DNA from: Frigoribacterium endophyticum
GTDB lineage: Bacteria; Actinomycetota; Actinomycetes; Actinomycetales; Microbacteriaceae
Assembly (NCBI RefSeq): GCF_011759585.1
Contig: NZ_JAAOYV010000001.1
Span: forward strand, 806,001 to 870,000
Direction: 5' to 3'
Length of the DNA: 64,000 bases
The first letter of the stretch is position 1. Each line of letters opens with the position of its first letter. The notes under the pieces were generated by a model. The model had not been told where the DNA came from and ran no database searches. It saw nothing but the letters and a program-made list of their open reading frames with translations. Positions 1-64,000 of this stretch are shown here, piece after piece. The translations under genes were made by a program, and so were the position numbers.

Positions 1-109
1 CGTCGTCATCCGGCCCACGGTAGCGGTGTCCGCCTGCGACCGCGCCGGGGAGCGCCGCGCCTCGACGGCGGGGCAGCGGCGACCGACAGGTGTAAGACAG
101 GAGCATCCC

Positions 110-1630
110 ATGACGAACGCATCCGACTCCTCCTCTGCCCGCGACTCCGACGGAGCGCCCGCGGCCTCCGACCCCACGGGGCAGATCACCGACCGCCAGA
201 AGTGGCAGGCGTTCGGCGTCTGCGTCGGCGTCGCCGCCCTCACCATCCTCGACCTGTCGAAGGTCAACGTCGGCCTGCCGAGCATCGAGGCCTCGCTCGG
301 CGCCGGGCCGACCGCCCTGCAGCTGATCGTCGCGGGCTACGCCCTCGCCTTCGGCCTCTCGCTCGTGCCCTCCGGCCGCCTCGGCGACCTCAAGTCGCGC
401 CGCCTCATGTTCGTCATCGGGCTGAGCGCGTTCACGATCGCGAGCATCCTCTGCGCCCTCGCCCCGAGCATCGAGCTGCTCGTCGTCGCGCGCATCCTCC
501 AGGGGGTCGCGGCCGGCATCCAGATGCCCCAGGTGCTGGGGCTCGTACAGCAGCTCTTCCAGGGCAAGGAGCGCGGTCGCGCCTTCGGGCTCTTCGGCGC
601 CGTCATCGGCATCTCGACCGCCTTCGGCCCGACCCTCGGCGGCCTGCTCATAGCGATCGGCGGCGACCAGGACGGCTGGCGCCTTCTTTTCTGGATGAAC
701 GTGCCCCTCGGCATCGTCGCCATCGTCTTCGCCCTCAAGTTGCTGCCCCGGGCGACGACCGCCCCGAGCGGCCACAACGAGCTCGACCTCGTCGGCATCG
801 TGCTGCTCGGCCTCACCATCCTCACGCTGATGCTGCCGTTCGTGCTGACCACCGGCCAGGGCGACGAGCCCCTCCGCTGGCTCTTCCTCATCGGGTTCGT
901 CGGCTTCGGCGCCGCCTTCGTCGCCTGGGAGCAGCGCTACAAGGCCCGCGGCAAGTCACCCGTCGTGCACTTCTCGCTGTTCTCGCTCGCGTCGTACCGC
1001 AACGGCACCCTCATCGCGACGGTGTACTTCTGCGCGCTGCCCGCGACCTTCCTCCTCACCACGCTCTACCTGCAGCAGGGGCTCGGGCTCGAGCCCGTCT
1101 ACGCCGGCATGGTGACGATCCCGTTCGCCCTCACCTCGGCCGTCGCCGCGTTCTACGGCGGCCGCATCGTCGACAAGTACGGCCGCAGCCTCGTGGTGCT
1201 CGGCCTCGCCCTCGTCGCCAGCGGCTTCGTGCTGCTGCTGCTCGCCGCGGTGCTCACCCCGCAGGAGATCACGCCCTACGCCATGGGCGTCGGCATGCTC
1301 GTCGCGGGAGCGGGCGGAGGCTTCGTCATCTCGCCCAACCAGACCCTGACCCTGGCGGAGGTGCCGGTCGAGATGGGCGGCGTCGCCGGCTCCATGGGCC
1401 AGGTCGGCCAGCGTGCCGGCACCGCCATCGGCACGGCGGCCGCGGTCTCGACCTTCTACTCGGTCATCGCCGGCGCTGGCTCTGACGCGTCGCTCGACGT
1501 CTACCACGCGGCCTACCGCAGCGGGTTCTTCGTCACCATCGCCCTCGTGGCGGTCGCGCTCGTGCTGGCGCTGCTCGACCTTCGTGCCCGCAAGCAGGGG
1601 CGCGTGGGGGAGGCAGCCAGCGCCTCCTGA
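110..1630 (+). CDS. DHA2-type MFS drug efflux transporter
   Basis: Proton-coupled multidrug exporter of the inner membrane, 506 residues, the usual size of the 14-helix DHA2 (EmrB/QacA) family. About 30 hydrophilic N-terminal residues precede the first helix. Helix 1 carries an LDLSKVNVGLP stretch matching the family LDxTxVNVALP motif; motif A (GRLGDLKSRR, about residue 90) follows helix 2, and a motif C-like AFGPTLGGL lies near residue 180. The start at 110 is chosen because AGGAG (99-103) sits 6 nt upstream; an in-frame upstream start at 26 has no such site. The substrate cannot be read from sequence. The preceding region is cut off by the window edge, so any linked regulator is not visible. 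Confidence 0.9.
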   Translation: MTNASDSSSARDSDGAPAASDPTGQITDRQKWQAFGVCVGVAALTILDLSKVNVGLPSIEASLGAGPTALQLIVAGYALAFGLSLVPSGRLGDLKSRRLMFVIGLSAFTIASILCALAPSIELLVVARILQGVAAGIQMPQVLGLVQQLFQGKERGRAFGLFGAVIGISTAFGPTLGGLLIAIGGDQDGWRLLFWMNVPLGIVAIVFALKLLPRATTAPSGHNELDLVGIVLLGLTILTLMLPFVLTTGQGDEPLRWLFLIGFVGFGAAFVAWEQRYKARGKSPVVHFSLFSLASYRNGTLIATVYFCALPATFLLTTLYLQQGLGLEPVYAGMVTIPFALTSAVAAFYGGRIVDKYGRSLVVLGLALVASGFVLLLLAAVLTPQEITPYAMGVGMLVAGAGGGFVISPNQTLTLAEVPVEMGGVAGSMGQVGQRAGTAIGTAAAVSTFYSVIAGAGSDASLDVYHAAYRSGFFVTIALVAVALVLALLDLRARKQGRVGEAASAS

Positions 1631-1711
1631 GGTCAGCTGCGCCGGGTGCGGTGGGTGGGCCCGTGATCACGCCTCGGTGTCAGGCGTCGAGGGGCGCTGC
1701 TGGACCAGGCG

Positions 1712-1864
1712 TCAGGCGGTCGCAGGCGAGGACGCCGCCGCGGCCACGAGCCACGCGGTGATGTCGACGTCGAGCGTGGCCGGAAGGTCGACGGCGGCCG
1801 GGTCGACGGCGCTGATCGTGCTGGTCGAGGCGGAGACGACGGAGGCGGCGGTGACGACGGGCAT
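1712..1864 (-). CDS. Small orphan peptide, 50 aa, unknown
   Basis: Fifty-codon reading frame whose ATG (1864) is preceded by a near-perfect Shine-Dalgarno site: the minus strand reads GTGAAGGAGCCCCC then ATG. The product begins MPVVTAAS and is rich in Ala, Val, Ser and Thr, with a WLV near the C-terminus and no cysteine, lysine or arginine, so it is acidic and fairly hydrophobic. A longer frame overlapping the same bases is less credible because its GTG start lies inside this ribosome-binding site. No modifying enzyme or transporter gene is adjacent, so calling it a peptide-product precursor would be speculation. It could also be a small membrane-associated or signalling peptide. Confidence 0.55.
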   Translation of the reverse strand: MPVVTAASVVSASTSTISAVDPAAVDLPATLDVDITAWLVAAAASSPATA

Positions 1865-2125
1865 GGGGGCTCCTTCACGAGGCGGTGACGTCGCCGTGGG
1901 CGGCGCCCCCGGCGTTGACGGAGCCCCCGCGGCCCGCCCTCAGGGCAGGCGAGCCGCGGGGCCCCTGGTGCGCCGGCCCGTCCGTGGACAGGACCCCTCC
2001 GGGGTGCGGCGTCGACCTGCGGCCAGTCAAGCGGTCGCCTCGACGCACGGCATCACCCCGGGGGATGGGACTGCCGAGGCGCGAGCTAGTCCGGAGGGAT
2101 GAGGCCGGGCGCCGGGTGGCGACCG

Positions 2126-2950
2126 TCAGCCCGCGACGACTCCGAGCACCCCGTCGTGCAGCAGGCCGTTGGTCGCGAGGGCGCTGCCGTGCCACGGGCC
2201 CGGCCTGCCGTCGGCGCTCGAGAACCGGCCCCCCGCCTCCTCGACGATCGGGATGACCGCCGCCATGTCGTACGGCTCGAGCCCGAACTCGCCCGCCACG
2301 TCGACGCTGCCCTCGGCGACGAGCATGTACGACCAGAACTCTCCGTACGCCCGCGTTCGCCAGACCCGGCCGGTGAGGTCGAGCAGCTGGTCGAGCCGGC
2401 CGGCGTCACGCCAGTACTCGAGGCCGTTGTAGCTCAGCGACGCATCGGCGAGGTCGCTCACCCCTGACACCCGCAGGGGAGCGGCACCGTGCTCGGACGA
2501 GAACGCCCCGCCGCCCCGCGTCGCCCACCAGCGCCGCCCGAGGATCGGCGCGCTCACGACCCCGAGCACCGGCACCCCGTCGACGACGAGCGAGATCAGC
2601 GTGGCCCACACCGGCACCCCGCGCAGGAAGTTCGCCGTGCCGTCGATCGGGTCGACGATCCACTGGCGGTGCGAGGCGCCGTCGTCGCCGTACTCCTCGC
2701 CGAAGAAGGTGTCGTCGGGGCGCTCGGCCTCGATGCCGGCCCGGATCGCCCGCTCGACGGCCTGGTCGGCGTCGGTCACGGGCGTGCGGTCGGGCTTCAG
2801 CGACACGTGCAGGTCGGCCGAGCGGTAGCGCTCGGTGCTGATCGCGTCGGCCGCGTCGGCGAGCTGCAGCGCCAGCCGCAGGTCGTCGGCCCACTCGGCC
2901 GAGCCGCTCGGGTCGGCAGCGGACGAGGAGTCGCGGGTCGGGTCGGTCAC
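2126..2950 (-). CDS. hisN: Histidinol-phosphatase, inositol monophosphatase family
   Basis: Mg-dependent phosphatase of the IMPase fold, probably the HisN enzyme that dephosphorylates L-histidinol phosphate in actinobacterial histidine biosynthesis. 274 residues. Visible motifs: FFGEEYG (metal-binding Glu), WIVDPIDGTANF (the DPIDGT signature) and EPYDMAAVIPIVEEAGG (C-terminal metal site, close to WDxAAG). The GTG at 2950 is preceded by TACGCT and 6 nt, the leaderless promoter pattern of this genome; upstream in-frame starts would add an Arg/Gly-rich tail unlike the family. It follows rsgA in the same direction but has its own promoter. An inositol phosphatase role remains possible. Confidence 0.82.
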   Translation of the reverse strand: MTDPTRDSSSAADPSGSAEWADDLRLALQLADAADAISTERYRSADLHVSLKPDRTPVTDADQAVERAIRAGIEAERPDDTFFGEEYGDDGASHRQWIVDPIDGTANFLRGVPVWATLISLVVDGVPVLGVVSAPILGRRWWATRGGGAFSSEHGAAPLRVSGVSDLADASLSYNGLEYWRDAGRLDQLLDLTGRVWRTRAYGEFWSYMLVAEGSVDVAGEFGLEPYDMAAVIPIVEEAGGRFSSADGRPGPWHGSALATNGLLHDGVLGVVAG

Positions 2951-2956
2951 CTCGCC

Positions 2957-2962
2957 AGCGTA
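2957..2962 (-). promoter_or_regulatory. Leaderless -10 element of hisN
   Basis: Minus-strand TACGCT followed by exactly 6 nt and then the GTG start. It fits TANNNT at -12 to -7 with transcription starting at the start codon. Confidence 0.5.
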
Positions 2963-3042
2963 CCGAGCGCGGCCGGCCTGCACCGCGCCTCCGACTGGCC
3001 CGTCCCGCCCGGCCCGCACCGCGCCTCCTCGACCCCCTCTTC

Positions 3043-3129
3043 GCAGCAAATGCCGACAGAACGAGAACGATGAGCCTCAAAACAGGTGCTTTTCCGGGTC
3101 TCAGACCCGCATCGGTCGGCATTTGCAGC
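3043..3129. repeat. 87-bp palindromic intergenic element
   Basis: Terminal arms 3043-3057 (gcagcaaatgccgac) and 3115-3129 are inverted repeats with one mismatch in 15. A nested perfect 7-bp hairpin with a 1-nt centre lies at 3095-3109 (cgggtct/agacccg). The segment is visibly richer in A and T than its surroundings and contains an A4 run and a T4 run. It fills most of the 243-bp gap between hisN and rsgA. It could be a REP/MITE-like repeat or a structured RNA; I found no second copy in the window. Confidence 0.6.
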
Positions 3130-3193
3130 CAGCAGCCCCCGGACGGGTCGGTCCGCACGTGCTCGGTGGGCCGCACCCCAGGGCGCGGACGGG

Positions 3194-4321
3194 CTACGGC
3201 TGCTCGTCGCCGCGGGCGTCGTCGTCGCGCGCGGCCTGGTCGCGGCCGCTGACTCCGCCCTTCGAGGCGAGCAGCGTCTGCAGCGACCGCAGCCGCTCGC
3301 GCCCGGTCTCGCCGAGCTCGCCGGCCTCGACGCGGTCGACGATCTCCCAGTCGTGGGCCTCGGCGAGGGGGATCCCGTCGGGCGCGGGCCCGTCGGCGGG
3401 CAGCGCGTGCGCCGCGAACGCCTTGAGGATGTTCTCGGGGTCGACGTGGCCGAGGCCGAACGACCGCACACCGGGGGTGTCGACGATCCAGCCGCCGCTC
3501 GGCACCTTGAACGACACGGTCGACGACGACGTGTGCCGCCCGCGGCCGGTCACCGCGTTCACCACGCCGACCTCGCGCTGCGAACCGGTCAGCGCATTGA
3601 CGAGCGTCGACTTGCCGACGCCCGAGTGCCCCACTGTCACCGTCACGTGGCCGTCGAGCAGCTCTCGCAGCTCGTCGAGCACGGGCGACGGCGAGCCGTC
3701 GGGCAGCGGGTCGAACGACGTGGAGGTGGTCGTCACGATCCGCAGGTCGAGGCACGCGAAGTGCGCGGCGAACGGCGCCGGGTCGGCGAGGTCGGTCTTC
3801 GTGATGCAGAGGATGGGCTCGACGCCCGCGTCGAACGCCGCGACCATGTAGCGGTCGACGAGGCGGGGGCGCGGCTCGGGGTCGGCCGCGGCCACGACGA
3901 TCAGCATCTGGTCGGCGTTCGCCACGATCACGCGCTCGACGGCGTCGCTGTCGTCGGCGCTCCGGCGCAGCAGCGTCGTGCGCTCCTGCACCTTGACGAT
4001 GCGGGCGAGCGAGCCCTCGGCCCCGCTCGTGTCGCCGACGACGCCGACGCGGTCGCCCGTCACGACGCTCTTCTTGCCGAGCTCGCGGGCCCTGGCGGTC
4101 GTGATCTCGCGCTCGTCGGGGGTGCCGGCGTCCATCAGCACGCCGTAGCGGCCGCGGTCGACGGTCCAGACGACGCCCTCCTCGGCCTGGTCGTACGCCG
4201 GCCGCTGCTTCGTGCGCGGTCGGTTGGCCTTCGGGTTCGGGCGCACGCGCACCGAGCTCTCGTCGTACTCGCCGTAGGCCTCGTCGTCCGCGTCGCCCTC
4301 GACGTCGCTCCACCAGCTCAT
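3194..4321 (-). CDS. rsgA: Ribosome small-subunit GTPase RsgA
   Basis: Circularly permuted GTPase that assists late maturation of the 30S subunit. 375 residues. The G motifs appear in permuted order: G4 TKTD, then G1 GHSGVGKS, then G3 DTPG, diagnostic of the YjeQ/RsgA family, after an N-terminal OB-fold region (about residues 50-120). The C-terminal domain normally holds a Cys/His zinc site, but after DTPG this protein has no cysteine at all, so the zinc knuckle seems to be lost. The start lies 7 nt downstream of the aroA stop, so the two are probably cotranscribed. An acidic N-terminal extension of about 30 residues and an Asp/Arg-rich tail are lineage-specific. Confidence 0.92.
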
Positions 4322-4328
4322 GCCGGGC

Positions 4329-5744
4329 CTACAGGAAGCCGAGCAGGTCGATGTCGGCGGGTCGCTCGCTGACCCGGCGACCGAGCAGCTCGCTCCACAG
4401 CTCCGTGAACTGCGGCAGCGTCTTCGCCGTCACGCGCACGTCGTCGACCTCGACGCCGTCGACCGCGAGGCCGATGATCGCGGCGGCCGTCGCCATGCGG
4501 TGGTCCTCGAACGAGCGCCACTGGCCGGCGTGCAGGGGGGAGGGCTCGAGGTGCAGCCCGTCGTCGAGCTCGGTCACCCGGCCGCCGAGGGCGTTGATCT
4601 CGCTCGCGAGGGCCGCGAGACGGTCGGTCTCGTGGCCGCGGAGGTGGCCGATGCCCGTGATCGTGCTCGGCCCGGAGGCCAGGGCCGCGAGGGCGACCAG
4701 CGCCGGGGCGAGCTCGCCGCCGCGCGACAGGTCGACGTCGACCCCGGGCAGCGAGCCGCCGCCGATCAGGCCGTCGCCGCCGTCGACCGTGAGCACGTCG
4801 CCCTCGAGCGTGACGGTCGCGCCCCAGAGGGGCAGCAGCTCGATCAGGTCGGCGCCGACCTGCGTCGTCTCGGCGGGCCAGTGGGCGATCGAGACCGTGC
4901 CTCCCGCGACGAGCGCCGCGACCAGGAAGGGCGCCGCGTTCGAGAGGTCGGGCTCGATGACGAGGTCGCGACCCGCGATCGGGCCGGCGGGCACCTCCCA
5001 GACGCCCGCCGACGGCGAGGCGACCTCGACGCCGCGCTGCGCGAGGGCGTCGATCGTCATCTCGATGTGGGGCATGCTCGGCAGGCTCTCGCCGGTGTGG
5101 GTGAGGGTCAGGCCCTGCGAGAAGCTCGGGGCCGAGAGCAGCAGCCCCGACACGAACTGGCTGGAGGCGGACGCGTCGATCTCGACCGCGCCTCCCTCGA
5201 CCTCGCCGGTGCCGTGGACGCTGAAGGGCAGCGAGCCGCGGCCGTCGTCGGCCACCTCGACGCCGAGCGCCCGCAGCGACGCGACCGTGGTCGCCATCGG
5301 GCGGCGGCGGGCCGACTCGTCGCCGTCGAACGTGACGGGGCCGAGGGCCAGCGCGGCGACCGGGGGCAGGAACCGCATGACGGTGCCGGCCAGGCCGCAG
5401 TCGACGGTGACGCCGCCCTGCAGCTCGCCGGGGGTGATCTCGAGGTCGGGGCCGAACGGCTCGCCCGACTCGACCTCGTCGATCGTCGTGTCGAGCGACC
5501 GCAGGGCCTGGATCATCAGCGCGGTGTCGCGCGAGTGCAGCGGCGCCCGCAGGCGGGAGGGGCCGGCGGCGAGCGCAGACAGCACGAGTTCGCGGTTCGT
5601 CAGCGACTTCGACCCGGGCAGCGAGAGGGAGGCGCGGAGCGGCCCGGCCGCCCGCGGCGCGACCCAGCGCCCCGGGTCCGCCTCGGGCACGCGGCCGTCG
5701 TCGTAGGGGGAGAACTCGGGCGCGGAATACCTGTACACCTGCAT
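4329..5744 (-). CDS. aroA: 3-phosphoshikimate 1-carboxyvinyltransferase (EPSP synthase)
   Basis: Sixth step of the shikimate pathway: transfers enolpyruvyl from PEP to shikimate-3-phosphate. 471 residues, slightly longer than usual (about 430-450) because of an N-terminal extension before the PGSKSLTNR signature (about residues 44-52). Other landmarks are the GLAGTVMRF substrate loop, [21 protein letters not shown] and LRGHETDRL. The aroA-rsgA arrangement beside a SigR/SigH-type sigma factor also occurs in mycobacteria. A TACCCT -10 (5754-5759) lies 9 nt before the ATG, so the mRNA is nearly leaderless. The divergent sigR promoter overlaps this start region. Confidence 0.95.
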
Positions 5745-5749
5745 CGGTT
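5724..5749 (+). promoter_or_regulatory. Sigma-R type autoregulatory promoter of sigR
   Basis: GGAAT at 5724-5728 and GTT at 5747-5749 are separated by exactly 18 nt, the known SigR/SigH consensus (GGAAT-N18/19-GTT). Transcription would begin near 5755 and read into the sigma factor gene, the expected positive autoregulation under thiol stress. The element overlaps codons 1-7 of aroA on the other strand and the aroA transcription start. Confidence 0.8.
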
Positions 5750-5753
5750 CACC

Positions 5754-5759
5754 AGGGTA
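5754..5759 (-). promoter_or_regulatory. -10 element of aroA
   Basis: Minus-strand TACCCT, 9 nt before the aroA ATG, predicts a leader of only 2-3 nt. It faces the sigR promoter, so the two transcripts probably interfere. Confidence 0.4.
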
Positions 5760-5783
5760 ATGCAGCGACGACCTGGAGGACGT

Positions 5784-6611
5784 GTGCCCACAGCACTTGC
5801 ACCGATGACGCTTCCGGGGCGCATCACCGTGGCCGAACTAGAATCGGCCCTGATGATCACCCCCGAGGGCGACGAGCCCACCCCCGCGACCAGCGCGACC
5901 GCCGCTGCGCCCGTTCCCGAGCGAGCCGTCGTCGCCCCCGCGACCGACGGGGCCACGGGCGAGGCCGGCGCCGACGAGGCCGGCCCCGCCGAGGCCGAGG
6001 CGACGCCTCCGGGCGAGGCCGAGCTCCGCTCCCTCTTCGAGGAGCAGGCGCTGCCGTTCATGGACCAGCTCTACGCCGCCGCGATGCGCATGACGCGCAA
6101 CCCGGCCGACGCCTCCGACCTCGTGCAGGAGACGTTCGTCAAGGCGTTCGCCGCCTTCCGGCAGTTCCAGCAGGGCACCAACCTGAAGGCCTGGCTGTAC
6201 CGCATCCAGACCAACACGTTCATCAACACGTACCGCAAGAAGCAGCGCGACCCCTACCAGGGCACCATCGACGAGCTCGAGGACTGGCAGATGGGCGGCG
6301 CCGAGTCGGCGACGCGCACCTCCGGCTCCACGCGCTCGGCCGAGGCCGAGGCGATCGACCACCTCCCCGACAGCGCCGTGAAGGACGCCCTGCAGAAGGT
6401 CCCGGAGGACTTCCGCATGGCCGTCTACTTCGCCGACGTCGAGGGCTTCTCCTACCAGGAGATCGCCGACATCATGAAGACCCCCGTGGGCACGGTCATG
6501 AGCCGCCTCCACCGTGGTCGCCGCCTCCTCCGAGGCCTCCTCGCCGACTACGCACGCGACCGCGGCATCGCGGTGCCGGCCGGCACGACGACGAAGGGCA
6601 GCAAGCGATGA
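5784..6611 (+). CDS. sigR: ECF sigma factor, SigR/SigH redox-stress type
   Basis: Group IV sigma factor for disulfide-stress transcription. Region 2 contains [13 protein letters not shown] and [24 protein letters not shown], close to SigR/SigH; region 4 contains the [30 protein letters not shown] helix-turn-helix. The core is preceded by about 80 Ala/Pro/Glu-rich residues. GTG 5784 is chosen because GGAGGA (5775-5780) lies just upstream; ATG 5805 and 5854 are alternatives without a ribosome-binding site. A long frame reaching back to 4320 is only the open complement of aroA. The stop overlaps the anti-sigma gene by ATGA. A sigma-R promoter lies directly upstream. Confidence 0.9.
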
Positions 6612-6850
6612 CCGACTGCGGGTGCGACAAGACCAAGGCCGAGCTCGAGGAGTACCTCCACGGCGAGCTGTGCCGTGAAGACGCGGCCGACATCCGCGAG
6701 CACATCGCGAACTGCGCCGACTGCGCGGGCGAGCGCAAGGTGGGCGAGGTGCTCACCGAGGCCGTGCAGCGCGCGTGCCGCGAGACGGCCCCGGAAGACC
6801 TCCGCTCGACGGTGCTCGCGCGGCTGCGGGCCCTCCAGGCCCAGCACTGA
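6608..6850 (+). CDS. rsrA: RsrA-type zinc anti-sigma factor
   Basis: Redox-sensing anti-sigma factor that binds and inhibits SigR until thiol oxidation releases it. 80 residues. The ZAS signature HxxxCxxC is present as H32-IAN-C36-AD-C39, and Cys4, Cys6 and Cys22 offer further thiol ligands matching the N-terminal cysteine of the family. It is translationally coupled to sigR through a 4-nt ATGA overlap. A hairpin follows 8 nt after the stop. Confidence 0.88.
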
Positions 6851-6857
6851 CCGACCT

Positions 6858-6882
6858 CGGGGAGTCGCGGGCCGGCTCCCCG
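6858..6882 (+). terminator. Hairpin after sigR-rsrA
   Basis: Seven-bp stem CGGGGAG/CTCCCCG around an 11-nt loop, 8 nt after the rsrA stop. No U tract, as is common in this genome. Confidence 0.4.
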
Positions 6883-6930
6883 GCACCGCAGCCCCCCGGC
6901 GCACCGTCGTCACGCACCGCGGCACTGCGC

Positions 6931-6936
6931 TAGCGT
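6931..6936 (+). promoter_or_regulatory. Leaderless -10 of the GNAT gene
   Basis: TAGCGT followed by 7 nt and ATG at 6944. Confidence 0.5.
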
Positions 6937-6943
6937 CGGCGTC

Positions 6944-7384
6944 ATGACCGCCACGGTGGAGGTGCTCGGCACCCCGACGCCCGACGACCTCGACGACCTC
7001 GTCTCGCTGATCAGCTCGCTGGGCTACGCCCTCGACGCCGACGTGCTGTCGGCCCGCCTGGCCCGCCTCACGGCGGAGGCCGGCCACGAGACGTGGGTCG
7101 TCCGTGACGCGGCCGGGCGCGTCTCGGCGGTGGCCGGCGCGCACGTCACGTGGGCGTACAACGCCGACGCCCCGACCGCCCAGCTGCTGCTGCTCGTGGT
7201 CGCCGACGCCGCCCGCGGCGACGGCCTCGGGTCGTATTTGCTCGGCCACTTCGAGGGGTGGGCCCGCGGGCACGGCGCCCGGACGCTCGACGCGGTGTCG
7301 GCCGCGGCCACCGACTCGGCGCACCGGTTCTACCGCAAGCGCGGGTACCACGAGGCGGGCGTGCGGTACTCGAAGCTCGTCTGA
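6944..7384 (+). CDS. GNAT family N-acetyltransferase
   Basis: Acetyl-CoA-dependent N-acetyltransferase of 146 residues. The acetyl-CoA loop appears as ADAARGDGLGSYLLGHFEGW (about residues 86-105), an R/QxxGxG/A-type motif A, and a FYRKRGYHEAG strand-helix gives motif B near the end. This layout is typical of single-domain GNATs acting on small molecules or peptides; the acceptor is unknown. It appears to be transcribed alone from a leaderless promoter, after the sigR-rsrA hairpin. No sigma-R element is visible in front of it, so membership of that regulon is not indicated. Confidence 0.82.
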   Translation: MTATVEVLGTPTPDDLDDLVSLISSLGYALDADVLSARLARLTAEAGHETWVVRDAAGRVSAVAGAHVTWAYNADAPTAQLLLLVVADAARGDGLGSYLLGHFEGWARGHGARTLDAVSAAATDSAHRFYRKRGYHEAGVRYSKLV

Positions 7385-7408
7385 GGGCTGGGCACCGTCC
7401 TCGCGGGC

Positions 7409-7440
7409 GCGGCGCCGAGAGGGTGCGGCGCCGAGAGGGT
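7409..7440. repeat. 16-bp tandem duplication
   Basis: The unit gcggcgccgagagggt is present twice head to tail (7409-7424, 7425-7440) in the gap between two convergent genes. Probably a neutral slip duplication. Confidence 0.7.
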
Positions 7441-7454
7441 GCGGCGGGTCCTGG

Positions 7455-7492
7455 TCCTCCCCGGCGGGTCGGCGCTGACCCGCCGCGGAGGA
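7455..7492. terminator. Bidirectional terminator hairpin
   Basis: Sixteen-bp stem (7455-7470 with 7477-7492, one mismatch) and a 6-nt loop. It lies between the convergent GNAT and peptidase-LamG genes and can serve both. Confidence 0.65.
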
Positions 7493-7523
7493 CGGGGACC
7501 CGCCCACCCTGCCAGCGCCGCGC

Positions 7524-8909
7524 TCAGCGCCCCGCGGCGTGGTGGGCGGCCACCGCGGCCGCGTCGAGCGCGGTGTCGTACACCCGCACCGTGTCGACGT
7601 CGCCCCGGAGGGTGTAGTCGGCCGGCTCGCCGGCCCACGAGGCGAGCGACTCGCGGCCGACCCGCCACGACCCGTCGTAGACCTTGAGGGCGCGGGCGTC
7701 TGCTCGGCTGCCCTGCAGCTCGCCGTCGAGCCAGAGCTCCGTGCTGCCGGGCCGGGACGTGCCGACGGCGTGGTGCCACTCGCCGTCGGTCACCACGCTC
7801 CGCCCGCCGAGCGCGAAGCGGAAGTCGTTCGACCCCTGCACGCCGAAGTGCAGGGTGCCGTCGGCCCCGATGTAGAGGTGGCGGTCCTTGTAGGGCGACG
7901 CGGCGGAGGTGCTCGAGCTGTAGCCGACGATCCTCCCGCCGGCGCTCTCGGTGCGGAACCACGCCTCGACCGAGAAGGTCGAGGGCGCGGGGCCGACCAC
8001 GGTGCTCTGCACGCGGGCGTCCGGGGCGTCGAGGCTCATCGACGGGTCGCCGTCGCAGGGAGCGTCGTTCCGCACCGGGCCGGAGGCCGACCGGCCGAGG
8101 TGCCCGTGACCGCTCTCGTCGCGGACGTCGCCGCCCCGCGGCTCCGAGAAGCCCCAGGCCAGCACGGGGTCGTCGAGCAGCGGGCCGCCGAAGCACGGGA
8201 AGGTCTCGGTCGAGGCCGTGACCGCCGACCCTGTGGTCGCCGAGAAGGCGGCGTCGCTCGTCGTGCCTGCGGCGGCGACCGCCACGACGACCAGCGCACC
8301 CGCGGCGAGGCGCACCGGGCCGGAGGCGCGGGCCGGCTCCCCGACGGAGGGCGCGTCGGTCTCCCACCGCGGAGCGCCGCAGCGGCGGCAGGGCAGCCCC
8401 TGCCGGACGTCGCGGTCGGCGCGCGCGAGCACCGAGATCACCGACGCCGCCGCGACGAGCAGCAGGAGCGGCGCGACGGCGCCCTGTCGCAGCCAGACGC
8501 CGGGCAGGCCCACGGCCGGCACGCGCAGCACGCCCGCGCCGTGGACGGCGGCCGGGGAGACCGGGCTGCTGTCGTCGGCGGCGTTCGCGTCGCCCCGGAG
8601 GCGCAGCCCCTCGTCGCCGGTGCGGACGAGCCGGTGCAGTCGCAGGCGGTCGGCGTGGTCGGGGTCGTCGACGAGGAGCACCTGTCCCGGCACCGCGTCG
8701 GCGCCGTCGATCGGCACGGCCGCGACGACGTCGCCGGTGCGGAGGCGCGGTGCCATCGAGTCGCTCGCGACCGTCGTCACCGCCCACCCGGCGGCGGGGA
8801 GCACGCGCCACAGGGCGAGCAGGGCGACCGTCCAGAGCGCGGTGCGGGCCGCCGTCGCGAGGGCGACCACGGGCAGGTCTCCCGGGCAGGAGCGGACGGG
8901 GTGGGGCAC
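7524..8909 (-). CDS. SipW-like signal peptidase fused to a LamG domain
   Basis: 461-residue membrane protein. Residues 1-160 are an archaeal/SipW-type signal peptidase I: a first helix, SDSM with the catalytic Ser (about 50), LHRLVR with His where bacterial LepB has Lys, RGDAN, and a second helix (about 140-160). After a CRRC pair (about 170) comes a third hydrophobic stretch ending in AAFSATT, and then about 220 residues of LamG/concanavalin-like fold with the usual EAWFRTES, DGEWHHAVG and LWLDG motifs. The AAFSATT segment copies the AAFSDTT cleavage region of the secreted protein encoded just upstream, so the LamG part may be cut loose by its own peptidase. Cotranscription with the upstream tasA-like gene is likely (105-bp gap). 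GTG start, weak ribosome-binding site. Confidence 0.82.
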   Translation of the reverse strand: MPHPVRSCPGDLPVVALATAARTALWTVALLALWRVLPAAGWAVTTVASDSMAPRLRTGDVVAAVPIDGADAVPGQVLLVDDPDHADRLRLHRLVRTGDEGLRLRGDANAADDSSPVSPAAVHGAGVLRVPAVGLPGVWLRQGAVAPLLLLVAAASVISVLARADRDVRQGLPCRRCGAPRWETDAPSVGEPARASGPVRLAAGALVVVAVAAAGTTSDAAFSATTGSAVTASTETFPCFGGPLLDDPVLAWGFSEPRGGDVRDESGHGHLGRSASGPVRNDAPCDGDPSMSLDAPDARVQSTVVGPAPSTFSVEAWFRTESAGGRIVGYSSSTSAASPYKDRHLYIGADGTLHFGVQGSNDFRFALGGRSVVTDGEWHHAVGTSRPGSTELWLDGELQGSRADARALKVYDGSWRVGRESLASWAGEPADYTLRGDVDTVRVYDTALDAAAVAAHHAAGR

Positions 8910-9014
8910 GGGGATCCCTCGGGTGTCGGGCGGGCGCGGGTCGGGAGGACGGCGGTCGGGGCGGCGGCGGGCGCGTGCCGGCGGGGCACTCGGCCGCCGC
9001 CGGCGCGCCGTGGC

Positions 9015-9593
9015 TCAGTCGTTCTGCGCCTCCCAGACGAAGGTCGTCGTCGCCTCCGCCTCCTGCGCGGCGTTCGTCGCGCCGTCGGCGAGGTGGTACG
9101 TGACCCGCCACAGGGAGTCGGTCGTGCCCGCGGGCACGCTCCAGTCGCCCACGCCGTCGGCGAAGGAGGTGGAGGCGGCAAGTTCGGCCAGGGTGCCGCC
9201 GAAGAGGGGCTCGGAATCCGAGATGAACCCCTCGCAGGTCGCTCCCTCGTCACCGCGCTCGACGACGACGACGAGCGACGACCCGAGCTCGTCGAGGTCG
9301 GTGGTGTCGGCCGTGTAGAGCTGCACCGTGCTCGGAGCGCTCGTGTCGGCCGTGACGGTGAGGCAGTTCGACCCGGTGTCGCCGGGCAGCAGGCCGGCGA
9401 CCTCGAAGAGCGCCTGGCCCTCGTCGTCGTCGCTGATCGCGACCTTGCCGGTCGCCCAGCTGTTGCCGGCGTTCTCGGTGGTGTCGGAGAAAGCGGCGTA
9501 CGAGCTGGTGCCGACGACGACGCCGCTGATGACGACGGCGAGGGGGAGGGCGGCGAACGCCGCGAGGCGGGTGGAGCGGGCGGAGAGGTGCAT
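9015..9593 (-). CDS. TasA/CalY-like secreted fibre protein
   Basis: 192-residue exported protein with a SipW-dependent type signal: a hydrophobic core followed by SSYAAFSDTTENAGNSW (about residues 30-46), after which a mature domain starts with GKVAISDDDEG. TasA and CalY of Bacillus form amyloid-like matrix fibres and need the SipW peptidase, here supplied by the next gene. The mature part is acidic and beta-rich, with Cys near 77 and 119 that could form a disulfide. The ATG has an AAGGA site 7 nt upstream and a well-formed promoter at 9650-9678. Whether it forms fibres is inferred from family and context. Confidence 0.75.
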   Translation of the reverse strand: MHLSARSTRLAAFAALPLAVVISGVVVGTSSYAAFSDTTENAGNSWATGKVAISDDDEGQALFEVAGLLPGDTGSNCLTVTADTSAPSTVQLYTADTTDLDELGSSLVVVVERGDEGATCEGFISDSEPLFGGTLAELAASTSFADGVGDWSVPAGTTDSLWRVTYHLADGATNAAQEAEATTTFVWEAQND

Positions 9594-9635
9594 GGGAGTC
9601 CTTCGTCAGCGGCGGGGGCCGGTCGTGGTGAGGGG

Positions 9636-9678
9636 ATGTCGCATCTGACATGCTACGTGACATTCCATATCCTGACAA
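9636..9678 (-). promoter_or_regulatory. Promoter with operator-like repeats for the tasA-sipW unit
   Basis: On the minus strand TTGTCA (9673-9678) and TAGCAT (9650-9655) are spaced by 17 nt, one of the best housekeeping-type promoters in the window. Around the -10, ATGTC-N6-GACAT (9636-9651) forms an inverted repeat and a further GACAT lies at 9658-9662, a plausible repressor site. Confidence 0.6.
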
Positions 9679-9690
9679 CCGCTCAGCGCA

Positions 9691-10767
9691 TCACCGCCCG
9701 GGAGCCGTCCGGCGCGGCCACCGGAAGAGCACGTCCGCCCGCGGCCACCGCGTGACCACGAGGTGGAGGACGGCGCCGATCGAGAGGGCGCCGAGCAGGC
9801 AGAGGGCGACCTCCACGAGCGGAGGCGCTCCGAGCGCCACGCTGAGGTCGTGCCCCGCCTTGACCCCGATGGTGTGCGGCAGGTACCAGGTGATGCTCCG
9901 TCCGCCCACGAGCGCGGGGAAGCGGCCGACCCGTCGACGACCGAGCCAGGTCGCACCCGCGACGAGCGCGACGAACGACCCGGCGACCGGCAGCGCTGCC
10001 CACGGCTGGAAGGCGGGCGAGTCGCCCCCCAGCGCGACCGCCACGGCCGCCGTCGCGGCGACCAGGACCGCGCTCACCAGCACGGCGCCCCGTGATCCGC
10101 AGGCCCGACGGAGGGCGTCGGGTCGACGGCCCGACCAGACGCCCAGGAAGAAGAAGACGGCCATGGCCCAGAACCGGCCGGGCAGGTCGCCGGGGAGCTC
10201 GGGCACGGTCAGCGACGCGAGCGCCGCGCCCGCGGCCAGGAGACCGGGGTGGAGTCGTCGGGCCAGGAGGGCCACCACCCCGAAGATGAGCAGGTAGGCC
10301 AGGAACCAGGTGCCCCACGGCAGGTGCGACGTGGTGTCCGCGACGGCCTCGTCCAGCCGGCCCAGGGCGATGCCCCGGGCGACGTCGACGGCGACGATGA
10401 CCGCGCCCCACACGACGAGGGGCCACAGGACGCTCCGGGCGCGAGCGACCAGGAACGACCGGGCCCCACGACCGACGGTCGCGGGCACCAGGGCCCCCGA
10501 GAGGAACATCAGGAGCGGCATCCGGAACGGCGCGAGGGCGATAGTCACGTCGCGCAGCCACTCCGGCACGTCGGCCGGGTAGAGGATCGCGTGGTGCAGC
10601 GCGACGAGCAGCACGCAGAGGCCCCGGGCGACGTCCACGCCGACCTGCCGGGGCGGCCGGCTCGCTCCGGAGCGTGGCGCCGAGGGTCGGGGAGCGGCAG
10701 GAGGTGCGTCGTCGAGCGGGGCGAGGCGGGTGGGGGAGGCGGGGTCTCGGGGAGCGGGCATGCGCAT
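9691..10767 (-). CDS. Acyltransferase 3 family membrane protein
   Basis: Integral membrane acyltransferase of about 358 residues with some ten hydrophobic segments. The N-terminal VGVDVARGLCVLLVALHHA matches the family start (IDxLRGlAillVvlxH), with the likely catalytic His in ALHHA, and MPLLMFLSGAL follows in the next segment. Such proteins O-acylate cell-surface sugars or lipids using cytoplasmic acyl-CoA. The N-terminal 45 residues are Pro/Arg-rich. ATG 10767 is chosen without a clear ribosome-binding site; GTG 10794 and ATG 10761 are alternatives. The target could be a surface polymer, but nothing nearby settles it. Confidence 0.8.
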   Translation of the reverse strand: MRMPAPRDPASPTRLAPLDDAPPAAPRPSAPRSGASRPPRQVGVDVARGLCVLLVALHHAILYPADVPEWLRDVTIALAPFRMPLLMFLSGALVPATVGRGARSFLVARARSVLWPLVVWGAVIVAVDVARGIALGRLDEAVADTTSHLPWGTWFLAYLLIFGVVALLARRLHPGLLAAGAALASLTVPELPGDLPGRFWAMAVFFFLGVWSGRRPDALRRACGSRGAVLVSAVLVAATAAVAVALGGDSPAFQPWAALPVAGSFVALVAGATWLGRRRVGRFPALVGGRSITWYLPHTIGVKAGHDLSVALGAPPLVEVALCLLGALSIGAVLHLVVTRWPRADVLFRWPRRTAPGR

Positions 10768-10808
10768 CAGGGTCGCCCCGCGCCTCCTCGGCACCCGGCG
10801 CCCGGCAC

Positions 10809-10849
10809 GACGGAGGGCGACGTCGGCTCGGCCGACGTCACCCTCCGTC
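10809..10849. terminator. Strong hairpin terminator of kgd
   Basis: Eighteen-bp stem (10809-10826 with 10832-10849, one mismatch), 5-nt loop, 38 nt beyond the kgd stop. Confidence 0.7.
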
Positions 10850-10886
10850 TCGTCCGCCGTGGTCGGCGGGCTTCACCCCGACGGCG

Positions 10887-13800
10887 CTACAGCGTGAGCG
10901 CCGCCGCGATCAGCTCGGCCTGCTGCGCCGCGCTGGCCTTCGTCGAGCCGGCCGCCGGCGACGCCGAGGCGGGGCGCGACGCGACCCGGATCGGGCGGTC
11001 GAGGTGCTTCTGCAGCTCGAGCACGACGAACGGCCAGGCGCCCTGGTTCTCGGGCTCCTCCTGGGCCCAGACCAGCTCGGCCTGCGGGTAGCGCGACAGC
11101 ACCTCGCGGATCCGCTCCAGCGGCAGCGGGTAGAGCTGCTCGAGGCGCACGAGGGCGACGTCGTCGCCGACGCCGCGCTTGTCGAGCTCGGCCGTAAGGT
11201 CGTAGTGGATCTTGCCCGAGTGCAGCACGATGCGCTTCGTCGCCGACGGGTCGGAGACCCGCGTGCAGTCGAGCACCGGCTCGAAGCGGCCCGAGGTGAA
11301 CGCGTCGACGCCGCTCGTCGCGCCGCGCAGCCGCAGCATCGCCTTCGGGGTGAAGACGACGAGCGGGCGCCGCGGCCGGGCGTAGGCCTGGCGGCGCAGC
11401 AGGTGGAAGTAGGAGGCGGGGGTCGAGGGGCGCGCGACGGTCATGTTGTCCTCCGCGCAGAGCTGCAGGAAGCGCTCCATGCGCGCCGACGAGTGGTCGG
11501 GGCCCTGGCCCTCGTAGCCGTGCGGCAGCAGCAGCACGACGCTGGAGCGCTGGCCCCACTTCTGCTCGGCGCTCGAGATGAACTCGTCGATGACGGTCTG
11601 CGCGCCGTTGCTGAAGTCGCCGAACTGCGCCTCCCACATCACCAGCGCGTCGGCCCGCTCGACCGAGTAGCCGTACTCGAAGGCCATCGCCGCGTACTCG
11701 CTGAGCAGCGAGTCGTAGATCCAGAGCTTCGCCTGGTCGTCGGTGATGTTCTGCAGCGGCAGCCACTCCTGGCCGTTCTCGCGGTCGTGCAGCACGGAGT
11801 GGCGCTGCACGAAGGTGCCGCGACGGCTGTCCTGGCCGGCGAGCCGGACGGGCGTGCCCTCGGTGAGCACCGAGCCCATCGCGAGCAGCTCGGCGAAGGC
11901 CCAGTCGATGCCGCCGGCGCGGCTCATGTCGACGCGCTTGCGCAGCAGCTGCGACAGCTTCGGGTGCACGGAGAAGCCCTCGGGCGGGTTGTCGTGCGCG
12001 TCGCCGATCGCGTGGATGAGGTCGAGCGACACCCCGGTCGTCTCGGGCTCGCCGGTGCAGTCGTCGCGCTGCGACACCGGTCGCTCGAGGTCGTCGACGT
12101 CGCCCGCGTCGTCGGTGACCACCGGCATCGACCCGGTCTGGGCCGCGTGCGTCTCGGCGAAGGCCCGCTCGAGGCGGTCCTGGAAGTCGCGGTGGGCGCC
12201 GTCGTACTCCTCTTGTGTGATGTCGCCGCGGCCGACGAGCGCCTCGGTGTACAGGGTGCGGACGCTGCGCTTGGCCTCGATCAGGTTGTACATCAGCGGC
12301 TGCGTCATCGACGGGTCGTCGCCCTCGTTGTGGCCGCGGCGGCGGTAGCAGACCAGGTCGACGACGACGTCGCGCTTGAACTGCTGGCGGTACGAGAACG
12401 CGAGCTCGGCGACGCGCGCCACGGCCTCGGGGTCGTCGCCGTTGACGTGGAAGACCGGCGCCTGGATCGTCTTCGCGACGTCGGTCGAGTAGACCGAGGT
12501 GCGCGACTCCGACGGCGGGGTGGTGAAGCCGACCTGGTTGTTGATCACGACGTGGATGGTGCCGCCCACGCGGTAGCCGCGCAGCTGCGACATCTGCAGC
12601 GTTTCGACCACGACGCCCTGGCCGGCCATGGCCGCGTCGCCGTGCACCAGCACGGGCAGCGTGGCGAAGACGCCCTTCGGCCCTCTGTCTTGCTTCGCGC
12701 GGACGATGCCCTCGAGCACGCCGTCGCCGGCCTCGAGGTGCGAGGGGTTAGCCGCGAGGTAGACGGGGATGGTCTCGCCGGTCGCGCTCGTGAACTCGCC
12801 CTCGGTGCCGAGGTGGTACTTCACGTCGCCGGAACCCTGGACCGTCTTCGGGTCCTGCGTGCCCTCGAACTCGCGGAAGATCTGGCCGTACGTCTTGCCG
12901 GCGATGTTCGTCAGCACGTTGAGGCGGCCGCGGTGGGCCATGCCGATCGCGACCTCCTCGAGGCCCTCCCGGGCGGCCTGCTGGATGACCGTGTCGAGCA
13001 GGGCGATCGCCGACTCGCCGCCCTCGAGGCTGAAGCGCTTCTGGCCGACGTACTTCGTCTGCAGGAAGGTCTCGAAGGCCTCGGCCTCGTTGAGCTTGGC
13101 GAGGATGCGCATCTGCTCGTCGTGCGACGGCTTCACGTAGGGCACCTCGACGTGCTGCTGCACCCAGGCCCGCTGCGCAGGGTCCTGGATGTGCATGTAC
13201 TCGACGCCGATCGTGCGGCAGTAGGAGTCGCGGAGGATGCCGAGGATGTCGCGCAGCAGGGCGGAGGTGCGGCCCCCGAGGCCCCCCGTGACGAACTCGC
13301 GGTCGAGGTCCCAGAAGGTCAGCCCGTGGCTCTCGATGGCGAGGTCGGGGTGGGTCCGCTGGCGGTACTCGAGCGGGTCGATGTCGGCCATCAGGTGGCC
13401 GCGCACGCGGTAGCTGTTGATGAGCTCCTGCACGCGCGCCGTCTTGCCCACGCGCTCGGCGAGGTTGACGTTGATGTCCGCGTTCCAGTGGATGGGCTCG
13501 TACGGGATGCGGAGGGCCGCGAAGATCTCCTCGTAGAAGCCGCGCTGCCCGATCAGCAGCTCGTTGACCTTCTTGAGGAACTCGCCGGAGCCCGCGCCCT
13601 GGATGACGCGGTGGTCGTAGGTGCTCGTCAGCGTCACGGTCTTGCCGATGCCGAGCTCGACGAGGGTCTTCGACGACGTGCCCTGGAACTCGGCCGGGTA
13701 GTCGAGAGCGCCGGCGCCGATGATCGAGCCGGCCCCCTTCATGAGGCGCGGGACGCTGTGGACGGTGCCGATGCCTCCCGGGTTGGTCAGCGAGATCGTG

Positions 13801-14720
13801 TTGCCCTGGAAGTCCGCCGCCGTGAGCTTGTTGTCGCGGGCCCGGCGGACGACGTCCTCGTAGGCCGACAGGAAGTCGGCGAAGGTCATCTCGTCGGCCT
13901 TCTTGATGCCGGGCACCAGGAGGGCACGGGTGCCGTCCGGCTTCGGGATGTCGATCGCGAGGCCGAGGTTGATGTGCGGGGGAGTGACGACCGAGGGCTT
14001 GCCGTCGACCTCGTCGTAGAAGACGTTCTGGCTCGGGAACTCCTTGAGCGCCTGCACCAGGGCCCAGCCGATGAGGTGCGTGAACGACACCTTGCCGCCG
14101 CGGGCGCGCTTCAGGTGGTTGTTGATGACGATGCGGTTGTCGATCATCAGCTTGGCCGCGACGGTGCGGACGCTGGTCGCGGTGGGCACCGTGAGGCTGG
14201 CGTCCATGTTGGTCGCGAGCGACTTCGCCATGCCGCGGAGGGGGGTGACCACGGCCTCGGGCTCCGGCGTGGGCTCGGCGGCCGGGCGCTTCGGCTCCGG
14301 CGCCTTGGCGGGCGAGTCGGCGGGGATGGGCTTCGCGGAGGGCTCCACCGACGTGGTCTTCGCCGCCTTCTTGCCGGCGGGCGCGGCCGGGGCGGGGGCC
14401 GGGGCCGCGGGCTCGTCCTGGCCGGGGGCGCCGGCGACCTCGTCGGGGACCTGGGCCTGGCCGCCCTCGGTCGAGGCGGGCTCCGGCGCGGCGGGCGTGC
14501 TGGTCGCTGCGCCGGCGGACTGCGGGGCGGAGGCGGCGTCGGCGGCGCCTCCGGCCGGGGTGCCTCCGCCGTCGGCGGGGGTGTACGCCTCGAGGACGGG
14601 CCACCACGACTCGTCGACCGCGTTCTTGTCGACCAGCCACTGCTCGTAGAGCTCGTCGACCAACCACTCGTTGGCGCCGAAGGCACCCTCGTCGGTCGTT
14701 CCCGTCACGTGGCTCGTCAC
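10887..14720 (-). CDS. kgd: Multifunctional 2-oxoglutarate decarboxylase/dehydrogenase E1o-E2o
   Basis: Actinobacterial TCA-cycle enzyme that fuses the succinyltransferase core to the thiamine-diphosphate E1 component; with a partner E2p and Lpd it acts as 2-oxoglutarate dehydrogenase, alone as decarboxylase or carboligase. 1277 residues. Order: N-terminal FGANEWLVDELYEQWL helix, Ala/Pro linker, E2 catalytic domain ending in TSTYDHRVIQG (His about 369), then E1 with VEYMHIQ, GMAHRGRLNVL and ENQGAWPF motifs. No lipoyl domain, as known for this family. GTG 14720 (VTSHVTGTTDEG) is taken as start; the open frame beyond it to 15890 is antisense to guaB1 and not real. Confidence 0.95.
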   Translation of the reverse strand: MTSHVTGTTDEGAFGANEWLVDELYEQWLVDKNAVDESWWPVLEAYTPADGGGTPAGGAADAASAPQSAGAATSTPAAPEPASTEGGQAQVPDEVAGAPGQDEPAAPAPAPAAPAGKKAAKTTSVEPSAKPIPADSPAKAPEPKRPAAEPTPEPEAVVTPLRGMAKSLATNMDASLTVPTATSVRTVAAKLMIDNRIVINNHLKRARGGKVSFTHLIGWALVQALKEFPSQNVFYDEVDGKPSVVTPPHINLGLAIDIPKPDGTRALLVPGIKKADEMTFADFLSAYEDVVRRARDNKLTAADFQGNTISLTNPGGIGTVHSVPRLMKGAGSIIGAGALDYPAEFQGTSSKTLVELGIGKTVTLTSTYDHRVIQGAGSGEFLKKVNELLIGQRGFYEEIFAALRIPYEPIHWNADINVNLAERVGKTARVQELINSYRVRGHLMADIDPLEYRQRTHPDLAIESHGLTFWDLDREFVTGGLGGRTSALLRDILGILRDSYCRTIGVEYMHIQDPAQRAWVQQHVEVPYVKPSHDEQMRILAKLNEAEAFETFLQTKYVGQKRFSLEGGESAIALLDTVIQQAAREGLEEVAIGMAHRGRLNVLTNIAGKTYGQIFREFEGTQDPKTVQGSGDVKYHLGTEGEFTSATGETIPVYLAANPSHLEAGDGVLEGIVRAKQDRGPKGVFATLPVLVHGDAAMAGQGVVVETLQMSQLRGYRVGGTIHVVINNQVGFTTPPSESRTSVYSTDVAKTIQAPVFHVNGDDPEAVARVAELAFSYRQQFKRDVVVDLVCYRRRGHNEGDDPSMTQPLMYNLIEAKRSVRTLYTEALVGRGDITQEEYDGAHRDFQDRLERAFAETHAAQTGSMPVVTDDAGDVDDLERPVSQRDDCTGEPETTGVSLDLIHAIGDAHDNPPEGFSVHPKLSQLLRKRVDMSRAGGIDWAFAELLAMGSVLTEGTPVRLAGQDSRRGTFVQRHSVLHDRENGQEWLPLQNITDDQAKLWIYDSLLSEYAAMAFEYGYSVERADALVMWEAQFGDFSNGAQTVIDEFISSAEQKWGQRSSVVLLLPHGYEGQGPDHSSARMERFLQLCAEDNMTVARPSTPASYFHLLRRQAYARPRRPLVVFTPKAMLRLRGATSGVDAFTSGRFEPVLDCTRVSDPSATKRIVLHSGKIHYDLTAELDKRGVGDDVALVRLEQLYPLPLERIREVLSRYPQAELVWAQEEPENQGAWPFVVLELQKHLDRPIRVASRPASASPAAGSTKASAAQQAELIAAALTL

Positions 14721-14757
14721 AGCCGATCGCCCACTCTCCGTTGATTGTTGATCAGTG

Positions 14758-14790
14758 CGTGGGCAGCGCCGCCCACGGTGCCCCAGCTTA
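14758..14790 (-). promoter_or_regulatory. Promoter and leader hairpin of kgd
   Basis: Minus-strand TAAGCT (14785-14790) would start RNA near 14778, giving a leader of about 58 nt. Immediately downstream a 7-bp stem CGTGGGC/GCCCACG with a 6-nt loop could form in the leader. Confidence 0.35.
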
Positions 14791-14882
14791 AGCGCATCCG
14801 ACCGAGCGCGGGCAGGGCGACCCGCAGGAGGCGCCCCACCGGCGGGCCCGGATCCCACGGAGTCAGCGCGGTCGAGGAGAGC

Positions 14883-14888
14883 TACCGT
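14883..14888 (+). promoter_or_regulatory. Leaderless -10 of guaB1
   Basis: TACCGT, 6 nt, then ATG at 14895. Confidence 0.5.
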
Positions 14889-14894
14889 GGAGCC

Positions 14895-16334
14895 ATGAGG
14901 TTCTACGAGACGACGCCGACCCACGACCTGACGTACTCCGACGTGTTCCTCGTGCCCAGCAGGTCGTCGGTCACGAGCCGCCTCGACGTGAGCCTCGCCC
15001 CGGGCGACGGCACCGGCGCCACGCTGCCGATCGTCTCGGCGAACATGAACTCGGTCACCGGGCCCCGCCTCGCGGCGACCCTCGCCCGACGCGGCGGGCT
15101 CGGCGTCCTGCCGCAGGACATGCCGCTGCAGCAGCTCGACGCGGCCATCCGGTGGGTGAAGGCCCAGCCGGTCGACTACGACACCCCCTACTCGCTCGAC
15201 GCGGGCGAGACCGTCGAGACGGCCCTCCGCAGCGTCCCGGCCGTCGAGGGCCACGGCATCGTGCTGCACGACGGCACCGGCGCGTACCTCGGCTGCATCG
15301 CCGCCTCCCGCCTCGGCACCGCGCCCCGCGACGCCGTGCTCGGCGACCTGCTGCACGGCGCCCTCACCTCCCTCGACGCCGACGACGTCGACGGGCCGCG
15401 CGCCGCCTTCGACCGCATGGTCGCGGCCGAGATTGACTTCGCGCCGGTGCTCCGCCACGGCCGCGTCATCGGCACGGTCAGCCGCAAGAGCGCGCTCCGC
15501 AGCACGCTGTACCGGCCGGCCCTCGACGCCGGGGGTCGCCTCCGCGTGGCCGCCGCCGTCGGCATCACGGGCGACGTCGCCGAGAAGGCGCGGGCGCTCG
15601 CCGCCGCCGGCGTCGACGTGCTCGTGATCGACACCGCGCACGGCGACCAGGACGGCATGATCCGGGCCATCAAGTCGGTCGCGGGCCTCGGGCTCGGCCT
15701 GCCGATCGCCGCCGGCAACGTCGTCACCGAGGAGGCGGTGCGCCACCTCGTCGCCGCCGGGGCCTCCATCGTGAAGGTCGGCGTCGGCCCGGGCGCCATG
15801 TGCACCACCCGCATGATGACCGCGGTCGGCCGCCCCCAGTTCTCGGCCGTGCTCGAGACGGCCGCGGCGGCCCGCGCGCTGGGCGCCCACGTCTGGGCCG
15901 ACGGCGGGGTGCGGTACCCCCGCGACGTGGCCCTCGCGCTCGCCGCGGGCGCCGCCTCCGTCATGATCGGCTCGTGGTTCGCGGGCACGATCGAGGCCCC
16001 CGGCGAGCTCGCGGCCGACGATGAGGGCCGGCTCTACAAGGACAGCTGGGGCATGGCCTCGACGAAGGCCGTGCAGGGCCGCTTCGAGCGGCTCGACCCC
16101 TACGAGCTCGCCCGCAAGACGCTCTTCGCCGAGGGCATCTCGTCGTCGCGCATCTACCTCGACCCGCTCCGCCCCAGCGTCGAGGACCTGCTCGACATGA
16201 TCACCTCCGGCGTCCGCAGCTCGTTCACCTACGCCGGCGCGACGACCCTGCCCGAGTTCGCCGAGCGGGCCCTCGTCGGCGTCCAGTCGGCGGCGGGGTA
16301 CGAGGAGGGCAAGGCGCTGCCGGTCAGCTGGTAG
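14895..16334 (+). CDS. guaB1: GuaB1-type GMP reductase (IMP dehydrogenase family)
   Basis: 479-residue member of the GuaB1 branch of IMP dehydrogenase/GMP reductase; the mycobacterial homologue works as a GMP reductase returning GMP to IMP with NADPH. A TIM barrel is interrupted by a CBS pair (about residues 95-210). The catalytic cysteine lies in KVGVGPGAMCTTRMM (about 302), and NADP/phosphate-loop residues are in ADGGVRYPRDVALALAAGA. The start is set by the leaderless promoter and by agreement with the family N-terminus (MRFY...DLTYSDVFLVPSRSSV). A perfect hairpin overlaps the stop codon. Confidence 0.88.
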   Translation: MRFYETTPTHDLTYSDVFLVPSRSSVTSRLDVSLAPGDGTGATLPIVSANMNSVTGPRLAATLARRGGLGVLPQDMPLQQLDAAIRWVKAQPVDYDTPYSLDAGETVETALRSVPAVEGHGIVLHDGTGAYLGCIAASRLGTAPRDAVLGDLLHGALTSLDADDVDGPRAAFDRMVAAEIDFAPVLRHGRVIGTVSRKSALRSTLYRPALDAGGRLRVAAAVGITGDVAEKARALAAAGVDVLVIDTAHGDQDGMIRAIKSVAGLGLGLPIAAGNVVTEEAVRHLVAAGASIVKVGVGPGAMCTTRMMTAVGRPQFSAVLETAAAARALGAHVWADGGVRYPRDVALALAAGAASVMIGSWFAGTIEAPGELAADDEGRLYKDSWGMASTKAVQGRFERLDPYELARKTLFAEGISSSRIYLDPLRPSVEDLLDMITSGVRSSFTYAGATTLPEFAERALVGVQSAAGYEEGKALPVSW

Positions 16335-16355
16335 CGGACGCGGCCCGCGTCCGCT
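16333..16355 (+). terminator. Hairpin terminator of guaB1
   Basis: Perfect 10-bp stem AGCGGACGCG/CGCGTCCGCT with a 3-nt loop, starting within the TAG stop codon. Confidence 0.65.
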
Positions 16356-16387
16356 CGACAGGTGGGGGCGCGAGCGCCCGCGCGCGG

Positions 16388-16393
16388 TAGGAT
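16388..16393 (+). promoter_or_regulatory. -10 element of the CNNM operon
   Basis: TAGGAT; RNA would start near 16400, 2-3 nt before the small upstream ORF and about 73 nt before the first CNNM gene. Confidence 0.45.
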
Positions 16394-16402
16394 CGCACGC
16401 CT

Positions 16403-16477
16403 ATGGATGACCCTCCGTCCCAGACGACCGCACCCTCCCACCATCTCCCCGCCGAGCGGGGTGACCGCTCCTCGTGA
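16403..16477 (+). CDS. Possible 24-codon leader peptide
   Basis: ATG at 16403 lies just after the predicted RNA start. The 24-residue frame (MDDPPSQ...GDRSS) ends in a TGA that overlaps the GTG start of the next gene as GTGA. The peptide is hydrophilic with two adjacent His. It could act only as a translational coupler for the downstream gene, which has no strong ribosome-binding site of its own. It may equally be chance; only conservation would tell. Confidence 0.35.
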   Translation: MDDPPSQTTAPSHHLPAERGDRSS

Positions 16478-18006
16478 ACGAGTGGATCCTCCTCGGCATC
16501 GGCCTGCTGCTCACCGTCGGCACCGGCCTGTTCGTGGCCAGCGAGTTCAGCCTCGTCAACCTCGACCGGTCCGACCTCGAGGCCCGTGAGCAGAAGGGCG
16601 AGAAGGGCCTGGGCCCGACCATCGGCGCCCTCCGCATCACCTCGACCCACCTCTCCAGCGCCCAGCTCGGCATCACGCTGACGACGCTGCTGACCGGCTA
16701 CACGATGGAGCCCGCGATCTCGCGGCTGCTCGAGCCGCCGCTCAACGCGGTGGGCGTGCCCGAGCCGGTCGTCGACGTCGGCGCGCCGATCGTCTCGATC
16801 GTCGTCGCGACCCTCCTGTCGATGATCATCGGCGAGCTCGTGCCCAAGAACTTCGCCCTCGCCCTGCCGCTGCGCACGGCGAAGCTGGTCATCCCCTTCC
16901 AGGTCGGCTTCACCACGGTGTTCAAGCCCGCCGTGCGGCTGCTCAACGAGACGGCCAACGCCATCCTCCGGTCGATCGGCATCGAGCCGAAGGAGGAGCT
17001 CTCGGGCGCCCGCACCGCCGAGGAGCTCTCGTCGCTCGTCCGCCGCTCGGCGTTCGAGGGCAGCCTCGACACCGACACCGCGACCCTGCTGGCGCGCACC
17101 CTGGCCTTCAGTGACCACACCGCCTCCGACGTGATGACGCCCCGCCCCCGCCTGTCGACGGTCACGCGGACGGACTCCGCCGAGACGGTGCTCGAGCTCG
17201 CACGCCGCACGGGCCTGTCGCGCTTCCCGGTCACCGACGACGGCATCGACGACGTGGTCGGCCTGGTGCACGTCAAGCAGGCCGTCTCCGTGCCGCGCGA
17301 GAAGCGGGCCGACGTGCCCGTGTCGGCGCTGCAGACCGACGCCGTCCGCGTGCCCGAGACGATGACCCTCGACAACCTCCTCGCCGAGGTGCGCGGCCGC
17401 GGCTACCAGATGGCCGTCGTCGTCGACGAGTACGGCGGCACCGCCGGGGTCGTCACCCTCGAGGACCTCATCGAGGAGCTCGTCGGCGAGGTCTCCGACG
17501 AGCACGACCGCAGCCGCGTCGACGTGGTGCGCTCGCGCAACTGGCTGACCTTCCCGGGCCTGCTCCGCCCCGACGAGCTGCTCGAGCGGGCGTCGGTCAA
17601 GGTGCCGGAGGAGGGCCCCTACGAGACCGTCGGCGGCTGGCTGATGAGCGAGCTCGGCCGCCTGCCCGTCGTCGGCGACGTCGTGGAGAGCGACTCGGGC
17701 ACGTTCCGGGTCGAGCGCCTCGACGGTCGCCGGATCGACCGCATCCGCTTCACCCCCACCCCGGACGACGAGGCGGGCGAGGCCGGTGACGCTGACCGCG
17801 CCTCCGGGACCGGGGCCGGCTCGTCGCAGATCGCCGACGCGCGCCAGGGAGCGCACGACGACGCCCGCGGGCCGGGCGGGCCCGCCACCCGCACCGATCG
17901 GGCGACCCGGGCCGCCACGGCGGCGGCCGCCGCCCGGGCCGCGGGGCGCGGCGCCGGCACCGGCACCGGCACGACCACGACGACGACGAAGGAGGACGCC
18001 CGATGA
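16474..18006 (+). CDS. CNNM/CBS transporter ('hemolysin' family), long paralogue
   Basis: 510-residue membrane protein: N-terminal CNNM (DUF21) domain with four hydrophobic segments (about 1-190) including [17 protein letters not shown], two CBS motifs ([11 protein letters not shown] and the second ending in [21 protein letters not shown], about 220-350), then a CorC_HlyC domain (about 365-435) and an Ala/Arg/Thr-rich disordered tail. CorC/YtfL relatives export Mg or Co, or support membrane stability; 'hemolysin' is a historical label. The GTG overlaps the stop of a possible leader peptide, and the stop overlaps the next gene as ATGA, so the two paralogues are coexpressed and may form a heteromer. 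Confidence 0.88.
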
Positions 18007-19040
18007 GCGACTGGCTCGGCATCGTCTGGCTCGTGCTGCTGCTGATGGGCAACGCCTTCTTCGTGGCGGCGGAGTTCGCCGTCATCAGCGCCCGTCGCTC
18101 CCAGATCGAGCCGAAGGCGGAGGCGGGCAGCCGCGCCGCCAAGACGACGCTCTGGGCGATGGAGCACGCGACGATGATGCTCGCGACGACGCAGCTCGGC
18201 ATCACGATCTGCTCGCTGCTCATCCTCAACGTGTCGGAGCCCTCGATCCACCACCTGCTCGAGGGCCCGCTCGGCCTCACCGGCCTCAGCGAGGAGCTCG
18301 TGAGCGTGGTCGGCTTCGTCATCACGCTGGTGCTCGTGTCGTTCCTGCACGTGGTGCTCGGCGAGATGGTGCCGAAGAACATCTCGTTCTCGCTGCCCGA
18401 CCGGGCCGCGCTGCTGCTCGCCCCGCCGCTCGTCGCGATCGCCCGCGTCTTCCACGTCGTGGTCGTCGCCCTCAACTGGTCGGCGAACGCCGTGCTGCGG
18501 GCCTTCAAGGTGGAGCCGAAGGACGAGGCGGCCAGCGCGTTCACGGTCGACGAGGTCGCGACGATCGTCGCGCAGTCACAGCGCGAGGGCACGCTCACCG
18601 ACGCGAGCGGCACCGTGCAGGCCGCGTTCGAGTTCACCGAGAAGACCGTCGACGACGTCGCGGTGCGGATGTCGGGCCTCGTCACGCTGCCGGAGGACGC
18701 GACGCCGTCCGACGTCGAGCGCGCCGTCGCCCAGAACGGCTTCTCGCGCTACGTGCTCGTCGACGACGGCGGCGACCCGACGGGCTACCTGCACCTCAAG
18801 GACGTCATCGACCTCGACGTCGACGAGTTCCACGACCCGGTGCCGCCGAAGCGGATCCGTCAGCTGATCTCGATCTACCGCGGCACCGAGCTGGAGGACG
18901 CCCTCGCGACCATGCGCCGCAGCGGCGTGCACGTCGCCCGCTCGTTCGACGAGCACGGGGCGACGCAGGGCGTGCTGTTCCTCGAGGACATCCTCGAGGA
19001 GCTCATCGGCGAGGTCCAGGACGCGACCCGGCGTTCGTAG
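18003..19040 (+). CDS. CNNM/CBS transporter ('hemolysin' family), short paralogue
   Basis: 345 residues, second member of the pair. CNNM domain (about 1-200; NAFFVAAEFAVISARRSQIE at the start and LGEMVPKNISFSLPDRAALL) and two CBS repeats (about 215-340; final motif FDEHGATQGVLFLEDILEELIGEV). It stops there, without the C-terminal CorC_HlyC domain of its neighbour. It starts by ATGA overlap inside the preceding gene. The pairing of a long and a short CNNM protein is common in actinobacteria and suggests an asymmetric dimer; ion specificity is not evident. A bidirectional terminator follows. Confidence 0.88.
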   Translation: MSDWLGIVWLVLLLMGNAFFVAAEFAVISARRSQIEPKAEAGSRAAKTTLWAMEHATMMLATTQLGITICSLLILNVSEPSIHHLLEGPLGLTGLSEELVSVVGFVITLVLVSFLHVVLGEMVPKNISFSLPDRAALLLAPPLVAIARVFHVVVVALNWSANAVLRAFKVEPKDEAASAFTVDEVATIVAQSQREGTLTDASGTVQAAFEFTEKTVDDVAVRMSGLVTLPEDATPSDVERAVAQNGFSRYVLVDDGGDPTGYLHLKDVIDLDVDEFHDPVPPKRIRQLISIYRGTELEDALATMRRSGVHVARSFDEHGATQGVLFLEDILEELIGEVQDATRRS

Positions 19041-19081
19041 CGGGCGCTCCGGCGGTCGTGCCCCCGCCTCCTGCACGGTGC

Positions 19082-19127
19082 ACGACGACGGCCGCCCCGA
19101 TCCAGAGATCGAGGCGGCCGTCGTCGT
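19082..19127. terminator. Strong bidirectional terminator
   Basis: Fifteen-bp perfect outer stem (19082-19096 with 19113-19127), one mismatch, then a 5-bp inner stem CGATC/GATCG and a CAGA loop. Lies between the convergent CNNM and flavin oxidoreductase genes. Confidence 0.8.
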
Positions 19128-19159
19128 CCGGTGCCGGAGGCGCGGAGCGGCTGCCGGGG

Positions 19160-20299
19160 TCAGCTCACCCGGAACGGCGCGCGCTGGTACTGCGCCGGCA
19201 CGTAGTCGAGCTCGACGCCCAGCTCGGCGGCGGCTCGGAGGGGGAAGTGCGGGTCGCGGAGGAACTCGCGGGCCATGAGCACGACGTCGGCCTGGCCCGA
19301 GGAGATGACCTCGTCGGCCTGGCGGGCGGAGACGATGAGGCCCACGGCGCCGGTCTCGACGTCGGCCTGGCGACGGACGTGCTCGGCGAAGCGCACCTGG
19401 TAGCCGAGGCCCACGGGGATGCTCACGCCGGCGACGAGGCCGCCCGTCGAGATGTCGAAGAAGTCGGCGCCGGCCTCGCGCGACCACGCGGCGACGGTCG
19501 CGGTGTCGTCCTCGTCCCAGCCGCCCTCGGCCCAGTCGGTGGCGCTGAAGCGCACGAGCAGCGGGTAGCCGTCGCCGACCTCGGCCCGCACGGCGCGGAC
19601 CACGTCGAGCAGGAGGCGCGCGCGGTTCTCGAGCGAGCCGCCGAACTCGTCGGTGCGCTGGTTGCTGAGCGGCGAGAGGAACTGGTGCAGCAGGTAGCCG
19701 TGCGCCGCGTGCAGCTCGATCAGCTCGAAGCCGGCCTCGACCGAGCGACGGGCGGCGGCGCGGAACGCCTCGACGAGGCCGACGACCTCGTCGTGCGTCA
19801 GCTCGCGCGGCTCGTCGTAGCCCTCGAAGGCGACGGCCGAGGGCGCGACCGTCGGCCAGCCGCCCTCGTTCGCGGGCACGGTGCCCTGCACGTCGCTCCA
19901 GGGGCGGAAGGTCGACGCCTTGCGGCCCGCGTGGGCGAGCTGGACCCCGGGCACGGAGCCCTGGCCCTTGACGAACGCCGTCACGGGCTTCCAGGCCTCG
20001 ACCTGCTCGTCGTTCCAGAGGCCGGTGTCCTGGGGCGAGATGCGGCCCTCGGGCACGACCGCGGTGGCCTCGCTGATGACCGCGCCGGCGCCTCCCCGGG
20101 CGAGCGCGCCGAGGTGCACGAGGTGCCAGTCGGTGGGCACGCCGTCCTCACGGTCGACGCTGTACTGGCACATCGGCGCCACCCAGAGCCGGTTGCGGAA
20201 GGTGGTGCCGCGCAGGGTGATCGGGTCGAACAGGCCGGGGGCGCCGTCGGCCGGGGCCGTGCGGGGGGAGTCGGTGGTCACGCTGGTGTCGGACGTCAC
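19160..20299 (-). CDS. Old yellow enzyme, NADH:flavin oxidoreductase (YqjM-like)
   Basis: FMN-dependent ene-reductase of 379 residues forming a TIM barrel. Visible family positions: FRNRLWVAPMCQYSV (the cysteine typical of the YqjM class), VQLAHAGRKAS, ELIELHAAHGYLLHQFLSPLSNQRTDEFGGS with substrate-binding HxxH and the FMN-binding stretch, LIVSARQADEVISSGQADVV and the C-terminal LMAREFLRDPHFP phosphate site. Physiological substrates are usually unknown; roles in detoxifying electrophiles are typical. GTG 20299 is chosen; a second in-frame GTG six codons later is possible. It diverges from nnrD across a 135-bp gap. Confidence 0.9.
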   Translation of the reverse strand: MTSDTSVTTDSPRTAPADGAPGLFDPITLRGTTFRNRLWVAPMCQYSVDREDGVPTDWHLVHLGALARGGAGAVISEATAVVPEGRISPQDTGLWNDEQVEAWKPVTAFVKGQGSVPGVQLAHAGRKASTFRPWSDVQGTVPANEGGWPTVAPSAVAFEGYDEPRELTHDEVVGLVEAFRAAARRSVEAGFELIELHAAHGYLLHQFLSPLSNQRTDEFGGSLENRARLLLDVVRAVRAEVGDGYPLLVRFSATDWAEGGWDEDDTATVAAWSREAGADFFDISTGGLVAGVSIPVGLGYQVRFAEHVRRQADVETGAVGLIVSARQADEVISSGQADVVLMAREFLRDPHFPLRAAAELGVELDYVPAQYQRAPFRVS

Positions 20300-20422
20300 G
20301 GGGATGTCATCGCCTTTCGAGTCGGAGGGGGACGACCTCGATCGTCCCTCGGTCGCCAACGCGGCGCCGGCGCGCCGTGTTCCCCCGGCCGCCCGCCCGG
20401 GCGTGGCGGGGGAGAGCCGGTC

Positions 20423-20428
20423 TAGCGT
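20423..20428 (+). promoter_or_regulatory. Leaderless -10 of nnrD
   Basis: TAGCGT, 6 nt, then GTG at 20435. Confidence 0.5.
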
Positions 20429-20434
20429 CGAGGG

Positions 20435-21286
20435 GTGACCGACTCCACCGACTCCACCGACTCCCAGGACTTCACCGACTGGACCCCCTCCGACGCCGCG
20501 GGCGAGATCGCGGTGCCCCGCCCCGACGACGACAAGTACAGCCGCGGCGTGCTCGGCGTCGTGACCGGGTCGTCGTCGTACCCGGGGGCCGCCGTGCTCG
20601 GCGTCGAGGCCGCGCTGCACACGGGGGTGGGGATGCTCCGCTACGTGGGGCCCCGCCGCGCCGCCGACTTCGTGCTGCACCGGCGGCCCGAGGCCGTGAC
20701 GGGCATCGGCCGCGTGCAGGCGTGGCTGCTCGGGTCGGGGGTGGACGGCGACCACCTCGACGACGAGACGGCGGAGGGCTTCCGCACCGCCGCCTCCTCG
20801 GGGCTGCCGCTCGTGCTCGACGCGGGCGCGCTGTCGCTGCGGGAGCGGGCCACGGGGCCCGTCGTCCTCACCCCGCACTTCCGTGAGCTGGCGGCGGCGT
20901 CGGGGCAGGAGCTCGACGACGTAGAGGCCGACCCCGCCGGCGCCGCCGCGCGGGCGGCGGAGACCTGGGGCTGCACGGTGCTCGTCAAGGGGCACCTCAC
21001 GTACGTCGCCTCGCCGGGCGGGACGCGCCTGGTCGCGGCCAGCGCCCCGTCGTGGCTCGCGACGGCGGGGGCCGGTGACGCGCTCGGCGGCGTGCTGGGG
21101 GCCCTCGTCGCCACCCACGCCGACGAGGTCGCCGACGACGCGGAGGCGCTGGCCCGGCTGGCGGCGACGGCGGCGGTCGTGCACGGCCTCGCCGCGTCGC
21201 GGGCGAGTGCGGGCGGGCCGCTCACCGTGCTGGGGCTGGTGCACGCCCTGCCGGCGACCATCGCCGAGCTGGTCGCGGGGCGCTAG
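20435..21286 (+). CDS. nnrD: ADP/ATP-dependent NAD(P)H-hydrate dehydratase
   Basis: Repairs hydrated NAD(P)H. 283 residues covering only the C-terminal, ribokinase-like half of the bacterial YjeF/Nnr fusion; no epimerase domain is present here. Key residues: KYSRGVLGVVTGSSSYPGAAVL, VVLTPHFRELAA, VLVKGHLTYVASPGG and the catalytic TAGAGDALGGVLGAL (Asp about 217). The N-terminus has a TDSTDSTDS mini-repeat not seen in the core family. A leaderless promoter defines the GTG. The TAG stop shares CTAG with the stop of the convergent yceI-like gene. Confidence 0.88.
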   Translation: MTDSTDSTDSQDFTDWTPSDAAGEIAVPRPDDDKYSRGVLGVVTGSSSYPGAAVLGVEAALHTGVGMLRYVGPRRAADFVLHRRPEAVTGIGRVQAWLLGSGVDGDHLDDETAEGFRTAASSGLPLVLDAGALSLRERATGPVVLTPHFRELAAASGQELDDVEADPAGAAARAAETWGCTVLVKGHLTYVASPGGTRLVAASAPSWLATAGAGDALGGVLGALVATHADEVADDAEALARLAATAAVVHGLAASRASAGGPLTVLGLVHALPATIAELVAGR

Positions 21287-21975
21287 CCCGCGGGGGTCGC
21301 CGCGACCAGGAACTCCACCGACCCGGCGTCCTCCACCTGGACGAAGCCGAAGCTCGGGGCGTCGACGCCGTAGTCGGAGAAGGTCACGGGGATCGACCCG
21401 CTGACCTGGACCCCGTCGCCCGAGAGGGCCGCCTGGAGGTCGACGGTGACGCTCTGCGTCACGCCGTGCATCGTCAGGTCGCCGGTGGCCTCGACGCTGG
21501 CGACCTCGCCGTCGGCGGGCACCGCGGCGTCGATCGGCTGCGTGAGGGTGAAGGTGGCCGTCGGGTACGTGCCGGCCTCCATCGCGTCGTCGCGGAAGTA
21601 CCCGTCGCGGTTCGCGCTGTCGGTGGCGATGCTCGCGACGTCGACCGTGACCGTCGCCGCCGTGATCGTCGTGCCGTCGACCGTCACGGTGCCGGTCACC
21701 TCGTCGGTGGAGCCGACGACTGTCACGTCGGTGCCGTTGAGCACCTCGTCGACGCGGTAGCCCGCGCTGCTGCCGTCGCCGATCGACCAGTCGCCGGAGG
21801 CCTGGCTCACGTCGACGGTGGTGGCGCCGGGGGTCACGCTGACGGTGGGCGCGGCGTCCGGGTCGCCGACGACGACGTCGCGGTAGAACGCGGGGCCGGC
21901 CACGGCGGCGGTGACGCCGAGTCCCACCACGACGACGGCGGTGACGGCGAGGGCGATCTTCGTGGTCTTCTTCAC
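21283..21975 (-). CDS. YceI-like lipocalin-fold exported protein
   Basis: 230 residues: a membrane anchor or uncleaved signal (about 6-28), a short linker, then a YceI domain (about 55-228) with the usual GDWSIGDGSSAGYRVDEV, YPTATFTL, VEATGDLTMHGVTQSVTVDL and PSFGFVQVEDAGSVEF strands. YceI proteins bind polyisoprenoids or amphiphiles outside the membrane. GTG 21975 has AGGAG 8 nt upstream. It may be transcribed alone: the adjacent ABC operon ends about 100 bp further on. Its stop overlaps nnrD's stop within a CTAG tetranucleotide. Confidence 0.88.
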   Translation of the reverse strand: MKKTTKIALAVTAVVVVGLGVTAAVAGPAFYRDVVVGDPDAAPTVSVTPGATTVDVSQASGDWSIGDGSSAGYRVDEVLNGTDVTVVGSTDEVTGTVTVDGTTITAATVTVDVASIATDSANRDGYFRDDAMEAGTYPTATFTLTQPIDAAVPADGEVASVEATGDLTMHGVTQSVTVDLQAALSGDGVQVSGSIPVTFSDYGVDAPSFGFVQVEDAGSVEFLVAATPAG

Positions 21976-22073
21976 GGCGGGGTCTCCTGGGGTCGGCTCG
22001 GTGCGGGTCGGCTCGCGGGGGCTCACGGGGCTCCGACGATGATGTCGGGCCGCCCTCGGGGGCACCTGGGAGG

Positions 22074-22856
22074 TCAGGCCGTGAAGCGGGCGAGGAAGTC
22101 GCGGGCGCGCTCGGTGCGGGGCGCCGTGAAGAGCTGGGCGGGCGGCCCCTGCTCGGCGACGCGGCCCGCGTCGAGGAAGACGACGCGGTCGGCGACGTCG
22201 CGGGCGAACGCCATCTCGTGGGTCGCCATCAGGATGGTCGTGCCGACCTCCTTCAGCGTGCGGACGAGGTCGAGCACCTCGCCCACCAGCTCGGGGTCGA
22301 GGGCGCTCGTGATCTCGTCGAGCAGCAGCACGGCGGGGCGCGGGGCCAGGGCCCGGGCGATCGCGACGCGCTGCTGCTGCCCGCCGGAGAGCCGGTCGGG
22401 GTACGACCGCGCCTTGTCGCCGAGGCCGACGCGCTCGAGCAGCTCGAGGGCGCGCTGCTCGGCCTCGCGGCGGGGCTGGTGCAGCACGTGCCGGCTCGCC
22501 AGCGAGACGTTCTCGAGCACGGTCATGTGCGGGAAGAGGTTGAAGTGCTGGAAGACGACGCCGATGCGGGCCCGGACGGCGTCGACGCGCACGCGCGGGT
22601 CGCTGATGTCGGTGCCGTCGAGGGTGATGCGGCCGTCGTCGATCGTCTCGAGCAGGTTGACCGTGCGCAGCAGCGTCGACTTGCCCGAGCCGCTGGCGCC
22701 GATCAGGGCCACGACCTCGTCACGGGCCACGTCGAGGTCGATGCCGTCGAGCACCGTCGTGTCGCCGAACGCCTTGCGGACCCCCTCGAGGCGCAGGACG
22801 GGGGCGGCCTCGGCAGCCGGCACCGCGCCTCCGGCGGGCGTGACGGGGGCGCTCAC
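22074..22856 (-). CDS. Amino acid ABC transporter ATP-binding protein
   Basis: ATPase of a polar amino acid uptake system, 260 residues. Walker A GASGSGKST, Q-loop VVFQHFNLFPHMTVLENV (typical of the GlnQ/HisP group), signature LSGGQQQR, Walker B AVLLLDEITSALDPE and switch His in MATHEMAFA. Starts at GTG 22856, overlapping the permease stop as GTGA, so it is the third gene of a binding protein-permease-ATPase operon. An N-terminal Ala/Pro stretch of about 20 residues precedes the core. The amino acid specificity is not readable. Confidence 0.93.
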   Translation of the reverse strand: MSAPVTPAGGAVPAAEAAPVLRLEGVRKAFGDTTVLDGIDLDVARDEVVALIGASGSGKSTLLRTVNLLETIDDGRITLDGTDISDPRVRVDAVRARIGVVFQHFNLFPHMTVLENVSLASRHVLHQPRREAEQRALELLERVGLGDKARSYPDRLSGGQQQRVAIARALAPRPAVLLLDEITSALDPELVGEVLDLVRTLKEVGTTILMATHEMAFARDVADRVVFLDAGRVAEQGPPAQLFTAPRTERARDFLARFTA

Positions 22857-23785
22857 ACGACGCTCCCGGCCTGCTCGCGGCGGCGGAGGCGCGCCGACAG
22901 CCAGTCGGTGAGCCAGAGGGTCGGCAGCGCCAGCGCGACGAACAGCAGGCCGGCCAGCACGTAGGGCGTGAAGTTGGCGGCGGTCGCCGTCTCGATCTGC
23001 GCGGCGCGGACGGCGTCGACGGCGCCGAGCACGGAGATGAGCCCGACGTCTTTCTGCATCGAGACGAGGTCGTTCATCAGGGCCGGGGTGACCTTGCGGA
23101 GCGCCTGGGGGAAGACGACGAGGCGCAGGGTCTTCGCGTGGCTGAGGCCGAGCGACCGGGCGGCGAGCCGCTGCGACGGGTGGACGGCGTCGATGCCGGC
23201 CCGCACGACCTCGGAGACGTAGGCCGAGTAGGTGAGGACCAACGCGATGGTGCCCCAGAACTCGGCGGGGAGGCGGGGGATGCCGAGACCGAGGCCGGGC
23301 ACGCCGAAGCCGACGAGGTAGAGCACGATGATGAGCGGCAGCCCGCGGAACAGGTCGGTGTAGCCGCGCACGAGCGCCCGGACGGGGAAGAAGACGGGGC
23401 CGCGCAGGGTGCGGAGGGCCGACAGCACGGTGCTCAGCACCGCGACGCCTAGGGCCGCCACGACCAGCACCCGGACGTTGAGCCAGAGGCCCTCGAGCAC
23501 CCGGGGCCAGGCGGCGACGAGCGACTCGCCGTCGAAGAAGCTGAAGCGCACGCGCTCCCAGCCGGGCGTGCTCGTCACCGCCCACCAGGCGAGGGCCGCG
23601 AAGACCACGGTGCTGATGGCCGCGACCACGACCGAGCGGGTCGACTGCCGGCGGCGGTACTCGCGCCGCCCGAGCTCGAGGTCGCTGACCGGGGCGGGGG
23701 CCGGGCCGCCGGCCGCGGGGCCCGTGCCGGCGGCGACCGGTGCCGGCGCTACGAGAGCTCCGGCACGTCGTAGTCGGCGAGCCAC
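22853..23785 (-). CDS. Amino acid ABC transporter permease
   Basis: Membrane component of the HisM/GlnP type. A basic N-terminal segment (ELGRREYRRRQSTR) precedes the first helix, and the conserved EAA-loop region reads GIDAVHPSQRLAARSLGLSHAKTLRLVVFPQALRKVTPAL. About five hydrophobic segments. The start is uncertain: no ATG or GTG lies between the binding-protein stop and the basic segment, so GTG 23785, which overlaps the upstream gene by 37 nt, is the nearest usable codon that keeps this segment; an internal GTG would remove it. The stop overlaps the ATPase gene as GTGA. Confidence 0.85.
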   Translation of the reverse strand: MARRLRRAGALVAPAPVAAGTGPAAGGPAPAPVSDLELGRREYRRRQSTRSVVVAAISTVVFAALAWWAVTSTPGWERVRFSFFDGESLVAAWPRVLEGLWLNVRVLVVAALGVAVLSTVLSALRTLRGPVFFPVRALVRGYTDLFRGLPLIIVLYLVGFGVPGLGLGIPRLPAEFWGTIALVLTYSAYVSEVVRAGIDAVHPSQRLAARSLGLSHAKTLRLVVFPQALRKVTPALMNDLVSMQKDVGLISVLGAVDAVRAAQIETATAANFTPYVLAGLLFVALALPTLWLTDWLSARLRRREQAGSVV

Positions 23786-24585
23786 TGCTGCTGCAGCTCG
23801 TCGAGGGTGCCGTCGGCCCGCAGCGCGTCGACGGCCGCGGTGACGTCGGAGGTCAGGTCGCTGCCGAGCGGCAGGACGATGCCGAGCTCGTCGCTCGCGC
23901 CCTCGGCGGCGGGCAGCTGGCCGAGGACGACGCCGCCCTCGACGAAGTACGTGGCGGTGGGCACGTCGAGCACGATGGCGTCGACCTGGCCCGACTCGAG
24001 CGCCGCCTTGGCGTCGTCGTTGGAGTTGTACGCCTGCACGCCGCCGTCGGGGTGGATGGCGGTCTCGGCGGCCGTGAAGCTCGTGGTCGCGCTCTGGGCG
24101 CCGATCGCGAGGCCCTTCAGGTCGGCGACGTTCGTCGCGTCGGCCGCGACCGGGCCGGGCAGCGTGACGACGGCCTGGCGGGTCTCGTAGTAGGGCGACG
24201 AGAAGTCGACGGCCTTCTTCCGCTGGTCGGTGATCGAGAACTGCTGCAGGTTGAGGTCGTACGTCTTCGGGCCGGGCGCGATGGCCTCGTCGAAGGTGGT
24301 GCGCACCCACACCACGTCGGAGTCGTCGTAGCCGAGCTGCTCGGCGACGGCGTAGGCCACGGCCGACTCGTAGCCCTCGCCCGTCGTCGGGTCGTCGCCC
24401 TCGACCCAGGGGCTGTACGCGGGCTCGCCGGTCGCGACCGTGAGCTTGCCCTCGGTCACGAGGCCGACGCCCCCGCCGGAGGCGTCGCCCGACCCGTCGG
24501 AGGCGCCCGAGCAGGCGGTGAGGAGGCCGACGGCCACGAGGGCGGTCGCGACGGCGGAGGCTCGACGGAGTCGGGTGAGGCGCAT
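23749..24585 (-). CDS. Amino acid ABC transporter substrate-binding lipoprotein
   Basis: 278-residue extracellular solute receptor (SBP family 3). The signal peptide ends in a lipobox VGLLTAC with lipidated Cys25, followed by a Ser/Gly/Asp linker. The mature domain begins GKLTVATGEPAYSPWVE and has the family landmarks TYDLNLQQFSITDQRKKAVDFSSPYYET and GLAIGAQSATTSF. It leads the operon and has a leaderless promoter (TACTCT, 6 nt, ATG). The ligand is probably a polar amino acid; the exact one is unknown. Confidence 0.92.
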   Translation of the reverse strand: MRLTRLRRASAVATALVAVGLLTACSGASDGSGDASGGGVGLVTEGKLTVATGEPAYSPWVEGDDPTTGEGYESAVAYAVAEQLGYDDSDVVWVRTTFDEAIAPGPKTYDLNLQQFSITDQRKKAVDFSSPYYETRQAVVTLPGPVAADATNVADLKGLAIGAQSATTSFTAAETAIHPDGGVQAYNSNDDAKAALESGQVDAIVLDVPTATYFVEGGVVLGQLPAAEGASDELGIVLPLGSDLTSDVTAAVDALRADGTLDELQQQWLADYDVPELS

Positions 24586-24591
24586 GGGACG

Positions 24592-24597
24592 AGAGTA
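24592..24597 (-). promoter_or_regulatory. Leaderless -10 of the amino acid ABC operon
   Basis: Minus-strand TACTCT, 6 nt, then ATG at 24585. Confidence 0.5.
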
Positions 24598-24647
24598 CCG
24601 GCGGCGACCGACGGGCGACGCCTCGGAGACGCCCCGTGACGGGCGGC

Positions 24648-24653
24648 TAGCCT
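24648..24653 (+). promoter_or_regulatory. Leaderless -10 of the GT87-like gene
   Basis: TAGCCT, 6 nt, then ATG at 24660. Confidence 0.5.
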
Positions 24654-24659
24654 GTGCGC

Positions 24660-26012
24660 ATGACCCGCGCCGCGCCTCCCTCGTCCGGACGCGCCGACAC
24701 GGGGAGCGTGCCCCTCCCGACCGGGTCGGCGGTGTCCGCGGCCCCGACTGCCCTCGCGGCCTCAGACCGGGGTGCCATGAGCACCGCGCGCCGGGTCACC
24801 GCCTCGCCCGTGCTGCTCGGCGTCGCCGTCGTGCTCGTGCACCTCTGGCTCGGGCACGCGGCGCTGACCGGCCCGAACCAGCCGATGGGCGACGTGCTCA
24901 GCGTCTACTCGACGTGGATGCAGCGCGGCGTCGGCGCGGGGGACTGGGTCGGCATCGACCGGCCGTGGGTGTACCCGCTGCTGGCCGCCGTGCCCATGCT
25001 GCTGGCCCGCGTGGCCGGCCCTGAGCACTACGGAACGGCATGGCTCACGATCGTCCTGCTGCTCGACGCGGCCGCGCTCGCCGTCCTGACCCGCGGCGGC
25101 CGCCGCGAGCTCGCCGCGGCGTGGTGGTGGCTGGCCTTCCTCGTCGTGCTGGGGCCCATCGCCGTGGGGCGCATCGACGCCGTCACGGTCGCCCTCGCCC
25201 TGGTCGGCCTCCTGCTGCTCACCGCGCGCCCCACGCTGGCCGCCGCCCTGCTCACGGTCGCCGCCTGGGTCAAGGTCTGGCCGGCGGCCCTCGTCGTCGC
25301 CGCGCTGATCGCGGTGCGTCGGCGCCGCGACGTGCTCACCGCGGCGGTGACGACGAGCGTCGTCGTCGTCGCGATCTCGCTCGTGCTCGGCAGCGGCGCG
25401 ACCGTGCTCGGCTTCGTCGGGCAGCAGGCGGGCAGGGGCCTCCAGGTCGAGTCGCTCACCGCGGTGCCGTGGCTCTGGCGGGCGGCCTCCGGAGCCGCCG
25501 ACACGAGCGTCTACTACGACCGCGAGATCCTGACCTTCCAGGTCTCCGGCCCCGGCGTCGCGCTCGCCGCCCAGGCGACGACCGTCGTCATGGCGCTGGT
25601 CGTGCTCGCCGTGGTGCTGCTGGGGCTGCGGGCCGTGCGCTCCGGGGCGTCGGCCGTGCGCCTCCTCGCGCCCCTCTCGCTCGGGCTGGTCACGGCCCTG
25701 ATCGTCACCAACAAGGTGGGCTCGCCGCAGTTCGTCTCGTGGCTGGCCGTGCCCGTCGTGGTCGGCCTCGTGCTGCAGCGCCGGGGCGGGCCCTCGTTCG
25801 TCGTGCCCGCGGCGCTGAGCCTCGTCGTCGCGGGCCTGACCCAGGTCATCTACCCGTGGTGCTACGACTCCCTCCTCGCCGCCGAGCCCTGGATGGTGCT
25901 CCTGGCCACGGTGCGCGGGCTCGGCGAGGTGGCCCTGCTCGCGCTCGCCGGGGCCCAGCTGTGGCGGCTCGGCAGGACGGCGACGGCAGGGCGGGGCAGG
26001 ATGGGCGCATGA
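24660..26012 (+). CDS. GT87/DUF2029-like membrane mannosyltransferase
   Basis: 450-residue protein with about ten hydrophobic segments and the pattern of GT-C polyprenol-phosphate-mannose-dependent transferases (DUF2029/GT87): an early extracellular loop with MGDVLSVYSTWM and a RPWVYPLLA motif, then GRIDAVTVALALVGLLLL and AAWVKVWPAALVV, which resembles the conserved K-x-W/P region of the family. The acceptor is probably an envelope lipid or glycan. The leaderless promoter fixes the ATG; the first 45 residues are low-complexity and precede helix 1. The stop overlaps the next gene as ATGA. Confidence 0.75.
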   Translation: MTRAAPPSSGRADTGSVPLPTGSAVSAAPTALAASDRGAMSTARRVTASPVLLGVAVVLVHLWLGHAALTGPNQPMGDVLSVYSTWMQRGVGAGDWVGIDRPWVYPLLAAVPMLLARVAGPEHYGTAWLTIVLLLDAAALAVLTRGGRRELAAAWWWLAFLVVLGPIAVGRIDAVTVALALVGLLLLTARPTLAAALLTVAAWVKVWPAALVVAALIAVRRRRDVLTAAVTTSVVVVAISLVLGSGATVLGFVGQQAGRGLQVESLTAVPWLWRAASGAADTSVYYDREILTFQVSGPGVALAAQATTVVMALVVLAVVLLGLRAVRSGASAVRLLAPLSLGLVTALIVTNKVGSPQFVSWLAVPVVVGLVLQRRGGPSFVVPAALSLVVAGLTQVIYPWCYDSLLAAEPWMVLLATVRGLGEVALLALAGAQLWRLGRTATAGRGRMGA

Positions 26013-26341
26013 TCGTCGCCTTCTCCGTCTCGCCCAGCGGCGGTGCCCCCGCCGGCCACCTCGACCCGGAGGCGCACGGCGACTCCGTCCACGACGCCGT
26101 CGCCGCGGCCGTGGCGGTCGTCCGGGCGTCGGGCCTGCCGAACCGCACCTCCTCGATGTTCACCGAGATCGAGGGCGACTGGGACGAGGTCATGGCCGTC
26201 GTCAAGGAGGCCACGGAGGCGGTGGGCCGCTTCGGCACCCGCGTCTCGCTCGTGCTCAAGGCCGACATCCGCCCCGGCCGCACCGGCGAGCTGACCGGCA
26301 AGGTCGAGCGCCTCGAGGCCGCCCTCGGCGAGCAGGGCTGA
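26009..26341 (+). CDS. MTH1187-type thiamine-binding protein
   Basis: 110-residue ferredoxin-like-fold protein of the MTH1187/YkoF group, some of which bind thiamine. Family features: IVAFSVSPSG at the N-terminus, SGLPNRTSSMFTEIEGDWDEVMAVVKEATEAV and RVSLVLKADIRPGRTG. Translationally coupled to the mannosyltransferase gene (ATGA), though no functional link is obvious. It is not fused to a transporter, so ligand binding is an inference from family only. Confidence 0.85.
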   Translation: MIVAFSVSPSGGAPAGHLDPEAHGDSVHDAVAAAVAVVRASGLPNRTSSMFTEIEGDWDEVMAVVKEATEAVGRFGTRVSLVLKADIRPGRTGELTGKVERLEAALGEQG

Positions 26342-26346
26342 CCGTC

Positions 26347-26661
26347 GTGCTGTTGACCGTCGTCGGGGCCCTGTTGCTCGTGCCCGGCCTCTTGGCCTAC
26401 ACCGGGGCCTGGCGGCGATGGTCGGACCCCACCGTGCTGCACTGGCCGTTCGGGCTGGCGTGGGCCGGGGTCGGCCTCGCGCTGGTGGACGCAGGCGCCC
26501 TCCTCTGGTCGACGTCGGCGCCCGTCGCCGACGTCGTGCAGCAGGTCGGCCTGGCCGTCTGCGTGCTCGGCATCGTCTTCGCCTTCTGGCTGCCGCAGTT
26601 CCTCCTGCCGCGCTGGTACCGCGACGCGAAGTCCGGCGGCGGCCGCCGCGCCACGCGCTAG
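26347..26661 (+). CDS. Small membrane protein, unknown
   Basis: 104 residues with three predicted membrane helices (about 2-18, 32-52, 64-88) and a basic C-terminal tail (RWYRDAKSGGGRRATR). GTG start 5 nt after the preceding stop, so it belongs to the same three-gene unit. No family recognised. The helix arrangement and basic tail suggest the C-terminus faces the cytoplasm. Confidence 0.75.
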   Translation: MLLTVVGALLLVPGLLAYTGAWRRWSDPTVLHWPFGLAWAGVGLALVDAGALLWSTSAPVADVVQQVGLAVCVLGIVFAFWLPQFLLPRWYRDAKSGGGRRATR

Positions 26662-26694
26662 GCGACCCGGGCTCGCGGCGACGGCGCCGTCGGC

Positions 26695-26700
26695 TATCGT
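26695..26700 (+). promoter_or_regulatory. -10 element of the T7SS-like module
   Basis: TATCGT; RNA would start near 26707, giving a leader of about 66 nt that ends in a GAGGGGG ribosome-binding site before GTG 26773. Confidence 0.4.
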
Positions 26701-26772
26701 GGGGCAGACAGGACGTTCCTGCCCCGGCCCCGGTGGGGGCGCCGGGGCGTGACGACGACGAGGGGGCTCGAC

Positions 26773-27078
26773 GTGGACGGATGGAAGATCGACATGCCCG
26801 CGGCGCGCGACGCCGTGTCGCAGGCCGGGGCGCAGCTCGACGGCTTCGACGACGTGGCCAGCGCGATCTCGACGGCGATCGACGACGCCCAGGGGGCGAC
26901 GCTGGGCAAGACCGCCGCCGCCGTCGCCGACATGGCGCACAACCCCTTCCTCATGCAGCTCACGCTGGCCCGCTCGATGGCTGCGTCGAGCATCCAGAAG
27001 ACCGGCGCGGCACTCGACGCGTACGAGGCGGGCGACCAGGAGATGGCGCTCGAGAACTCGCGGGGAGCAGGACGATGA
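26773..27078 (+). CDS. Small WXG100-like partner protein (putative)
   Basis: 101 residues, mostly helical, no signal peptide. It begins MDGWKIDMPAARDAVSQAG and has a central AHNPFLMQLTLARSMAASSIQKTGAALDAYEAGD stretch, the pattern of the small helical-hairpin proteins (WXG100/ESAT-6 relatives, DUF6507-like) encoded before type VII secretion substrates in actinobacteria. A GAGGGGG site lies 7 nt before the GTG; an upstream frame start at 26749 is less likely. The stop overlaps the next gene as ATGA, which fits heterodimer formation with its product. The family assignment is by pattern only. Confidence 0.6.
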   Translation: MDGWKIDMPAARDAVSQAGAQLDGFDDVASAISTAIDDAQGATLGKTAAAVADMAHNPFLMQLTLARSMAASSIQKTGAALDAYEAGDQEMALENSRGAGR

Positions 27079-28262
27079 GCGGCGAGGAGCTCGCGGTGCT
27101 GCCGAACGCCGCCGCGGTCGAGGCCGCGGCGGGGGCCTTCGCCGACATCGGCCCGGCCGCCGACTCCGCGATGGCCGGCCTCACGTCCGCCTGGTCGCGC
27201 CTCGCCGCGCCCGGCGTCTACCAGTCGCCCGAGTCGGCCCCGGTGCTCGCGGCCATGGACGAGCCGAGCACCGTCGCGGGCACGCTCGGCGACGACGCCG
27301 CCGCGGCGAAGACGGCTCTCGAGACCTACGCGACGACGCTCGCCGGCCTCGAGGCGCGCCGTCGGCAGCTCGTCGACGACCTGGCCGACCGCGACGCGGC
27401 CCTGGCCGCGCAGGCCGCCGACCCCACCTCGCCCCCCGACCCCTCCACGAGCGGCCAGGCGGCCCTGGGGCTCGCCACGCGCATCACCCAGTTCAACCGC
27501 GACGCCGAGCAGGCCGACCAGGACTGCGCCGACGCCCTCGTGCGGCTCGTGCGGTACTCGTCGAAGCAGGTCGCCGACTTCGTCGACGCCGCGAACGACG
27601 TCGTGGGCCATCCGGTGCTCGGGCTCGGCGTGAGCATCGCCGACCAGTGGGACGAGGTCAAGGACGTCTTCCAGGGAGAGGCGCAGCGCTGGGGGTTCTT
27701 CACCACCGACGGCGACCATCGCGGTCCCTTCGCCGCGACGAACGAGCACGGCCAGGTCGTCCGGCCCGTTCCCCCCGTCGACGACGCGCGGCCACCGGGT
27801 GCGAGGGCGACCGGCGGCGGCGCCGGGGCCGGTGCCGCCGCGACCGGGGCGACGGACGACGTGGGCCGAGGCCGCGTCGCCGGCCCCTCCGCGGTGTCCG
27901 AGGCGGGCCGGCTGGGCGGGCGGGCGCTCGGCGTGGCCGGGGCCGCGCTGACGATCGGCACGTCGTTCACCGACCAGTACCGTCGCGACCAGGCGGCCCA
28001 CCCCGAGTGGGACGAAGGGCAGCGTCGCAAGAGCGCCGCGACGACCGCGGCGTTCCAGGGCGGCGGCTCGGCCGCCGGGGCCTGGGCCGGCGCGGCCGTC
28101 GGCGCCCAGTGGGGCGCGACGATCGGCACGATGATCTTCCCCGGCGCGGGCACCATCATCGGCGGCCTGGCGGGCGGCATCATCGGAGGCGTGATCGGCG
28201 GCGGCATCGGGCAGAAGATGGGCGAGGGCCTGCAGGACCTCGTCGGCGACCTGTTCGGATGA
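27075..28262 (+). CDS. LXG-like protein with glycine-zipper C-terminus, putative T7SS substrate
   Basis: 395 residues. Residues 1-200 are long alpha helices with an early LTSAWSRLAAPGVY turn (WXG-like) and no signal peptide, resembling the LXG domain of type VII secretion toxins. A Gly/Ala/Pro linker (about 230-270) leads to a C-terminal segment of small-residue repeats (GGSAAGAWAGAAVGAQWGA, then IIGGLAGGIIGGVIGGGIG), a glycine zipper of the kind found in membrane-inserting toxins and channel formers. No enzymatic toxin motif is visible, so the likely activity is membrane insertion. Coupled to a small WXG-like gene upstream. No ESX ATPase gene lies in the window. Confidence 0.6.
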   Translation: MSGEELAVLPNAAAVEAAAGAFADIGPAADSAMAGLTSAWSRLAAPGVYQSPESAPVLAAMDEPSTVAGTLGDDAAAAKTALETYATTLAGLEARRRQLVDDLADRDAALAAQAADPTSPPDPSTSGQAALGLATRITQFNRDAEQADQDCADALVRLVRYSSKQVADFVDAANDVVGHPVLGLGVSIADQWDEVKDVFQGEAQRWGFFTTDGDHRGPFAATNEHGQVVRPVPPVDDARPPGARATGGGAGAGAAATGATDDVGRGRVAGPSAVSEAGRLGGRALGVAGAALTIGTSFTDQYRRDQAAHPEWDEGQRRKSAATTAAFQGGGSAAGAWAGAAVGAQWGATIGTMIFPGAGTIIGGLAGGIIGGVIGGGIGQKMGEGLQDLVGDLFG

Positions 28263-28362
28263 CCGGCCCCCAGACCACGGGCCTGCGAGGCGGAGGTTCG
28301 CCGCCGCCGCCGTCCGCCCCGAGACGACGACCAGGGCCACCACGACACGAGACGAGAGCACT

Positions 28363-28815
28363 GTGAGCAACGGCTGGCGCACGAGACGGGACGGCCCCGT
28401 GCAGATCCAGGTGCCCGAGGAGTGGGCGGACCTCGACGAGGGCACCGGGCCCCTGGTCATGGCCGAGCCCGAGCGGCTCGACGGCGGGTTCCGCGCCAAC
28501 GTCGTGGTGCTGCACCGGGCGAGCGAGCAGCCCGTCCACGAGGCGGGCGCCCTCGCCGTCGCGGAGGTCTTCGCGTTGCCCGCCCCGAGCCACGTCCTCT
28601 CGAACGACGTCTGGGACCTGCCGGACGGCCCGGGTCGCATGCTCGACTTCCTCTGGTGGCAGGGCGACGTGTGCGTGTCGGTGATGCGCTGGACGATCGC
28701 GACCGGTCGTCGCGTGGTCGAGGTGACCGCCAGCGTCGGCGTGCTCGACCGCACGGGGTACGAAGAACTCCTGGTCGCGATCGCGGCCCGGCTGGCTGTG
28801 GAGGACGACCGATGA
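28363..28815 (+). CDS. Mog1/DcrB (DUF1795)-like cytosolic protein
   Basis: 150 residues without signal peptide or lipobox. Motifs such as QIQVPEEWADLDEGTGPLVMAEP, FRANVVVLH and GRMLDFLWWQGDVCVSVMRWTIATGRRVVEVTASV follow the alpha/beta sandwich of Mog1/PsbP/LpqN/DcrB proteins. DUF1795 (Eag) members in Gram-negatives are chaperones that shield the transmembrane parts of type VI effectors; here the gene follows a glycine-zipper protein and is coupled (ATGA) to the next gene. A chaperone or immunity role is an inference. GTG start; 100 nt separate it from the preceding gene. Confidence 0.6.
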   Translation: MSNGWRTRRDGPVQIQVPEEWADLDEGTGPLVMAEPERLDGGFRANVVVLHRASEQPVHEAGALAVAEVFALPAPSHVLSNDVWDLPDGPGRMLDFLWWQGDVCVSVMRWTIATGRRVVEVTASVGVLDRTGYEELLVAIAARLAVEDDR

Positions 28816-29633
28816 CCGAGATCCGACTCGACGAGGACGCCACCGAGAAGGGCGGCGCCCCCGCCGAGCTGCTGACCCGCATCGCGAGCCGCCAGCCGTA
28901 CCCCGCCGGGGACGCGCTGGTCTCCGTCGCCGCGTTCGACTTCCTCTTCGCGTCCCGGGGGCGGGGCCTGCAGTCCCGTCGCCGACGGGGCACCCCGGAG
29001 GCGGGCGAGCTCGTCGAGCTCGGCTGGCTCGACGCCTTCGGAGGCCCGTCGCCGGTCGGCCAGGAGATCGTCGACCTCCGGTCCCGGGCGCCGATGTCGT
29101 TCCGCGCGACCGCGAGGGGGGCAGGCGTGACCACCACGTGGACGGCGTGGGTCGACGGTGCCCGCGCGCTCGTGCTCGCCGAGCCCCAGAACCTCGACCG
29201 GTCGGCTCCGCGCGTCGAGGAGCGGGCCACGCTGCACGTCACGTCGAACGGCTCGGCGCTGGGGCTCCTGCTCTCGTGGATGGGCGTCGGCCCGGCCTGG
29301 ACGTTCCAGCACGAGCCGGGCAAGGACCAGATCTCCCGTCGGGCCCTCGACGCGCGCGTCGACGCCCCCGTCGGGCAGGTGCCCCCGGTCGAGCCCGACC
29401 CGAGCTGGACGACGGCCCGGGCGTGGTCGGCCGGCCAGTGGACCTGGTTCGAGGTGGGCTCCGGGGTGAGCCGGTTCGGCACGACGGCCGTCCGCACGGG
29501 CGACGTGGGGTGGCTCGTGCCGCGCGACGTCGACCGGTCGACGGTGCGGCTCGACCCGACCCTCCCCGGTGACGTCTTCCGCGAGGTCGCGACCATGTGG
29601 GTCGACTCGCTGGAGGGCCGCCGACGCCGCTGA
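28812..29633 (+). CDS. Unknown protein, last gene of the T7SS-like module
   Basis: 273 residues, soluble, no signal peptide. The N-terminal 100 residues are mixed (AAFDFLFASRGRGLQ, ELGWLDAFGG), the rest strand-rich with many Trp (TTWTAWVDGARALVL, SWMGVGPAWTFQHEPGK, SAGQWTWFEVGSG). Length and position invite comparison with the EspG chaperones of ESX loci, but I cannot see a specific motif. Starts by ATGA overlap with the Mog1-like gene, so the two products probably act together, for example as chaperones or immunity factors for the glycine-zipper protein. Confidence 0.6.
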   Translation: MTEIRLDEDATEKGGAPAELLTRIASRQPYPAGDALVSVAAFDFLFASRGRGLQSRRRRGTPEAGELVELGWLDAFGGPSPVGQEIVDLRSRAPMSFRATARGAGVTTTWTAWVDGARALVLAEPQNLDRSAPRVEERATLHVTSNGSALGLLLSWMGVGPAWTFQHEPGKDQISRRALDARVDAPVGQVPPVEPDPSWTTARAWSAGQWTWFEVGSGVSRFGTTAVRTGDVGWLVPRDVDRSTVRLDPTLPGDVFREVATMWVDSLEGRRRR

Positions 29634-29718
29634 CCGCCTCGACGGGTCAGCCGTCCTCGCGACCATCGTGCTCGTCGTGTCGGGGCCCCAGGGGCTGCGC
29701 CCGCGCCTCCCCAGGGCG

Positions 29719-29752
29719 TACCATCGAGGGTCGGGTCGAATCGATTCGAACC
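29719..29752 (+). promoter_or_regulatory. Promoter with LacI-type operator before the DHA1 gene
   Basis: TACCAT (29719-29724) as -10 is followed at the predicted RNA start by a 20-bp dyad (29733-29752) whose central 14 bp, TCGAATCGATTCGA, are perfectly palindromic. AATCGATT with a central CG is the hallmark of LacI-family operators, and this position would block transcription. The regulator gene is not in the window. Confidence 0.55.
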
Positions 29753-29866
29753 GACACGGTCAGGCCGGAGGCGCGACGTCGCCTCCGCCCACGCCCCCAG
29801 CTCGCTCGACGGAGAGCCCTGGGCCCCCTCAGCCCGACACCTCCGACCCAGCGAAGGCAGCCGCCC

Positions 29867-31153
29867 GTGACCACCCTCTCCACCCGTCGCAAGACGTTCG
29901 CCCTGATCGCCCTCGCGCTCGGCGGCTTCGGGATCGGCTCGACCGAGTTCGTCGCCATGGGCCTGCTGCCGAACATCGCGCAGGACCTGCTGCCCGACCT
30001 CTGGGCGCAGTCGTCCGACGCGGGCATCGCCCGCGCCGGCTGGCTCGTCAGCGCCTACGCCCTGGGCGTCGTCGTGGGGGCGCCGACCATCGCCGCGATG
30101 TCGTCGCACCTGCCGAAGAAGAAGTTGCTGATGGGCCTCCTCGCGCTCTTCGTCGTCGGCACCGTGCTGTCGGCCGTGCTGCCGTCGTTCGGCTGGGTGC
30201 TCGCCGCGCGCTTCTTCGCCGGGCTGCCGCACGGCGCCTACTTCGGCATCGCCTCCATCGTGGCCGCGACGATCATGGGGCCGGGCAACCGGGGCAAGGG
30301 CGTGGCCCTCGTGCTCAGCGGCCTGACGATCGCCAACGTCGTGGGCGTGCCGACGATCACGGCCCTCGGCCAGGCGCAGGGCTGGCGCACGGCCTACCTC
30401 GCCGTCGCCGCGATCTTCGCGCTGACCTTCGTGGCGGTGGCCTTCGCCGTGCCGCGCATGGAGGGCGACTCGTCCGCGTCGATGCGCCGTGAGCTCAGCG
30501 CGTTCCGCAAGCCGCAGGTCTGGCTCGTGATGGGCGTGGGCGCGATCGGCTTCGGCGGCTTCTTCGCCGTCTACAGCTACATCGCCAACGCGGTCACCGA
30601 GGGGGTCGGGGTCGACGAGGGCGTCGTGCCGTGGGTGCTCGTCGGCGTCGGCGTCGGCATGACGATCGGCAACGTCATCGGCGGCTGGGCCGCCGACAAG
30701 AACCTCAAGGCGGCACTCACGGTCGGCTTCGTCGGCCTCATCGCCGCCCTCGTGGCCTACGCCCTGCTCGTCGACAGCCTCGTCGGCATCTTCGCCACGA
30801 CGTTCCTGCTCGGGCTGGTCAGCTCGATGATCGGCCCGTCGGTGCAGTCGCGCCTGATGGAGGTCGCCGGTGAGAGCCAGGTGATCGGGGCCGCCCTCAA
30901 CCACTCGTCGATGAACCTCGGCAACAGCGCCGGGGCCTACCTCGGCGGCGCCGTCATCGCGGCCGGGTTCGGGTTCGCCGCACCGGGCTGGGTGGGAGTC
31001 GCGCTGGCCCTGGCCGGGGTCGTCCTGACGGTCGTCAGCTTCCGACTCCAGAAGACGGGCGACGCCCGCCAGGCGGCGCTCTGCGCCGCCGCCCGCGAGG
31101 CGGACCACAAGGAGGACACCGACACGGGCTCCGTGTTCATCGGGCAGCGCTAG
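29867..31153 (+). CDS. DHA1-type MFS efflux transporter (AraJ/arabinose-efflux-like)
   Basis: 428-residue, 12-helix exporter. It starts RRKTFALIALALGGFGIGSTEFVAMGLLPNIA, the signature of the YdhP/AraJ group, with SAYALGVVVGAPTIAAMSSHLPKKKLLMGLL as motif A region and GLTIANVVGVPTITALGQAQGWRTAYL as motif C. GTG 29867 has GAAGG 9 nt upstream. The 136-nt leader follows a LacI-type palindrome, which hints at induction by a sugar or related ligand. A 40-bp perfect palindrome ends the transcript. Confidence 0.88.
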   Translation: MTTLSTRRKTFALIALALGGFGIGSTEFVAMGLLPNIAQDLLPDLWAQSSDAGIARAGWLVSAYALGVVVGAPTIAAMSSHLPKKKLLMGLLALFVVGTVLSAVLPSFGWVLAARFFAGLPHGAYFGIASIVAATIMGPGNRGKGVALVLSGLTIANVVGVPTITALGQAQGWRTAYLAVAAIFALTFVAVAFAVPRMEGDSSASMRRELSAFRKPQVWLVMGVGAIGFGGFFAVYSYIANAVTEGVGVDEGVVPWVLVGVGVGMTIGNVIGGWAADKNLKAALTVGFVGLIAALVAYALLVDSLVGIFATTFLLGLVSSMIGPSVQSRLMEVAGESQVIGAALNHSSMNLGNSAGAYLGGAVIAAGFGFAAPGWVGVALALAGVVLTVVSFRLQKTGDARQAALCAAAREADHKEDTDTGSVFIGQR

Positions 31154-31174
31154 CGGCGGGAGCCCTCGCGACGA

Positions 31175-31214
31175 CGAACGGCCCGGCTCCCCTCGAGGGG
31201 AGCCGGGCCGTTCG
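31175..31214. terminator. Perfect 40-bp palindromic bidirectional terminator
   Basis: Two 20-bp arms, 31175-31194 and 31195-31214, are exact reverse complements with no spacer. Lies 21 nt past the transporter stop and 12 nt before the stop of the convergent response regulator. Confidence 0.85.
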
Positions 31215-31226
31215 CGGTGCTCGGGG

Positions 31227-31898
31227 CTAGAAGCTCGTCTGCGCCGGGGTGTCGATGAGGATGCCGTCCTGGAGGGCGCGCTTCCGCAGCGCGACCTTCG
31301 TGCCGACGTCGTAGCCCGCGACGCGGTACTTCTCGCGGATGCGCTTGAGGTAGCTCTTCGCGGTCTCTTCGCTGATGCCGAGCTGGTACGCCACGGCCTT
31401 GACGGGCTCGCCGCCGCCGTAGAGCGCCATGACGCGGCGCTCCTGCGCACTGAGCTTGGGCACGCCGCCGATCTCGGCGGCGTTGAGGGCGAGGTCGAGC
31501 TCGGCCGAGATGTACGACTCGCCCTTCGCCGCGGCGCGGATGGCCTCGACGATCATGTCGGCGTCCTCGCTCTTGACGAGGTAGCCGAGCGCGCCGGCCG
31601 CGAGGGCCTCGCGCACGACGTTGGGCTCGGAGTACGTGCTCATCAGCACGGTCTTGACGCCCGTGGTCTTGAGCGTGTTGATCTTCAGCGAGATCGGGAT
31701 GTTGTCCTTCAGGTCGAGGTCGAGGAGCACGACGTCGACCGGGAACTCGGGGTGCGTCAGGAGCTCGGGCCAGGAGGCCACGGCCGCGACCATCGAGATG
31801 TCGCTGGCGGCACCTCGGATCCACTCGCTCAGGGCTCCGAGCAGCATCTTGTGGTCGTCGACCAGGGCCAGACGGATGCGGTCGTCGGGGTTCGTCAC
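31227..31898 (-). CDS. NarL/LuxR-type response regulator
   Basis: 223 residues. Receiver domain (about 8-125) with the acidic pair in LALVDDHKM, phosphoacceptor Asp in VVLLDLDLK (about 60), Ser/Thr in VLMSTYS and Lys in YLVKSEDAD; C-terminal LuxR helix-turn-helix (about 150-210) with KLSAQERRVMALYGGGEPVKAVAYQLGISEETAKSYL. The C-terminal KRIREKYRVAGYDVGTKVALRKRALQDG is unlike typical NarL tails. The kinase gene lies upstream in the same direction; AGAAGG lies 7 nt before the ATG, and a possible own -10 (TAGTCT, 31929-31934) lies 24 nt further up. Confidence 0.9.
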   Translation of the reverse strand: MTNPDDRIRLALVDDHKMLLGALSEWIRGAASDISMVAAVASWPELLTHPEFPVDVVLLDLDLKDNIPISLKINTLKTTGVKTVLMSTYSEPNVVREALAAGALGYLVKSEDADMIVEAIRAAAKGESYISAELDLALNAAEIGGVPKLSAQERRVMALYGGGEPVKAVAYQLGISEETAKSYLKRIREKYRVAGYDVGTKVALRKRALQDGILIDTPAQTSF

Positions 31899-31956
31899 GG
31901 GTGCCTTCTTTCTCAGGACGTGGTGTTCAGACTAGACGGAGGGACGGAACGGGCTG

Positions 31957-33216
31957 TCACGACTCGGCGGGGTTGTCGACGATGCAGTGCAGCTTGATCA
32001 TGACGCTCTGCTCGTGGGTCGAGGCGGTGTACTCGCCGACCCGCTCGAGGGCGTTCCAGGTCGCGGGGGTCACGCGGTTGCGCCGGATGCCGGTCGTCGT
32101 CAGCACGACGGGCACGTCGACGCTGCGCCCGGCGAGCGACGCGATGGACTTGGTCGACGCCGTGACCGGGCCGAGGGTCAGGGTGATGGTCGTGCCCGGG
32201 GTGCGGCTCTTCGAGTCGCCGAGCAGGAGCCAGACGGCCTGCAGGAGGCCGTCGCGCTGCGGGGGAGCGAGGAGGCCGGCGAGCGACGACGGGTCGACCA
32301 GCGTGACCGACCGACCCAGGTACTCGGACTCGGTGACCGCGTGGTGCAGCCAGGTCTCGCGCCGCCCCTCGATGAGGTGGAGGCGGAGCTCGGTCGCGAG
32401 CGAGGCGGCCTGCGAGGCCACCTTGGGCGCGAGGGGGAGGGGCACGTCGCCGCCGGCGACCCCGTCGAGCAGCTTCTCGGCGGCGAGGTCGAGCCGCGCG
32501 AGCTCGTCGCTCGCCAGCATGCCGACGGCGAACCGGGGCTGCGTGACGTTGCTCTGCACGAGCACGCGGTCGAGCTCGACCTGCACCATCCGCCGGAACC
32601 GCTGGACGATCGACGTCGCCACGGCGGAGGGCAGCACGGCGAGGGCGATGACGGAGAGCTGCTGCGGCACGGTGTCGGCCGTCAGCGGCGTGGTCACGAG
32701 CACCATGACGACGAACGCCACGAGCAGGACCCCGGTGGCGACGACGATCTCGCGGGCCGGCCGGAGCGTCACGATCGGGAGCAGCCCGAAGCCCACGGCC
32801 ACGGAGGCCGTCGCGAAGGCGCCGACGTCGTGCAGCGGGGCGATGGCGATGAAGTCGAGCGCCACGACGACGACGAGCACGCCGCCGATGACCGCGAAGA
32901 CGGAGCCCGTGAGGCGCTCGCCCCGGATGGTCACCAGGGCCGCCGTGCCGACGAACGTGGCGATGTAGAGCAGCCACGCCACGAGGGCCGGGGCCACCGA
33001 GGGGTAGTCGGCGAGGTGGCTGAGGAAGAAGACGAGGCCGTAGACGGCCTGGAGGCCGGCGATCACCGCGGCGCCGAGCCCGAGGTAGCCGGTGCCGAGG
33101 GTGGCGCCGGCCGCCCGGGCCTGGCGGAGGGAGCGTGCGCCGGTCGAGCTGATCGGCAGGCCGCGTGCCGCACGACGGCCCCGCACGACGCCGAGGGTGT
33201 TCTCGTCGATGCTCAT
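31957..33216 (-). CDS. Kinase-like membrane protein lacking catalytic boxes
   Basis: 419 residues. Six or so membrane helices (about 40-215) are followed by a cytoplasmic half with a helical stretch (QRFRRMVQVELDRVLVQSNV) and a region that parallels the dimerisation and ATPase-domain start of the neighbouring histidine kinase (LAPPQRDGLLQAVWLLL against its LPTHVLDAFLLALAECLENV). No H-D-x-V phosphoacceptor, no N box and no G boxes are visible, so it looks like a pseudokinase. It lies between kinase and response regulator and starts by ATGA overlap with the kinase stop. A role as sensor partner or regulator of the kinase is inferred. Confidence 0.7.
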   Translation of the reverse strand: MSIDENTLGVVRGRRAARGLPISSTGARSLRQARAAGATLGTGYLGLGAAVIAGLQAVYGLVFFLSHLADYPSVAPALVAWLLYIATFVGTAALVTIRGERLTGSVFAVIGGVLVVVVALDFIAIAPLHDVGAFATASVAVGFGLLPIVTLRPAREIVVATGVLLVAFVVMVLVTTPLTADTVPQQLSVIALAVLPSAVATSIVQRFRRMVQVELDRVLVQSNVTQPRFAVGMLASDELARLDLAAEKLLDGVAGGDVPLPLAPKVASQAASLATELRLHLIEGRRETWLHHAVTESEYLGRSVTLVDPSSLAGLLAPPQRDGLLQAVWLLLGDSKSRTPGTTITLTLGPVTASTKSIASLAGRSVDVPVVLTTTGIRRNRVTPATWNALERVGEYTASTHEQSVMIKLHCIVDNPAES

Positions 33217-34376
33217 CGCGGTGCCTCCAGGACGACGGTGGTGCCCGAGCCGGGCGAGGAGAAGAGCCGGGCGCTGCCGCCGACCTCGCGCAGGCGGCCG
33301 ACCACCGACTCCTTGAAGCCCAGCCGCTCCTCCGAGATGCCCTCGAGGTCGAAGCCGACGCCGGCGTCGGTGACCATGGCCCTCACCATGTCGTCGTCGT
33401 GGATGATCGTGACGTGCGCCTCGGTGACGCCCGCGTGTCGCCGGACGTTCTCGAGGCACTCGGCGAGGGCGAGCAGGAAGGCGTCGAGCACGTGGGTCGG
33501 CAGGAGGACCTGGCCGGTGCCGTGCCAGCTGACCTCGAGGCCCATGCGGCCGAAGCGCTGCTTGACCGACTCGAGGGTCTGCCCGAGCGGCGCCTCCTCG
33601 ACGGTCTCGAGCGAGTACTCGCCGGAGGCCTGCGGCTGGGGCGTGCCGCCGAGCCGCAGGTGGCGGAGCAGCCGGGCGTCCTCCGCGGCCTGCGCCTGGA
33701 GCGCCTGGGCCGTGACGCCGACGCCCGAGTGCGCCAGGAGCGTGAGGGTCGCGAGCACGGTGTCGTGCAGGAGGCGCGCGCCCTGCCGGCGCTGCGCCTC
33801 GGTCTCGCTGGCCTGGCGCTCCGCCCGGTGCGCGTTGCCGATGCTGTAGATGCGTCGCGCGGCGAGGGGCACGCTGCGGCCGAGCCAGATGCCGGCGACG
33901 AAGACCAGCGCCCAGCCGAGCACGACGGCCGCGACGGGGAAGGTGAAGAGCGAGCCCGTGGCCAGCGCGACGAGGGTGACGGCGACGACGAACGCGACCG
34001 ACGCCGTGACGACCCGCAGACGGCTCGACGACAGGACGATGGTGAACGAGGCGGTCGCGCCCCCGGCCAGCGGCACGACGGCGGTGGCGATGCCCGGGCT
34101 CGGCTCGCCGGTGGCGGGGAGGAGGGCCACGACCGTCGCCGCGATGCCCGCCGTGAGGCCCACCACGACCCACGCCCGCGCGTGGCCGCCCGAGCGGCCG
34201 ACGATCGCGAGCGCCACGATGAGCACGAGCACGAGGGGCACGACGGCCGCCAGGTGGAGGGGGTCGGCCACCCCGGGGTACGCCAGCGCGAGGAGGCTGA
34301 CGGCCGCGCAGGCGATGCCGAGGGTGCGCGCCGTGCTGCTCAGCAGCCGGTCGCGCTCCTGGGCGAAGATGTCCAT
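33213..34376 (-). CDS. Membrane sensor histidine kinase (HisKA_3-like)
   Basis: 387 residues. About six hydrophobic segments (18-170) with almost no extracytoplasmic domain, then a cytoplasmic linker, LLHDTVLATLTLLAHSGV with phosphoacceptor His near 205, and an HATPase_c domain: ALAECLENVRRHAGV (N box), VTDAGVGFDL (G1) and SPGSGTTVVLEAP (G2). The small sensor part suggests detection of membrane state or a partner signal. First gene of the three-gene signalling operon; its stop overlaps the kinase-like protein. The phosphorylation target is most likely the NarL-type regulator at the operon end. Confidence 0.87.
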   Translation of the reverse strand: MDIFAQERDRLLSSTARTLGIACAAVSLLALAYPGVADPLHLAAVVPLVLVLIVALAIVGRSGGHARAWVVVGLTAGIAATVVALLPATGEPSPGIATAVVPLAGGATASFTIVLSSSRLRVVTASVAFVVAVTLVALATGSLFTFPVAAVVLGWALVFVAGIWLGRSVPLAARRIYSIGNAHRAERQASETEAQRRQGARLLHDTVLATLTLLAHSGVGVTAQALQAQAAEDARLLRHLRLGGTPQPQASGEYSLETVEEAPLGQTLESVKQRFGRMGLEVSWHGTGQVLLPTHVLDAFLLALAECLENVRRHAGVTEAHVTIIHDDDMVRAMVTDAGVGFDLEGISEERLGFKESVVGRLREVGGSARLFSSPGSGTTVVLEAPR

Positions 34377-34503
34377 GGTGTCCCTGAGTCGGACTGCTGG
34401 TGTCGTGGAGGCCTGCCGGGTGACAGCGACCTCACCATGTTTTCACACCAGGACCACCCGTGGGGGTGGTAGCGCGCGCGACGCGCCGGGGAGCGAGCCG
34501 GAT

Positions 34504-35712
34504 TCAGGTCTCGAGCAGGCGTCGCAGGTGCCCGCCGACCGCCTCGTTCTCGATGAGGAACCCGTCGTGGCCGAACTCGCTCGAGATCACGGCGGCGTCG
34601 CCCCCGTCGAGACCGTGGGGCAGGAGGCGCGCGATGGTCCGCTGGTCCGCCACCGGGAAGAGGCGGTCGCTGTCGATGCCGAGCACGAGCGCCCGCGCCG
34701 AGACCCGGCCCAGGGCGGTCTCGACGCCGCCCCGCCCCCGGCCCACGTCGTGCGAGTTCATCGCGCCGAGCAGCGTCACGTAGCTGCCGGCGTCGAAGCG
34801 CCGCGTGAACTTGTTGCCGTGGAAGTCGAGGTAGCTCTCGACCTGGAACCGGCCCGGCCCGCCGAGCGGGCTGACGTCGCTCTGCCACGCACGGCCGAAG
34901 CGGGCGTTGAGCTCGTCGGGCGAGCGGTAGTTGAGCAGGGCCATGCGCCGGGCGAGCGCGAGGCCGCGGTACGGGCCCTCGCCGTCGGCGGCGTCGTGGT
35001 AGTCGCCGTCGCGCCAGCCCGGGTCCATCCGGACGGCCTCGCCCTGCACCGTGTTGAGCGCGATCTGGTCGGCGCTGGCCAGCGGCGGCGCCGCGAGCAC
35101 GGCCAGGCGCTCGAGGCGGTCGGGGTGGCCGACCCCCCACTCCAGGGCGTGCATGCCGCCCATCGAGCCGCCGACGACCGCGGCCCAGCGCTCGACGCCC
35201 AGCGCGTCGGAGAACGCGACCTGCGCCTCCACCTGGTCCCGGATCGTCAGGTGCGGGAACCGCGACCCCCACTCGACGGCGTCGGGCGCGAACGACGACG
35301 GGCCCGTGCTGCCCTGGCAGCCGCCGAGCATGTTCGGGGCGACGACGAACCAGCGGTCGGTGTCGATCGCGAGGCCGGGGCCGACCACGCCGTTCCACCA
35401 GCCGGCCGTCGGGTGGCCGGTCGTGGCCGGCCCCACGACGTGGCTGTCGCCGGTGAGCGCGTGCAGGAGCAGCACCGCGTTGCCGCGGTCGGCGTCGAGC
35501 TCGCCCCAGGTCTCGTAGGCGATGCGCGTCCGGGCGAGCGAGCCTCCGCTCTCGAGCGGGAGGTCGCCGAGCGTGACGAAGGAGCGGTGCCCGGGGTCGT
35601 CGCCGTCGCGCCACGCGCCGGTGGCCGGCGGCTTGCCGAGCATCGCCAGGCGGTGACGCTCGGAGACGATGCTCGACGGGACGGTGTCCTCTGATGTGCT
35701 CTGCCAGTCCAT
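34504..35712 (-). CDS. metX: Homoserine O-acetyltransferase
   Basis: Activates homoserine with acetyl-CoA for methionine synthesis. 402 residues, alpha/beta-hydrolase fold. Nucleophile in AAVVGGSMGGMHALEW (Ser about 185), acid in LVLGIDSDRLFP and catalytic His in SEFGHDGFLIE. Family stretch NAVLLLHALTGDSHVVG near the N-terminus and NMLGGCQGSTGPSS, typical of acetyl-CoA-specific enzymes. It follows metY by 40 nt in the same direction, so O-acetylhomoserine is made and sulfhydrylated by products of one transcript. A small hairpin (ACCACC/GGTGGT) follows at about 34463-34478. Confidence 0.94.
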   Translation of the reverse strand: MDWQSTSEDTVPSSIVSERHRLAMLGKPPATGAWRDGDDPGHRSFVTLGDLPLESGGSLARTRIAYETWGELDADRGNAVLLLHALTGDSHVVGPATTGHPTAGWWNGVVGPGLAIDTDRWFVVAPNMLGGCQGSTGPSSFAPDAVEWGSRFPHLTIRDQVEAQVAFSDALGVERWAAVVGGSMGGMHALEWGVGHPDRLERLAVLAAPPLASADQIALNTVQGEAVRMDPGWRDGDYHDAADGEGPYRGLALARRMALLNYRSPDELNARFGRAWQSDVSPLGGPGRFQVESYLDFHGNKFTRRFDAGSYVTLLGAMNSHDVGRGRGGVETALGRVSARALVLGIDSDRLFPVADQRTIARLLPHGLDGGDAAVISSEFGHDGFLIENEAVGGHLRRLLET

Positions 35713-35752
35713 GTCGTCTCCATCATGGGGGTGGTCGGGGGCCGCCGGCCGG

Positions 35753-37081
35753 TCAGGACGACCGCAGGGCCTCCTGCGTCGTCCGGCGGGCCGATGCGAA
35801 GCCGGCCTCGAGGTCGGCCTTGAGGTCGTCGACCGACTCGATGCCGACGGAGAGCCGGACGAGGCCCGGCGTGACGCCGGTGGTCAGCTGCTGCTCGGGG
35901 GTCAGCTGCGAGTGCGTCGTCGAGGCCGGGTGGATGACGAGGCTCCGCACGTCGCCGATGTTGGCGAGGTGGCTGAACAGCTGCAGCGAGTCGACCAGCG
36001 CACGGCCGGCGTCGACCCCGCCCTTGAGCTCGAACGAGAGGACGGCGCCGACGCCCCGGGGTGCGTACTTGTTCGCCGCCGCGTACCAGGGGCTCGTCGG
36101 CAGGCCCGCGTACCAGACGGCCGCGACGTCGTCGCGGGAGTCGAGCCACTCGGCGATCTCCTGGGCGTTCTGCACGTGGCGCTCGATGCGGAGGCTGAGC
36201 GTCTCGATGCCCTGGATGAGGGCGAAGGCGCTGTCGGCGGCGTTCGACGACCCGAGGTCGCGGAGCAGCTGCACGCGCGCCTTCACCACGTAGGCCAGCT
36301 CGTCGCCCACCGCCTGGGTGTAGACGGCGCCGTGGTACGAGGGGTCGGGCTCGGTGAGGCCGGGGAAGCGCTCGGCGTGCTCGCTCCAGCGGAAGGTGCC
36401 GCCGTCGACGATGAAGCCGCCGATGACGGTGCCGTGCCCGCCGAGGAACTTCGTGGCCGAGTGCACGACGACGTCGGCGCCGTGCTCGAAGGGGCGGATC
36501 AGGTAGGGGGTGGCGATCGTGTTGTCGACGATCAGCGGCACGCCCTCGGCGTGGGCCACCTCGGCGACGAGCTCGATGTCGAGGATGTTGATCTTCGGGT
36601 TGCCGATCGTCTCGGCGAAGAAGAGCTTCGTGTTCGGGCGGACGGCCCGGCGCCACTCGTCCGCGTCGTCCTGGTCCTCGACGAACGTGGTCTCGATGCC
36701 GAGCTTCGCGAGCGTGTACTTGAAGAGGTTGTAGGTGCCGCCGTAGATCGACGACGACGACACGATGTGGTCGCCCGCCTGGGCGATGTTGAGCACGGCG
36801 AACGTCGACGCCGCCTGGCCCGACGCCACGAGGAGGGCGCCGCTGCCGCCCTCGAGGGTCGCGATGCGCTGCTCCACCACGTCGTGGGTCGGGTTCATGA
36901 TTCGCGAGTAGATGTTGCCGCTCTCGGCCAGGGCGAAGAGGTCCTGGGCGTGCTGCGAGTCGCGGAAGACGTACGAGGTCGTCTTGTAGATGGGCGTCGC
37001 CCGGGCGTTCGTGGTCGGGTCGGGTCGCGCCCCGGCGTGGATCTGCCGGGTCTCGAACTTCCAGTCGCTCTGGTCGGTCAC
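35753..37081 (-). CDS. metY: O-acetylhomoserine sulfhydrylase
   Basis: PLP enzyme of the Cys/Met metabolism family converting O-acetylhomoserine and sulfide to homocysteine. 442 residues, the long form typical of MetY (Asp/Glu-rich N-terminal WKFETRQIHAGARPDPTTNARATPIYKT). PLP Lys in VVHSATKFLGGHGT (about 211); VASGQAASTFAVLNIAQAGDHIVSSSSIYGGTYNLF binds cofactor and substrate; NIGDVRSLVIHPASTTHSQL near the end. GTG 37081 has AGGAG 6 nt upstream. No SAM riboswitch fold was recognised in the 190-bp divergent gap. Confidence 0.93.
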   Translation of the reverse strand: MTDQSDWKFETRQIHAGARPDPTTNARATPIYKTTSYVFRDSQHAQDLFALAESGNIYSRIMNPTHDVVEQRIATLEGGSGALLVASGQAASTFAVLNIAQAGDHIVSSSSIYGGTYNLFKYTLAKLGIETTFVEDQDDADEWRRAVRPNTKLFFAETIGNPKINILDIELVAEVAHAEGVPLIVDNTIATPYLIRPFEHGADVVVHSATKFLGGHGTVIGGFIVDGGTFRWSEHAERFPGLTEPDPSYHGAVYTQAVGDELAYVVKARVQLLRDLGSSNAADSAFALIQGIETLSLRIERHVQNAQEIAEWLDSRDDVAAVWYAGLPTSPWYAAANKYAPRGVGAVLSFELKGGVDAGRALVDSLQLFSHLANIGDVRSLVIHPASTTHSQLTPEQQLTTGVTPGLVRLSVGIESVDDLKADLEAGFASARRTTQEALRSS

Positions 37082-37127
37082 GGTGGTCTCCTGCGTCGGT
37101 CGGTGCTGCTCGGGTCGCGGTGGGGCC

Positions 37128-37133
37128 ACGGTA
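37128..37133 (-). promoter_or_regulatory. Possible -10 of metY-metX
   Basis: Minus-strand TACCGT giving a leader of about 40 nt with AGGAG before the GTG. Confidence 0.35.
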
Positions 37134-37210
37134 CGACACGGGCCGCGGCGACCGGCACCGCGCGGACACGGGGCGTAACGGGTGTCGGGGCGCGGCCCGA
37201 CGGGCGGCGG

Positions 37211-37216
37211 TAGCGT
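37211..37216 (+). promoter_or_regulatory. Possible -10 of the SDR gene
   Basis: TAGCGT, RNA start near 37223; leader of about 49 nt with AAGGAG 6 nt before the ATG. Confidence 0.4.
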
Positions 37217-37271
37217 CGGAGGGCGCCGCCCCCGACCGTGGGGCGCGGGCACCGCAGAGAAGGAGACGCAC

Positions 37272-38048
37272 ATGGCGGGACGAGTCGTGGTGACCGGAGC
37301 GAGCTCGGGCATCGGGGAGGCCACGGTGCGCCTGCTGCGCGGCCGGGGCTGGGACGTGCTGGCGGTCGCCCGTCGCGAGGACCGCCTCCGCGCGCTCGCC
37401 GTCGAGACGGGGGCGACCTGGTTGCGCGCCGACGTCACGAGCGACGACGACGTCGCGGCGCTCCGCGCCCACGTCGAGTCGACCGGGCCGCTGCACGCCC
37501 TCGTGAACAACGCCGGCGGAGCGTTCGGCCTCGACAGCGTCGAGGCGGGCTCGGTCGACGACTGGCAGCGCATGTTCGACGTCAACGTGCTCGGCACCAA
37601 GCGCGTCACGGCGGCGCTGCTGCCCGCGCTGCGCGACGGAGCCGAGGAGGCGGGGGTCGCCGACGTCGTGACCGTCACCTCGATCGCGGGCCACGTCGCG
37701 TACGAGGGCGGCGGCGGCTACAACGCGTCGAAGTTCGCCGAGCACGCGCTCGTGGCCGTGCTGCGGCTCGAGCTCGCGGGGGAGCCCATCCGCGTCGTGG
37801 AGATCGCGCCGGGCATGGTGCAGACGGAGGAGTTCTCGCTCGTGCGCTTCGGCGGCGACCAGGCGCGGGCCGACGCCGTCTACGCCGACGTGCCGGGGCC
37901 GCTCACGGCCGACGACGTCGCCGAGTCGATCGTGCACGCGATGGAGCTGCCGAGCCACGTCAACCTCGACCTCGTCACCGTCAAGCCGGTGGCGCAGGCC
38001 GCCCCGCACCGCGTCGCCCGAGGCGCTCTGGCCGTCCGTCGCCCCTGA
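37272..38048 (+). CDS. SDR family NAD(P)-dependent oxidoreductase
   Basis: Classical short-chain dehydrogenase, 258 residues. Cofactor motif TGASSGIGEA, NNAGG (about 79-83), catalytic Ser in VTVTSIAGHVAYEGGGGYNASKFAEHAL with YxxxK as Y-NAS-K, and PGMVQTEEFSLVRF after it, resembling the YdfG/serine dehydrogenase-like group. An Arg following the first strand (ARREDR) suggests NADP preference. Transcribed divergently from metY with its own ribosome-binding site; no link to methionine synthesis is implied. Substrate unknown. Confidence 0.88.
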   Translation: MAGRVVVTGASSGIGEATVRLLRGRGWDVLAVARREDRLRALAVETGATWLRADVTSDDDVAALRAHVESTGPLHALVNNAGGAFGLDSVEAGSVDDWQRMFDVNVLGTKRVTAALLPALRDGAEEAGVADVVTVTSIAGHVAYEGGGGYNASKFAEHALVAVLRLELAGEPIRVVEIAPGMVQTEEFSLVRFGGDQARADAVYADVPGPLTADDVAESIVHAMELPSHVNLDLVTVKPVAQAAPHRVARGALAVRRP

Positions 38049-38373
38049 CGGCTCGTCCTCGCCGACCGCGAGCGGTCGCTGGGACGGTCGTTCGTACTGC
38101 CCCTCGCTCGGTCCGTCGGGCGCCCCAGACCCTCGTGCGGGGGGTGAGTCGGGCGAGGAGCGGGTGAGCCGACCCGCCGCCGTCAGTCTCGGGCATCCCC
38201 CAGAACGGGGGGCAGGGTGGCCCCCGTCCGCGGGGCCGACGGCCCCCCGGGGGTGCTCGATGACCCCCGTCCGAGGGGCGTCGGCGCCATCCGTGTCCCC
38301 CTAGATGCGGACTCACGGCCGTGATGAGATGAGAGGCCCTCGGATCAGAACGGGGGACGCGGGCGACCCTCCG
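38049..38373. other. Intergenic, GC-rich, hairpin-prone, no gene seen
   Basis: 325 bp between the convergent SDR and cysteine-rich genes. It opens with a CGACCG/CGGTCG hairpin (about 38063-38078), likely the SDR terminator. It then holds runs of C and G that can pair in several ways (around 38199-38262) and a perfect 12-bp palindrome TCACGGCCGTGA (38313-38324). No credible reading frame on either strand. Confidence 0.5.
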
Positions 38374-38514
38374 TCAGCGTCGGGCGGGTCGCCAGCGGCG
38401 GCAGGCGCCGGCCGGGCAGAGCGAACAGTCCGTCCCGGCCCGGTAGTGCTCGTGGGCCTCCAGGGCGTGCCCGCAGACGCAGAGGGCCGCAGGCTCGGGG
38501 CGATCAGCGGTCAC
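38374..38514 (-). CDS. Small cysteine-rich zinc-ribbon-like protein, 46 aa
   Basis: Forty-six-residue product with motifs CVCGH, AHEHYRAGTDC and CSLCPAGAC: five Cys and three His in 25 residues, a plausible one- or two-site zinc binder. The GTG at 38514 has GGAGAG 6 nt upstream. The tail is Arg-rich (CRRWRPARR), suggesting nucleic acid binding. It is too short for routine gene calls. It lies alone between convergent and divergent neighbours. Function unknown. Confidence 0.6.
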   Translation of the reverse strand: MTADRPEPAALCVCGHALEAHEHYRAGTDCSLCPAGACRRWRPARR

Positions 38515-38767
38515 GGTGGTCTCTCCGGGGGGCTCGGGCGGGCGCTCGGGGCGCCCGTCTGGTGTCCGGCGATCCTATTCGTGGACCGCTCGGGAGGCCC
38601 GGGGGCTGCGACGTCGGACCTGGGAGTCGGCTGGTGGGGGGACAGTTCGGGGGACACGCGGTGTCCGCCATCGGTACCGGCCAGTATCGGCCGACAGGCC
38701 GCGGAGGTGTCGGCCGCGACGCCCCGACGGCGACGGATCACCCCTCGACACGACCGGGTGGGGGTGC

Positions 38768-38795
38768 TTGCGCGCCGCCGCCAGGCGCGTATGTT
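38768..38795 (+). promoter_or_regulatory. Promoter of the GT2/acyltransferase operon
   Basis: TTGCGC (38768-38773) and TATGTT (38790-38795) spaced by 16 nt. RNA would start near 38802. Confidence 0.5.
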
Positions 38796-38815
38796 GGTGC
38801 TCACCCGACAGCGGC

Positions 38816-38842
38816 GCCGATCGAACCCGAAACTCGATCGGC
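38816..38842 (+). promoter_or_regulatory. Leader hairpin upstream of the GT2 operon
   Basis: Perfect 9-bp stem GCCGATCGA/TCGATCGGC with the 9-nt loop acccgaaac, 14 nt into the predicted transcript and about 100 nt before the first start codon. It could be an mRNA-stabilising structure, protein-binding site or part of an unknown cis-regulatory RNA. Confidence 0.5.
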
Positions 38843-38944
38843 CCGCCCAGCCCGGCTCGACGGACCCGAAAACCCCGAGTCGCCGGCTCTCCACCGCAGG
38901 CCACCCCACCTGCTGGTTCGCTCACCCACGCAAGGACCCCCCTC

Positions 38945-39799
38945 GTGAACCCGGTCTCACCCCTGCCCTCGATCGCCCAGCCCCGGATCTCCATCGTCGT
39001 CCCGGCCCGCAACGAGGCCCGCAACCTCGAGATCGTCCTCCCGATGCTGCCCAGCGTGCACGAGGTGATCCTCGTCGACGGCCACTCGGTCGACGACACC
39101 GTCGCGACGGCCGTGCGCGTCATGCCCGACATCAAGGTCGTCCACCAGACCCGCAAGGGCAAGGGCAACGCCCTGGCCTGCGGCTTCGAGGCCGCCACGG
39201 GCGACGTCATCGTGATGTTCGACGCGGACGGCTCGGCCGACCCCGCCGAGATCCCGCGCTTCGTCGAGGCGCTCGTCGCCGGTGCCGACGTCGCCAAGGG
39301 CAGCCGGTTCGTGCAGGGGGGCGGCAGCGAGGACATCACGCACTTCCGTGCGCTCGGCAACTGGGGCCTCAACGCCCTCACCAACATCCTGCTCGGCACC
39401 CGCTACACGGACCTCTGCTATGGCTACAACGCCTTCTGGGCCCGCATCGTCCCGAGCCTCGAGCTGCTGCCGAGCGGTCTCGCGCCCCGGCCCGACGGCC
39501 AGATGCACAACGGCGACGGCTTCGAGATCGAGACGATCCTGAACTGTCGCACCGCCGCCCTCGGCTACGACATCGTCGAGGTGCCGAGCATCGAGAAGCT
39601 CCGCATCCACGGCTCGAGCAACCTCAACGCCGTCTCCGACGGGTTCCGCGTGCTCCGCGTCATCCTGGAGGAGCGTCGTCGTCGCCCGTCCGCGGCGGCC
39701 CGTCGCGCCTCGATGCGCGCCGCGGCGTCCCTGGCCCCCGAGCTCGTCGCGACGAGCACCGGCTCGATCCGGACCGGAGCGGGTCGGGACGTCGCGTGA
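38945..39799 (+). CDS. GT2 glycosyltransferase, polyprenyl-phosphate sugar synthase-like
   Basis: 284 residues. GT-A fold with RISIVVPARNEARNLEIVLPML at the N-terminus, VILVDGHSVDDT, KGKGNALACGFEAATGDVIVMFDADGSADPAEI (DxD-like metal site, about 95-105) and FEIETILN with the catalytic-base region. The HQTRKGKGNAL pattern is that of dolichyl/polyprenyl-phosphate mannose synthases, suggesting it charges a lipid carrier or starts a glycan. No transmembrane C-terminus. AAGGA lies 8 nt before GTG 38945. First gene of a four-gene operon coupled by GTGA overlaps. Confidence 0.82.
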   Translation: MNPVSPLPSIAQPRISIVVPARNEARNLEIVLPMLPSVHEVILVDGHSVDDTVATAVRVMPDIKVVHQTRKGKGNALACGFEAATGDVIVMFDADGSADPAEIPRFVEALVAGADVAKGSRFVQGGGSEDITHFRALGNWGLNALTNILLGTRYTDLCYGYNAFWARIVPSLELLPSGLAPRPDGQMHNGDGFEIETILNCRTAALGYDIVEVPSIEKLRIHGSSNLNAVSDGFRVLRVILEERRRRPSAAARRASMRAAASLAPELVATSTGSIRTGAGRDVA

Positions 39800-40809
39800 C
39801 CGGCGGCCCGGTCACCGTCTCCGTCGTCGTCTGCGCCTACACCGAGGAGCGCTGGGACGACCTGGTCGCCAGCGTCGAGTCGGTGCGCCGCCTGCCCGAG
39901 ACGACCGAGGTCGTGCTGGTCGTCGACCACAGCGACTCCCTGCTCGCGCGGAGCCTCGCCCGCTGGAGCGACGTCGTCGTCGTGCCGAACCGCCTCCGCC
40001 AGGGGCTGTCCGGGGCGCGCAACACCGGCGTCGCCGTCGCCCGCGGTGAGGTCGTCGCCTTCCTCGACGACGACGCCGCCGCCGACCCATGCTGGCTCGA
40101 GCACCTCCTCGCGCCGTTCGCCGAGCCCGACGTCGTGGGCGTCGGCGGCCACGCGACCCCGCGCTGGCCCGACGGTGCCCGCGCCTTCTACCCGCCGGAG
40201 GCCCTCTGGGTCGTCGGCTGCAGCCACCGCGGCCTGCCGACGACGACCGCCGACGTGCGCAACGTGATCGGCTGCTCGATGGCCTTCCGCCGCGCCTCCG
40301 TCGTCGCCGTCGGCGGCTTCAACCTCGACACCGGCCGGGTCGGCACCGTGCCCCTCGGCTGCGAGGAGACGGAGCTCTGCATCCGCATCCGGCAGGCCGA
40401 CCCCTCGGCCCGCATCGTGCTCGAGCCGCGCGCCGACGTCAGCCACCACGTGACGCCTCCGCGCGTGACGTGGGCCTACGCCCGTCGTCGCGGCTGGGGC
40501 GAGGGCCTCTCCAAGGCCGCCCTCAGCCGCCAGGTCGGCGCCGGCGACGCGCTCTCGAGCGAGTCCGACTACCTGCGCCGCGTCGTGCCCGCCGCCCTCG
40601 TCCGCGAGCTCGGGCAGACGGGCCGGGGAGGCGCGCGCCGCGCGGGCGTGCTGCTCACGGTGGTCGTCGCCACCGTCCTCGGCTACGCCGCCGGCACGCT
40701 CCGTCGCGCCCGTCTCGCGCCCCACGACCCCGCGGTCGGCCGTGCGCTCCTCGAGGAGGCGACCCCCGCCTCCCCGGGGCGGCCCGCCGTCGTCGAGGCC
40801 ACCTCGTGA
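39796..40809 (+). CDS. GT2 glycosyltransferase with C-terminal membrane segment
   Basis: 337 residues. The N-terminal catalytic domain shows VSVVVCAYTEERWDDL, LSGARNTGVAVARGEVVAFLDDDAAADP (DDD metal site, about 90) and GCEETELCIRIRQ (ED acid/base region). A hydrophobic stretch near residues 285-305 (GVLLTVVVATVLGYAAGTL) may tether it to the membrane. Related to rhamnosyl- and galactosyltransferases that extend surface glycans. Start GTG overlaps the preceding stop, so translation is coupled. Donor sugar unknown. Confidence 0.83.
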   Translation: MTGGPVTVSVVVCAYTEERWDDLVASVESVRRLPETTEVVLVVDHSDSLLARSLARWSDVVVVPNRLRQGLSGARNTGVAVARGEVVAFLDDDAAADPCWLEHLLAPFAEPDVVGVGGHATPRWPDGARAFYPPEALWVVGCSHRGLPTTTADVRNVIGCSMAFRRASVVAVGGFNLDTGRVGTVPLGCEETELCIRIRQADPSARIVLEPRADVSHHVTPPRVTWAYARRRGWGEGLSKAALSRQVGAGDALSSESDYLRRVVPAALVRELGQTGRGGARRAGVLLTVVVATVLGYAAGTLRRARLAPHDPAVGRALLEEATPASPGRPAVVEATS

Positions 40810-42242
40810 CCGCCCTCTCGCTCACGCGCCCCATGGCGAGCACCGCGGTGCCTACCTGGGCGGGCGCCCTGTGGGTGGGAGCGGTCGACGTGGCCGACCT
40901 GGCACGCCCCGACGTCGACGACCTGCGGCTCGTCGACGCGGAGGGCCACCGCGCCGCGCGCCTGCTGGTGCGCGACGGGCGCGAGGTGCTCGGCGTCGTC
41001 GAGGTGCCGGTCGTCGCCGACCACGTCTCGATCGACCTCGTGCGCTCGGAGGCCGCGGACCTCCCCGCGGCGCCGCGCCCCGTCGTCGTGCCCTCCGGCG
41101 GGCTCCCCACCGTGACGGTCGTCGTCTGCACGCGTGACCGCGCCGAGCAGCTGCGCGGCTGCCTGACGTCGGTGCTCGCCCTCGACCACCCGGCCTTCGA
41201 CGTCGTCGTGGTCGACAACGCCCCCTCGACCTCCGCGACCCGCGACCTCGTGGCCGCCGAGTTCGACGACCCGCGCGTGCGGTACGTGGTCGAGCCGGTG
41301 GCCGGCCTCTCCCACGCCCGCAACGCCGGCCTCCGCGCGGCGACCGGGGAGGTCGTCGCCTTCACCGACGACGACGTCGTGGTCGACGCCGGGTGGCTGC
41401 TCGGCCTCTGCGACGGCTTCGCCCGCGCCGACGACGTGGCCTGCGTGACGGGCCTCGTGGCGAGCGGGGAGCTGCGCACGGCCGTGCAGCGCTCCTTCGA
41501 CGACCGCGTCTCGTGGTCGCGGAACGTCGCACCGCGCGTCTTCCGCCTCGACGAGCAGCCCGCCGACCTGCCGACCTTCCCGTTCTCGGTCGGTGCGTTC
41601 GGCACGGGGGCCGACTTCGCCCTCCGCCGCGACGTCGCGCTCGCGCTCGGCGGCTTCGACACGGCGTTCGGCGTCGGCACCCGCACCGCCGGGGGAGAGG
41701 ACCTCGACGTCTTCACGCGCGTGCTCTTCGCCGGGCACGCCCTCGCCGTGCAGCCCTCGGCCCTCGTCTGGCACCGACACCGCGCCGACCTGGCCGCGCT
41801 CCGCGTCCAGGCGGCGGGCTACGGCACCGGCCTCGGCGCCTGGTTGGCCGGCGTGGCCCTCGACGGGCGCACGCGGCGCGCCGCGCTCCGCCGCGCGCCG
41901 CACGCGGTCGCGGCCCTCATCGCGAACGGGAAGGCGGGGTCCGCCACCGCCGCGACCTCCCGGGTGAGCACGGCCCCGGCCGACGCCGAGCTGGATCGTG
42001 AGCTCCGTCGCACCGCCCGCGTCGAGCTCGCCGGGGTCGCCCGCGGGCCGCTGCTCTACCTGCGACAGCGCTGGGACGGCGCGTCGACGATGCGCCCGGT
42101 GCCCACGCCCGTGGCTGCGGCGGCGCCGACGCCCGTGGCGGCCGCGACACCGGTCGCGGTGCCGATGCCCGCCCCGGTGCCGATGCCCGCGGGGGTGCCG
42201 ACGCCGGTGACGGTGCCGACCGTCGCGGGGGCCGCCTCGTGA
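40806..42242 (+). CDS. GT2 glycosyltransferase with N-terminal and repeat extensions
   Basis: 478 residues, larger than its neighbour. Residues 1-95 form an extra strand-rich domain (PTWAGALWVGAVDVADLARPDVDDLRLV); the GT-A core (about 98-390) has TVTVVVCTRDRAEQL, SHARNAGLRAATGEVVAFTDDDVVVDAGW (DDD) and GGEDLDVFTRVLFAG (ED motif). The last 45 residues are a Pro/Ala/Val repeat of the type PTPVAAA and PMPAPV, probably disordered. Coupled to genes on both sides by GTGA. Likely a later sugar transfer in the same pathway. Confidence 0.82.
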   Translation: MTALSLTRPMASTAVPTWAGALWVGAVDVADLARPDVDDLRLVDAEGHRAARLLVRDGREVLGVVEVPVVADHVSIDLVRSEAADLPAAPRPVVVPSGGLPTVTVVVCTRDRAEQLRGCLTSVLALDHPAFDVVVVDNAPSTSATRDLVAAEFDDPRVRYVVEPVAGLSHARNAGLRAATGEVVAFTDDDVVVDAGWLLGLCDGFARADDVACVTGLVASGELRTAVQRSFDDRVSWSRNVAPRVFRLDEQPADLPTFPFSVGAFGTGADFALRRDVALALGGFDTAFGVGTRTAGGEDLDVFTRVLFAGHALAVQPSALVWHRHRADLAALRVQAAGYGTGLGAWLAGVALDGRTRRAALRRAPHAVAALIANGKAGSATAATSRVSTAPADAELDRELRRTARVELAGVARGPLLYLRQRWDGASTMRPVPTPVAAAAPTPVAAATPVAVPMPAPVPMPAGVPTPVTVPTVAGAAS

Positions 42243-43546
42243 CCGCCATGACCGTGCCCGCGCTCCGCGCCGCGACCCCCGCCGAGGGTGGCCGCCGCAC
42301 CCTGCCCATCTCCGCCGTCGACCGCCTCGCCGCGGGCGCGCACGTGCTCGGCGTGATGGGCCCGCTGGTGCTGCCCCCGCGGGCGGCCCTCGTCGCCGCC
42401 CTGCACCGCGTCGTCTCCCTCGGGCCCGGTGCGCGCCTCGGGCTCGTGGCGGCCGACCGCCGCGACTGGGCCTGGACCCCCGAGACCCAGCGTGAGCTCT
42501 GCGAGCGGATGGTCCGCGAGATCCCGCCGCTCGGCGACGACCTCGCGCCCGACGAGGTGCTCGAGCACCTCGTCGGCATGATCGACGACGCCCTGCCGCT
42601 GCAGGTGATCCTCTCGGGTGAGCGGCTGCTCATGATCTACGACCACCAGGTCGTCGACGCGCGCTTCACCTCGCGGCTGCCCGCCGCCCTCCTCGACCTC
42701 GCCGCCGGCGGCGAGATGCCGGCCTGGCTCAGCGCCGAGGGCGTCCGCCACCCGCTGTGGCGTGCCGTCGCCGCCACGTACCTGCGCCACCCGGCCCGGG
42801 TGCCGGCGCTGCTGCGCGCCCGGCGCGTGCAGGTGCCCACGGTGCCGACCGGGGTCGTGCAGGAGCGCGAGCAGGTCGCGTGGGCTCCCTCCACCGCCGT
42901 GGCCTGGGGCCGGGGCGAGCGACGGACCTTCACCGAGCTGCGGCGCTGGCTCCGCGCCCAGCCGCACCCCGTGGCCTTCTCCAGCGCGGTCATCGTCGCG
43001 CTGCGCGCCGCGTTCGTCCGTGAGGGCGTGCGGCTGGCGGCCGAGAGCGAGCTCGTCTGGGACGTCCGCCAGTACCTGCCGGCCGGCGTCGACACCACCG
43101 GCAACTTCGTGACGGGCGTGCCCGTGACCGGGGTGGACGACCTCCTCGCCGTCGACGAGAGCATCCACGAGACCGTCACGTCGGGCCGGCCCCTCGCGGC
43201 CCTCGTCGCCGGTGCCGTCAAGGAGGCCGTCCGCCCGGGGGACCGCAGGGTGCCCGCCACAGCGCCGGCCCACGCCCGCGGCCACCTCGTCGTCAGCAAC
43301 CTCGGCGTCGCCCGCACGATGCAGGGCCTGCCCTGGGTCCGCGACGGCCGGCCGGCGGAGCTCGGCTACACCGTCCACCCCGTGCCGGCCGAGAACCTCT
43401 CCGTGCAGATCGCCGTCATCGACGGCGCCCTCCAGGTCGCGGTCGCCTACAACGACAACGTCTTCGACCGCGGGGTCGTCGACCGGGCCCTGGCGCGGTT
43501 CGTCGCCGACCCGCTCTCGCTTATCGACGGCGCGCCGGGCTCCTGA
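42239..43546 (+). CDS. Condensation/PapA-like acyltransferase
   Basis: 435 residues with the chloramphenicol-acetyltransferase/condensation fold. The catalytic HxxxD appears as YDHQVVDARF (about 138), and the second half has the channel motif region HGLVVSNLGV-like (HLVVSNLGVARTMQG) and AYNDNVFDRGVVDRALARF near the end, resembling DFG-type positions. PapA members esterify sugars or diols with fatty or polyketide acids in mycobacterial lipids. As last gene of a GT2 operon it probably acylates the glycan. No carrier-protein gene is adjacent, so an acyl-CoA donor is likely. Confidence 0.72.
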   Translation: MTAMTVPALRAATPAEGGRRTLPISAVDRLAAGAHVLGVMGPLVLPPRAALVAALHRVVSLGPGARLGLVAADRRDWAWTPETQRELCERMVREIPPLGDDLAPDEVLEHLVGMIDDALPLQVILSGERLLMIYDHQVVDARFTSRLPAALLDLAAGGEMPAWLSAEGVRHPLWRAVAATYLRHPARVPALLRARRVQVPTVPTGVVQEREQVAWAPSTAVAWGRGERRTFTELRRWLRAQPHPVAFSSAVIVALRAAFVREGVRLAAESELVWDVRQYLPAGVDTTGNFVTGVPVTGVDDLLAVDESIHETVTSGRPLAALVAGAVKEAVRPGDRRVPATAPAHARGHLVVSNLGVARTMQGLPWVRDGRPAELGYTVHPVPAENLSVQIAVIDGALQVAVAYNDNVFDRGVVDRALARFVADPLSLIDGAPGS

Positions 43547-43617
43547 CGGGGGCGACCAGGCCGGGGAGGCGCGGGTGGCGCTCGACGCGCACCGCGCCTC
43601 CCCGGCACCATGGGCGG

Positions 43618-44541
43618 GTGACCCCCGCACCGACCTCGACCTCCGACCGTGCCGTGGCCCGCTGGGCCGCCTTCTCCGCCGACCCCGCGGGCGGCAACCC
43701 CGCCGGGGTCGTGCTCGACGCCCGCGGCCTCACCGACGCGGAGATGCAGGCGACGGCGCTCGCCGTCGGCGACGCCGAGACGGCCTTCGTCGTCGGTCCC
43801 GACCTCGACGGCGACGGCCGCCGCCACCGGGTGCGCTACTTCTCTCCCGTGGCCGAGGTGCCCTTCTGCGGCCACGCGACCGTCGCGACGGCGATCGCGC
43901 TCGCCGAGCGCGACGGCCCGGGCCGCGTCGTGGTCGAGACCGCCGTCGGCCCGGTGCCCCTCGTCACGACGGTCGAGCCCGACGGGGGAGCGCGGGCGTC
44001 GTTCACCTCGCCCGAGCCCCACGTCGAGCCGCTGGAGCCGGAGGTGCTCTCGCGGCTGCTCGGGGTGCTCGGGCTCCGGGCGACGGAGCTCGAAGCCTCC
44101 CGGCCCGTGCTGGCGGCCTGGGCCGGCAACCTCCACCCCGTGCTGCCCGTCGTCGACCGCGCGGCGTTCGACGGCTTCGTCGTCGACGCGGGCGCGCTCC
44201 GGCCGCTGATGGACGAGCAGGGCTGGGCCGGCACGGTCACCGTCGTCCACGAGCTCGGGATCGACGACGACGGCACCCTCGTCCTGGAGGCCCGCAACCC
44301 CTTCCCGGTGGGCACGCTCGTCGAGGACCCGGCCACGGGGTCGGCCGCGGCCGCCCTCGGGGGCTGGCTCCGCGCCTCCGGCAGGGTCGTGCCGCCGGCC
44401 CGGGTCCGCGTTCACCAGGGCGCCCACGTGGGGCGGCCTGGGGTGCTCGACGTGCTCGTGCCGGTCACGGGCGGCGTCGTGGTGTCGGGCCGCGGCGTGC
44501 GGATCGACGCGGGGGCCGCGGGGGCGGGGCCGGCGAGCTAG
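43618..44541 (+). CDS. PhzF family isomerase-like protein
   Basis: 307 residues with the two-fold hot-dog-like architecture of PhzF/diaminopimelate-epimerase relatives. Motifs: AFSADPAGGNPAGVVLD (N-terminal signature), the catalytic Glu within GDAETAFV (about 58), RYFSPVAEVPFCGHATVATA, and the C-terminal VEDPATGSAAAALGGWL. Most homologues are isomerases of unknown substrate; phenazine genes are absent, so phenazine synthesis is not implied. GTG start. Its TAG stop shares CTAG with the convergent gene. Confidence 0.88.
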   Translation: MTPAPTSTSDRAVARWAAFSADPAGGNPAGVVLDARGLTDAEMQATALAVGDAETAFVVGPDLDGDGRRHRVRYFSPVAEVPFCGHATVATAIALAERDGPGRVVVETAVGPVPLVTTVEPDGGARASFTSPEPHVEPLEPEVLSRLLGVLGLRATELEASRPVLAAWAGNLHPVLPVVDRAAFDGFVVDAGALRPLMDEQGWAGTVTVVHELGIDDDGTLVLEARNPFPVGTLVEDPATGSAAAALGGWLRASGRVVPPARVRVHQGAHVGRPGVLDVLVPVTGGVVVSGRGVRIDAGAAGAGPAS

Positions 44542-45170
44542 GCGCCGGTCTCCGTCGGCTCGTCGGTCTCCGTCGGCTCGGCGGGGCCGGTGGCTCGTGC
44601 GGGGCCGCCGCGCTCGTCGTGGCGCTCGGCGAGGCCGGCGAGGTCGATGTCGAGCAGGTCGTGGAGCCGCTCGTCGCGGCCCTCGTCGTAGCCCGGGGCC
44701 GGCGCGGCCGCCCAGCCGATCCGGTCGACGACGGTGCTGCCCACGTCGTCCCACGCGCGGGCCCGCGCCGCGTCGACCACGGCGGCGACGAACGCGTCGT
44801 CGCGGCCCGCCCGGCCGAGCTCCTTCACGAGCGCCTTGTGGGTCGCCTCGCGGAGGCGGAGGGCGTCGACGTCGTCGACGCGGTAGTCGAACTGGTGCTG
44901 TGACTGGCCGTACGAGCGGTGGGTGCGGCGGCGCACCCGGCGCAGGCGGCGGGCGCCCTCGAGCTGCTCCTCGGTCAGGCGGTCGATCTCGGAGCGGACG
45001 AAGCCGGTGGCCACCTCCTCGTCGAAGGGGAGGCGCTCCTGCAGGGCCCGGCGGATGACCTGGTTGGCGGTCGCGACCACGAGCGACGCGCGGATGATGA
45101 GGAAGCCCTCGTCGACGGCCCGCTCGAGCGGGCTCGGGTCGGCGCGGCGCGCGGTCGGTCCGGTCGTCAC
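44538..45170 (-). CDS. Conserved hypothetical protein, helical and charged
   Basis: 210 residues, no signal peptide or membrane helix. Strongly charged helices: IIRASLVVATANQVIRRALQERLPFDEEVATGFVRSEIDRLTEEQ, RRLRRVRRRTHRSYGQSQHQFDYRVDDVDALRLREATHKALVKEL and ARAWDDVGSTVVDRIGWAA. I do not recognise the family. AGGAGG lies 8 nt before GTG 45170. The C-terminus ends in an ETDEPTETGA repeat, and its stop overlaps that of phzF within CTAG. A cytoplasmic role is likely. Confidence 0.7.
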   Translation of the reverse strand: MTTGPTARRADPSPLERAVDEGFLIIRASLVVATANQVIRRALQERLPFDEEVATGFVRSEIDRLTEEQLEGARRLRRVRRRTHRSYGQSQHQFDYRVDDVDALRLREATHKALVKELGRAGRDDAFVAAVVDAARARAWDDVGSTVVDRIGWAAAPAPGYDEGRDERLHDLLDIDLAGLAERHDERGGPARATGPAEPTETDEPTETGA

Positions 45171-45303
45171 GGGCGGGCCTCCTCGGGTGGTCGGCGGGCG
45201 GGACGGGCGGACGGGCGACCGCGCAGTGGTCGGACGGGTGGTCGGCGCCGCCCGCGCCCCCGGTGCGTCGACCCTACCCACGGGGCCGCCCAGGCGTCGT
45301 CCG

Positions 45304-45309
45304 TATCGT
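45304..45309 (+). promoter_or_regulatory. Leaderless -10 of the DUF2071 gene
   Basis: TATCGT, 6 nt, then ATG at 45316. Confidence 0.5.
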
Positions 45310-45315
45310 GGCGCC

Positions 45316-46068
45316 ATGACCGCTCGCGAGCCCGCCCCCGTCAGCACCGTGGCCCCCGACCTGCTGCGGGCGCCGGTGATCAGCCAGCACTGGGGCGGCC
45401 TCGCCTTCGCCCACTGGCGCGTCGAGCCCGAGCGCGTGGCGCCGCTGCTGCCGCCGGGCACGCGCCCCGACGTCCACGACGGGTCGACCTGGGTCGGCCT
45501 CATCCCGTTCGAGCTCTCGCGCAGCGCCTTCGGCCCGCTCCCGCCGGTGCCGTGGCTCGGCACCTTCCTCGAGACGAACGTGCGCCTCTACTCGGTCGAC
45601 GACCTCGGTCGCCGCGGGGTGGTCTTCCGCACCCTCGAGGCCGCCAAGCTGCTGCCCGTCGTGACCGCGAACGCGGCGCTCGGCCTGCCCTACCGCTGGG
45701 CCTCGATGAGCCGGCGCCGCATCGGCGGAACGGTCGAGTACGCCTCCCGCCGTCACGGCCCCGGGCCCCGGCCGTCGACGCGGCTCGCCGTCCGCCCCAC
45801 CGACGAGGAGGTCGTCGGCGACCCGCTGGCGGAGTTCCTCACCGCACGCTGGGGCATGCACGTCGCCCGCGGCGGGACGACCAGGTACTGGCCGAACACG
45901 CACGGGGCCTGGCCGCTCCGACGGGCCGAGCTGATGGACCTCGACGACGAGCTCGTCGCCGACTCCGGGCTGCCCGGGGTCACCGACCGCGCCCCCGACT
46001 CCCTGCTCTGGTCGGACGGCGTCGACACCGTCTTCGCGCCTCCCGGAGGCCGGTGGGAGGCGCCCTGA
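45316..46068 (+). CDS. YqjF-like DUF2071 protein
   Basis: 250 residues of the YqjF/DUF2071 family, related to acetoacetate decarboxylase folds. Typical features: SQHWGGLAFAHWRVEPERVAPLLPPGTRPDVHDGSTWVGLIPF at the N-terminus, TFLETNVRLYSVDDLGRRGVVF, and WGMHVARGGTTRYWPNTHGAWPL in the C-terminal half. No biochemical role is established for the family. Starts leaderless. The end of the reading frame is followed by about 70 bp before the next promoter, so it is monocistronic. Confidence 0.88.
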   Translation: MTAREPAPVSTVAPDLLRAPVISQHWGGLAFAHWRVEPERVAPLLPPGTRPDVHDGSTWVGLIPFELSRSAFGPLPPVPWLGTFLETNVRLYSVDDLGRRGVVFRTLEAAKLLPVVTANAALGLPYRWASMSRRRIGGTVEYASRRHGPGPRPSTRLAVRPTDEEVVGDPLAEFLTARWGMHVARGGTTRYWPNTHGAWPLRRAELMDLDDELVADSGLPGVTDRAPDSLLWSDGVDTVFAPPGGRWEAP

Positions 46069-46124
46069 GCGTGCCCCGACGACGAGGGCACGCGACGGGC
46101 GTCGCGCGCGGGTGCGCGGCCCAC

Positions 46125-46130
46125 TACGGT
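46125..46130 (+). promoter_or_regulatory. Leaderless -10 of the phosphoribosyltransferase operon
   Basis: TACGGT, 7 nt, then ATG at 46138. Confidence 0.5.
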
Positions 46131-46137
46131 TGCTGGC

Positions 46138-46746
46138 ATGGTTTCCTCACCCGACGACCCGACCGACCTCGCCGCACCCCCCGCGGGAGGGGCGCCGGGA
46201 GCCGGGGTCGACGAGACCGCGCAGGAGGCGCCCGCCGCGTCGTCGACGGAGGCCCCCGGCCGTGAGGTGCTCGGCTGGCTGGAGTTCGGCGACGCCGCCC
46301 GCCACCTGGCCCGCGACGTCGTCGCGGCCGACTTCACGCCCGACGTGATCGTGGCGGTCGCGCGCGGCGGCCTCGTGCTGGCCGGCTCGATCGCGTACGC
46401 CCTCGACACGAAGATGTGCGGGTCGATCAACGTCGAGTTCTACACGGGCGTCGACGCCCGCCTGCCGGAGCCCGTGCTGCTGCCCCCGACCCTCGACGCC
46501 CCGTCGCTCGCCGGCAAGCGCGTGCTCGTCGTCGACGACGTCTCCGACTCCGGCCGCACCCTCGCGCTCGTGCGCGACCTGCTCGCCGAGGTCGCCGACG
46601 AGGTCCGCACCGTCTGCCTCTACAGCAAGCCGCAGACCATCCTCGAGCCGGACTTCGTCTGGAAGCGCACGGCGCAGTGGATCACCTTCCCGTGGAGCGC
46701 CCTGCCCCCGGTCACCCGCGACGCGACGGTGAGCCGCGAGGCATGA
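46138..46746 (+). CDS. Phosphoribosyltransferase, xanthine/guanine type
   Basis: 202 residues. The PRPP-binding motif reads [14 protein letters not shown] (about 130-143), preceded by [16 protein letters not shown] and followed by [29 protein letters not shown], the layout of XGPRT-like purine salvage enzymes in actinobacteria. The first 40 residues are Ala/Pro/Glu-rich and probably disordered. Operon leader: the stop overlaps the S51-like gene (ATGA), which overlaps ung. A regulatory binding role instead of catalysis is possible. Confidence 0.85.
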
Positions 46747-47486
46747 GCATCCACCTGGTCGGCGGCGGCTGGTCGCCCGACGCCCCCGACATCTACGAGC
46801 CCTTCGTCGCCGAGGCCGCCGTGCGCGGCGCCGCCCTGGGCCGCGCAGTGCCCCGCGTCGCCGTGCTGGTCGTCGTGGCCGACGGGTCGCCCGGCGACGA
46901 GTTCGTCACCGGCTGGCCGGCCCTCATCGCGCACGGCGGGCGCTGCGAGGCCGTCGTCACGGTCGTGCAGGCCGGCGCGGCCTTCGACACCCGGGTGCTC
47001 AGCGACGTCGACGGCCTCGTCGTCGCCGGCGGCCTCACGCCCGCCTACCTCGAGTCGGTCACGCCGCTGATCGACCAGGTGCGGCTGCTCGTCGCCGACG
47101 GCCTGCCCTACCTCGGCTTCTCCGCCGGCGCGATGATCGCCGCCGATCGGGCCCTGCTCGGCGGCTGGCTGATCGGCGACGTCGCCGTCTGCCCCGAGGA
47201 CGCCGCGGAGGGCCTCGGCGAAGTGACCCTGGGCGAGGGGCTCGGGCTCGTCGACCTCGCCATCGACGTGCACGCCGCCCAGTGGGGCACCCTCACGCGC
47301 CTCGTCGCGGCGACGGAGGCCGGCCTCGTGCGGGGCGGCGTCGCCATCGACGAGCACACGGCCCTCGTGGTCGGCGAGGGCGCGCTCGCCGTGCTCGGCA
47401 CGGGCAACGTCTGGCGCGTCGAGCCGCAGACCGACGACGACGGCGAGATCGTCGGCGTCTCGGTCGGCACCCTGGGCGTCGAGTGA
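46743..47486 (+). CDS. Type 1 glutamine amidotransferase-like / S51 peptidase-like protein
   Basis: 247 residues of the cyanophycinase/peptidase E (S51) superfamily. The nucleophile elbow is GFSAGAM (Ser about 128), with [21 protein letters not shown] before it and an acidic [22 protein letters not shown] region containing the likely His after it. Substrates might be isoaspartyl or branched peptides. Coupled on both sides (ATGA at the start, GTGA at the end) to a phosphoribosyltransferase and to ung, a combination suggesting housekeeping salvage or repair. Confidence 0.8.
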
Positions 47487-48181
47487 CGGCTCACCCCCTC
47501 CGCGACCTCGTGCACCCGAGCTGGGCGGAGGCGCTCGACCCGGTGGCCGACGAGGTCGCCGACATGGGCGAGTACCTCCGCGCCGAGGTGCGGGCGGGGC
47601 GCGGCTACCTGCCCGACGGCGCGCTGGTGCTCCGGGCCTTCACCTACCCGCTCGACGAGGTCCGCGTGCTCGTCGTCGGGCAGGACCCGTACCCGACGCC
47701 CGGCCACCCGATCGGCCTGTCGTTCGCGGTCGACCCGCACGTGCGGCCCGTGCCCCGCAGCCTCGCCAACATCTACCGGGAGCTGCACGACGACCTCGGC
47801 GTGCCGGTGCCGGAGCACGGCGACCTCACCTCGTGGTCGGAGAACGGCGTCATGCTGCTCAACCGGGTGCTGACCGTCCGGCCCGGCGAGGCGGCGTCGC
47901 ACCGCGGCAAGGGCTGGGAGCCGGTCACGCAGCGCGCCATCGAGGTGCTCGCGGCCCGCGGCGGCCCGCTCGTCGCCATCCTCTGGGGGCGCGACGCGGC
48001 AGGCCTCGTCCCGATGCTCGGCGAGGTGCCCACCGTGCAGTCGCCGCACCCCAGCCCGCTGTCCGCGTCGCGCGGGTTCTTCGGGTCGAGGCCGTTCAGC
48101 CGCACGAACGAGCTGCTCGTGCAGCAGGGCGGGCAGCCGGTCGACTGGGCCCTGCCCACGGAGCCGGCCGCCGCCTCCTGA
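47483..48181 (+). CDS. ung: Uracil-DNA glycosylase
   Basis: Removes uracil from DNA to start base-excision repair. 232 residues, family 1 UDG: activating motif [18 protein letters not shown] (catalytic Asp), NVLLN-type strand [11 protein letters not shown], and leucine-loop [24 protein letters not shown] 47483 overlaps the preceding stop. The enzyme is complete, with the usual N-terminal [12 protein letters not shown] region. Confidence 0.95.
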
Positions 48182-48227
48182 CGGCCCGCCCTGTCGGCGG
48201 GCGACCGCGACGTGCCAGAGTGGACGG

Positions 48228-48824
48228 GTGCTCGAAGAGGAATACCAGACCCGGCGGCGGCTGCCGCGTGAGCTGCGGCCCGCCCCGCTGCCCGAGCCGG
48301 CGTTCAGCTTCGAGATCCGCCCCGCCGTCGCGGCCGACCTGCCGTACGTGCGCGAGATCTACAACCACTACGTGCAGAACTCGACGGTCACCTTCGACGA
48401 GGAGCCGATGACCCTCGCCGACTGGCGTCGCAAGGCGGGGGTGGCCGCGAAGCTCGGCATGCCGTTCCTCGTCGCGGTGAACCCCGCGGGCGAGGCGCTC
48501 GGCTACGCGACCGCGATGCCCTGGGGCGGCAAGGCCGCGTACCGGTACACGGTCGAGAGCTCGATCTACCTCCGCGCCGCGTCGACGGGCAAGGGGCTCG
48601 GCAGGGCCCTGCTGGAGGCGCTGGTCGAGGCCTGCCGCGAGGCCGGCATCCGCGAGATGGTCGCCGTGATCGCCGACAAGAACGCCGAGGCGTCGATCCG
48701 GCTGCACGAGTCGCTCGGCTTCACCGAGGTCGGCCGCATGGGGCGCGTCGGCTTCAAGTTCGGCCGCTGGCTCGGCACGGTGACGATGCAGAAGTCGCTG
48801 AAGAAGCGGCGCCGCGGGGAGTAG
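48228..48824 (+). CDS. GNAT acetyltransferase, phosphinothricin-acetyltransferase-like
   Basis: 198 residues. After about 30 residues the family signature FEIRPAVAADLPYVREIYNHYVQNSTVTFDEEPMTLADW appears, followed by YRYTVESSIYLRAASTGKGLGRALLEALVEACREAG with the acetyl-CoA loop and NAEASIRLHESLGFTEVGRMGRVGFKFGRWLGTVTMQK. This is the MnaT/PAT group, which acetylates methionine sulfone/sulfoximine or phosphinothricin-like amino acids. GTG start with no strong ribosome-binding site; a CAGAGT stands 6 nt upstream. Confidence 0.85.
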   Translation: MLEEEYQTRRRLPRELRPAPLPEPAFSFEIRPAVAADLPYVREIYNHYVQNSTVTFDEEPMTLADWRRKAGVAAKLGMPFLVAVNPAGEALGYATAMPWGGKAAYRYTVESSIYLRAASTGKGLGRALLEALVEACREAGIREMVAVIADKNAEASIRLHESLGFTEVGRMGRVGFKFGRWLGTVTMQKSLKKRRRGE

Positions 48825-48897
48825 GGCGGCTGAGGCTGCCGCTGCTGCCGTTGTAGAGCTGCCGCCGCTCGGCTCGGGTCGGGCTCTGGTCGGGCTC

Positions 48898-48939
<42 letters not shown>

Positions 48940-49059
48940 TCGAATTTGAGAGTGATCGGCGCGGGTCGGACGCAGACGCGGGGCGTCCTGGTCGCTCGAG
49001 GACGGATGTCTCTCGCATCGCGGAGCGGGACGTGCGGTGGGCGCCGAGCGCTGGGCGCG

Positions 49060-49665
49060 TCAGGCGACGACGCGGCGCAGCAGCTGCTCGGTGGCGGCGG
49101 CGTCGCCCGGCTCGCCGCGCCAGAGCATGCGCACGATGAGGCCGTCGACGGCGAGCGAGACGACCGGCAGCCGCTCGGCGGGCACGCCGACCCGGGCGAG
49201 CACGTGCTCGAGCGACGAGTACCAGGCCTCGGCGTCGTCGCGCAGGCCCGGGTCGCGGACGGCCTGCAGCAGCATCTCGTACTGCGCGACCGCGGCGGCT
49301 CGCTCGACGACGGCGTACCGCACGAGCAGCTCGGCGAGGTCGCCCACCGTGGGGTGCTCGAGGTCGTCGAGCGAGCGGGCCCAGGTCGCGGTCGCGTGGC
49401 GGAGCGCGCTCCGCAGCATGTCGTCCCGCGACGAGAAGTAGTAGGTCGCGGCCGCGAGCGGCACGCCCGCCGCCGTGGCGACCGCGCGGTGGGCGACGGC
49501 GGACGGGCCGCCGGCCTCGAGGACGGTCAGGACCCCGGCGAGCAGGGCGCGCCTCCTCACCTCGCCCTTCGGCGTCAGGGAGGCGTCTCCGCGAGAGCCG
49601 ACCCCGGGGGAGTCGCGGGTCGGCTCGACGGGCGTGCCGCTCCGCTGCTCGCCCGTCCGGGTCAC
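49060..49665 (-). CDS. TetR family transcriptional regulator
   Basis: 201 residues. Helix-turn-helix at about 35-85: RRRALLAGVLTVLEAGGPSAVAHRAVATAAGVPLAAATYYFSSRDDMLRSAL; the rest is a helical ligand domain with HATATWARSLDDLEH and LDVDGLIVRMLW-like (LAVDGLIVRMLW). The GTG at 49665 overlaps the stop of the SMR pump gene (GTGA), so pump and regulator are made from one transcript and it probably represses that transcript in response to a pump substrate. Confidence 0.88.
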   Translation of the reverse strand: MTRTGEQRSGTPVEPTRDSPGVGSRGDASLTPKGEVRRRALLAGVLTVLEAGGPSAVAHRAVATAAGVPLAAATYYFSSRDDMLRSALRHATATWARSLDDLEHPTVGDLAELLVRYAVVERAAAVAQYEMLLQAVRDPGLRDDAEAWYSSLEHVLARVGVPAERLPVVSLAVDGLIVRMLWRGEPGDAAATEQLLRRVVA

Positions 49666-50000
49666 GTGGCGGCCTCGTGCCGTCCGCCGAGCTCCAGCAT
49701 GGTGACGCCGCCGATCACGAGCACGATGCCGCCGAGCTGCAGGAGCGTCAGCGGCTCGTGGAAGACCAGCCAGCTGATCAGGGCGACGAGCACGACGCCG
49801 ATGCCCGCCCAGACGGCGTAGGCGATGCCGAGCGGCACGCCCCGTCCCAGCGACTGCGAGAGCATCGCGAAGGCGAAGACGTAGCCCACGACGACGACGG
49901 CGTACTGCCACCACCGGGCGTCGGGCCCGCTGGTGACCTTGAGGAAGCTGGTGGCGACGACCTCGCCGACGATGGCCAGGGAGAGGAAGAGGTAGCCCAT
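49662..50000 (-). CDS. SMR family multidrug efflux protein
   Basis: 112-residue, four-helix proton/drug antiporter of the EmrE/QacC family. The essential Glu13 lies in MGYLFLSLAIVGEVVATSFLK; PLGIAYAVWAGIGVVLVALISWLVFHEPL contains the GIAYAxWAG and FxE motifs. Length and motifs fit the small multidrug-resistance (Smr) subgroup; guanidinium export is an alternative. A GGAG site lies 8 nt before the ATG. Functions as a dimer; no second subunit gene is present, so a homodimer is expected. Confidence 0.9.
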   Translation of the reverse strand: MGYLFLSLAIVGEVVATSFLKVTSGPDARWWQYAVVVVGYVFAFAMLSQSLGRGVPLGIAYAVWAGIGVVLVALISWLVFHEPLTLLQLGGIVLVIGGVTMLELGGRHEAAT

Positions 50001-50118
50001 GGTGGTGACTCCGAGCCGTGCGACGATCCCGCCGAGCCGTGTGCGTCAGGCAGGGGAGCACGAGTGAGACGAATGTACCAGAAAGAGTCGTCGCTGGCTC
50101 GGCTGTCGCCCCGCGGGC

Positions 50119-50162
50119 ACGGCGGAGCACCGCCGCCCCGGAGGGCGACGGTGCTCCGCCGT
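50119..50162 (-). terminator. Strong hairpin terminator of the chaplin-like gene
   Basis: Fourteen-bp perfect outer stem (50119-50132 with 50149-50162), one mismatch, inner stem CGCCC/GGGCG and a CGGA loop, 13 nt beyond the stop. Confidence 0.75.
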
Positions 50163-50175
50163 CGGCGGGTGCCGG

Positions 50176-52254
50176 TCAGCGACGGGCCTCCCGGCGACGC
50201 GTGACGACCAGCAGGGCGACGCCGGCCAGCAGGGCCAGCAGGGCTCCGGCGAGCGTCTCGGCCGTGTCGTCGCCCGTGTAGGCGAGGGCGGACGTCGCGG
50301 CGGCGGCCGTGGCGGTGGAGGCGCCGGTCGCCACGAGGGCCTCACGACCCGTCGCCGAGGTGGTCGCCGCGGCCGTGACACCGCCGGTGGCGGCGGTCAC
50401 GACGGCCGGGCCGACGGGCTCGTCGGTCGTGGCCGGGCTGGTGGGCAGCACCGGGGTGCCGGGGTCGACCGGGGTGGTCGGGTCCGTCGGCGTGGTGGGG
50501 TCGACGGGCGTGGTGGGGTCGACCGGGGTGGTCGGCGTCACCGGGGTGGTGGGCACGACGGGCGTGCCCCCGTCGGTGTCGCTGTCGCCGATGACGGAGA
50601 CCGCGGCGCCGCCGACGGTGATCGGCAGGCCGATCACGGGCACGACCTGGGTGCCGCCGAGGACGCCGTCGTCACCGCTGGTGACCGGGCCGGTGCCCGT
50701 GGTGGGCGTGGTGCCAGTGGTGGTGCCGGTGGTGGTGTAGGTGCTGCTGCTGTCGCCGATGAAGGAGACCGCGGCGCCGCCGACGGTGATCGGCAGGCCG
50801 ACGACGGGGGCGACCTGGGTGCCGCCGAGGACGCCGTCGTCACCGCTGGTTACCGGGCCGGTGGCGGGGGTGGTGCCGGTGCCCGTGGTGGGCGTGGTGC
50901 CGCTGGTGGTGTCGGTGGTGCTGCTGTCGCCGATGACGGAGACGGCCGTGCCGCCGACCGTCACGGGCAGGCCGACGACCGGGATGACCTGGGTGCCGCC
51001 AAGGACGCCGTCGTCGCCGCTGGTGGCGGCGCCGGTGGTGGGCGTGGTGCCGATGGTGGTGCCGTCGGCGGTGCCGATGCCGGTGGTGGTGTCGGTGCTG
51101 CTGCTGTCGCCGACGACGGAGACGGCCGTGCCGCCGACGGTGACGGGCAGACCCACGACCGGGATCACCTGGGTGCCATCGAGGACGCCGTCGTCGCCGC
51201 TGGTCGCGGCGCCGGTGGCGGGGCTGGTGCCGGTGCCCGTGCTGGGCGTGGTGCCGGTGGTGGTCCCGCTGCTGCTGCTGTCGCCGATGACGGAGACCGC
51301 GGTCCCGCCGACCGTCACGGGCAGCCCGACGACCGGGATGACCTGGGTGCCGCCGAGGACGCTCTCGTCGCCGCTCGTCGTGCTTCCTCCCGAGCCCGAG
51401 CCCGAGGCCGTGCCTGAGGCGGGCGCGGTGCCCGTCGCCGGCGTCGTGCCGGTGCCGCTGCCCGTGCCTGCGCCGGTGCTCGAGCTGTCGCCCAGCACCG
51501 AGACGGCGGTGCCGCCGACGGTCACGGGCACGTCGAGGTCGACCAGCGCCTGGGTGCCGCCGAGGACGCCGTCGTCACCGCTGGTCTCGGGGGCCGGCGA
51601 CGCCGACCCCGTCGGGCCCGAGGCGGGCGCCGTGGTCGTGCCGCTGGTGCTGCTGCTGTCGCCGAGCACCGAGACAGCGGTGCCGCCCACGGTGACCGGC
51701 AGGTCGAGGTCGACGAGCGCCTGGCTGCCGCCGCCGATCGAGTCGTCTCCACTGGTCTGTGCGGGTGCGGCTGCGGGTGCGGAGGCGGGTGCCGGGGCAG
51801 GTGCCGCCGGCACCGTCGGGGCGGTGGCCGGTGCCGCCGCGCTCGTCGCGTCGCCGACCACGGTGACGGCCGTGTCGGTCACGGTGACCGGGACGTCGAC
51901 CGACACGATGCCCTGCGTGCCCGACAGCAGCCCGGCGTCGCCGCTGGTCGTCGTGACCGGCGCGGCAGCGGGTGCGGCGGGAGCGGCCGGAGCCGGAGCC
52001 GGGGCCGCGGCAGCAGGCGCCGCAGCGGCAGGCGCGGCCGGGGCTGGGGCCGACGACGTCGCGTCGCCGACCACGCTGACGGCGGTGCCGAGGGCCGAGA
52101 CCGGGGCCTCGACCACCGCGGCGACCTGGGTGCCCGAGAGCAGCCCGTCGTCTCCGCCGGTGAGGGTGTCCGCCTGGGCGGCGGTGGTTCCGAGGGCGCA
52201 CAGGCCCCCGACGAAGAGCGCTCCGAGGAGCCCTCTCGAGACGTGCTTGTTCAT
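50176..52254 (-). CDS. Cell-wall-anchored surface protein with nine chaplin-like repeats
   Basis: 692 residues. A signal peptide ends near ALGTTAAQA (about 28). Nine units of about 35 residues follow, each of the form [11 protein letters not shown], then [12 protein letters not shown], then AVSVIGDSS, separated by Ser/Thr/Gly or Ala/Pro linkers. The pattern GVLxGtQVxxPVxVPVxVxGnxVxVIG is that of streptomycete chaplins, but the repeats lack the two cysteines. A Thr/Pro segment precedes a sorting signal: LAYTG (657-661), hydrophobic helix and Arg-rich tail, the class E sortase (SrtE) type used by long chaplins. Expected to sit on the wall and alter surface hydrophobicity. GGAGAAG lies just before the ATG. 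Confidence 0.85.
50575..52180 (-). repeat. DNA tandem repeats encoding chaplin-like units
   Basis: Coding repeats of roughly 160-190 bp, most similar over repeats 4-9 (about 50575-51600), which share long identical stretches such as the codons for VTVGG. They invite unequal recombination, so repeat number probably differs between strains and the assembly here deserves care. Confidence 0.75.
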
Positions 52255-52407
52255 GGTCTTCTCCGTACGAGTGAGGTGTGGGCGCCGCGCGGGGCGGCGA
52301 GGGGCGCGTGTGTCGCTCGGCAGGCGGTGCCTGCGGCGGCGGGTCGGCTCCTGCTCAGCAGGAGCGCCCGCGGCGTGGGCGGGAGCCCACGAGCGACGCG
52401 ACCGACC

Positions 52408-53520
52408 TCAGTCGGGGGAGCTGTCGGTGTCGTGCACGGGCGACGACGGGAGGTCGTCGTCGCCGTCGGAGGAGCCCGCCGTGATTGTCAGGGCGGGGAG
52501 CTGGGAGGCGCGGGTGGCGTCGGCCACGACGGCGCCGCCCGCGGCGCCGCCCGCGCCGGCGCCCTGCGAGCCCTGGCCCGAGCCGGAGGGCAGGGCGGGC
52601 TGGCCGTCGTCCGACGGGCCGGGGAGGGGCGCGGGAGCGGGGGAGAGGGGCAGGTCGGAGGCGCGGGTCGGGTCACCGGCGGAGGCGCGGTCGCCTGCCT
52701 GCGCCGCCACGATCGCGGCCCGGAGCGCGGTGCCCGCGTCGACCGCGACGACGTCGGCGGCCCCGGGCGACAGCGACGCCGTCGCGGCCGGGTCGCCCGC
52801 AGCGAGGCCAGCGGCCGGGGAGGCGGCGACGGGGGAACCGGTGCCGAGCAGGTCGCCCACGGTGGCGATCGCCGTCGGGCCCGCGTCGGGCGCGTCGCCG
52901 GTGCCGGCTGCGCCCGGCGTGGCGGGCAGGGCGGGCGCGGTCGGCAGGGCGGGCACGAGCGGCGCGAGCACGTCGGCGGGAGCCGGGGCGGCCGCGGCGT
53001 CGGCGACCGTGCCGACGGCCGCGTCGGCGACGGCGGCGACCGGAGCGACGACGGTCGCGACCGGGGCGGGGCCCGTGACGGCCTGCGCGACCGGGACGGC
53101 CGAAACGACGCGGTCGACGGTCTGCGCCACCGGGGCGACGACGCTGCTGACGGGGGCGGCGGCCGCGACCTGCTGCACGACCTGGGGCGCCACGGGGGCG
53201 ACGGCCTGCACGACGCGCTGCACCGGCGGCGCGACCGCGGTGACCTGGGTGGCGACCTGCGTCGCCGACGCCACCGCGCCTCCCGCCGTCTGCGCGACCG
53301 CGGCGACGGGGGCGTCGAGCGAGCCCGTCACGCTGCCGAGGGCCTGCGTCGTCCCGCCGAGCAGCGAGGGCGACGACGCGGTGTCGGCGGAGGCCGAGCG
53401 CGGCGCGAGGGCGAGCGCGAGGACGACGAAGGCCAGCGCGAGGAGGCCGGAGAGGACCAGGAGGCGCACGAGCGAGAGCGCGGCGGGTCGCCGCGTCGTC
53501 GTCTCGGCCGTCTGATCCAC
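52408..53520 (-). CDS. Low-complexity Ala/Val/Pro exported protein, unknown
   Basis: 370 residues. A basic N-terminus and one hydrophobic helix (about 17-40, ending ALAPRSASA) form a signal peptide or anchor. The mature part is almost all Ala, Val, Pro, Thr and Ser with irregular repeats (VAPVAQTVDRVV, VAPPVQRVVQAVAPVAPQVVQQV) that could form amphipathic helices, then an acidic tail (DGDDDLPSSPVHDTDSSPD). No domain recognised and no sorting motif. GAAGG lies 9 nt before GTG 53520. It precedes the chaplin-like gene by 153 bp on the same strand and may be its partner. Confidence 0.7.
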   Translation of the reverse strand: MDQTAETTTRRPAALSLVRLLVLSGLLALAFVVLALALAPRSASADTASSPSLLGGTTQALGSVTGSLDAPVAAVAQTAGGAVASATQVATQVTAVAPPVQRVVQAVAPVAPQVVQQVAAAAPVSSVVAPVAQTVDRVVSAVPVAQAVTGPAPVATVVAPVAAVADAAVGTVADAAAAPAPADVLAPLVPALPTAPALPATPGAAGTGDAPDAGPTAIATVGDLLGTGSPVAASPAAGLAAGDPAATASLSPGAADVVAVDAGTALRAAIVAAQAGDRASAGDPTRASDLPLSPAPAPLPGPSDDGQPALPSGSGQGSQGAGAGGAAGGAVVADATRASQLPALTITAGSSDGDDDLPSSPVHDTDSSPD

Positions 53521-53675
53521 GGCGCACCGCCTTCGGTCGCTTCGTCGAGTCGCCGGCTGGTGAGGGCCGGCCGCGGGGTGGTTGATCCCGCGTGCCGACA
53601 TTCCTACGCCGTCGTCCCCCGCTCGTCAACGAAGGATGCTCAGATGTACCCCGCATTCCCGCCGCGGCATGGTCG

Positions 53676-53681
53676 TAGGCT
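53676..53681 (+). promoter_or_regulatory. Leaderless -10 of the amidase gene
   Basis: TAGGCT, 7 nt, then ATG at 53689. Confidence 0.5.
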
Positions 53682-53688
53682 CGGGACG

Positions 53689-55125
53689 ATGTTCGAACTC
53701 CACCACCTCAGCGCCCACGAGCAGTGGGACTGGCTGCGCCGCGGCGAGGTCACCCCCCGCGAGCTCGCCGACCACTACCTGGCCCGGATCGAGCGGCTCG
53801 ACCCGGAGGTGCGGGCCTTCGTCACGGTGACGCCGGAGGCCGCCCGGCGCCGTGCCGACGAGCTCGCCGCGGCGGGTCGGAGCGCCGCGCCGCTCTGGGG
53901 CCTGCCGCTCGCCGACAAGGACCTCTACGACCGGGCCGGGGTGCCCACCCGCTCCGGCTCGCGGCTCACAGCGGCGACCCCCGCGGCCCGCGACAGCGAG
54001 ATCGCCGCCGTGCTGTCGGAGGCCGGGGCCGTGAGCCTGGGCAAGACGAGCACGCCCGAGTACGGCCTCACGGGCTACACCGAGCCGCTCGCGGGCCCGG
54101 TCACGCGCAACCCGTGGGGGCTCGGCACGGGTGCGGAGCTCGGGGCGGGCGGGTCGAGCGGCGGCGCCGCGGCCGCGGTCGCCGCCGGGCTGCTGCCGTT
54201 CGCGCCCGGCAGCGACGGCGGCGGGTCGATCCGCATCCCCGCCGCGGCGAACGGGCTCGTCGGCCTCAAGCCGTCCCGAGGCCGCGTGCCGGCGCAGTCC
54301 GGCCTCTCGAGCCTCGGCGGCCTCTCGGTGGGCGGCCCGATCGCCCGCACCGTGGCCGACGCGGCCCTGCTGCTCGACGCGATGGTGTCGCCCGACGGCC
54401 GCCCGCCCCGGGTCGACACGGCGCTGCGCGCGCCCGACTCTCCCGACGGCGCCTGGCTGGGGTCGGCGGTGCGCGGCGAGGGCCGTCACCAGCTCGGGGT
54501 GCTGACGGCCAGCCCGTGGGACGACGCCTACGACGTCCGGGTCGACCCGCGCCTCCTCGCGGTCCTCTCCGACGCCGTCGACCTCCTGGCGACGATGGGC
54601 CACGGGGTCGAGGAGGCCTCGCTGCCGGCCTCGCGGTACCCCCAGCTCTTCCGCACCCTCTGGCAGGCGGGCGCCGCGGGCATCCCGGCCGAGACCGACG
54701 ACGACTTCGCCCGGCTCGAGCCGATGACGGCCTGGCTCGTGCGTCGCGGCCGCGAGATCGGAGCCCGCGAGCTCGGGGCGACCCTCGCCGGGCTCGCCGA
54801 GTTCGAGCGCAGCGTCGTGCGGGCGTTCGACCGGTTCGACGCGGTCGTCACCCCCTCGCTCGCCCTCCTGCCGCAGCCGCTCGGCTGGTACGACGCCGAC
54901 GACCCGGAGCGCGCGTTCGAGCAGCAGTGCCTCGTCTCGCCCTTCACCTCCTTCGTCAACGTGGCGGGACTGCCCGCGATCACGCTGCCGGTGGGCGAGG
55001 TCGACGGCCTGCCCGCGGGCGTGCAGCTGATCGGGCGCCCCGGCCGGGAGGACGTGCTGCTGAGCATCGGCGCACAGCTCGAGCGGCGGCTGCGCTGGCA
55101 GCGGAGGCACCCCTCCGTCTGGTGA
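53689..55125 (+). CDS. Amidase signature family protein
   Basis: 478 residues with the Ser-cisSer-Lys triad of the amidase signature family: Lys in PLADKDLYDRAG (about 77), cis-Ser and nucleophile in GAGGSSGGAAAAVAAGLLPFAPGSDGGGSIRIPAAANGLVGLKPSRGRVP (about 155-200). C-terminal VSPFTSFVNVAGLPAITLPVGEVDGLPAGVQLIGRPGRED is typical. Not GatA: no gatB or gatC is adjacent, and the Gat-specific context is lacking. The substrate may be a small amide. Leaderless start, followed by a large bidirectional hairpin. Confidence 0.9.
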   Translation: MFELHHLSAHEQWDWLRRGEVTPRELADHYLARIERLDPEVRAFVTVTPEAARRRADELAAAGRSAAPLWGLPLADKDLYDRAGVPTRSGSRLTAATPAARDSEIAAVLSEAGAVSLGKTSTPEYGLTGYTEPLAGPVTRNPWGLGTGAELGAGGSSGGAAAAVAAGLLPFAPGSDGGGSIRIPAAANGLVGLKPSRGRVPAQSGLSSLGGLSVGGPIARTVADAALLLDAMVSPDGRPPRVDTALRAPDSPDGAWLGSAVRGEGRHQLGVLTASPWDDAYDVRVDPRLLAVLSDAVDLLATMGHGVEEASLPASRYPQLFRTLWQAGAAGIPAETDDDFARLEPMTAWLVRRGREIGARELGATLAGLAEFERSVVRAFDRFDAVVTPSLALLPQPLGWYDADDPERAFEQQCLVSPFTSFVNVAGLPAITLPVGEVDGLPAGVQLIGRPGREDVLLSIGAQLERRLRWQRRHPSVW

Positions 55126-55133
55126 CCGACGCA

Positions 55134-55190
55134 CGAGGTGACCCGTCCCGGGCCCTCGAGCACGTCGAGGCCCCCCGTCGGGTCACCTCG
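55134..55190. terminator. Bidirectional terminator between amidase and ABC operon
   Basis: Perfect 12-bp outer stem CGAGGTGACCCG (55134-55145) with 55179-55190, enclosing a second stem (CCTCG/CGAGG). Placed between convergent stops at 55125 and 55211. Confidence 0.75.
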
Positions 55191-55210
55191 ACCGCGCTGC
55201 GCCGCGCTGC

Positions 55211-56101
55211 TCAGTCGATCGTCGGCACCGACGCGATCAACGACCGCGTGTACTCGTGCTGCGGCCGCCGCAGCACGTCGTCGGTCGCGCCCTGCTCGAC
55301 GACCCTCCCGTCGCGCAGCACGGCCACCCGGTCGGCGAGGTGCTGCACGAGGCCGATGTCGTGCGAGACCAGCAGCAGGCTGAGGCCCAGGTCGGTGCGC
55401 AGCTCGCGCAGCAGCTCGATGATCTGCGCGCGGACGGTCACGTCGAGGGCGCTCATCGGCTCGTCGCCGACCAGCAGCCGCGGGCGGTGCACGACGGCGC
55501 GAGCGAGCGCGACGCGCTGGCGCTGACCGCCGCTGAACTCGTGCGGCCACCGCTCGGCGTCGGCGGCGTCGAGGCCGACGCGCTCGAGCACCTCGGCCAC
55601 GAGCGCGCGGTGGTCGCCCGCGACGTGCAGGTGCCGCAGCGGCTCGGCCACCGTGTCGCCGACGCGCATGCGGGGGTCGAGCGAGCTGTACGGGTCCTGC
55701 AGCACGACGCCGGTCTGCCGCCGGAACCAGCGGAGCTGTGCCGCCCGGCCGGGCTCGACCGGGCGCCCGTCGAAGGCGACCGTGCCGTCCGTCGGGCGGT
55801 CGAGGGCCAGCAGGAGGCGCACCAGCGTCGACTTGCCGGAGCCCGACTCGCCGATCAGGGCGACGCTCTCGCCCGGCCCCACGTCGAGGTCGGCGTCGAC
55901 GAGCGCGTGCCGCACCGGGCCGGGCTGGAAGGGCGACCGACGCGGCAGCCGGAACGTGCGAGTGAGGCCCCGGCCGCTGAGCAGGGGCGACGGGGTCGGC
56001 TCGGCCGCGCCGCCAGCGGTGCCCGCGGCACCCGCGCTGCCCGCCGCGCCCGCGGTGTCCGCCGTGCCCGGGCCGCCCGCCTCGCCCGTCGGCCCCGTCA
56101 C
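55211..56101 (-). CDS. Opp/Dpp-type ABC transporter ATP-binding protein (second ATPase)
   Basis: 296 residues. Ala/Gly-rich N-terminus (about 35 residues), then Walker A GESGSGKST, Q-loop VVLQDPYSSLDPRMRVGDTVAEPL, signature FSGGQRQR, Walker B RLLVGDEPMSALDVTVRAQI and switch LLVSHDIGLV; the HEYTRSLIASVP tail identifies the OppF/DppF group. GTG 56101 overlaps the preceding stop; an upstream GTG at 56113 is possible. Last gene of the operon, ending at a bidirectional terminator. Confidence 0.9.
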   Translation of the reverse strand: MTGPTGEAGGPGTADTAGAAGSAGAAGTAGGAAEPTPSPLLSGRGLTRTFRLPRRSPFQPGPVRHALVDADLDVGPGESVALIGESGSGKSTLVRLLLALDRPTDGTVAFDGRPVEPGRAAQLRWFRRQTGVVLQDPYSSLDPRMRVGDTVAEPLRHLHVAGDHRALVAEVLERVGLDAADAERWPHEFSGGQRQRVALARAVVHRPRLLVGDEPMSALDVTVRAQIIELLRELRTDLGLSLLLVSHDIGLVQHLADRVAVLRDGRVVEQGATDDVLRRPQHEYTRSLIASVPTID

Positions 56102-56877
56102 GACGCCCTCCACGTGGTGGCGCGGGTCGCGGCCACGAGCCCGCGCGTCACGGGGTGCTCGGGGGCGTGCAGGAGGCGCGTGACCGGCCCGCTCTCGACC
56201 GCGCGCCCCTGCGACAGGACCACCGCCTCCTCGGCCACCTGCGCCAGCACGGCGAGGTCGTGGGTCACGAAGAGCAGCGACGCCCCCCGCTCGTCGACCA
56301 GGCGGCGGAAGAGCCGGAGCACCTCGGCCTGGGTCGTGACGTCGAGCGCGGTCGTCGGCTCGTCGGCGAGCAGCACGGCCGGCCGGGTGATCAGCGCCGT
56401 GGCGATGACGACCCGCTGCCGCTGGCCACCGGAGAGCTGGTGGGGGTACCTGTCGACGATGCGGTCCGGCTCGGGCAGCCCGACCTCGGCGGCCGCCTCG
56501 ACGGCGCGGCGGCGGGCCTCGCGGCGGGTCACCGTGCCGTGCAGCCGGAGCGGCTCGGCGATCTGGCGCCCGACGGTCATGACGGGGTCGAGGGCCGTGC
56601 GCGGGTCCTGGAAGACGGTGCCGACCACGGCGCCGCGCACGCGGGCCAGCTCGCGCTCGGGCAGACCGAGCAGCTCGCGCCCGTCGAGGCGCACGCTGCC
56701 GGCCACGCGCGCGGTGCGGGGCAGCAGGCCCAGCACGGCGAGGGTGGTCAGCGACTTGCCCGACCCGGACTCGCCGATCAGCCCGAGCCGCGCGCCGTCG
56801 TCGAGCCGGAGGGAGAGGTCGTCGACGACGGCCCGGTCGCCGATGGTCACGGTCAGGTGGTCGATCTCGAGCGTCAC
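56098..56877 (-). CDS. Opp/Dpp-type ABC transporter ATP-binding protein (first ATPase)
   Basis: 259 residues of the OppD/DppD/NikD group. Walker A GESGSGKS, Q-loop TVFQDPRTALDPVMTVGRQIAEPL, signature LSGGQRQR, Walker B AVLLADEPTTALDVTTQAEVL and switch FVTHDLAVLAQ, ending HPVTRGLVAATRA. OppD members usually carry a C-terminal Fe-S-like Cys motif; none is present here, so the protein is the short form. Both ends overlap neighbouring genes by GTGA, so the two ATPases should be made in equal amounts. Confidence 0.9.
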   Translation of the reverse strand: MTLEIDHLTVTIGDRAVVDDLSLRLDDGARLGLIGESGSGKSLTTLAVLGLLPRTARVAGSVRLDGRELLGLPERELARVRGAVVGTVFQDPRTALDPVMTVGRQIAEPLRLHGTVTRREARRRAVEAAAEVGLPEPDRIVDRYPHQLSGGQRQRVVIATALITRPAVLLADEPTTALDVTTQAEVLRLFRRLVDERGASLLFVTHDLAVLAQVAEEAVVLSQGRAVESGPVTRLLHAPEHPVTRGLVAATRATTWRAS

Positions 56878-57842
56878 GAGGTCACCTCCGGGGCGGGGGA
56901 GCGGGCGGGGTCGGCGGGGTCGGACGGGTAGGACGGGTGACGGCGGCCTGAGCGGCCCGCCCCGGCCGTGCCGCCCGTGCCGCCCGTGCCCTCCGTGCCG
57001 GCGGTCCGGTCGCGGAGGCGCGGGTCGGCCGCGTCGCGGACGGCGTCGCCGAGCAGGTTGAGGGCTAGCACGGTGAGCGTGATCGCGAGCCCCGGCCAGA
57101 CGACCGTCCAGGGGTGCACGCCGAGGAACTTCTGGAGGTCGGCGAGGAGTCGCCCCCACGACGCGGTCTCGGCCGAGGCGCCGTAGCCGAGGAAGGAGAG
57201 CCCCGCCTCCGCGAGCACGCTGGTCGCCATGGCGAGCGACAGCTGCACGACGAACACCGGGGCGATGTTCGGCAGCACGTGGCGGCGGAGGACGGCCGCG
57301 GTGCCGGCGCCGGAGGCCCGCGCCGCCGTGACGTAGTCCTCGCGGACCACGCGCCGGATGTCCGCGCGCGACACGCGCGCGATCGTGACCCCGTAGCCCA
57401 CGCCGGTCGCCACGACGACGACCGCGAGCGACCCGCCGAACGCCGCCGCGAGGGCCATCGCCACGAGGATCGTGGGGAAGGCGACGAGCACGTCGATCAG
57501 CACGGCGGTCGCCTCGCGGACGGGCCGGGCGGTGAGCGAGCCGAGCGCCGCCAGGGCCAGCCCGACGAGCACCGCGACCACGCCGGCCGAGACCGCGACG
57601 ACGACGGTCGTGCCGGTCGCGGCGAGGACGTAGCTCGCGATGTCGCGGCCGACGCCGTCGGTGCCGAAGAGGTGGGCGCCCGACGGCGGCAGCCAGGCGG
57701 AGTACGGGTCGGTCGTGAAGGGGTCGAGCGGCGTCCAGACCCGGCTCACCAGCGCGCCGACGAGCAGCAGGGCGAGCCAGTAGGCCGCGGCGGCGCCGGC
57801 GGGGCGGCGGAGGAGGGCGCCGAGCGCGCTGCGCCGCCTCAC
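56874..57842 (-). CDS. Opp/Dpp-type ABC transporter permease (DppC-like)
   Basis: 322 residues, about six helices. The N-terminal region includes PFTTDPYSAWLPPSGAHLFGTDGVGRDIASYVL, the signature HxxGTDxxGRD of DppC/OppC proteins. The EAA loop reads EDYVTAARASGAGTAAVLRRHVLPNIAPV, and the final region has PDPADPARSPAPEVTS, a Pro/Gly-rich tail of about 40 residues after the last helix not found in most relatives. Start GTG overlaps the DppB-like gene. Confidence 0.9.
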   Translation of the reverse strand: MRRRSALGALLRRPAGAAAAYWLALLLVGALVSRVWTPLDPFTTDPYSAWLPPSGAHLFGTDGVGRDIASYVLAATGTTVVVAVSAGVVAVLVGLALAALGSLTARPVREATAVLIDVLVAFPTILVAMALAAAFGGSLAVVVVATGVGYGVTIARVSRADIRRVVREDYVTAARASGAGTAAVLRRHVLPNIAPVFVVQLSLAMATSVLAEAGLSFLGYGASAETASWGRLLADLQKFLGVHPWTVVWPGLAITLTVLALNLLGDAVRDAADPRLRDRTAGTEGTGGTGGTAGAGRSGRRHPSYPSDPADPARSPAPEVTS

Positions 57843-58792
57843 GCGTCCTGCTCCCGGAGGCGCGGGTCGAGCCGGCGGTGCACGACGTCGACGACGAGCC
57901 CGACGAGCAGCACGAGGGCCGTCAGGGTCATCAGCTCGCCCTGCACCTTGGTGAGGTCTCGACGGCCCACGTCGCTCACCAGCATGCGGCCGAGGCCGGG
58001 CAGGGAGAAGAGCTGCTCGACGACGACCGCGCCGACGACCAGGCCCGCGACCTGGAGGCCGAGCACGCTGACGACGCTGAGCAGCACGTTCGGCAGCCCG
58101 TGGCGGAGCAGGGCCCGCGTGGTGGTCATGCCCTTGGCGGCCGCCGCGCGCACGTAGTCCTCGTCGAGGGCGCCGACGACGGCGGAGCGGGTGAAGCGGA
58201 ACAGCACGGCGCCCTCGACGAGGCCGATCGTGACGGCCGGCAGCACGAGCGAGCGCAGGGCCCGGCCGGGCTCCTCCCAGCCGTCGACCGGGAACCCCTG
58301 GGTCGGCAGCACCTTCAGGGTCACCCCGAAGAGCGCGATGAGGAGCATGCCCGCCCAGACCACCGGCACCGCGGCGAGCAGCTGCGCGACGACCGCGAGC
58401 ACGGCGCCCGACGCGCGGTGGTGGCGGATCGCGGCCACGACCCCGAGGGGCACGCCGACGGCCAGCCCGACGACGAGCGACATCCCCGCGAGGGGCAGGG
58501 TCACGCCCAGCTTCTCCGCGACCTCGTCGGCGACCGGGGTGCCCGTCACGAGCGACTCCCCGAGGTCGAGGCGCAGCAGGCCGCCGGCCCAGTCGAGGTA
58601 CTGGACGACGACGGGCTGGTCGAGGCCGAGGGAGGCGCGGATCGCGGCCACCTGCGCGGGGCTGCCGGTCGTGCCCGCGATCGACTGCGCCACGTCGCCC
58701 GGCAGGAGGCGCAGGGTGACGAAGATCAGCACGCTGGCGACGGCGAGGCCCAGCGCGAAGAGCGCGACCCGGCCGAGCAGGAACCTCGTCAC
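57839..58792 (-). CDS. Opp/Dpp-type ABC transporter permease (DppB-like)
   Basis: 317 residues, six helices. Typical DppB start LLGRVALFALGLAVASVLIFVTLRLLPGD, then GLDQPVVVQYLDWAGGLLRLDLGESL and the EAA loop EDYVRAAAAKGMTTTRALLRHGLPNVLLSVVSVLG; LEQLFSLPGLGRMLV-like (VVEQLFSLPGLGRMLVS) near the C-terminus. Pairs with the DppC-like protein. GTG 58792 overlaps the stop of the binding-protein gene. Confidence 0.9.
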   Translation of the reverse strand: MTRFLLGRVALFALGLAVASVLIFVTLRLLPGDVAQSIAGTTGSPAQVAAIRASLGLDQPVVVQYLDWAGGLLRLDLGESLVTGTPVADEVAEKLGVTLPLAGMSLVVGLAVGVPLGVVAAIRHHRASGAVLAVVAQLLAAVPVVWAGMLLIALFGVTLKVLPTQGFPVDGWEEPGRALRSLVLPAVTIGLVEGAVLFRFTRSAVVGALDEDYVRAAAAKGMTTTRALLRHGLPNVLLSVVSVLGLQVAGLVVGAVVVEQLFSLPGLGRMLVSDVGRRDLTKVQGELMTLTALVLLVGLVVDVVHRRLDPRLREQDA

Positions 58793-60312
58793 TCGGTCGT
58801 GGCCAGCTCGGAGAGGTCGAGGCGGGTGCTGGTCGACGTGGTCGGGAAGCCGGTGACCCCGTCGCGGATCGCCGTCAGCGTCGTGGAGGTGTAGAGCCAC
58901 TCGGCCGGGGCGTCCTCCGAGACGATCGCCGCGGCGTCGCTCAGGGCCTGCGCGGCGACGGCCGGGTCGGTGGCGGCCAGCGACTGCTCCCAGAGCGCCT
59001 GCACCGGGGCGCTGTCGTAGCCCCAGTAGTAGTCGGGGTCGGCCCAGTTGCCGAAGTCGTGCGTCTCGGCGTGGTCGACCATGCTCAGCTGGAAGTCGCG
59101 CGGGCCGCCGTCGGCGGGCGCCGTGTAGACGTCGTCGAGCCAGGTGGTGAAGTCGACCTGCTCGACCGTCAGGGTGATGCCGACGGCGGCCAGCTGCGTG
59201 GTCAGCACGTCGCCGATCGCGGCCGGGTAGAAGTTCGCGTACTCGAGCGTCAGGTCGAGACCGTCGGCGTGGCCGGCCTCGGCGAGGAGCGCCTCCGCCG
59301 CGTCGGGGTCGTAGGCGTCGACCGACGTCAGGTCGGCGTAGCCCGGGTCGAGCTCGGGGATCGGCCCGCCCTGGTCGACGGCCGAGCCGCCGACCGCGGT
59401 GATGATCGCGTCGTTGTCGATCGCCATGCGGATCGCCTTGCGCACCCGCACGTCGGTGAACGGCTCGACGGCGTTGTTGAAGGCGAGGGTGTACTTGTCG
59501 GTCGTCTTCCCCTGCTCGAGGCTGACGCCGTCGACGCCCTCGAGCTGCGACGAGAGGGTGGCGTCGACGGCGGTCTGCACGTCGAGGTCGCCCGAGAGCG
59601 TGGCGTTGATCGCGGCCGACGGGTCGGTCACGTAGCGGAACACCACGGCCTCGACGCCCGCCGGGGTGCCCCAGTAGCCGTCGGCGCGCTCGAGGCGGAG
59701 GTTGTCGCCCTGCGTCCAGCTGGCGACCGTGTAGGGGCCCGTGCCGTTCGCGGTGGTCGACGGGTCGTTCGTGGCGGCCTGCTCGAGCACGAGGCCCGCG
59801 CGGCCGGTCAGGGCGAAGAGCAGCGCCGAGTCGGGGCGCGCCAGGGTGAGCACGACGGTGTCGTCGGCGGGGGCCGAGACCGACGACACGGCGGCCAGGT
59901 CGGCGTGCCCGGCCAGCGTCTCGTCGGTGCGCACCTGCTCGAGCGACCAGACCACGTCGGACGCGGTCATGGCCGCGCCGTCGTGGAAGGCCACGCCGTC
60001 GTGCAGGGTGAACGTGTACGTGAGGCCGTCGTCGCTGATCGTGTGCTCCGAGGCGAGCACGTCGACGACGTCGTTCTCCTCGGTGCGGCCGACGAGGCCC
60101 TGGTAGACGTTGTCGATCAGGACCTGGTCGAGCGCGACGCCGTCGGTGTGGCGGATGTCGAGGTCGCTCGGCTCGAGCACGAGGCCGACCGTCACGGTGG
60201 CGTCGGCGTCGGGCGAGCCGGAGCCGTCGGAGCCTCCCGAGGTGCAGCCGGCCACGAGGGCGACGACGAGGGCGGAGGAGGCGGCGGCGGCGAGGAGGCG
60301 GCGTGAGCGCAT
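58789..60312 (-). CDS. Opp/Dpp-type ABC transporter substrate-binding lipoprotein
   Basis: 507-residue SBP family 5 protein. Lipobox LVAGC with lipidated Cys23, then a Ser/Gly/Asp linker and a mature domain beginning ATVTVGLVLEPSDLDIR. Landmarks: VYQGLVGRTEENDVVDVLASEHTISDDGLTYTFTLHDGVAFHDGAAMTASDVVWSL, and NGTGPYTVASWTQGDNLRLERADGYWG. Ligands of this family are peptides, nickel-chelates or other solutes; the adjacent iron-regulated genes allow a metallophore role, but no iron box is seen on this side. No strong ribosome-binding site at ATG 60312, and three direct repeats lie in the leader. Confidence 0.9.
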   Translation of the reverse strand: MRSRRLLAAAASSALVVALVAGCTSGGSDGSGSPDADATVTVGLVLEPSDLDIRHTDGVALDQVLIDNVYQGLVGRTEENDVVDVLASEHTISDDGLTYTFTLHDGVAFHDGAAMTASDVVWSLEQVRTDETLAGHADLAAVSSVSAPADDTVVLTLARPDSALLFALTGRAGLVLEQAATNDPSTTANGTGPYTVASWTQGDNLRLERADGYWGTPAGVEAVVFRYVTDPSAAINATLSGDLDVQTAVDATLSSQLEGVDGVSLEQGKTTDKYTLAFNNAVEPFTDVRVRKAIRMAIDNDAIITAVGGSAVDQGGPIPELDPGYADLTSVDAYDPDAAEALLAEAGHADGLDLTLEYANFYPAAIGDVLTTQLAAVGITLTVEQVDFTTWLDDVYTAPADGGPRDFQLSMVDHAETHDFGNWADPDYYWGYDSAPVQALWEQSLAATDPAVAAQALSDAAAIVSEDAPAEWLYTSTTLTAIRDGVTGFPTTSTSTRLDLSELATTE

Positions 60313-60398
60313 GGGGGAGGAGTGGCCTTTCGGAGCGGTGCGGATCGGCGCGCCGTCGCTCGTCGCGACCTGCGCACCCCGGGTGCAGGACGTCCTCC

Positions 60399-60483
60399 GT
60401 CGCTGCCGGACGATGGATCTCGGCTGGCGCTCCGTCGCTGCTGGACGGGCGCCGCCCCTCTGCCCCCGGGTCGCTGCTGGACC
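60399..60483. repeat. Three 14-bp direct repeats in the ABC operon leader
   Basis: Copies of gtcgctgctggacg at 60399-60412, 60434-60447 and 60470-60483 (one or two mismatches), spaced 35 and 36 bp. The spacing is 3.3-3.4 helix turns. They lie between the divergent binding-protein and siderophore-interacting genes. Confidence 0.75.
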
Positions 60484-60548
60484 GAGGGCTCCCGCGAATC
60501 TACTACACCCCTGGGAACCCGCCGCGGGTGTCCGCGGGGAGTGGCGGC

Positions 60549-60567
60549 TTAGGTGAGCCTCACCTAT
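60549..60567. promoter_or_regulatory. DtxR/IdeR iron box
   Basis: TTAGGTGAGCCTCACCTAT, matching the actinobacterial consensus TTAGGTTAGCCTAACCTAA at 16 of 19 positions with a perfect 15-bp dyad (60551-60565). It abuts the -10 TATATT (60565-60570) of the siderophore-interacting gene, so iron-loaded repressor would block RNA polymerase. Confidence 0.88.
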
Positions 60568-60579
60568 ATTGAAGGGGAC

Positions 60580-61014
60580 ATGTTCTTCGACGACCCGAAC
60601 CCGCCGCTGCCGCACGACGCGATCCGCGTCCTCTTCGCCGGCGACGCCTCCTCGCTCCCCGCCCTCCGCGAGATGCTCGCCAGCCTGCCGATCTGCGCCC
60701 GTGGCCAGGTGTTCGTCGAGGTCGGCTCCGCCGCCGAGGTCGAGGAGCTGGCGTCGCCCGGCCGCGTCACCGTGACCTGGCTGGCCCGTGACCGCCGCTC
60801 CGGCGCCCCCGGCTCGGGTCGCTCCTGCGCCCCCGGCGAGGCGCTCGACCGGGCCGTCCGTGCCTGGCTCGCCGAGATGTACGTCGACGCCGCCGACCTC
60901 GCGGCCGGCGAGCACCTCATCTGGATCGGGGGCCCCGCCTCCTTCGCCTACGACCTCCGCCACGACCTGCGTGCCGTGCACGCGGCCGACCACGGCGCCG
61001 CCGCGACGCTCTGA
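60580..61014 (+). CDS. Stand-alone SIP domain protein
   Basis: 144 residues corresponding only to the NAD(P)H-binding C-terminal half of siderophore-interacting flavoproteins: IRVLFAGDASSLPALREMLASLPICARGQVFVEVGSAAEVEEL, then TVTWLARDR, and EHLIWIGGPASFAYDLRHDLR. It lacks the FAD-binding half, so it probably needs the following full-length protein as partner or regulates it. ATG 60580 follows AAGGGG and the iron box; the upstream GTG at 60553 lies inside the operator. Expressed under iron limitation. Confidence 0.85.
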   Translation: MFFDDPNPPLPHDAIRVLFAGDASSLPALREMLASLPICARGQVFVEVGSAAEVEELASPGRVTVTWLARDRRSGAPGSGRSCAPGEALDRAVRAWLAEMYVDAADLAAGEHLIWIGGPASFAYDLRHDLRAVHAADHGAAATL

Positions 61015-61015
61015 C

Positions 61016-61972
61016 GTGAGCCTCGCCGCCACGGCCCCGTCGGCCGCCCCCGTCGCGCGCCCCGCGCACCGTCCCTACCGGGTCCGCGTCGCGGCGGTCA
61101 CGAGCCTCAGCCCGTCGTTCACGCGCCTCACCTTCACGGCGCCCGACCTGGCCGACTTCGGCACGGACGGCCTCGACCAGCGCATCAAGGTCGTGCTGCC
61201 CCTGCCGGGCACCGGCTTCGACGACTTCCCGGTCGACGACTGGTGGGGCGCCTGGCGTGCCCTGCCGGCCCACCGGCAGAACCCCTTCCGCACCTACACG
61301 GCCCGGGCCGTCCGCCCCGAGGCCCGCGAGGTCGACGTCGACTTCGTCGTGCACGACGACGGCGGCCCGGCGGGCACCTGGCTCAGCACCGTGGCCGTCG
61401 GCGACGAGGCGATGCTGGTCGGCCCCGACGCGACGAGCGGCGTGCACGGCAGCGGCGTCGAGTGGTCGCCGGGGGAGGCCCGCACCGTCATGATCGCGGG
61501 CGACGAGACCGCGGCCCCCGCCATCTGCTCCATCGTCGAGCAGCTGCCGGCGGACGCCCGCGGCTGCGTGTTCGTCGAGGTGCCGACGGCCGCCGACGCG
61601 CTGCCCCTCGTCGCGCCGGCCGGCGTCGACGTGCACTGGCTGCCCCGCGAGGGCCACGCCGGCACGGCGGCCCACGAGGGCCACGGCGGTCGCCTGGTGG
61701 AGGCGGTGCGCGGCTGGACGGCCCGGTACGTCACGGCCCGCCACCACGGCGTTCCCGTCGAGGAGGTCGACATCGAGCACGACGTGCTCTGGGACGTCCC
61801 GCAGGGCCACGCGCCGCACGGCGCATCGCTCGACGGCGACCTCTACGCGTGGCTCGCCGGGGAGGCCGGGGCGATCAAGGCCCTCCGACGCTTCCTCGTC
61901 AGCGAGGTCGGCGTGGACCGCCGGCAGGTCGCGTTCATGGGCTACTGGCGATTGGGCAAGGCCGAGGGCTAG
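61016..61972 (+). CDS. Siderophore-interacting protein (ferric-siderophore reductase)
   Basis: 318 residues, ViuB/SIP family. FAD-binding domain (about 18-140) with RLTFTAPDLADFGTDGLDQRIKVVLPLP and FRTYTARAVRPEAREVDVDFVVHDDGGPAGTWLSTVAVGDEAMLVGPDA; SIP domain (about 155-318) with MIAGDETAAPAICSIVEQLP, WLPREGHAG and LYAWLAGEAGAIKALRRFLVSEVGVDRRQVAFMGYWRLGKAEG. Reduces ferric siderophores to release Fe(II). GTG start 1 nt after the preceding stop, same iron-controlled transcript. The C-terminus of the first protein resembles this SIP domain, a likely ancient duplication. Confidence 0.92.
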   Translation: MSLAATAPSAAPVARPAHRPYRVRVAAVTSLSPSFTRLTFTAPDLADFGTDGLDQRIKVVLPLPGTGFDDFPVDDWWGAWRALPAHRQNPFRTYTARAVRPEAREVDVDFVVHDDGGPAGTWLSTVAVGDEAMLVGPDATSGVHGSGVEWSPGEARTVMIAGDETAAPAICSIVEQLPADARGCVFVEVPTAADALPLVAPAGVDVHWLPREGHAGTAAHEGHGGRLVEAVRGWTARYVTARHHGVPVEEVDIEHDVLWDVPQGHAPHGASLDGDLYAWLAGEAGAIKALRRFLVSEVGVDRRQVAFMGYWRLGKAEG

Positions 61973-61981
61973 CAGCCCCCG

Positions 61982-62030
61982 GCCCCGCCGTCACCGTGAG
62001 GCCGCCCCGGGCGGGCGGGCCTGGCGGGGC
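61982..62030. terminator. Hairpin between SIP operon and the SDR operon
   Basis: Outer stem GCCCCGCC (61982-61989) with GGCGGGGC (62023-62030), enclosing a second G/C-rich stem. Between convergent stops at 61972 and 62037. Confidence 0.5.
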
Positions 62031-62036
62031 GACCGG

Positions 62037-62858
62037 TCAGACCTCGGAGGGCAGCCCGACGATCGACGACGTGCGGTCCCACAGGGCCTCGGCCAGCAGG
62101 TCGTCCTTAGCCTGGCGCGTGTGCAGGCCGTTCGGCTTGAGCTGGTCGAAGTAGGTGCCGCTCGGCACGCCGATCGTGCTCGGCCCGGCGAGCTGGATGA
62201 GCGGCAGGGCCCCGGCCTTGGCCGAGATGCCGTAGTTGCCGTTGCTCAGCACGTTGGCCATGCGCCACATCGGCGACGTCTGGCCGAAGCCGGTCTTGAC
62301 GATCCCCGGGTGGAACGAGAACGCCTCGAGGCCGGTGCGACGGGCGAGCTCCCGCACGAAGAGGATGGTCTCGATCTTGCTCGTGCCGTACTGGCGCCAG
62401 CCGCCGAGCCAGGGGCGTTTCGTCCAGTTCAGGTCGTCGAGGCGCACGTGGCCGAACATGTTCGCGACGCTGGCGGTCGACACGACCCGGCCGCCGCTCT
62501 CCTGCAGCCGAGGCAGCAGGAGGCGCGTCAGCAGGAAGGGCGCGAGGTGGTTCGACTGCAGGATGCGTTCGTGGCCGTCGCTCGTCAGCTCGTGGTCGCT
62601 CACCAGGCCGCCCGCGTTGTTCGCGAGGACGTCGATCGTCGGGTAGCGGTCGAGGAGGCGGTCGGCCAGCGAGCGGACGTCGTCCAGCCGGTCGAAGTCC
62701 GCGAAGAAGGCCGTGCCGCCGACCTGGTCGGCGACGGCCTGGGTGCGCTCGGCGTTGCGGCCCACCACGGCCACGTCCGCCCCTCCGCTCGCCAGGGCGA
62801 TCGCCGCCTCCTTGCCGATCCCGGAGCTGGCTCCGGTGATGATCACGGTGCGGGTCAT
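62037..62858 (-). CDS. SDR family oxidoreductase (retinol-dehydrogenase-like)
   Basis: 273 residues. TGASSGIGKEAAIALASGGADVAVVGRN (cofactor), NNAGG, HLAPFLLTRLLLPRL, catalytic STASVANMFG with GWRQYGTSKIETILFVREL as YxxxK, and FHPGIVKTGFGQ. This is the longer, RDH/WWOX-like subgroup often acting on hydrophobic substrates. Start ATG overlaps the stop of the small HEARH protein (ATGA); it is the third gene of an operon led by a flavin disulfide oxidoreductase. Confidence 0.88.
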   Translation of the reverse strand: MTRTVIITGASSGIGKEAAIALASGGADVAVVGRNAERTQAVADQVGGTAFFADFDRLDDVRSLADRLLDRYPTIDVLANNAGGLVSDHELTSDGHERILQSNHLAPFLLTRLLLPRLQESGGRVVSTASVANMFGHVRLDDLNWTKRPWLGGWRQYGTSKIETILFVRELARRTGLEAFSFHPGIVKTGFGQTSPMWRMANVLSNGNYGISAKAGALPLIQLAGPSTIGVPSGTYFDQLKPNGLHTRQAKDDLLAEALWDRTSSIVGLPSEV

Positions 62859-63211
62859 CGGTAACTGCCTTCCTCGAGGCCGGCCTCGATCTCGAACCTG
62901 TTCGTCAGCGGGTCGCTGCCGGCCAGGGCGTACAGGAACGGCATCAGCATGCCGTACTTCTTCCACTGCGCGACGTGCCGCGCCTCGTGCCGCAGCACGG
63001 CGGGCCCGTCGTTGTCGCGGGTCAGGTACACGCGGCCGACGCAGGTGCCGCCGCGCTTGAACGCCCAGCGGGGCAGGCCGCGGCAGACGATGAGGTCGCC
63101 CACCACCCGGACCCTGCCGACGCTGAGCGGCACGCCGACGGCGAGGCCGACCGCTGTCGCCCAGGCGCAGCCCGCCCGCGAGATCGGCGAGTCGACGAGG
63201 GGGTTGATCAC
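62855..63211 (-). CDS. Small protein with HExxH-type motif, putative metalloprotease-like
   Basis: 118 residues. One hydrophobic segment near the N-terminus (about 14-32), then VLRHEARHVAQW (HExxH-type, about 74-78) followed some 30 residues later by RFEIEAGLEEG, whose Glu could be the third ligand as in gluzincins. No family named with confidence. GTG 63211 overlaps the upstream gene (GTGA) and the stop overlaps the SDR (ATGA). Whether it is catalytic is unclear given its size. Confidence 0.7.
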   Translation of the reverse strand: MINPLVDSPISRAGCAWATAVGLAVGVPLSVGRVRVVGDLIVCRGLPRWAFKRGGTCVGRVYLTRDNDGPAVLRHEARHVAQWKKYGMLMPFLYALAGSDPLTNRFEIEAGLEEGSYR

Positions 63212-64000
63212 GGACGACCGTAGGCGTCGAGCAGGCGCAGCCAGATCTCGCTGACCGTCGGGTACGACGGCACGGCGTGCCAGAGGCGGTCGATCGGCAC
63301 CTCGCCGACGACGGCGACCGTGGCGGCGTGCAGCAGGTCGCTCACGTCGGGGCCGACGAAGGTCGCCCCGACGATGACCTTCCGGGCCTCGTCGACGACG
63401 ATGCGGGCCTGGCCCTCGTACGAGTCGGAGTGGATCGCCGAGCCCGCGACGGCGGCGAGGTCGTAGTCGACGACGCGCACGTCGAGGCCGCGCTTCTGCG
63501 CAGCGTCGGCGGTGAGGCCGACGCTCGCGACCTCGGGGTCGGTGAACGTGACCTGGGGCACGGCGGCGTCGTCGGCGGTGGCCACGTGCGCGCCCCAGGG
63601 CTCGGTCGCCAGCTCCTTCCCGAGGGCACGGGCGGCGATGACCTCGCCGGCGGCGCGGGCCTGGTACTTGCCCTGGTGGGTGAGCAGCGCCCGGCCGTTG
63701 ACGTCGCCGACGCCGTAGAGCCAGTCGGTGCCCTTGACGAGCAGGGTGTCGTCGACGTCGAGCCAGGTGCCGGCCTCGACCCCGACGGACTCGAGGCCCA
63801 GGTCGGAGGTGCGGGGAACGCGCCCGGTCGCCACGAGGATCTCGTCGGCGATGACGACGGTGCCGTCGTCGAGCGTGACCTCGACGGTGTCGTGCTCGGT
63901 GCGGCTGACCTGCACGGGCGAGGTGCCCTCGCGCACGTCGACGCCCATCGCCCGGAGGCTCTTCCCGACGAGCTCGCCGGCGAACGGCTCCTGCCCGCCG
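63208..64000 (-). CDS. FAD-dependent pyridine nucleotide-disulfide oxidoreductase, partial
   Basis: C-terminal 263 codons; the gene runs past the window end, so the N-terminal FAD motif and redox CxxxxC are not seen. The visible part has FAGELVGKSLRAMGVDVREG, VATGRVPRTSDLGLE, LYGVGDVNGRALLTHQGKYQARAAGEVIAARALG (FAD GD motif) and the dimerisation domain with VTFTDPEVASVGLT and HAVPSYPTVSEIWLRLL, whose His differs in spacing from the Lpd HxxP-TxSE. Related to dihydrolipoamide or mycothione reductases; actual substrate unresolved. Confidence 0.85.
   Translation of the reverse strand, partial: GGQEPFAGELVGKSLRAMGVDVREGTSPVQVSRTEHDTVEVTLDDGTVVIADEILVATGRVPRTSDLGLESVGVEAGTWLDVDDTLLVKGTDWLYGVGDVNGRALLTHQGKYQARAAGEVIAARALGKELATEPWGAHVATADDAAVPQVTFTDPEVASVGLTADAAQKRGLDVRVVDYDLAAVAGSAIHSDSYEGQARIVVDEARKVIVGATFVGPDVSDLLHAATVAVVGEVPIDRLWHAVPSYPTVSEIWLRLLDAYGRP

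Follow-up and report, generated by a model that had tools for sequence, protein, structure and literature searches.

The window, a stretch of 64,000 nucleotides from Frigoribacterium endophyticum, carries five genes that we refer to as M, g1, g2, g3, and g4 (Table 1). The genes g1 to g4 are real, with plus-strand open reading frames and a third-position GC of 0.92–0.96 each, and so is the coupling of g1 with g2 and of g3 with g4, since each pair overlaps by 4 bp (ATGA). The original prediction of four genes coupled in two pairs is thereby borne out, but the unit it described is incomplete, as a fifth gene, M (26347–26661), belongs to it. The start of g1 is the GTG at 26773, with an alternative GTG upstream at 26749, and g3 has an alternative start at 28399. 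Profiles made without the window rows each returned their own window gene as the sole significant match among 61 genes.

Table 1. Coordinates of the cassette and its features (positions within the window).
Feature	Position	Strand	Description
M	26347..26661	+	104-aa membrane protein with 3 TM helices predicted; candidate for membrane immunity
g1	26773..27078	+	small helical partner of the DUF6507 family (Pfam PF20117); YxxxD motif (YEAGD) close to the C-terminus
g2	27075..28262	+	predicted effector; rod-like helical N-terminus followed by a linker and a C-terminal glycine zipper
g2 residues 12–177	27108..27605	+	long helices; kin to N-termini of DUF6507-partnered polymorphic toxins
g2 glycine zipper, about residues 325–383	28047..28223	+	GxxxG count; model confidence low here
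g3	28363..28815	+	Mog1/PsbP-fold protein resembling T6SS Eag chaperones; fold judged on fused relative
g4	28812..29633	+	EspG-like fold protein, 4-bp overlap with g3; fold judged on fused relative
cassette	26342..29688	.	stretch that 15 sister genomes lack at this site

M-g1-g2-g3-g4 is one insertion: each of 15 sister genomes lacks all five genes at this position of the chromosome, and in two of them the site is occupied by RHS proteins.

The small protein encoded by g1 matches Pfam family DUF6507 with 33.8 bits, above the cutoff of 25, and shows a weak likeness to the WXG100 profile (hhalign 75%, E = 2.5e-5). To that extent, it is “WXG-like” as first described, but it gave no Pfam WXG100 match and its sequence lacks a WxG motif. 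A YxxxD/E motif near the C-terminus (YEAGD in g1) was seen by eye in six of 11 aligned relatives, the window included. A search of the open-access literature returned no paper on DUF6507.

Residues 271–395 of g2 contain 17 GxxxG motifs, compared with a mean of 7.3 in shuffled sequences, and none of 20,000 shuffles reached 17; hence, the glycine zipper proposed at the C-terminus is well above chance. The N-terminal part of the g2 model (residues 12–177) mostly has pLDDT values of 66–95, which drop to about 40–50 at its end. A fold search with this model gave nothing at E ≤ 0.001 and, from E = 0.1, only long helical proteins. Searches against Pfam and NCBIfam assigned no family to g2, g3, or g4. 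For g2, no Pfam family was found at E ≤ 1, hence no LXG domain (PF04740), and LXG is also absent from the six weak Pfam families listed for the seven members of A2, among which Gly-zipper_Omp occurs in three of seven (best E = 0.0011). The description of g2 as LXG-like thus fits its architecture but not its sequence. The N-terminus of g2 is common to DUF6507-paired proteins, three of which end in TNT, RNase A, and hydrolase domains; this type of helical N-terminus is shared across proteins with differing C-terminal toxin domains and an adjoining gene for a small helical partner. In agreement with the earlier reading, no enzymatic toxin domain was found in the module, the evidence supports a type VII substrate accompanied by a small partner, and a putatively membrane-active C-terminus remains the best interpretation of the significant zipper in g2.

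Alternatively, the cassette might export a nontoxic surface or membrane-associated protein, with g3/g4 as its chaperone and M as an anchor or export helper. In its favor, some Micrococcaceae copies are fixed beside groES/groEL or a methyltransferase gene, unlike a fast-changing weapon. We nevertheless consider it quite improbable, given the toxin domains on relatives with the common N-terminus, the RHS proteins at the same site in sister genomes, and the toxicity of the zipper effectors TelE (PMC10434224) and EsxX (PMC12744356), as described in the available parts of these papers.

Judged from the modeled structure of a fused relative, the g3 half has a Mog1/PsbP/DcrB-like fold, in line with the fold originally proposed. 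In a fold search, the model of the fused g3–g4 relative matched Eag-type and EspG-type chaperones. The sequence of g3 resembles that of EagT6 weakly (E = 0.002), and neither g3 nor any of seven fused relatives matched a Pfam family at E ≤ 1. No sequence match was obtained between g4 and PF14011 or PDB EspG chains, and the whole fused profile gave a single chance-level match among PDB sequences (E = 1.8). Two further candidates were rejected: the GH3 enzyme 8xrt, found in the g3 search (E = 0.00028), was judged a chance match because it covers less than half of the profile, and the one Pfam EspG match in this genome is partial, below the cutoff, and away from g4. The models match folds other than GyrI-like (DUF5085), with none that is GyrI-like among the matches listed.

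The A1 profile, made without the window rows, recovers both g3 (E = 2.6e-23) and g4 (E = 2.8e-39), and in many relatives g3 and g4 are one fused protein. The original prediction took gene three as a chaperone and gene four as possible immunity. Instead, g3 and g4 are the two halves of a single chaperone-like protein family and not a chaperone plus an immunity protein. They probably keep g2 harmless until export.

The gene order recurs elsewhere: g2, M, and g3/g4 co-occur in Arthrobacter, Zhihengliuella, and Nocardioides, and all three are found together in 13 of 14 loci of one set. In 24 further loci (E ≤ 1e-9), inspection by eye showed a zipper protein adjoining 17, M adjoining 17, and both adjoining 16, whereas scripted rules, after removal of false positives, gave 15 for the zipper and 15 for M. 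Both counts are given because the scripted rules erred both ways: they wrongly accepted a 950-aa gene in L113 and labeled as M the 222-aa genes of L116 and L117 as well as an 86-aa gene of L110, and they missed the zipper in L111 and L142 and M in L112 and L141. A control set of 228 genes, which replaces an earlier background line that was biased by design, contained the zipper five times and M once, with g2 and M themselves counted. Weak g4 or g3 matches in G250 (L064), G190 (L065), and G093 (L066) were left out before counting, as no module was seen on reading. There were 44 matching genomes, many of them with weak g3-only matches; 21 of these weak matches belong to genus g86, of which eight were read, and the unread rows include G286, G253, G364, and G777. 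The A1 profile search found eight other genomes, of which two were read (L123 and L152). Genes in the fetched loci were called by a simple script, so their starts are approximate.

A family profile made without M finds M at E = 4.5e-18, and M, which has no Pfam family above its cutoff, is the sole significant match among the 61 window genes. By TM count M is polytopic, and its linkage with g2 and g3/g4 is also seen outside this genome. This small membrane protein, which was not part of the module as first described, is the best immunity candidate and probably protects its own cell.

A different division of roles would make g3, g4, and M all immunity proteins without a role in export, the toxin g2 being targeted by g1 alone. 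Several observations are compatible with this: g2 is missing from seven of the 24 g3/g4 loci, the T6SS immunity proteins TplEi and Tsi3 are among the proteins with Mog1-like folds, and a search of 11 DUF6507 loci of other types revealed no relative of g3/g4. The latter result also implies that g3/g4 go with the zipper type, with the reservation that these 11 loci resemble g2 partly by selection, because they were reached through its own N-terminus. Two observations make the all-immunity arrangement rather unlikely: the g3/g4 halves match Eag and EspG, which are both secretion chaperones, and in eight of eight sampled genomes of one genus, g3 relatives lie inside T7SS loci, between EccC-like and WXG100-like genes, where no toxin was apparent by eye.

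All matches to WXG100, YukD, and FtsK/SpoIIIE in this genome lie outside the 64,000-nucleotide window, which agrees with the statement that no ESX machinery is nearby. The module is therefore an orphan by position but not by genome. FtsK/EccC-like and EccD genes are present at C2:1288–1297 kb, so an ESX-type system is not lacking, and a second FtsK/EccC-like gene is found with WXG100 at C2:831–839 kb; a search for EccB gave no match. These T7SS loci (L029 and L030) hold no g3/g4 relatives, and a 213-aa protein of L030 was dropped as a candidate g3 relative. The lack of a T7SS gene in the window could be taken to mean that the genes are unrelated to type VII secretion and that g1–g2 form a cytoplasmic or membrane scaffold. 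This is highly improbable in view of the assignment of g1 to DUF6507 with its YxxxD, the T7SS genes of this genome, and the relatives in L036 and L042 that adjoin EccC/EccD-like and WXG100-like genes.

Taken together, we favor, with a probability of about 0.6, a reading in which the five genes form a mobile cassette that encodes a T7SS-exported, membrane-active effector, a two-part chaperone or neutralizer, and an immunity protein in the membrane. Our observations comprise the genes and their recurrence, the extent of the cassette at this site, the glycine zipper, and the folds predicted by modeling; from these we infer export, toxicity, immunity, and binding partners. In the favored reading, the export signal is probably formed by g1 paired with the helical N-terminus of g2, and a T7SS whose genes lie in another part of the genome would recognize it. 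Until export takes place, g3 and g4 would act as a single two-part chaperone/neutralizer: in the cytoplasm, the Eag-like half (g3) would cradle the helices of the zipper, and the EspG-like half (g4) would hold the g1–g2 rod and present it to the T7SS. The zipper would then enter a competitor's membrane and probably depolarize it, whereas M, in the membrane of the producer, would shield it from incoming toxin. More broadly, and with slightly less than even odds, Actinomycetota may have joined Eag-like and EspG-like domains into a dedicated T7SS chaperone that keeps a depolarizing zipper effector soluble and harmless and delivers it, a small membrane protein giving immunity from outside.

Each half of this putative chaperone has a known counterpart. 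According to the available text of PMC7773334 and PMC12881460, Eag-like domains shield effector transmembrane helices in T6SS. The Eag chaperones EagT6 and SciW share the Mog1/PsbP-like fold with g3, which has no Pfam match; their setting is T6SS and N-terminal prePAAR helices, whereas that of the cassette is T7SS and a C-terminal zipper. The polar contact Q102 of EagT6, the single column examined of S37, S41, Q58, and Q102, is Q in six of 13 sequences but R in window g3. If the favored reading is correct, one fold handles membrane-inserting effectors in the cytoplasm for both T6SS and T7SS. EspG, as described in the accessible part of PMC11217815, holds a secreted helical heterodimer in ESX systems; g4 shares the fold but has no sequence match and is often fused to g3. 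Because of the natural g3–g4 fusion, it becomes testable how a T7SS maintains a membrane-active cargo in a soluble, harmless state until it is exported. Our open-access literature search found no paper that brings together three or more of the subjects type VII secretion, EspG, Mog1, Eag chaperone, and EagR. Among the closest known systems is also PDB 3lyd, an uncharacterized protein of Jonesia denitrificans whose entry title assigns no function.

T7SS effectors that end in a glycine zipper and damage or depolarize membranes are described in the available text for TelE-TipE of Streptococcus gallolyticus (PMC10434224) and TspA-TsaI of S. aureus (PMC7456083; PMC12744356). Their N-termini and immunity families differ from those of the cassette, and the portions consulted of PMC10434224 and PMC7456083 report no g3/g4-like pair. 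Each role proposed for the cassette has a counterpart in the S. aureus EsxX-LapX3/X4-ExiAB-ExiCD system, as far as covered by the available text of PMC12744356: both have a helical partner with a C-terminal aromatic-xxx-D, a rod N-terminus, a glycine-zipper C-terminus, a pair of soluble partners, and linked polytopic membrane proteins. The cassette differs in that it lacks a Pfam LXG match, resides in Actinomycetota, has soluble partners that model as Mog1/PsbP and EspG-like, with no GyrI-like fold among the matches listed, and has a single small M in place of two six-helix proteins. By analogy, the cassette may work like EsxX-ExiAB-ExiCD with parts that are apparently different, which, if true, would extend the glycine-zipper membrane-damaging T7SS effectors of Staphylococcus and Streptococcus to Actinomycetota, with other partner proteins.

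The cassette, which lies in the window C1:806001–870000 of a 3.32-Mb genome (C1 and C2 denote contigs), comprises a gene for a small membrane protein (M), a DUF6507 partner (g1), a predicted effector with a glycine-zipper C-terminus (g2), and two proteins with predicted Mog1/PsbP-like (g3) and EspG-like (g4) folds.

Genes of the cassette, in window coordinates
Gene	Position	Strand	Product
M	26347–26661	+	104 aa, three predicted TM helices
g1	26773–27078	+	101 aa
g2	27075–28262	+	395 aa
g3	28363–28815	+	150 aa
g4	28812–29633	+	273 aa

An ATGA overlap joins g1 to g2 and likewise g3 to g4, the GC content of g1–g4 by codon position follows the pattern of coding sequence, and residues 271–395 of g2 hold 17 GxxxG motifs, compared with a shuffle mean of 7.3 (17 was reached in 0 of 20,000 shuffles). 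With all four genes on the plus strand, these features bear out the four-gene observation of the original prediction, which had described a module resembling an orphan type VII secretion system (T7SS) substrate locus. Leave-one-out profiles, with the window rows removed, recovered M (4.5e-18), g1 (6.8e-11), g2 (3.9e-40), g3 (2.4e-29), and g4 (4.4e-26), each as the only significant gene among the 61 called in the window. The predicted model of the zipper part of g2 is of low confidence. At 50176–53520, two secreted-looking proteins encoded on the minus strand (692 and 370 aa) pass the scripted glycine-zipper rule and look unlike g2.

The 110-aa gene directly before M (26009–26341) was found in 16 of 16 genomes of the genus, our own counted, and the region downstream of it was read in the 15 others. 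The right-flank MFS gene (Pfam MFS_1) follows directly in six of these (L153, L154, L159, L161, L164, and L166); in the remaining sisters, other genes or small ORFs lie between the 110-aa gene and the right flank. Using 26342–29866 as a blastn query, none of M, g1, g2, g3, and g4 was found in the 15 sister stretches, the sole matches being the last 64 to 185 bp ahead of the MFS gene (5/15). The left flank was matched in 15/15 stretches and the MFS gene in 13/15; in the other two (L156:3–3032 and L160:2–4462), RHS-repeat proteins with DUF6531 fill the site up to the end of the fetched stretch. Hence, M-g1-g2-g3-g4 behaves like a single insertion; its site can hold RHS proteins instead and may be an effector hotspot. 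Searching the whole genomes of the 15 sisters gave no match to g3, and matches to g2 were confined to its N-terminus.

Single-protein searches, own genome counted, returned matches to g2 in 10/149 genomes, to g4 in 9/297, and to g3 in 3/149. Several genomes hold g1, g2, M, and a g3–g4 fusion side by side; the neighborhoods of three weak matches (L064–L066) showed no module. Profile A1, built from seven such fusions with the window rows left out, matched g3 on its first part (E = 2.6e-23) and g4 on its second (E = 2.8e-39), so that g3 and g4 are the two halves of a single protein family. At E ≤ 0.001, A1 matched 44/396 genomes of the order and 9/396 of the phylum (own counted), many matches being weak and to g3 only. 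All 24 loci from the order-level search with E ≤ 1e-9 (14 genomes, own genome excluded) were read: by eye, a zipper-type g2 adjoins 17/24, M 17/24, and both 16/24, and scripted rules gave 15/24 for the zipper and 15/24 for M once false positives had been removed. Among 228 control genes, the zipper rule was positive in five and the M rule in one, counts that include g2 and M themselves. Seven loci lack g2 (L113, L114, L115, L118, L119, L120, and L125), M being kept in L114, where M, g3, and g4 without g1 and g2 (5963–7601) may represent either a remnant or an orphaned immunity set. A GTDB scan with profile A5 gave 14 loci from Zhihengliuella, Arthrobacter, other Micrococcaceae, Nocardioides, and one MAG labelled Acidobacteria, four of which (L126, L130, L134, and L135) are probably from genomes already counted; g2, M, and g3/g4 co-occur in 13/14 (exception, L138), and g3–g4 is fused in 10/14. 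One module copy (L033:6676–9223) has a g2 apparently decayed to the zipper part, followed by an intact-looking g3–g4 fusion and M. Further soluble domains fused to M-like membrane segments occur beside modules (L112:7564–8628, L063:7877–8941, and L111:4652–5512).

The g1 protein scores above the DUF6507 cut-off, and all 11 aligned family members (window counted) match DUF6507 at E ≤ 0.05; YxxxD is present in 6/11 by eye, and the family profile has a weak likeness to WXG100. Long proteins from sister genomes and from more distant ones share the g2 N-terminus, and each is adjoined by a DUF6507-like protein (11 loci, all reached through g2 itself). Six long proteins were scanned for C-terminal domains, giving TNT (L035), CdiA-CT RNase A (L037), and Abhydrolase_8 (L034, own genome); L036, L038, and L042 gave no family match. 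The L034 locus (7047–9163; C2:436–438 kb), where our own genome has its second pair of a DUF6507 protein and a g2-like protein, continues with a small putative lipoprotein. None of the other 11 DUF6507 loci yielded a relative of g3/g4, so g3/g4 go with the zipper-type g2.

EccC/EccD-like and WXG100-like genes adjoin L036 and L042. In our own genome, the stretch C2:1288–1297 kb holds genes for an FtsK/EccC-like protein, EccD (with YukD), and an FHA protein, plus two WXG100-like proteins that score under the cut-off. A second T7SS-like locus (C2:831–839 kb; L030:6647–14845) encodes an FtsK/EccC-like protein of 1469 aa, a clear WXG100, two uncharacterized soluble proteins, and a T7SS_signal-like protein (26.5 vs. 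a cut-off of 27 bits). EccB was not found in this genome. In genus g86, 8/8 sampled genomes (L121, L122, and L145–L150) have a g3 relative within a T7SS locus, with EccC-like and WXG100-like genes on one side and further small WXG100-like genes on the other, of which one was scanned (22.1 vs. 27.3 bits). Identical or near-identical pairs of the small genes are repeated in L121 (5002–7648), L122, and L150.

None of the cassette proteins scored as LXG, WXG100, Eag, or EspG by the sequence criteria tested, so we do not assign the cassette to these families. Eag chaperones are described as gripping transmembrane helices of effectors (PMC7773334). Most T7SSa systems are reported to have EspG, and other T7SS types to have EspG-like folds recognized by structure (PMC11217815); the likeness of g4 to EspG is one of predicted structure. 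In the account of Staphylococcus aureus EsxX (PMC12744356), this LXG protein has a glycine zipper, which the soluble proteins ExiAB keep sequestered in the cytoplasm; protection from outside comes from ExiCD, a pair of membrane proteins. Each of these roles has a candidate counterpart in the cassette and g3/g4 are tied to the zipper type; our proposal is therefore that a T7SS with its genes elsewhere in the genome would export g1–g2, that g3–g4 could serve as a two-part chaperone/neutralizer, and that M may give immunity at the membrane. We infer the steps of binding, export, toxicity, and immunity. The proposal is weakened by the 7/24 g3/g4 loci without g2, the structure-only EspG link, and the low-confidence zipper model, and the chaperone reading of g3 by other roles of the Mog1 fold; that g3, g4, and M act in immunity only seems unlikely. 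Under the export and chaperone proposal, the cassette would work like EsxX–ExiAB–ExiCD.
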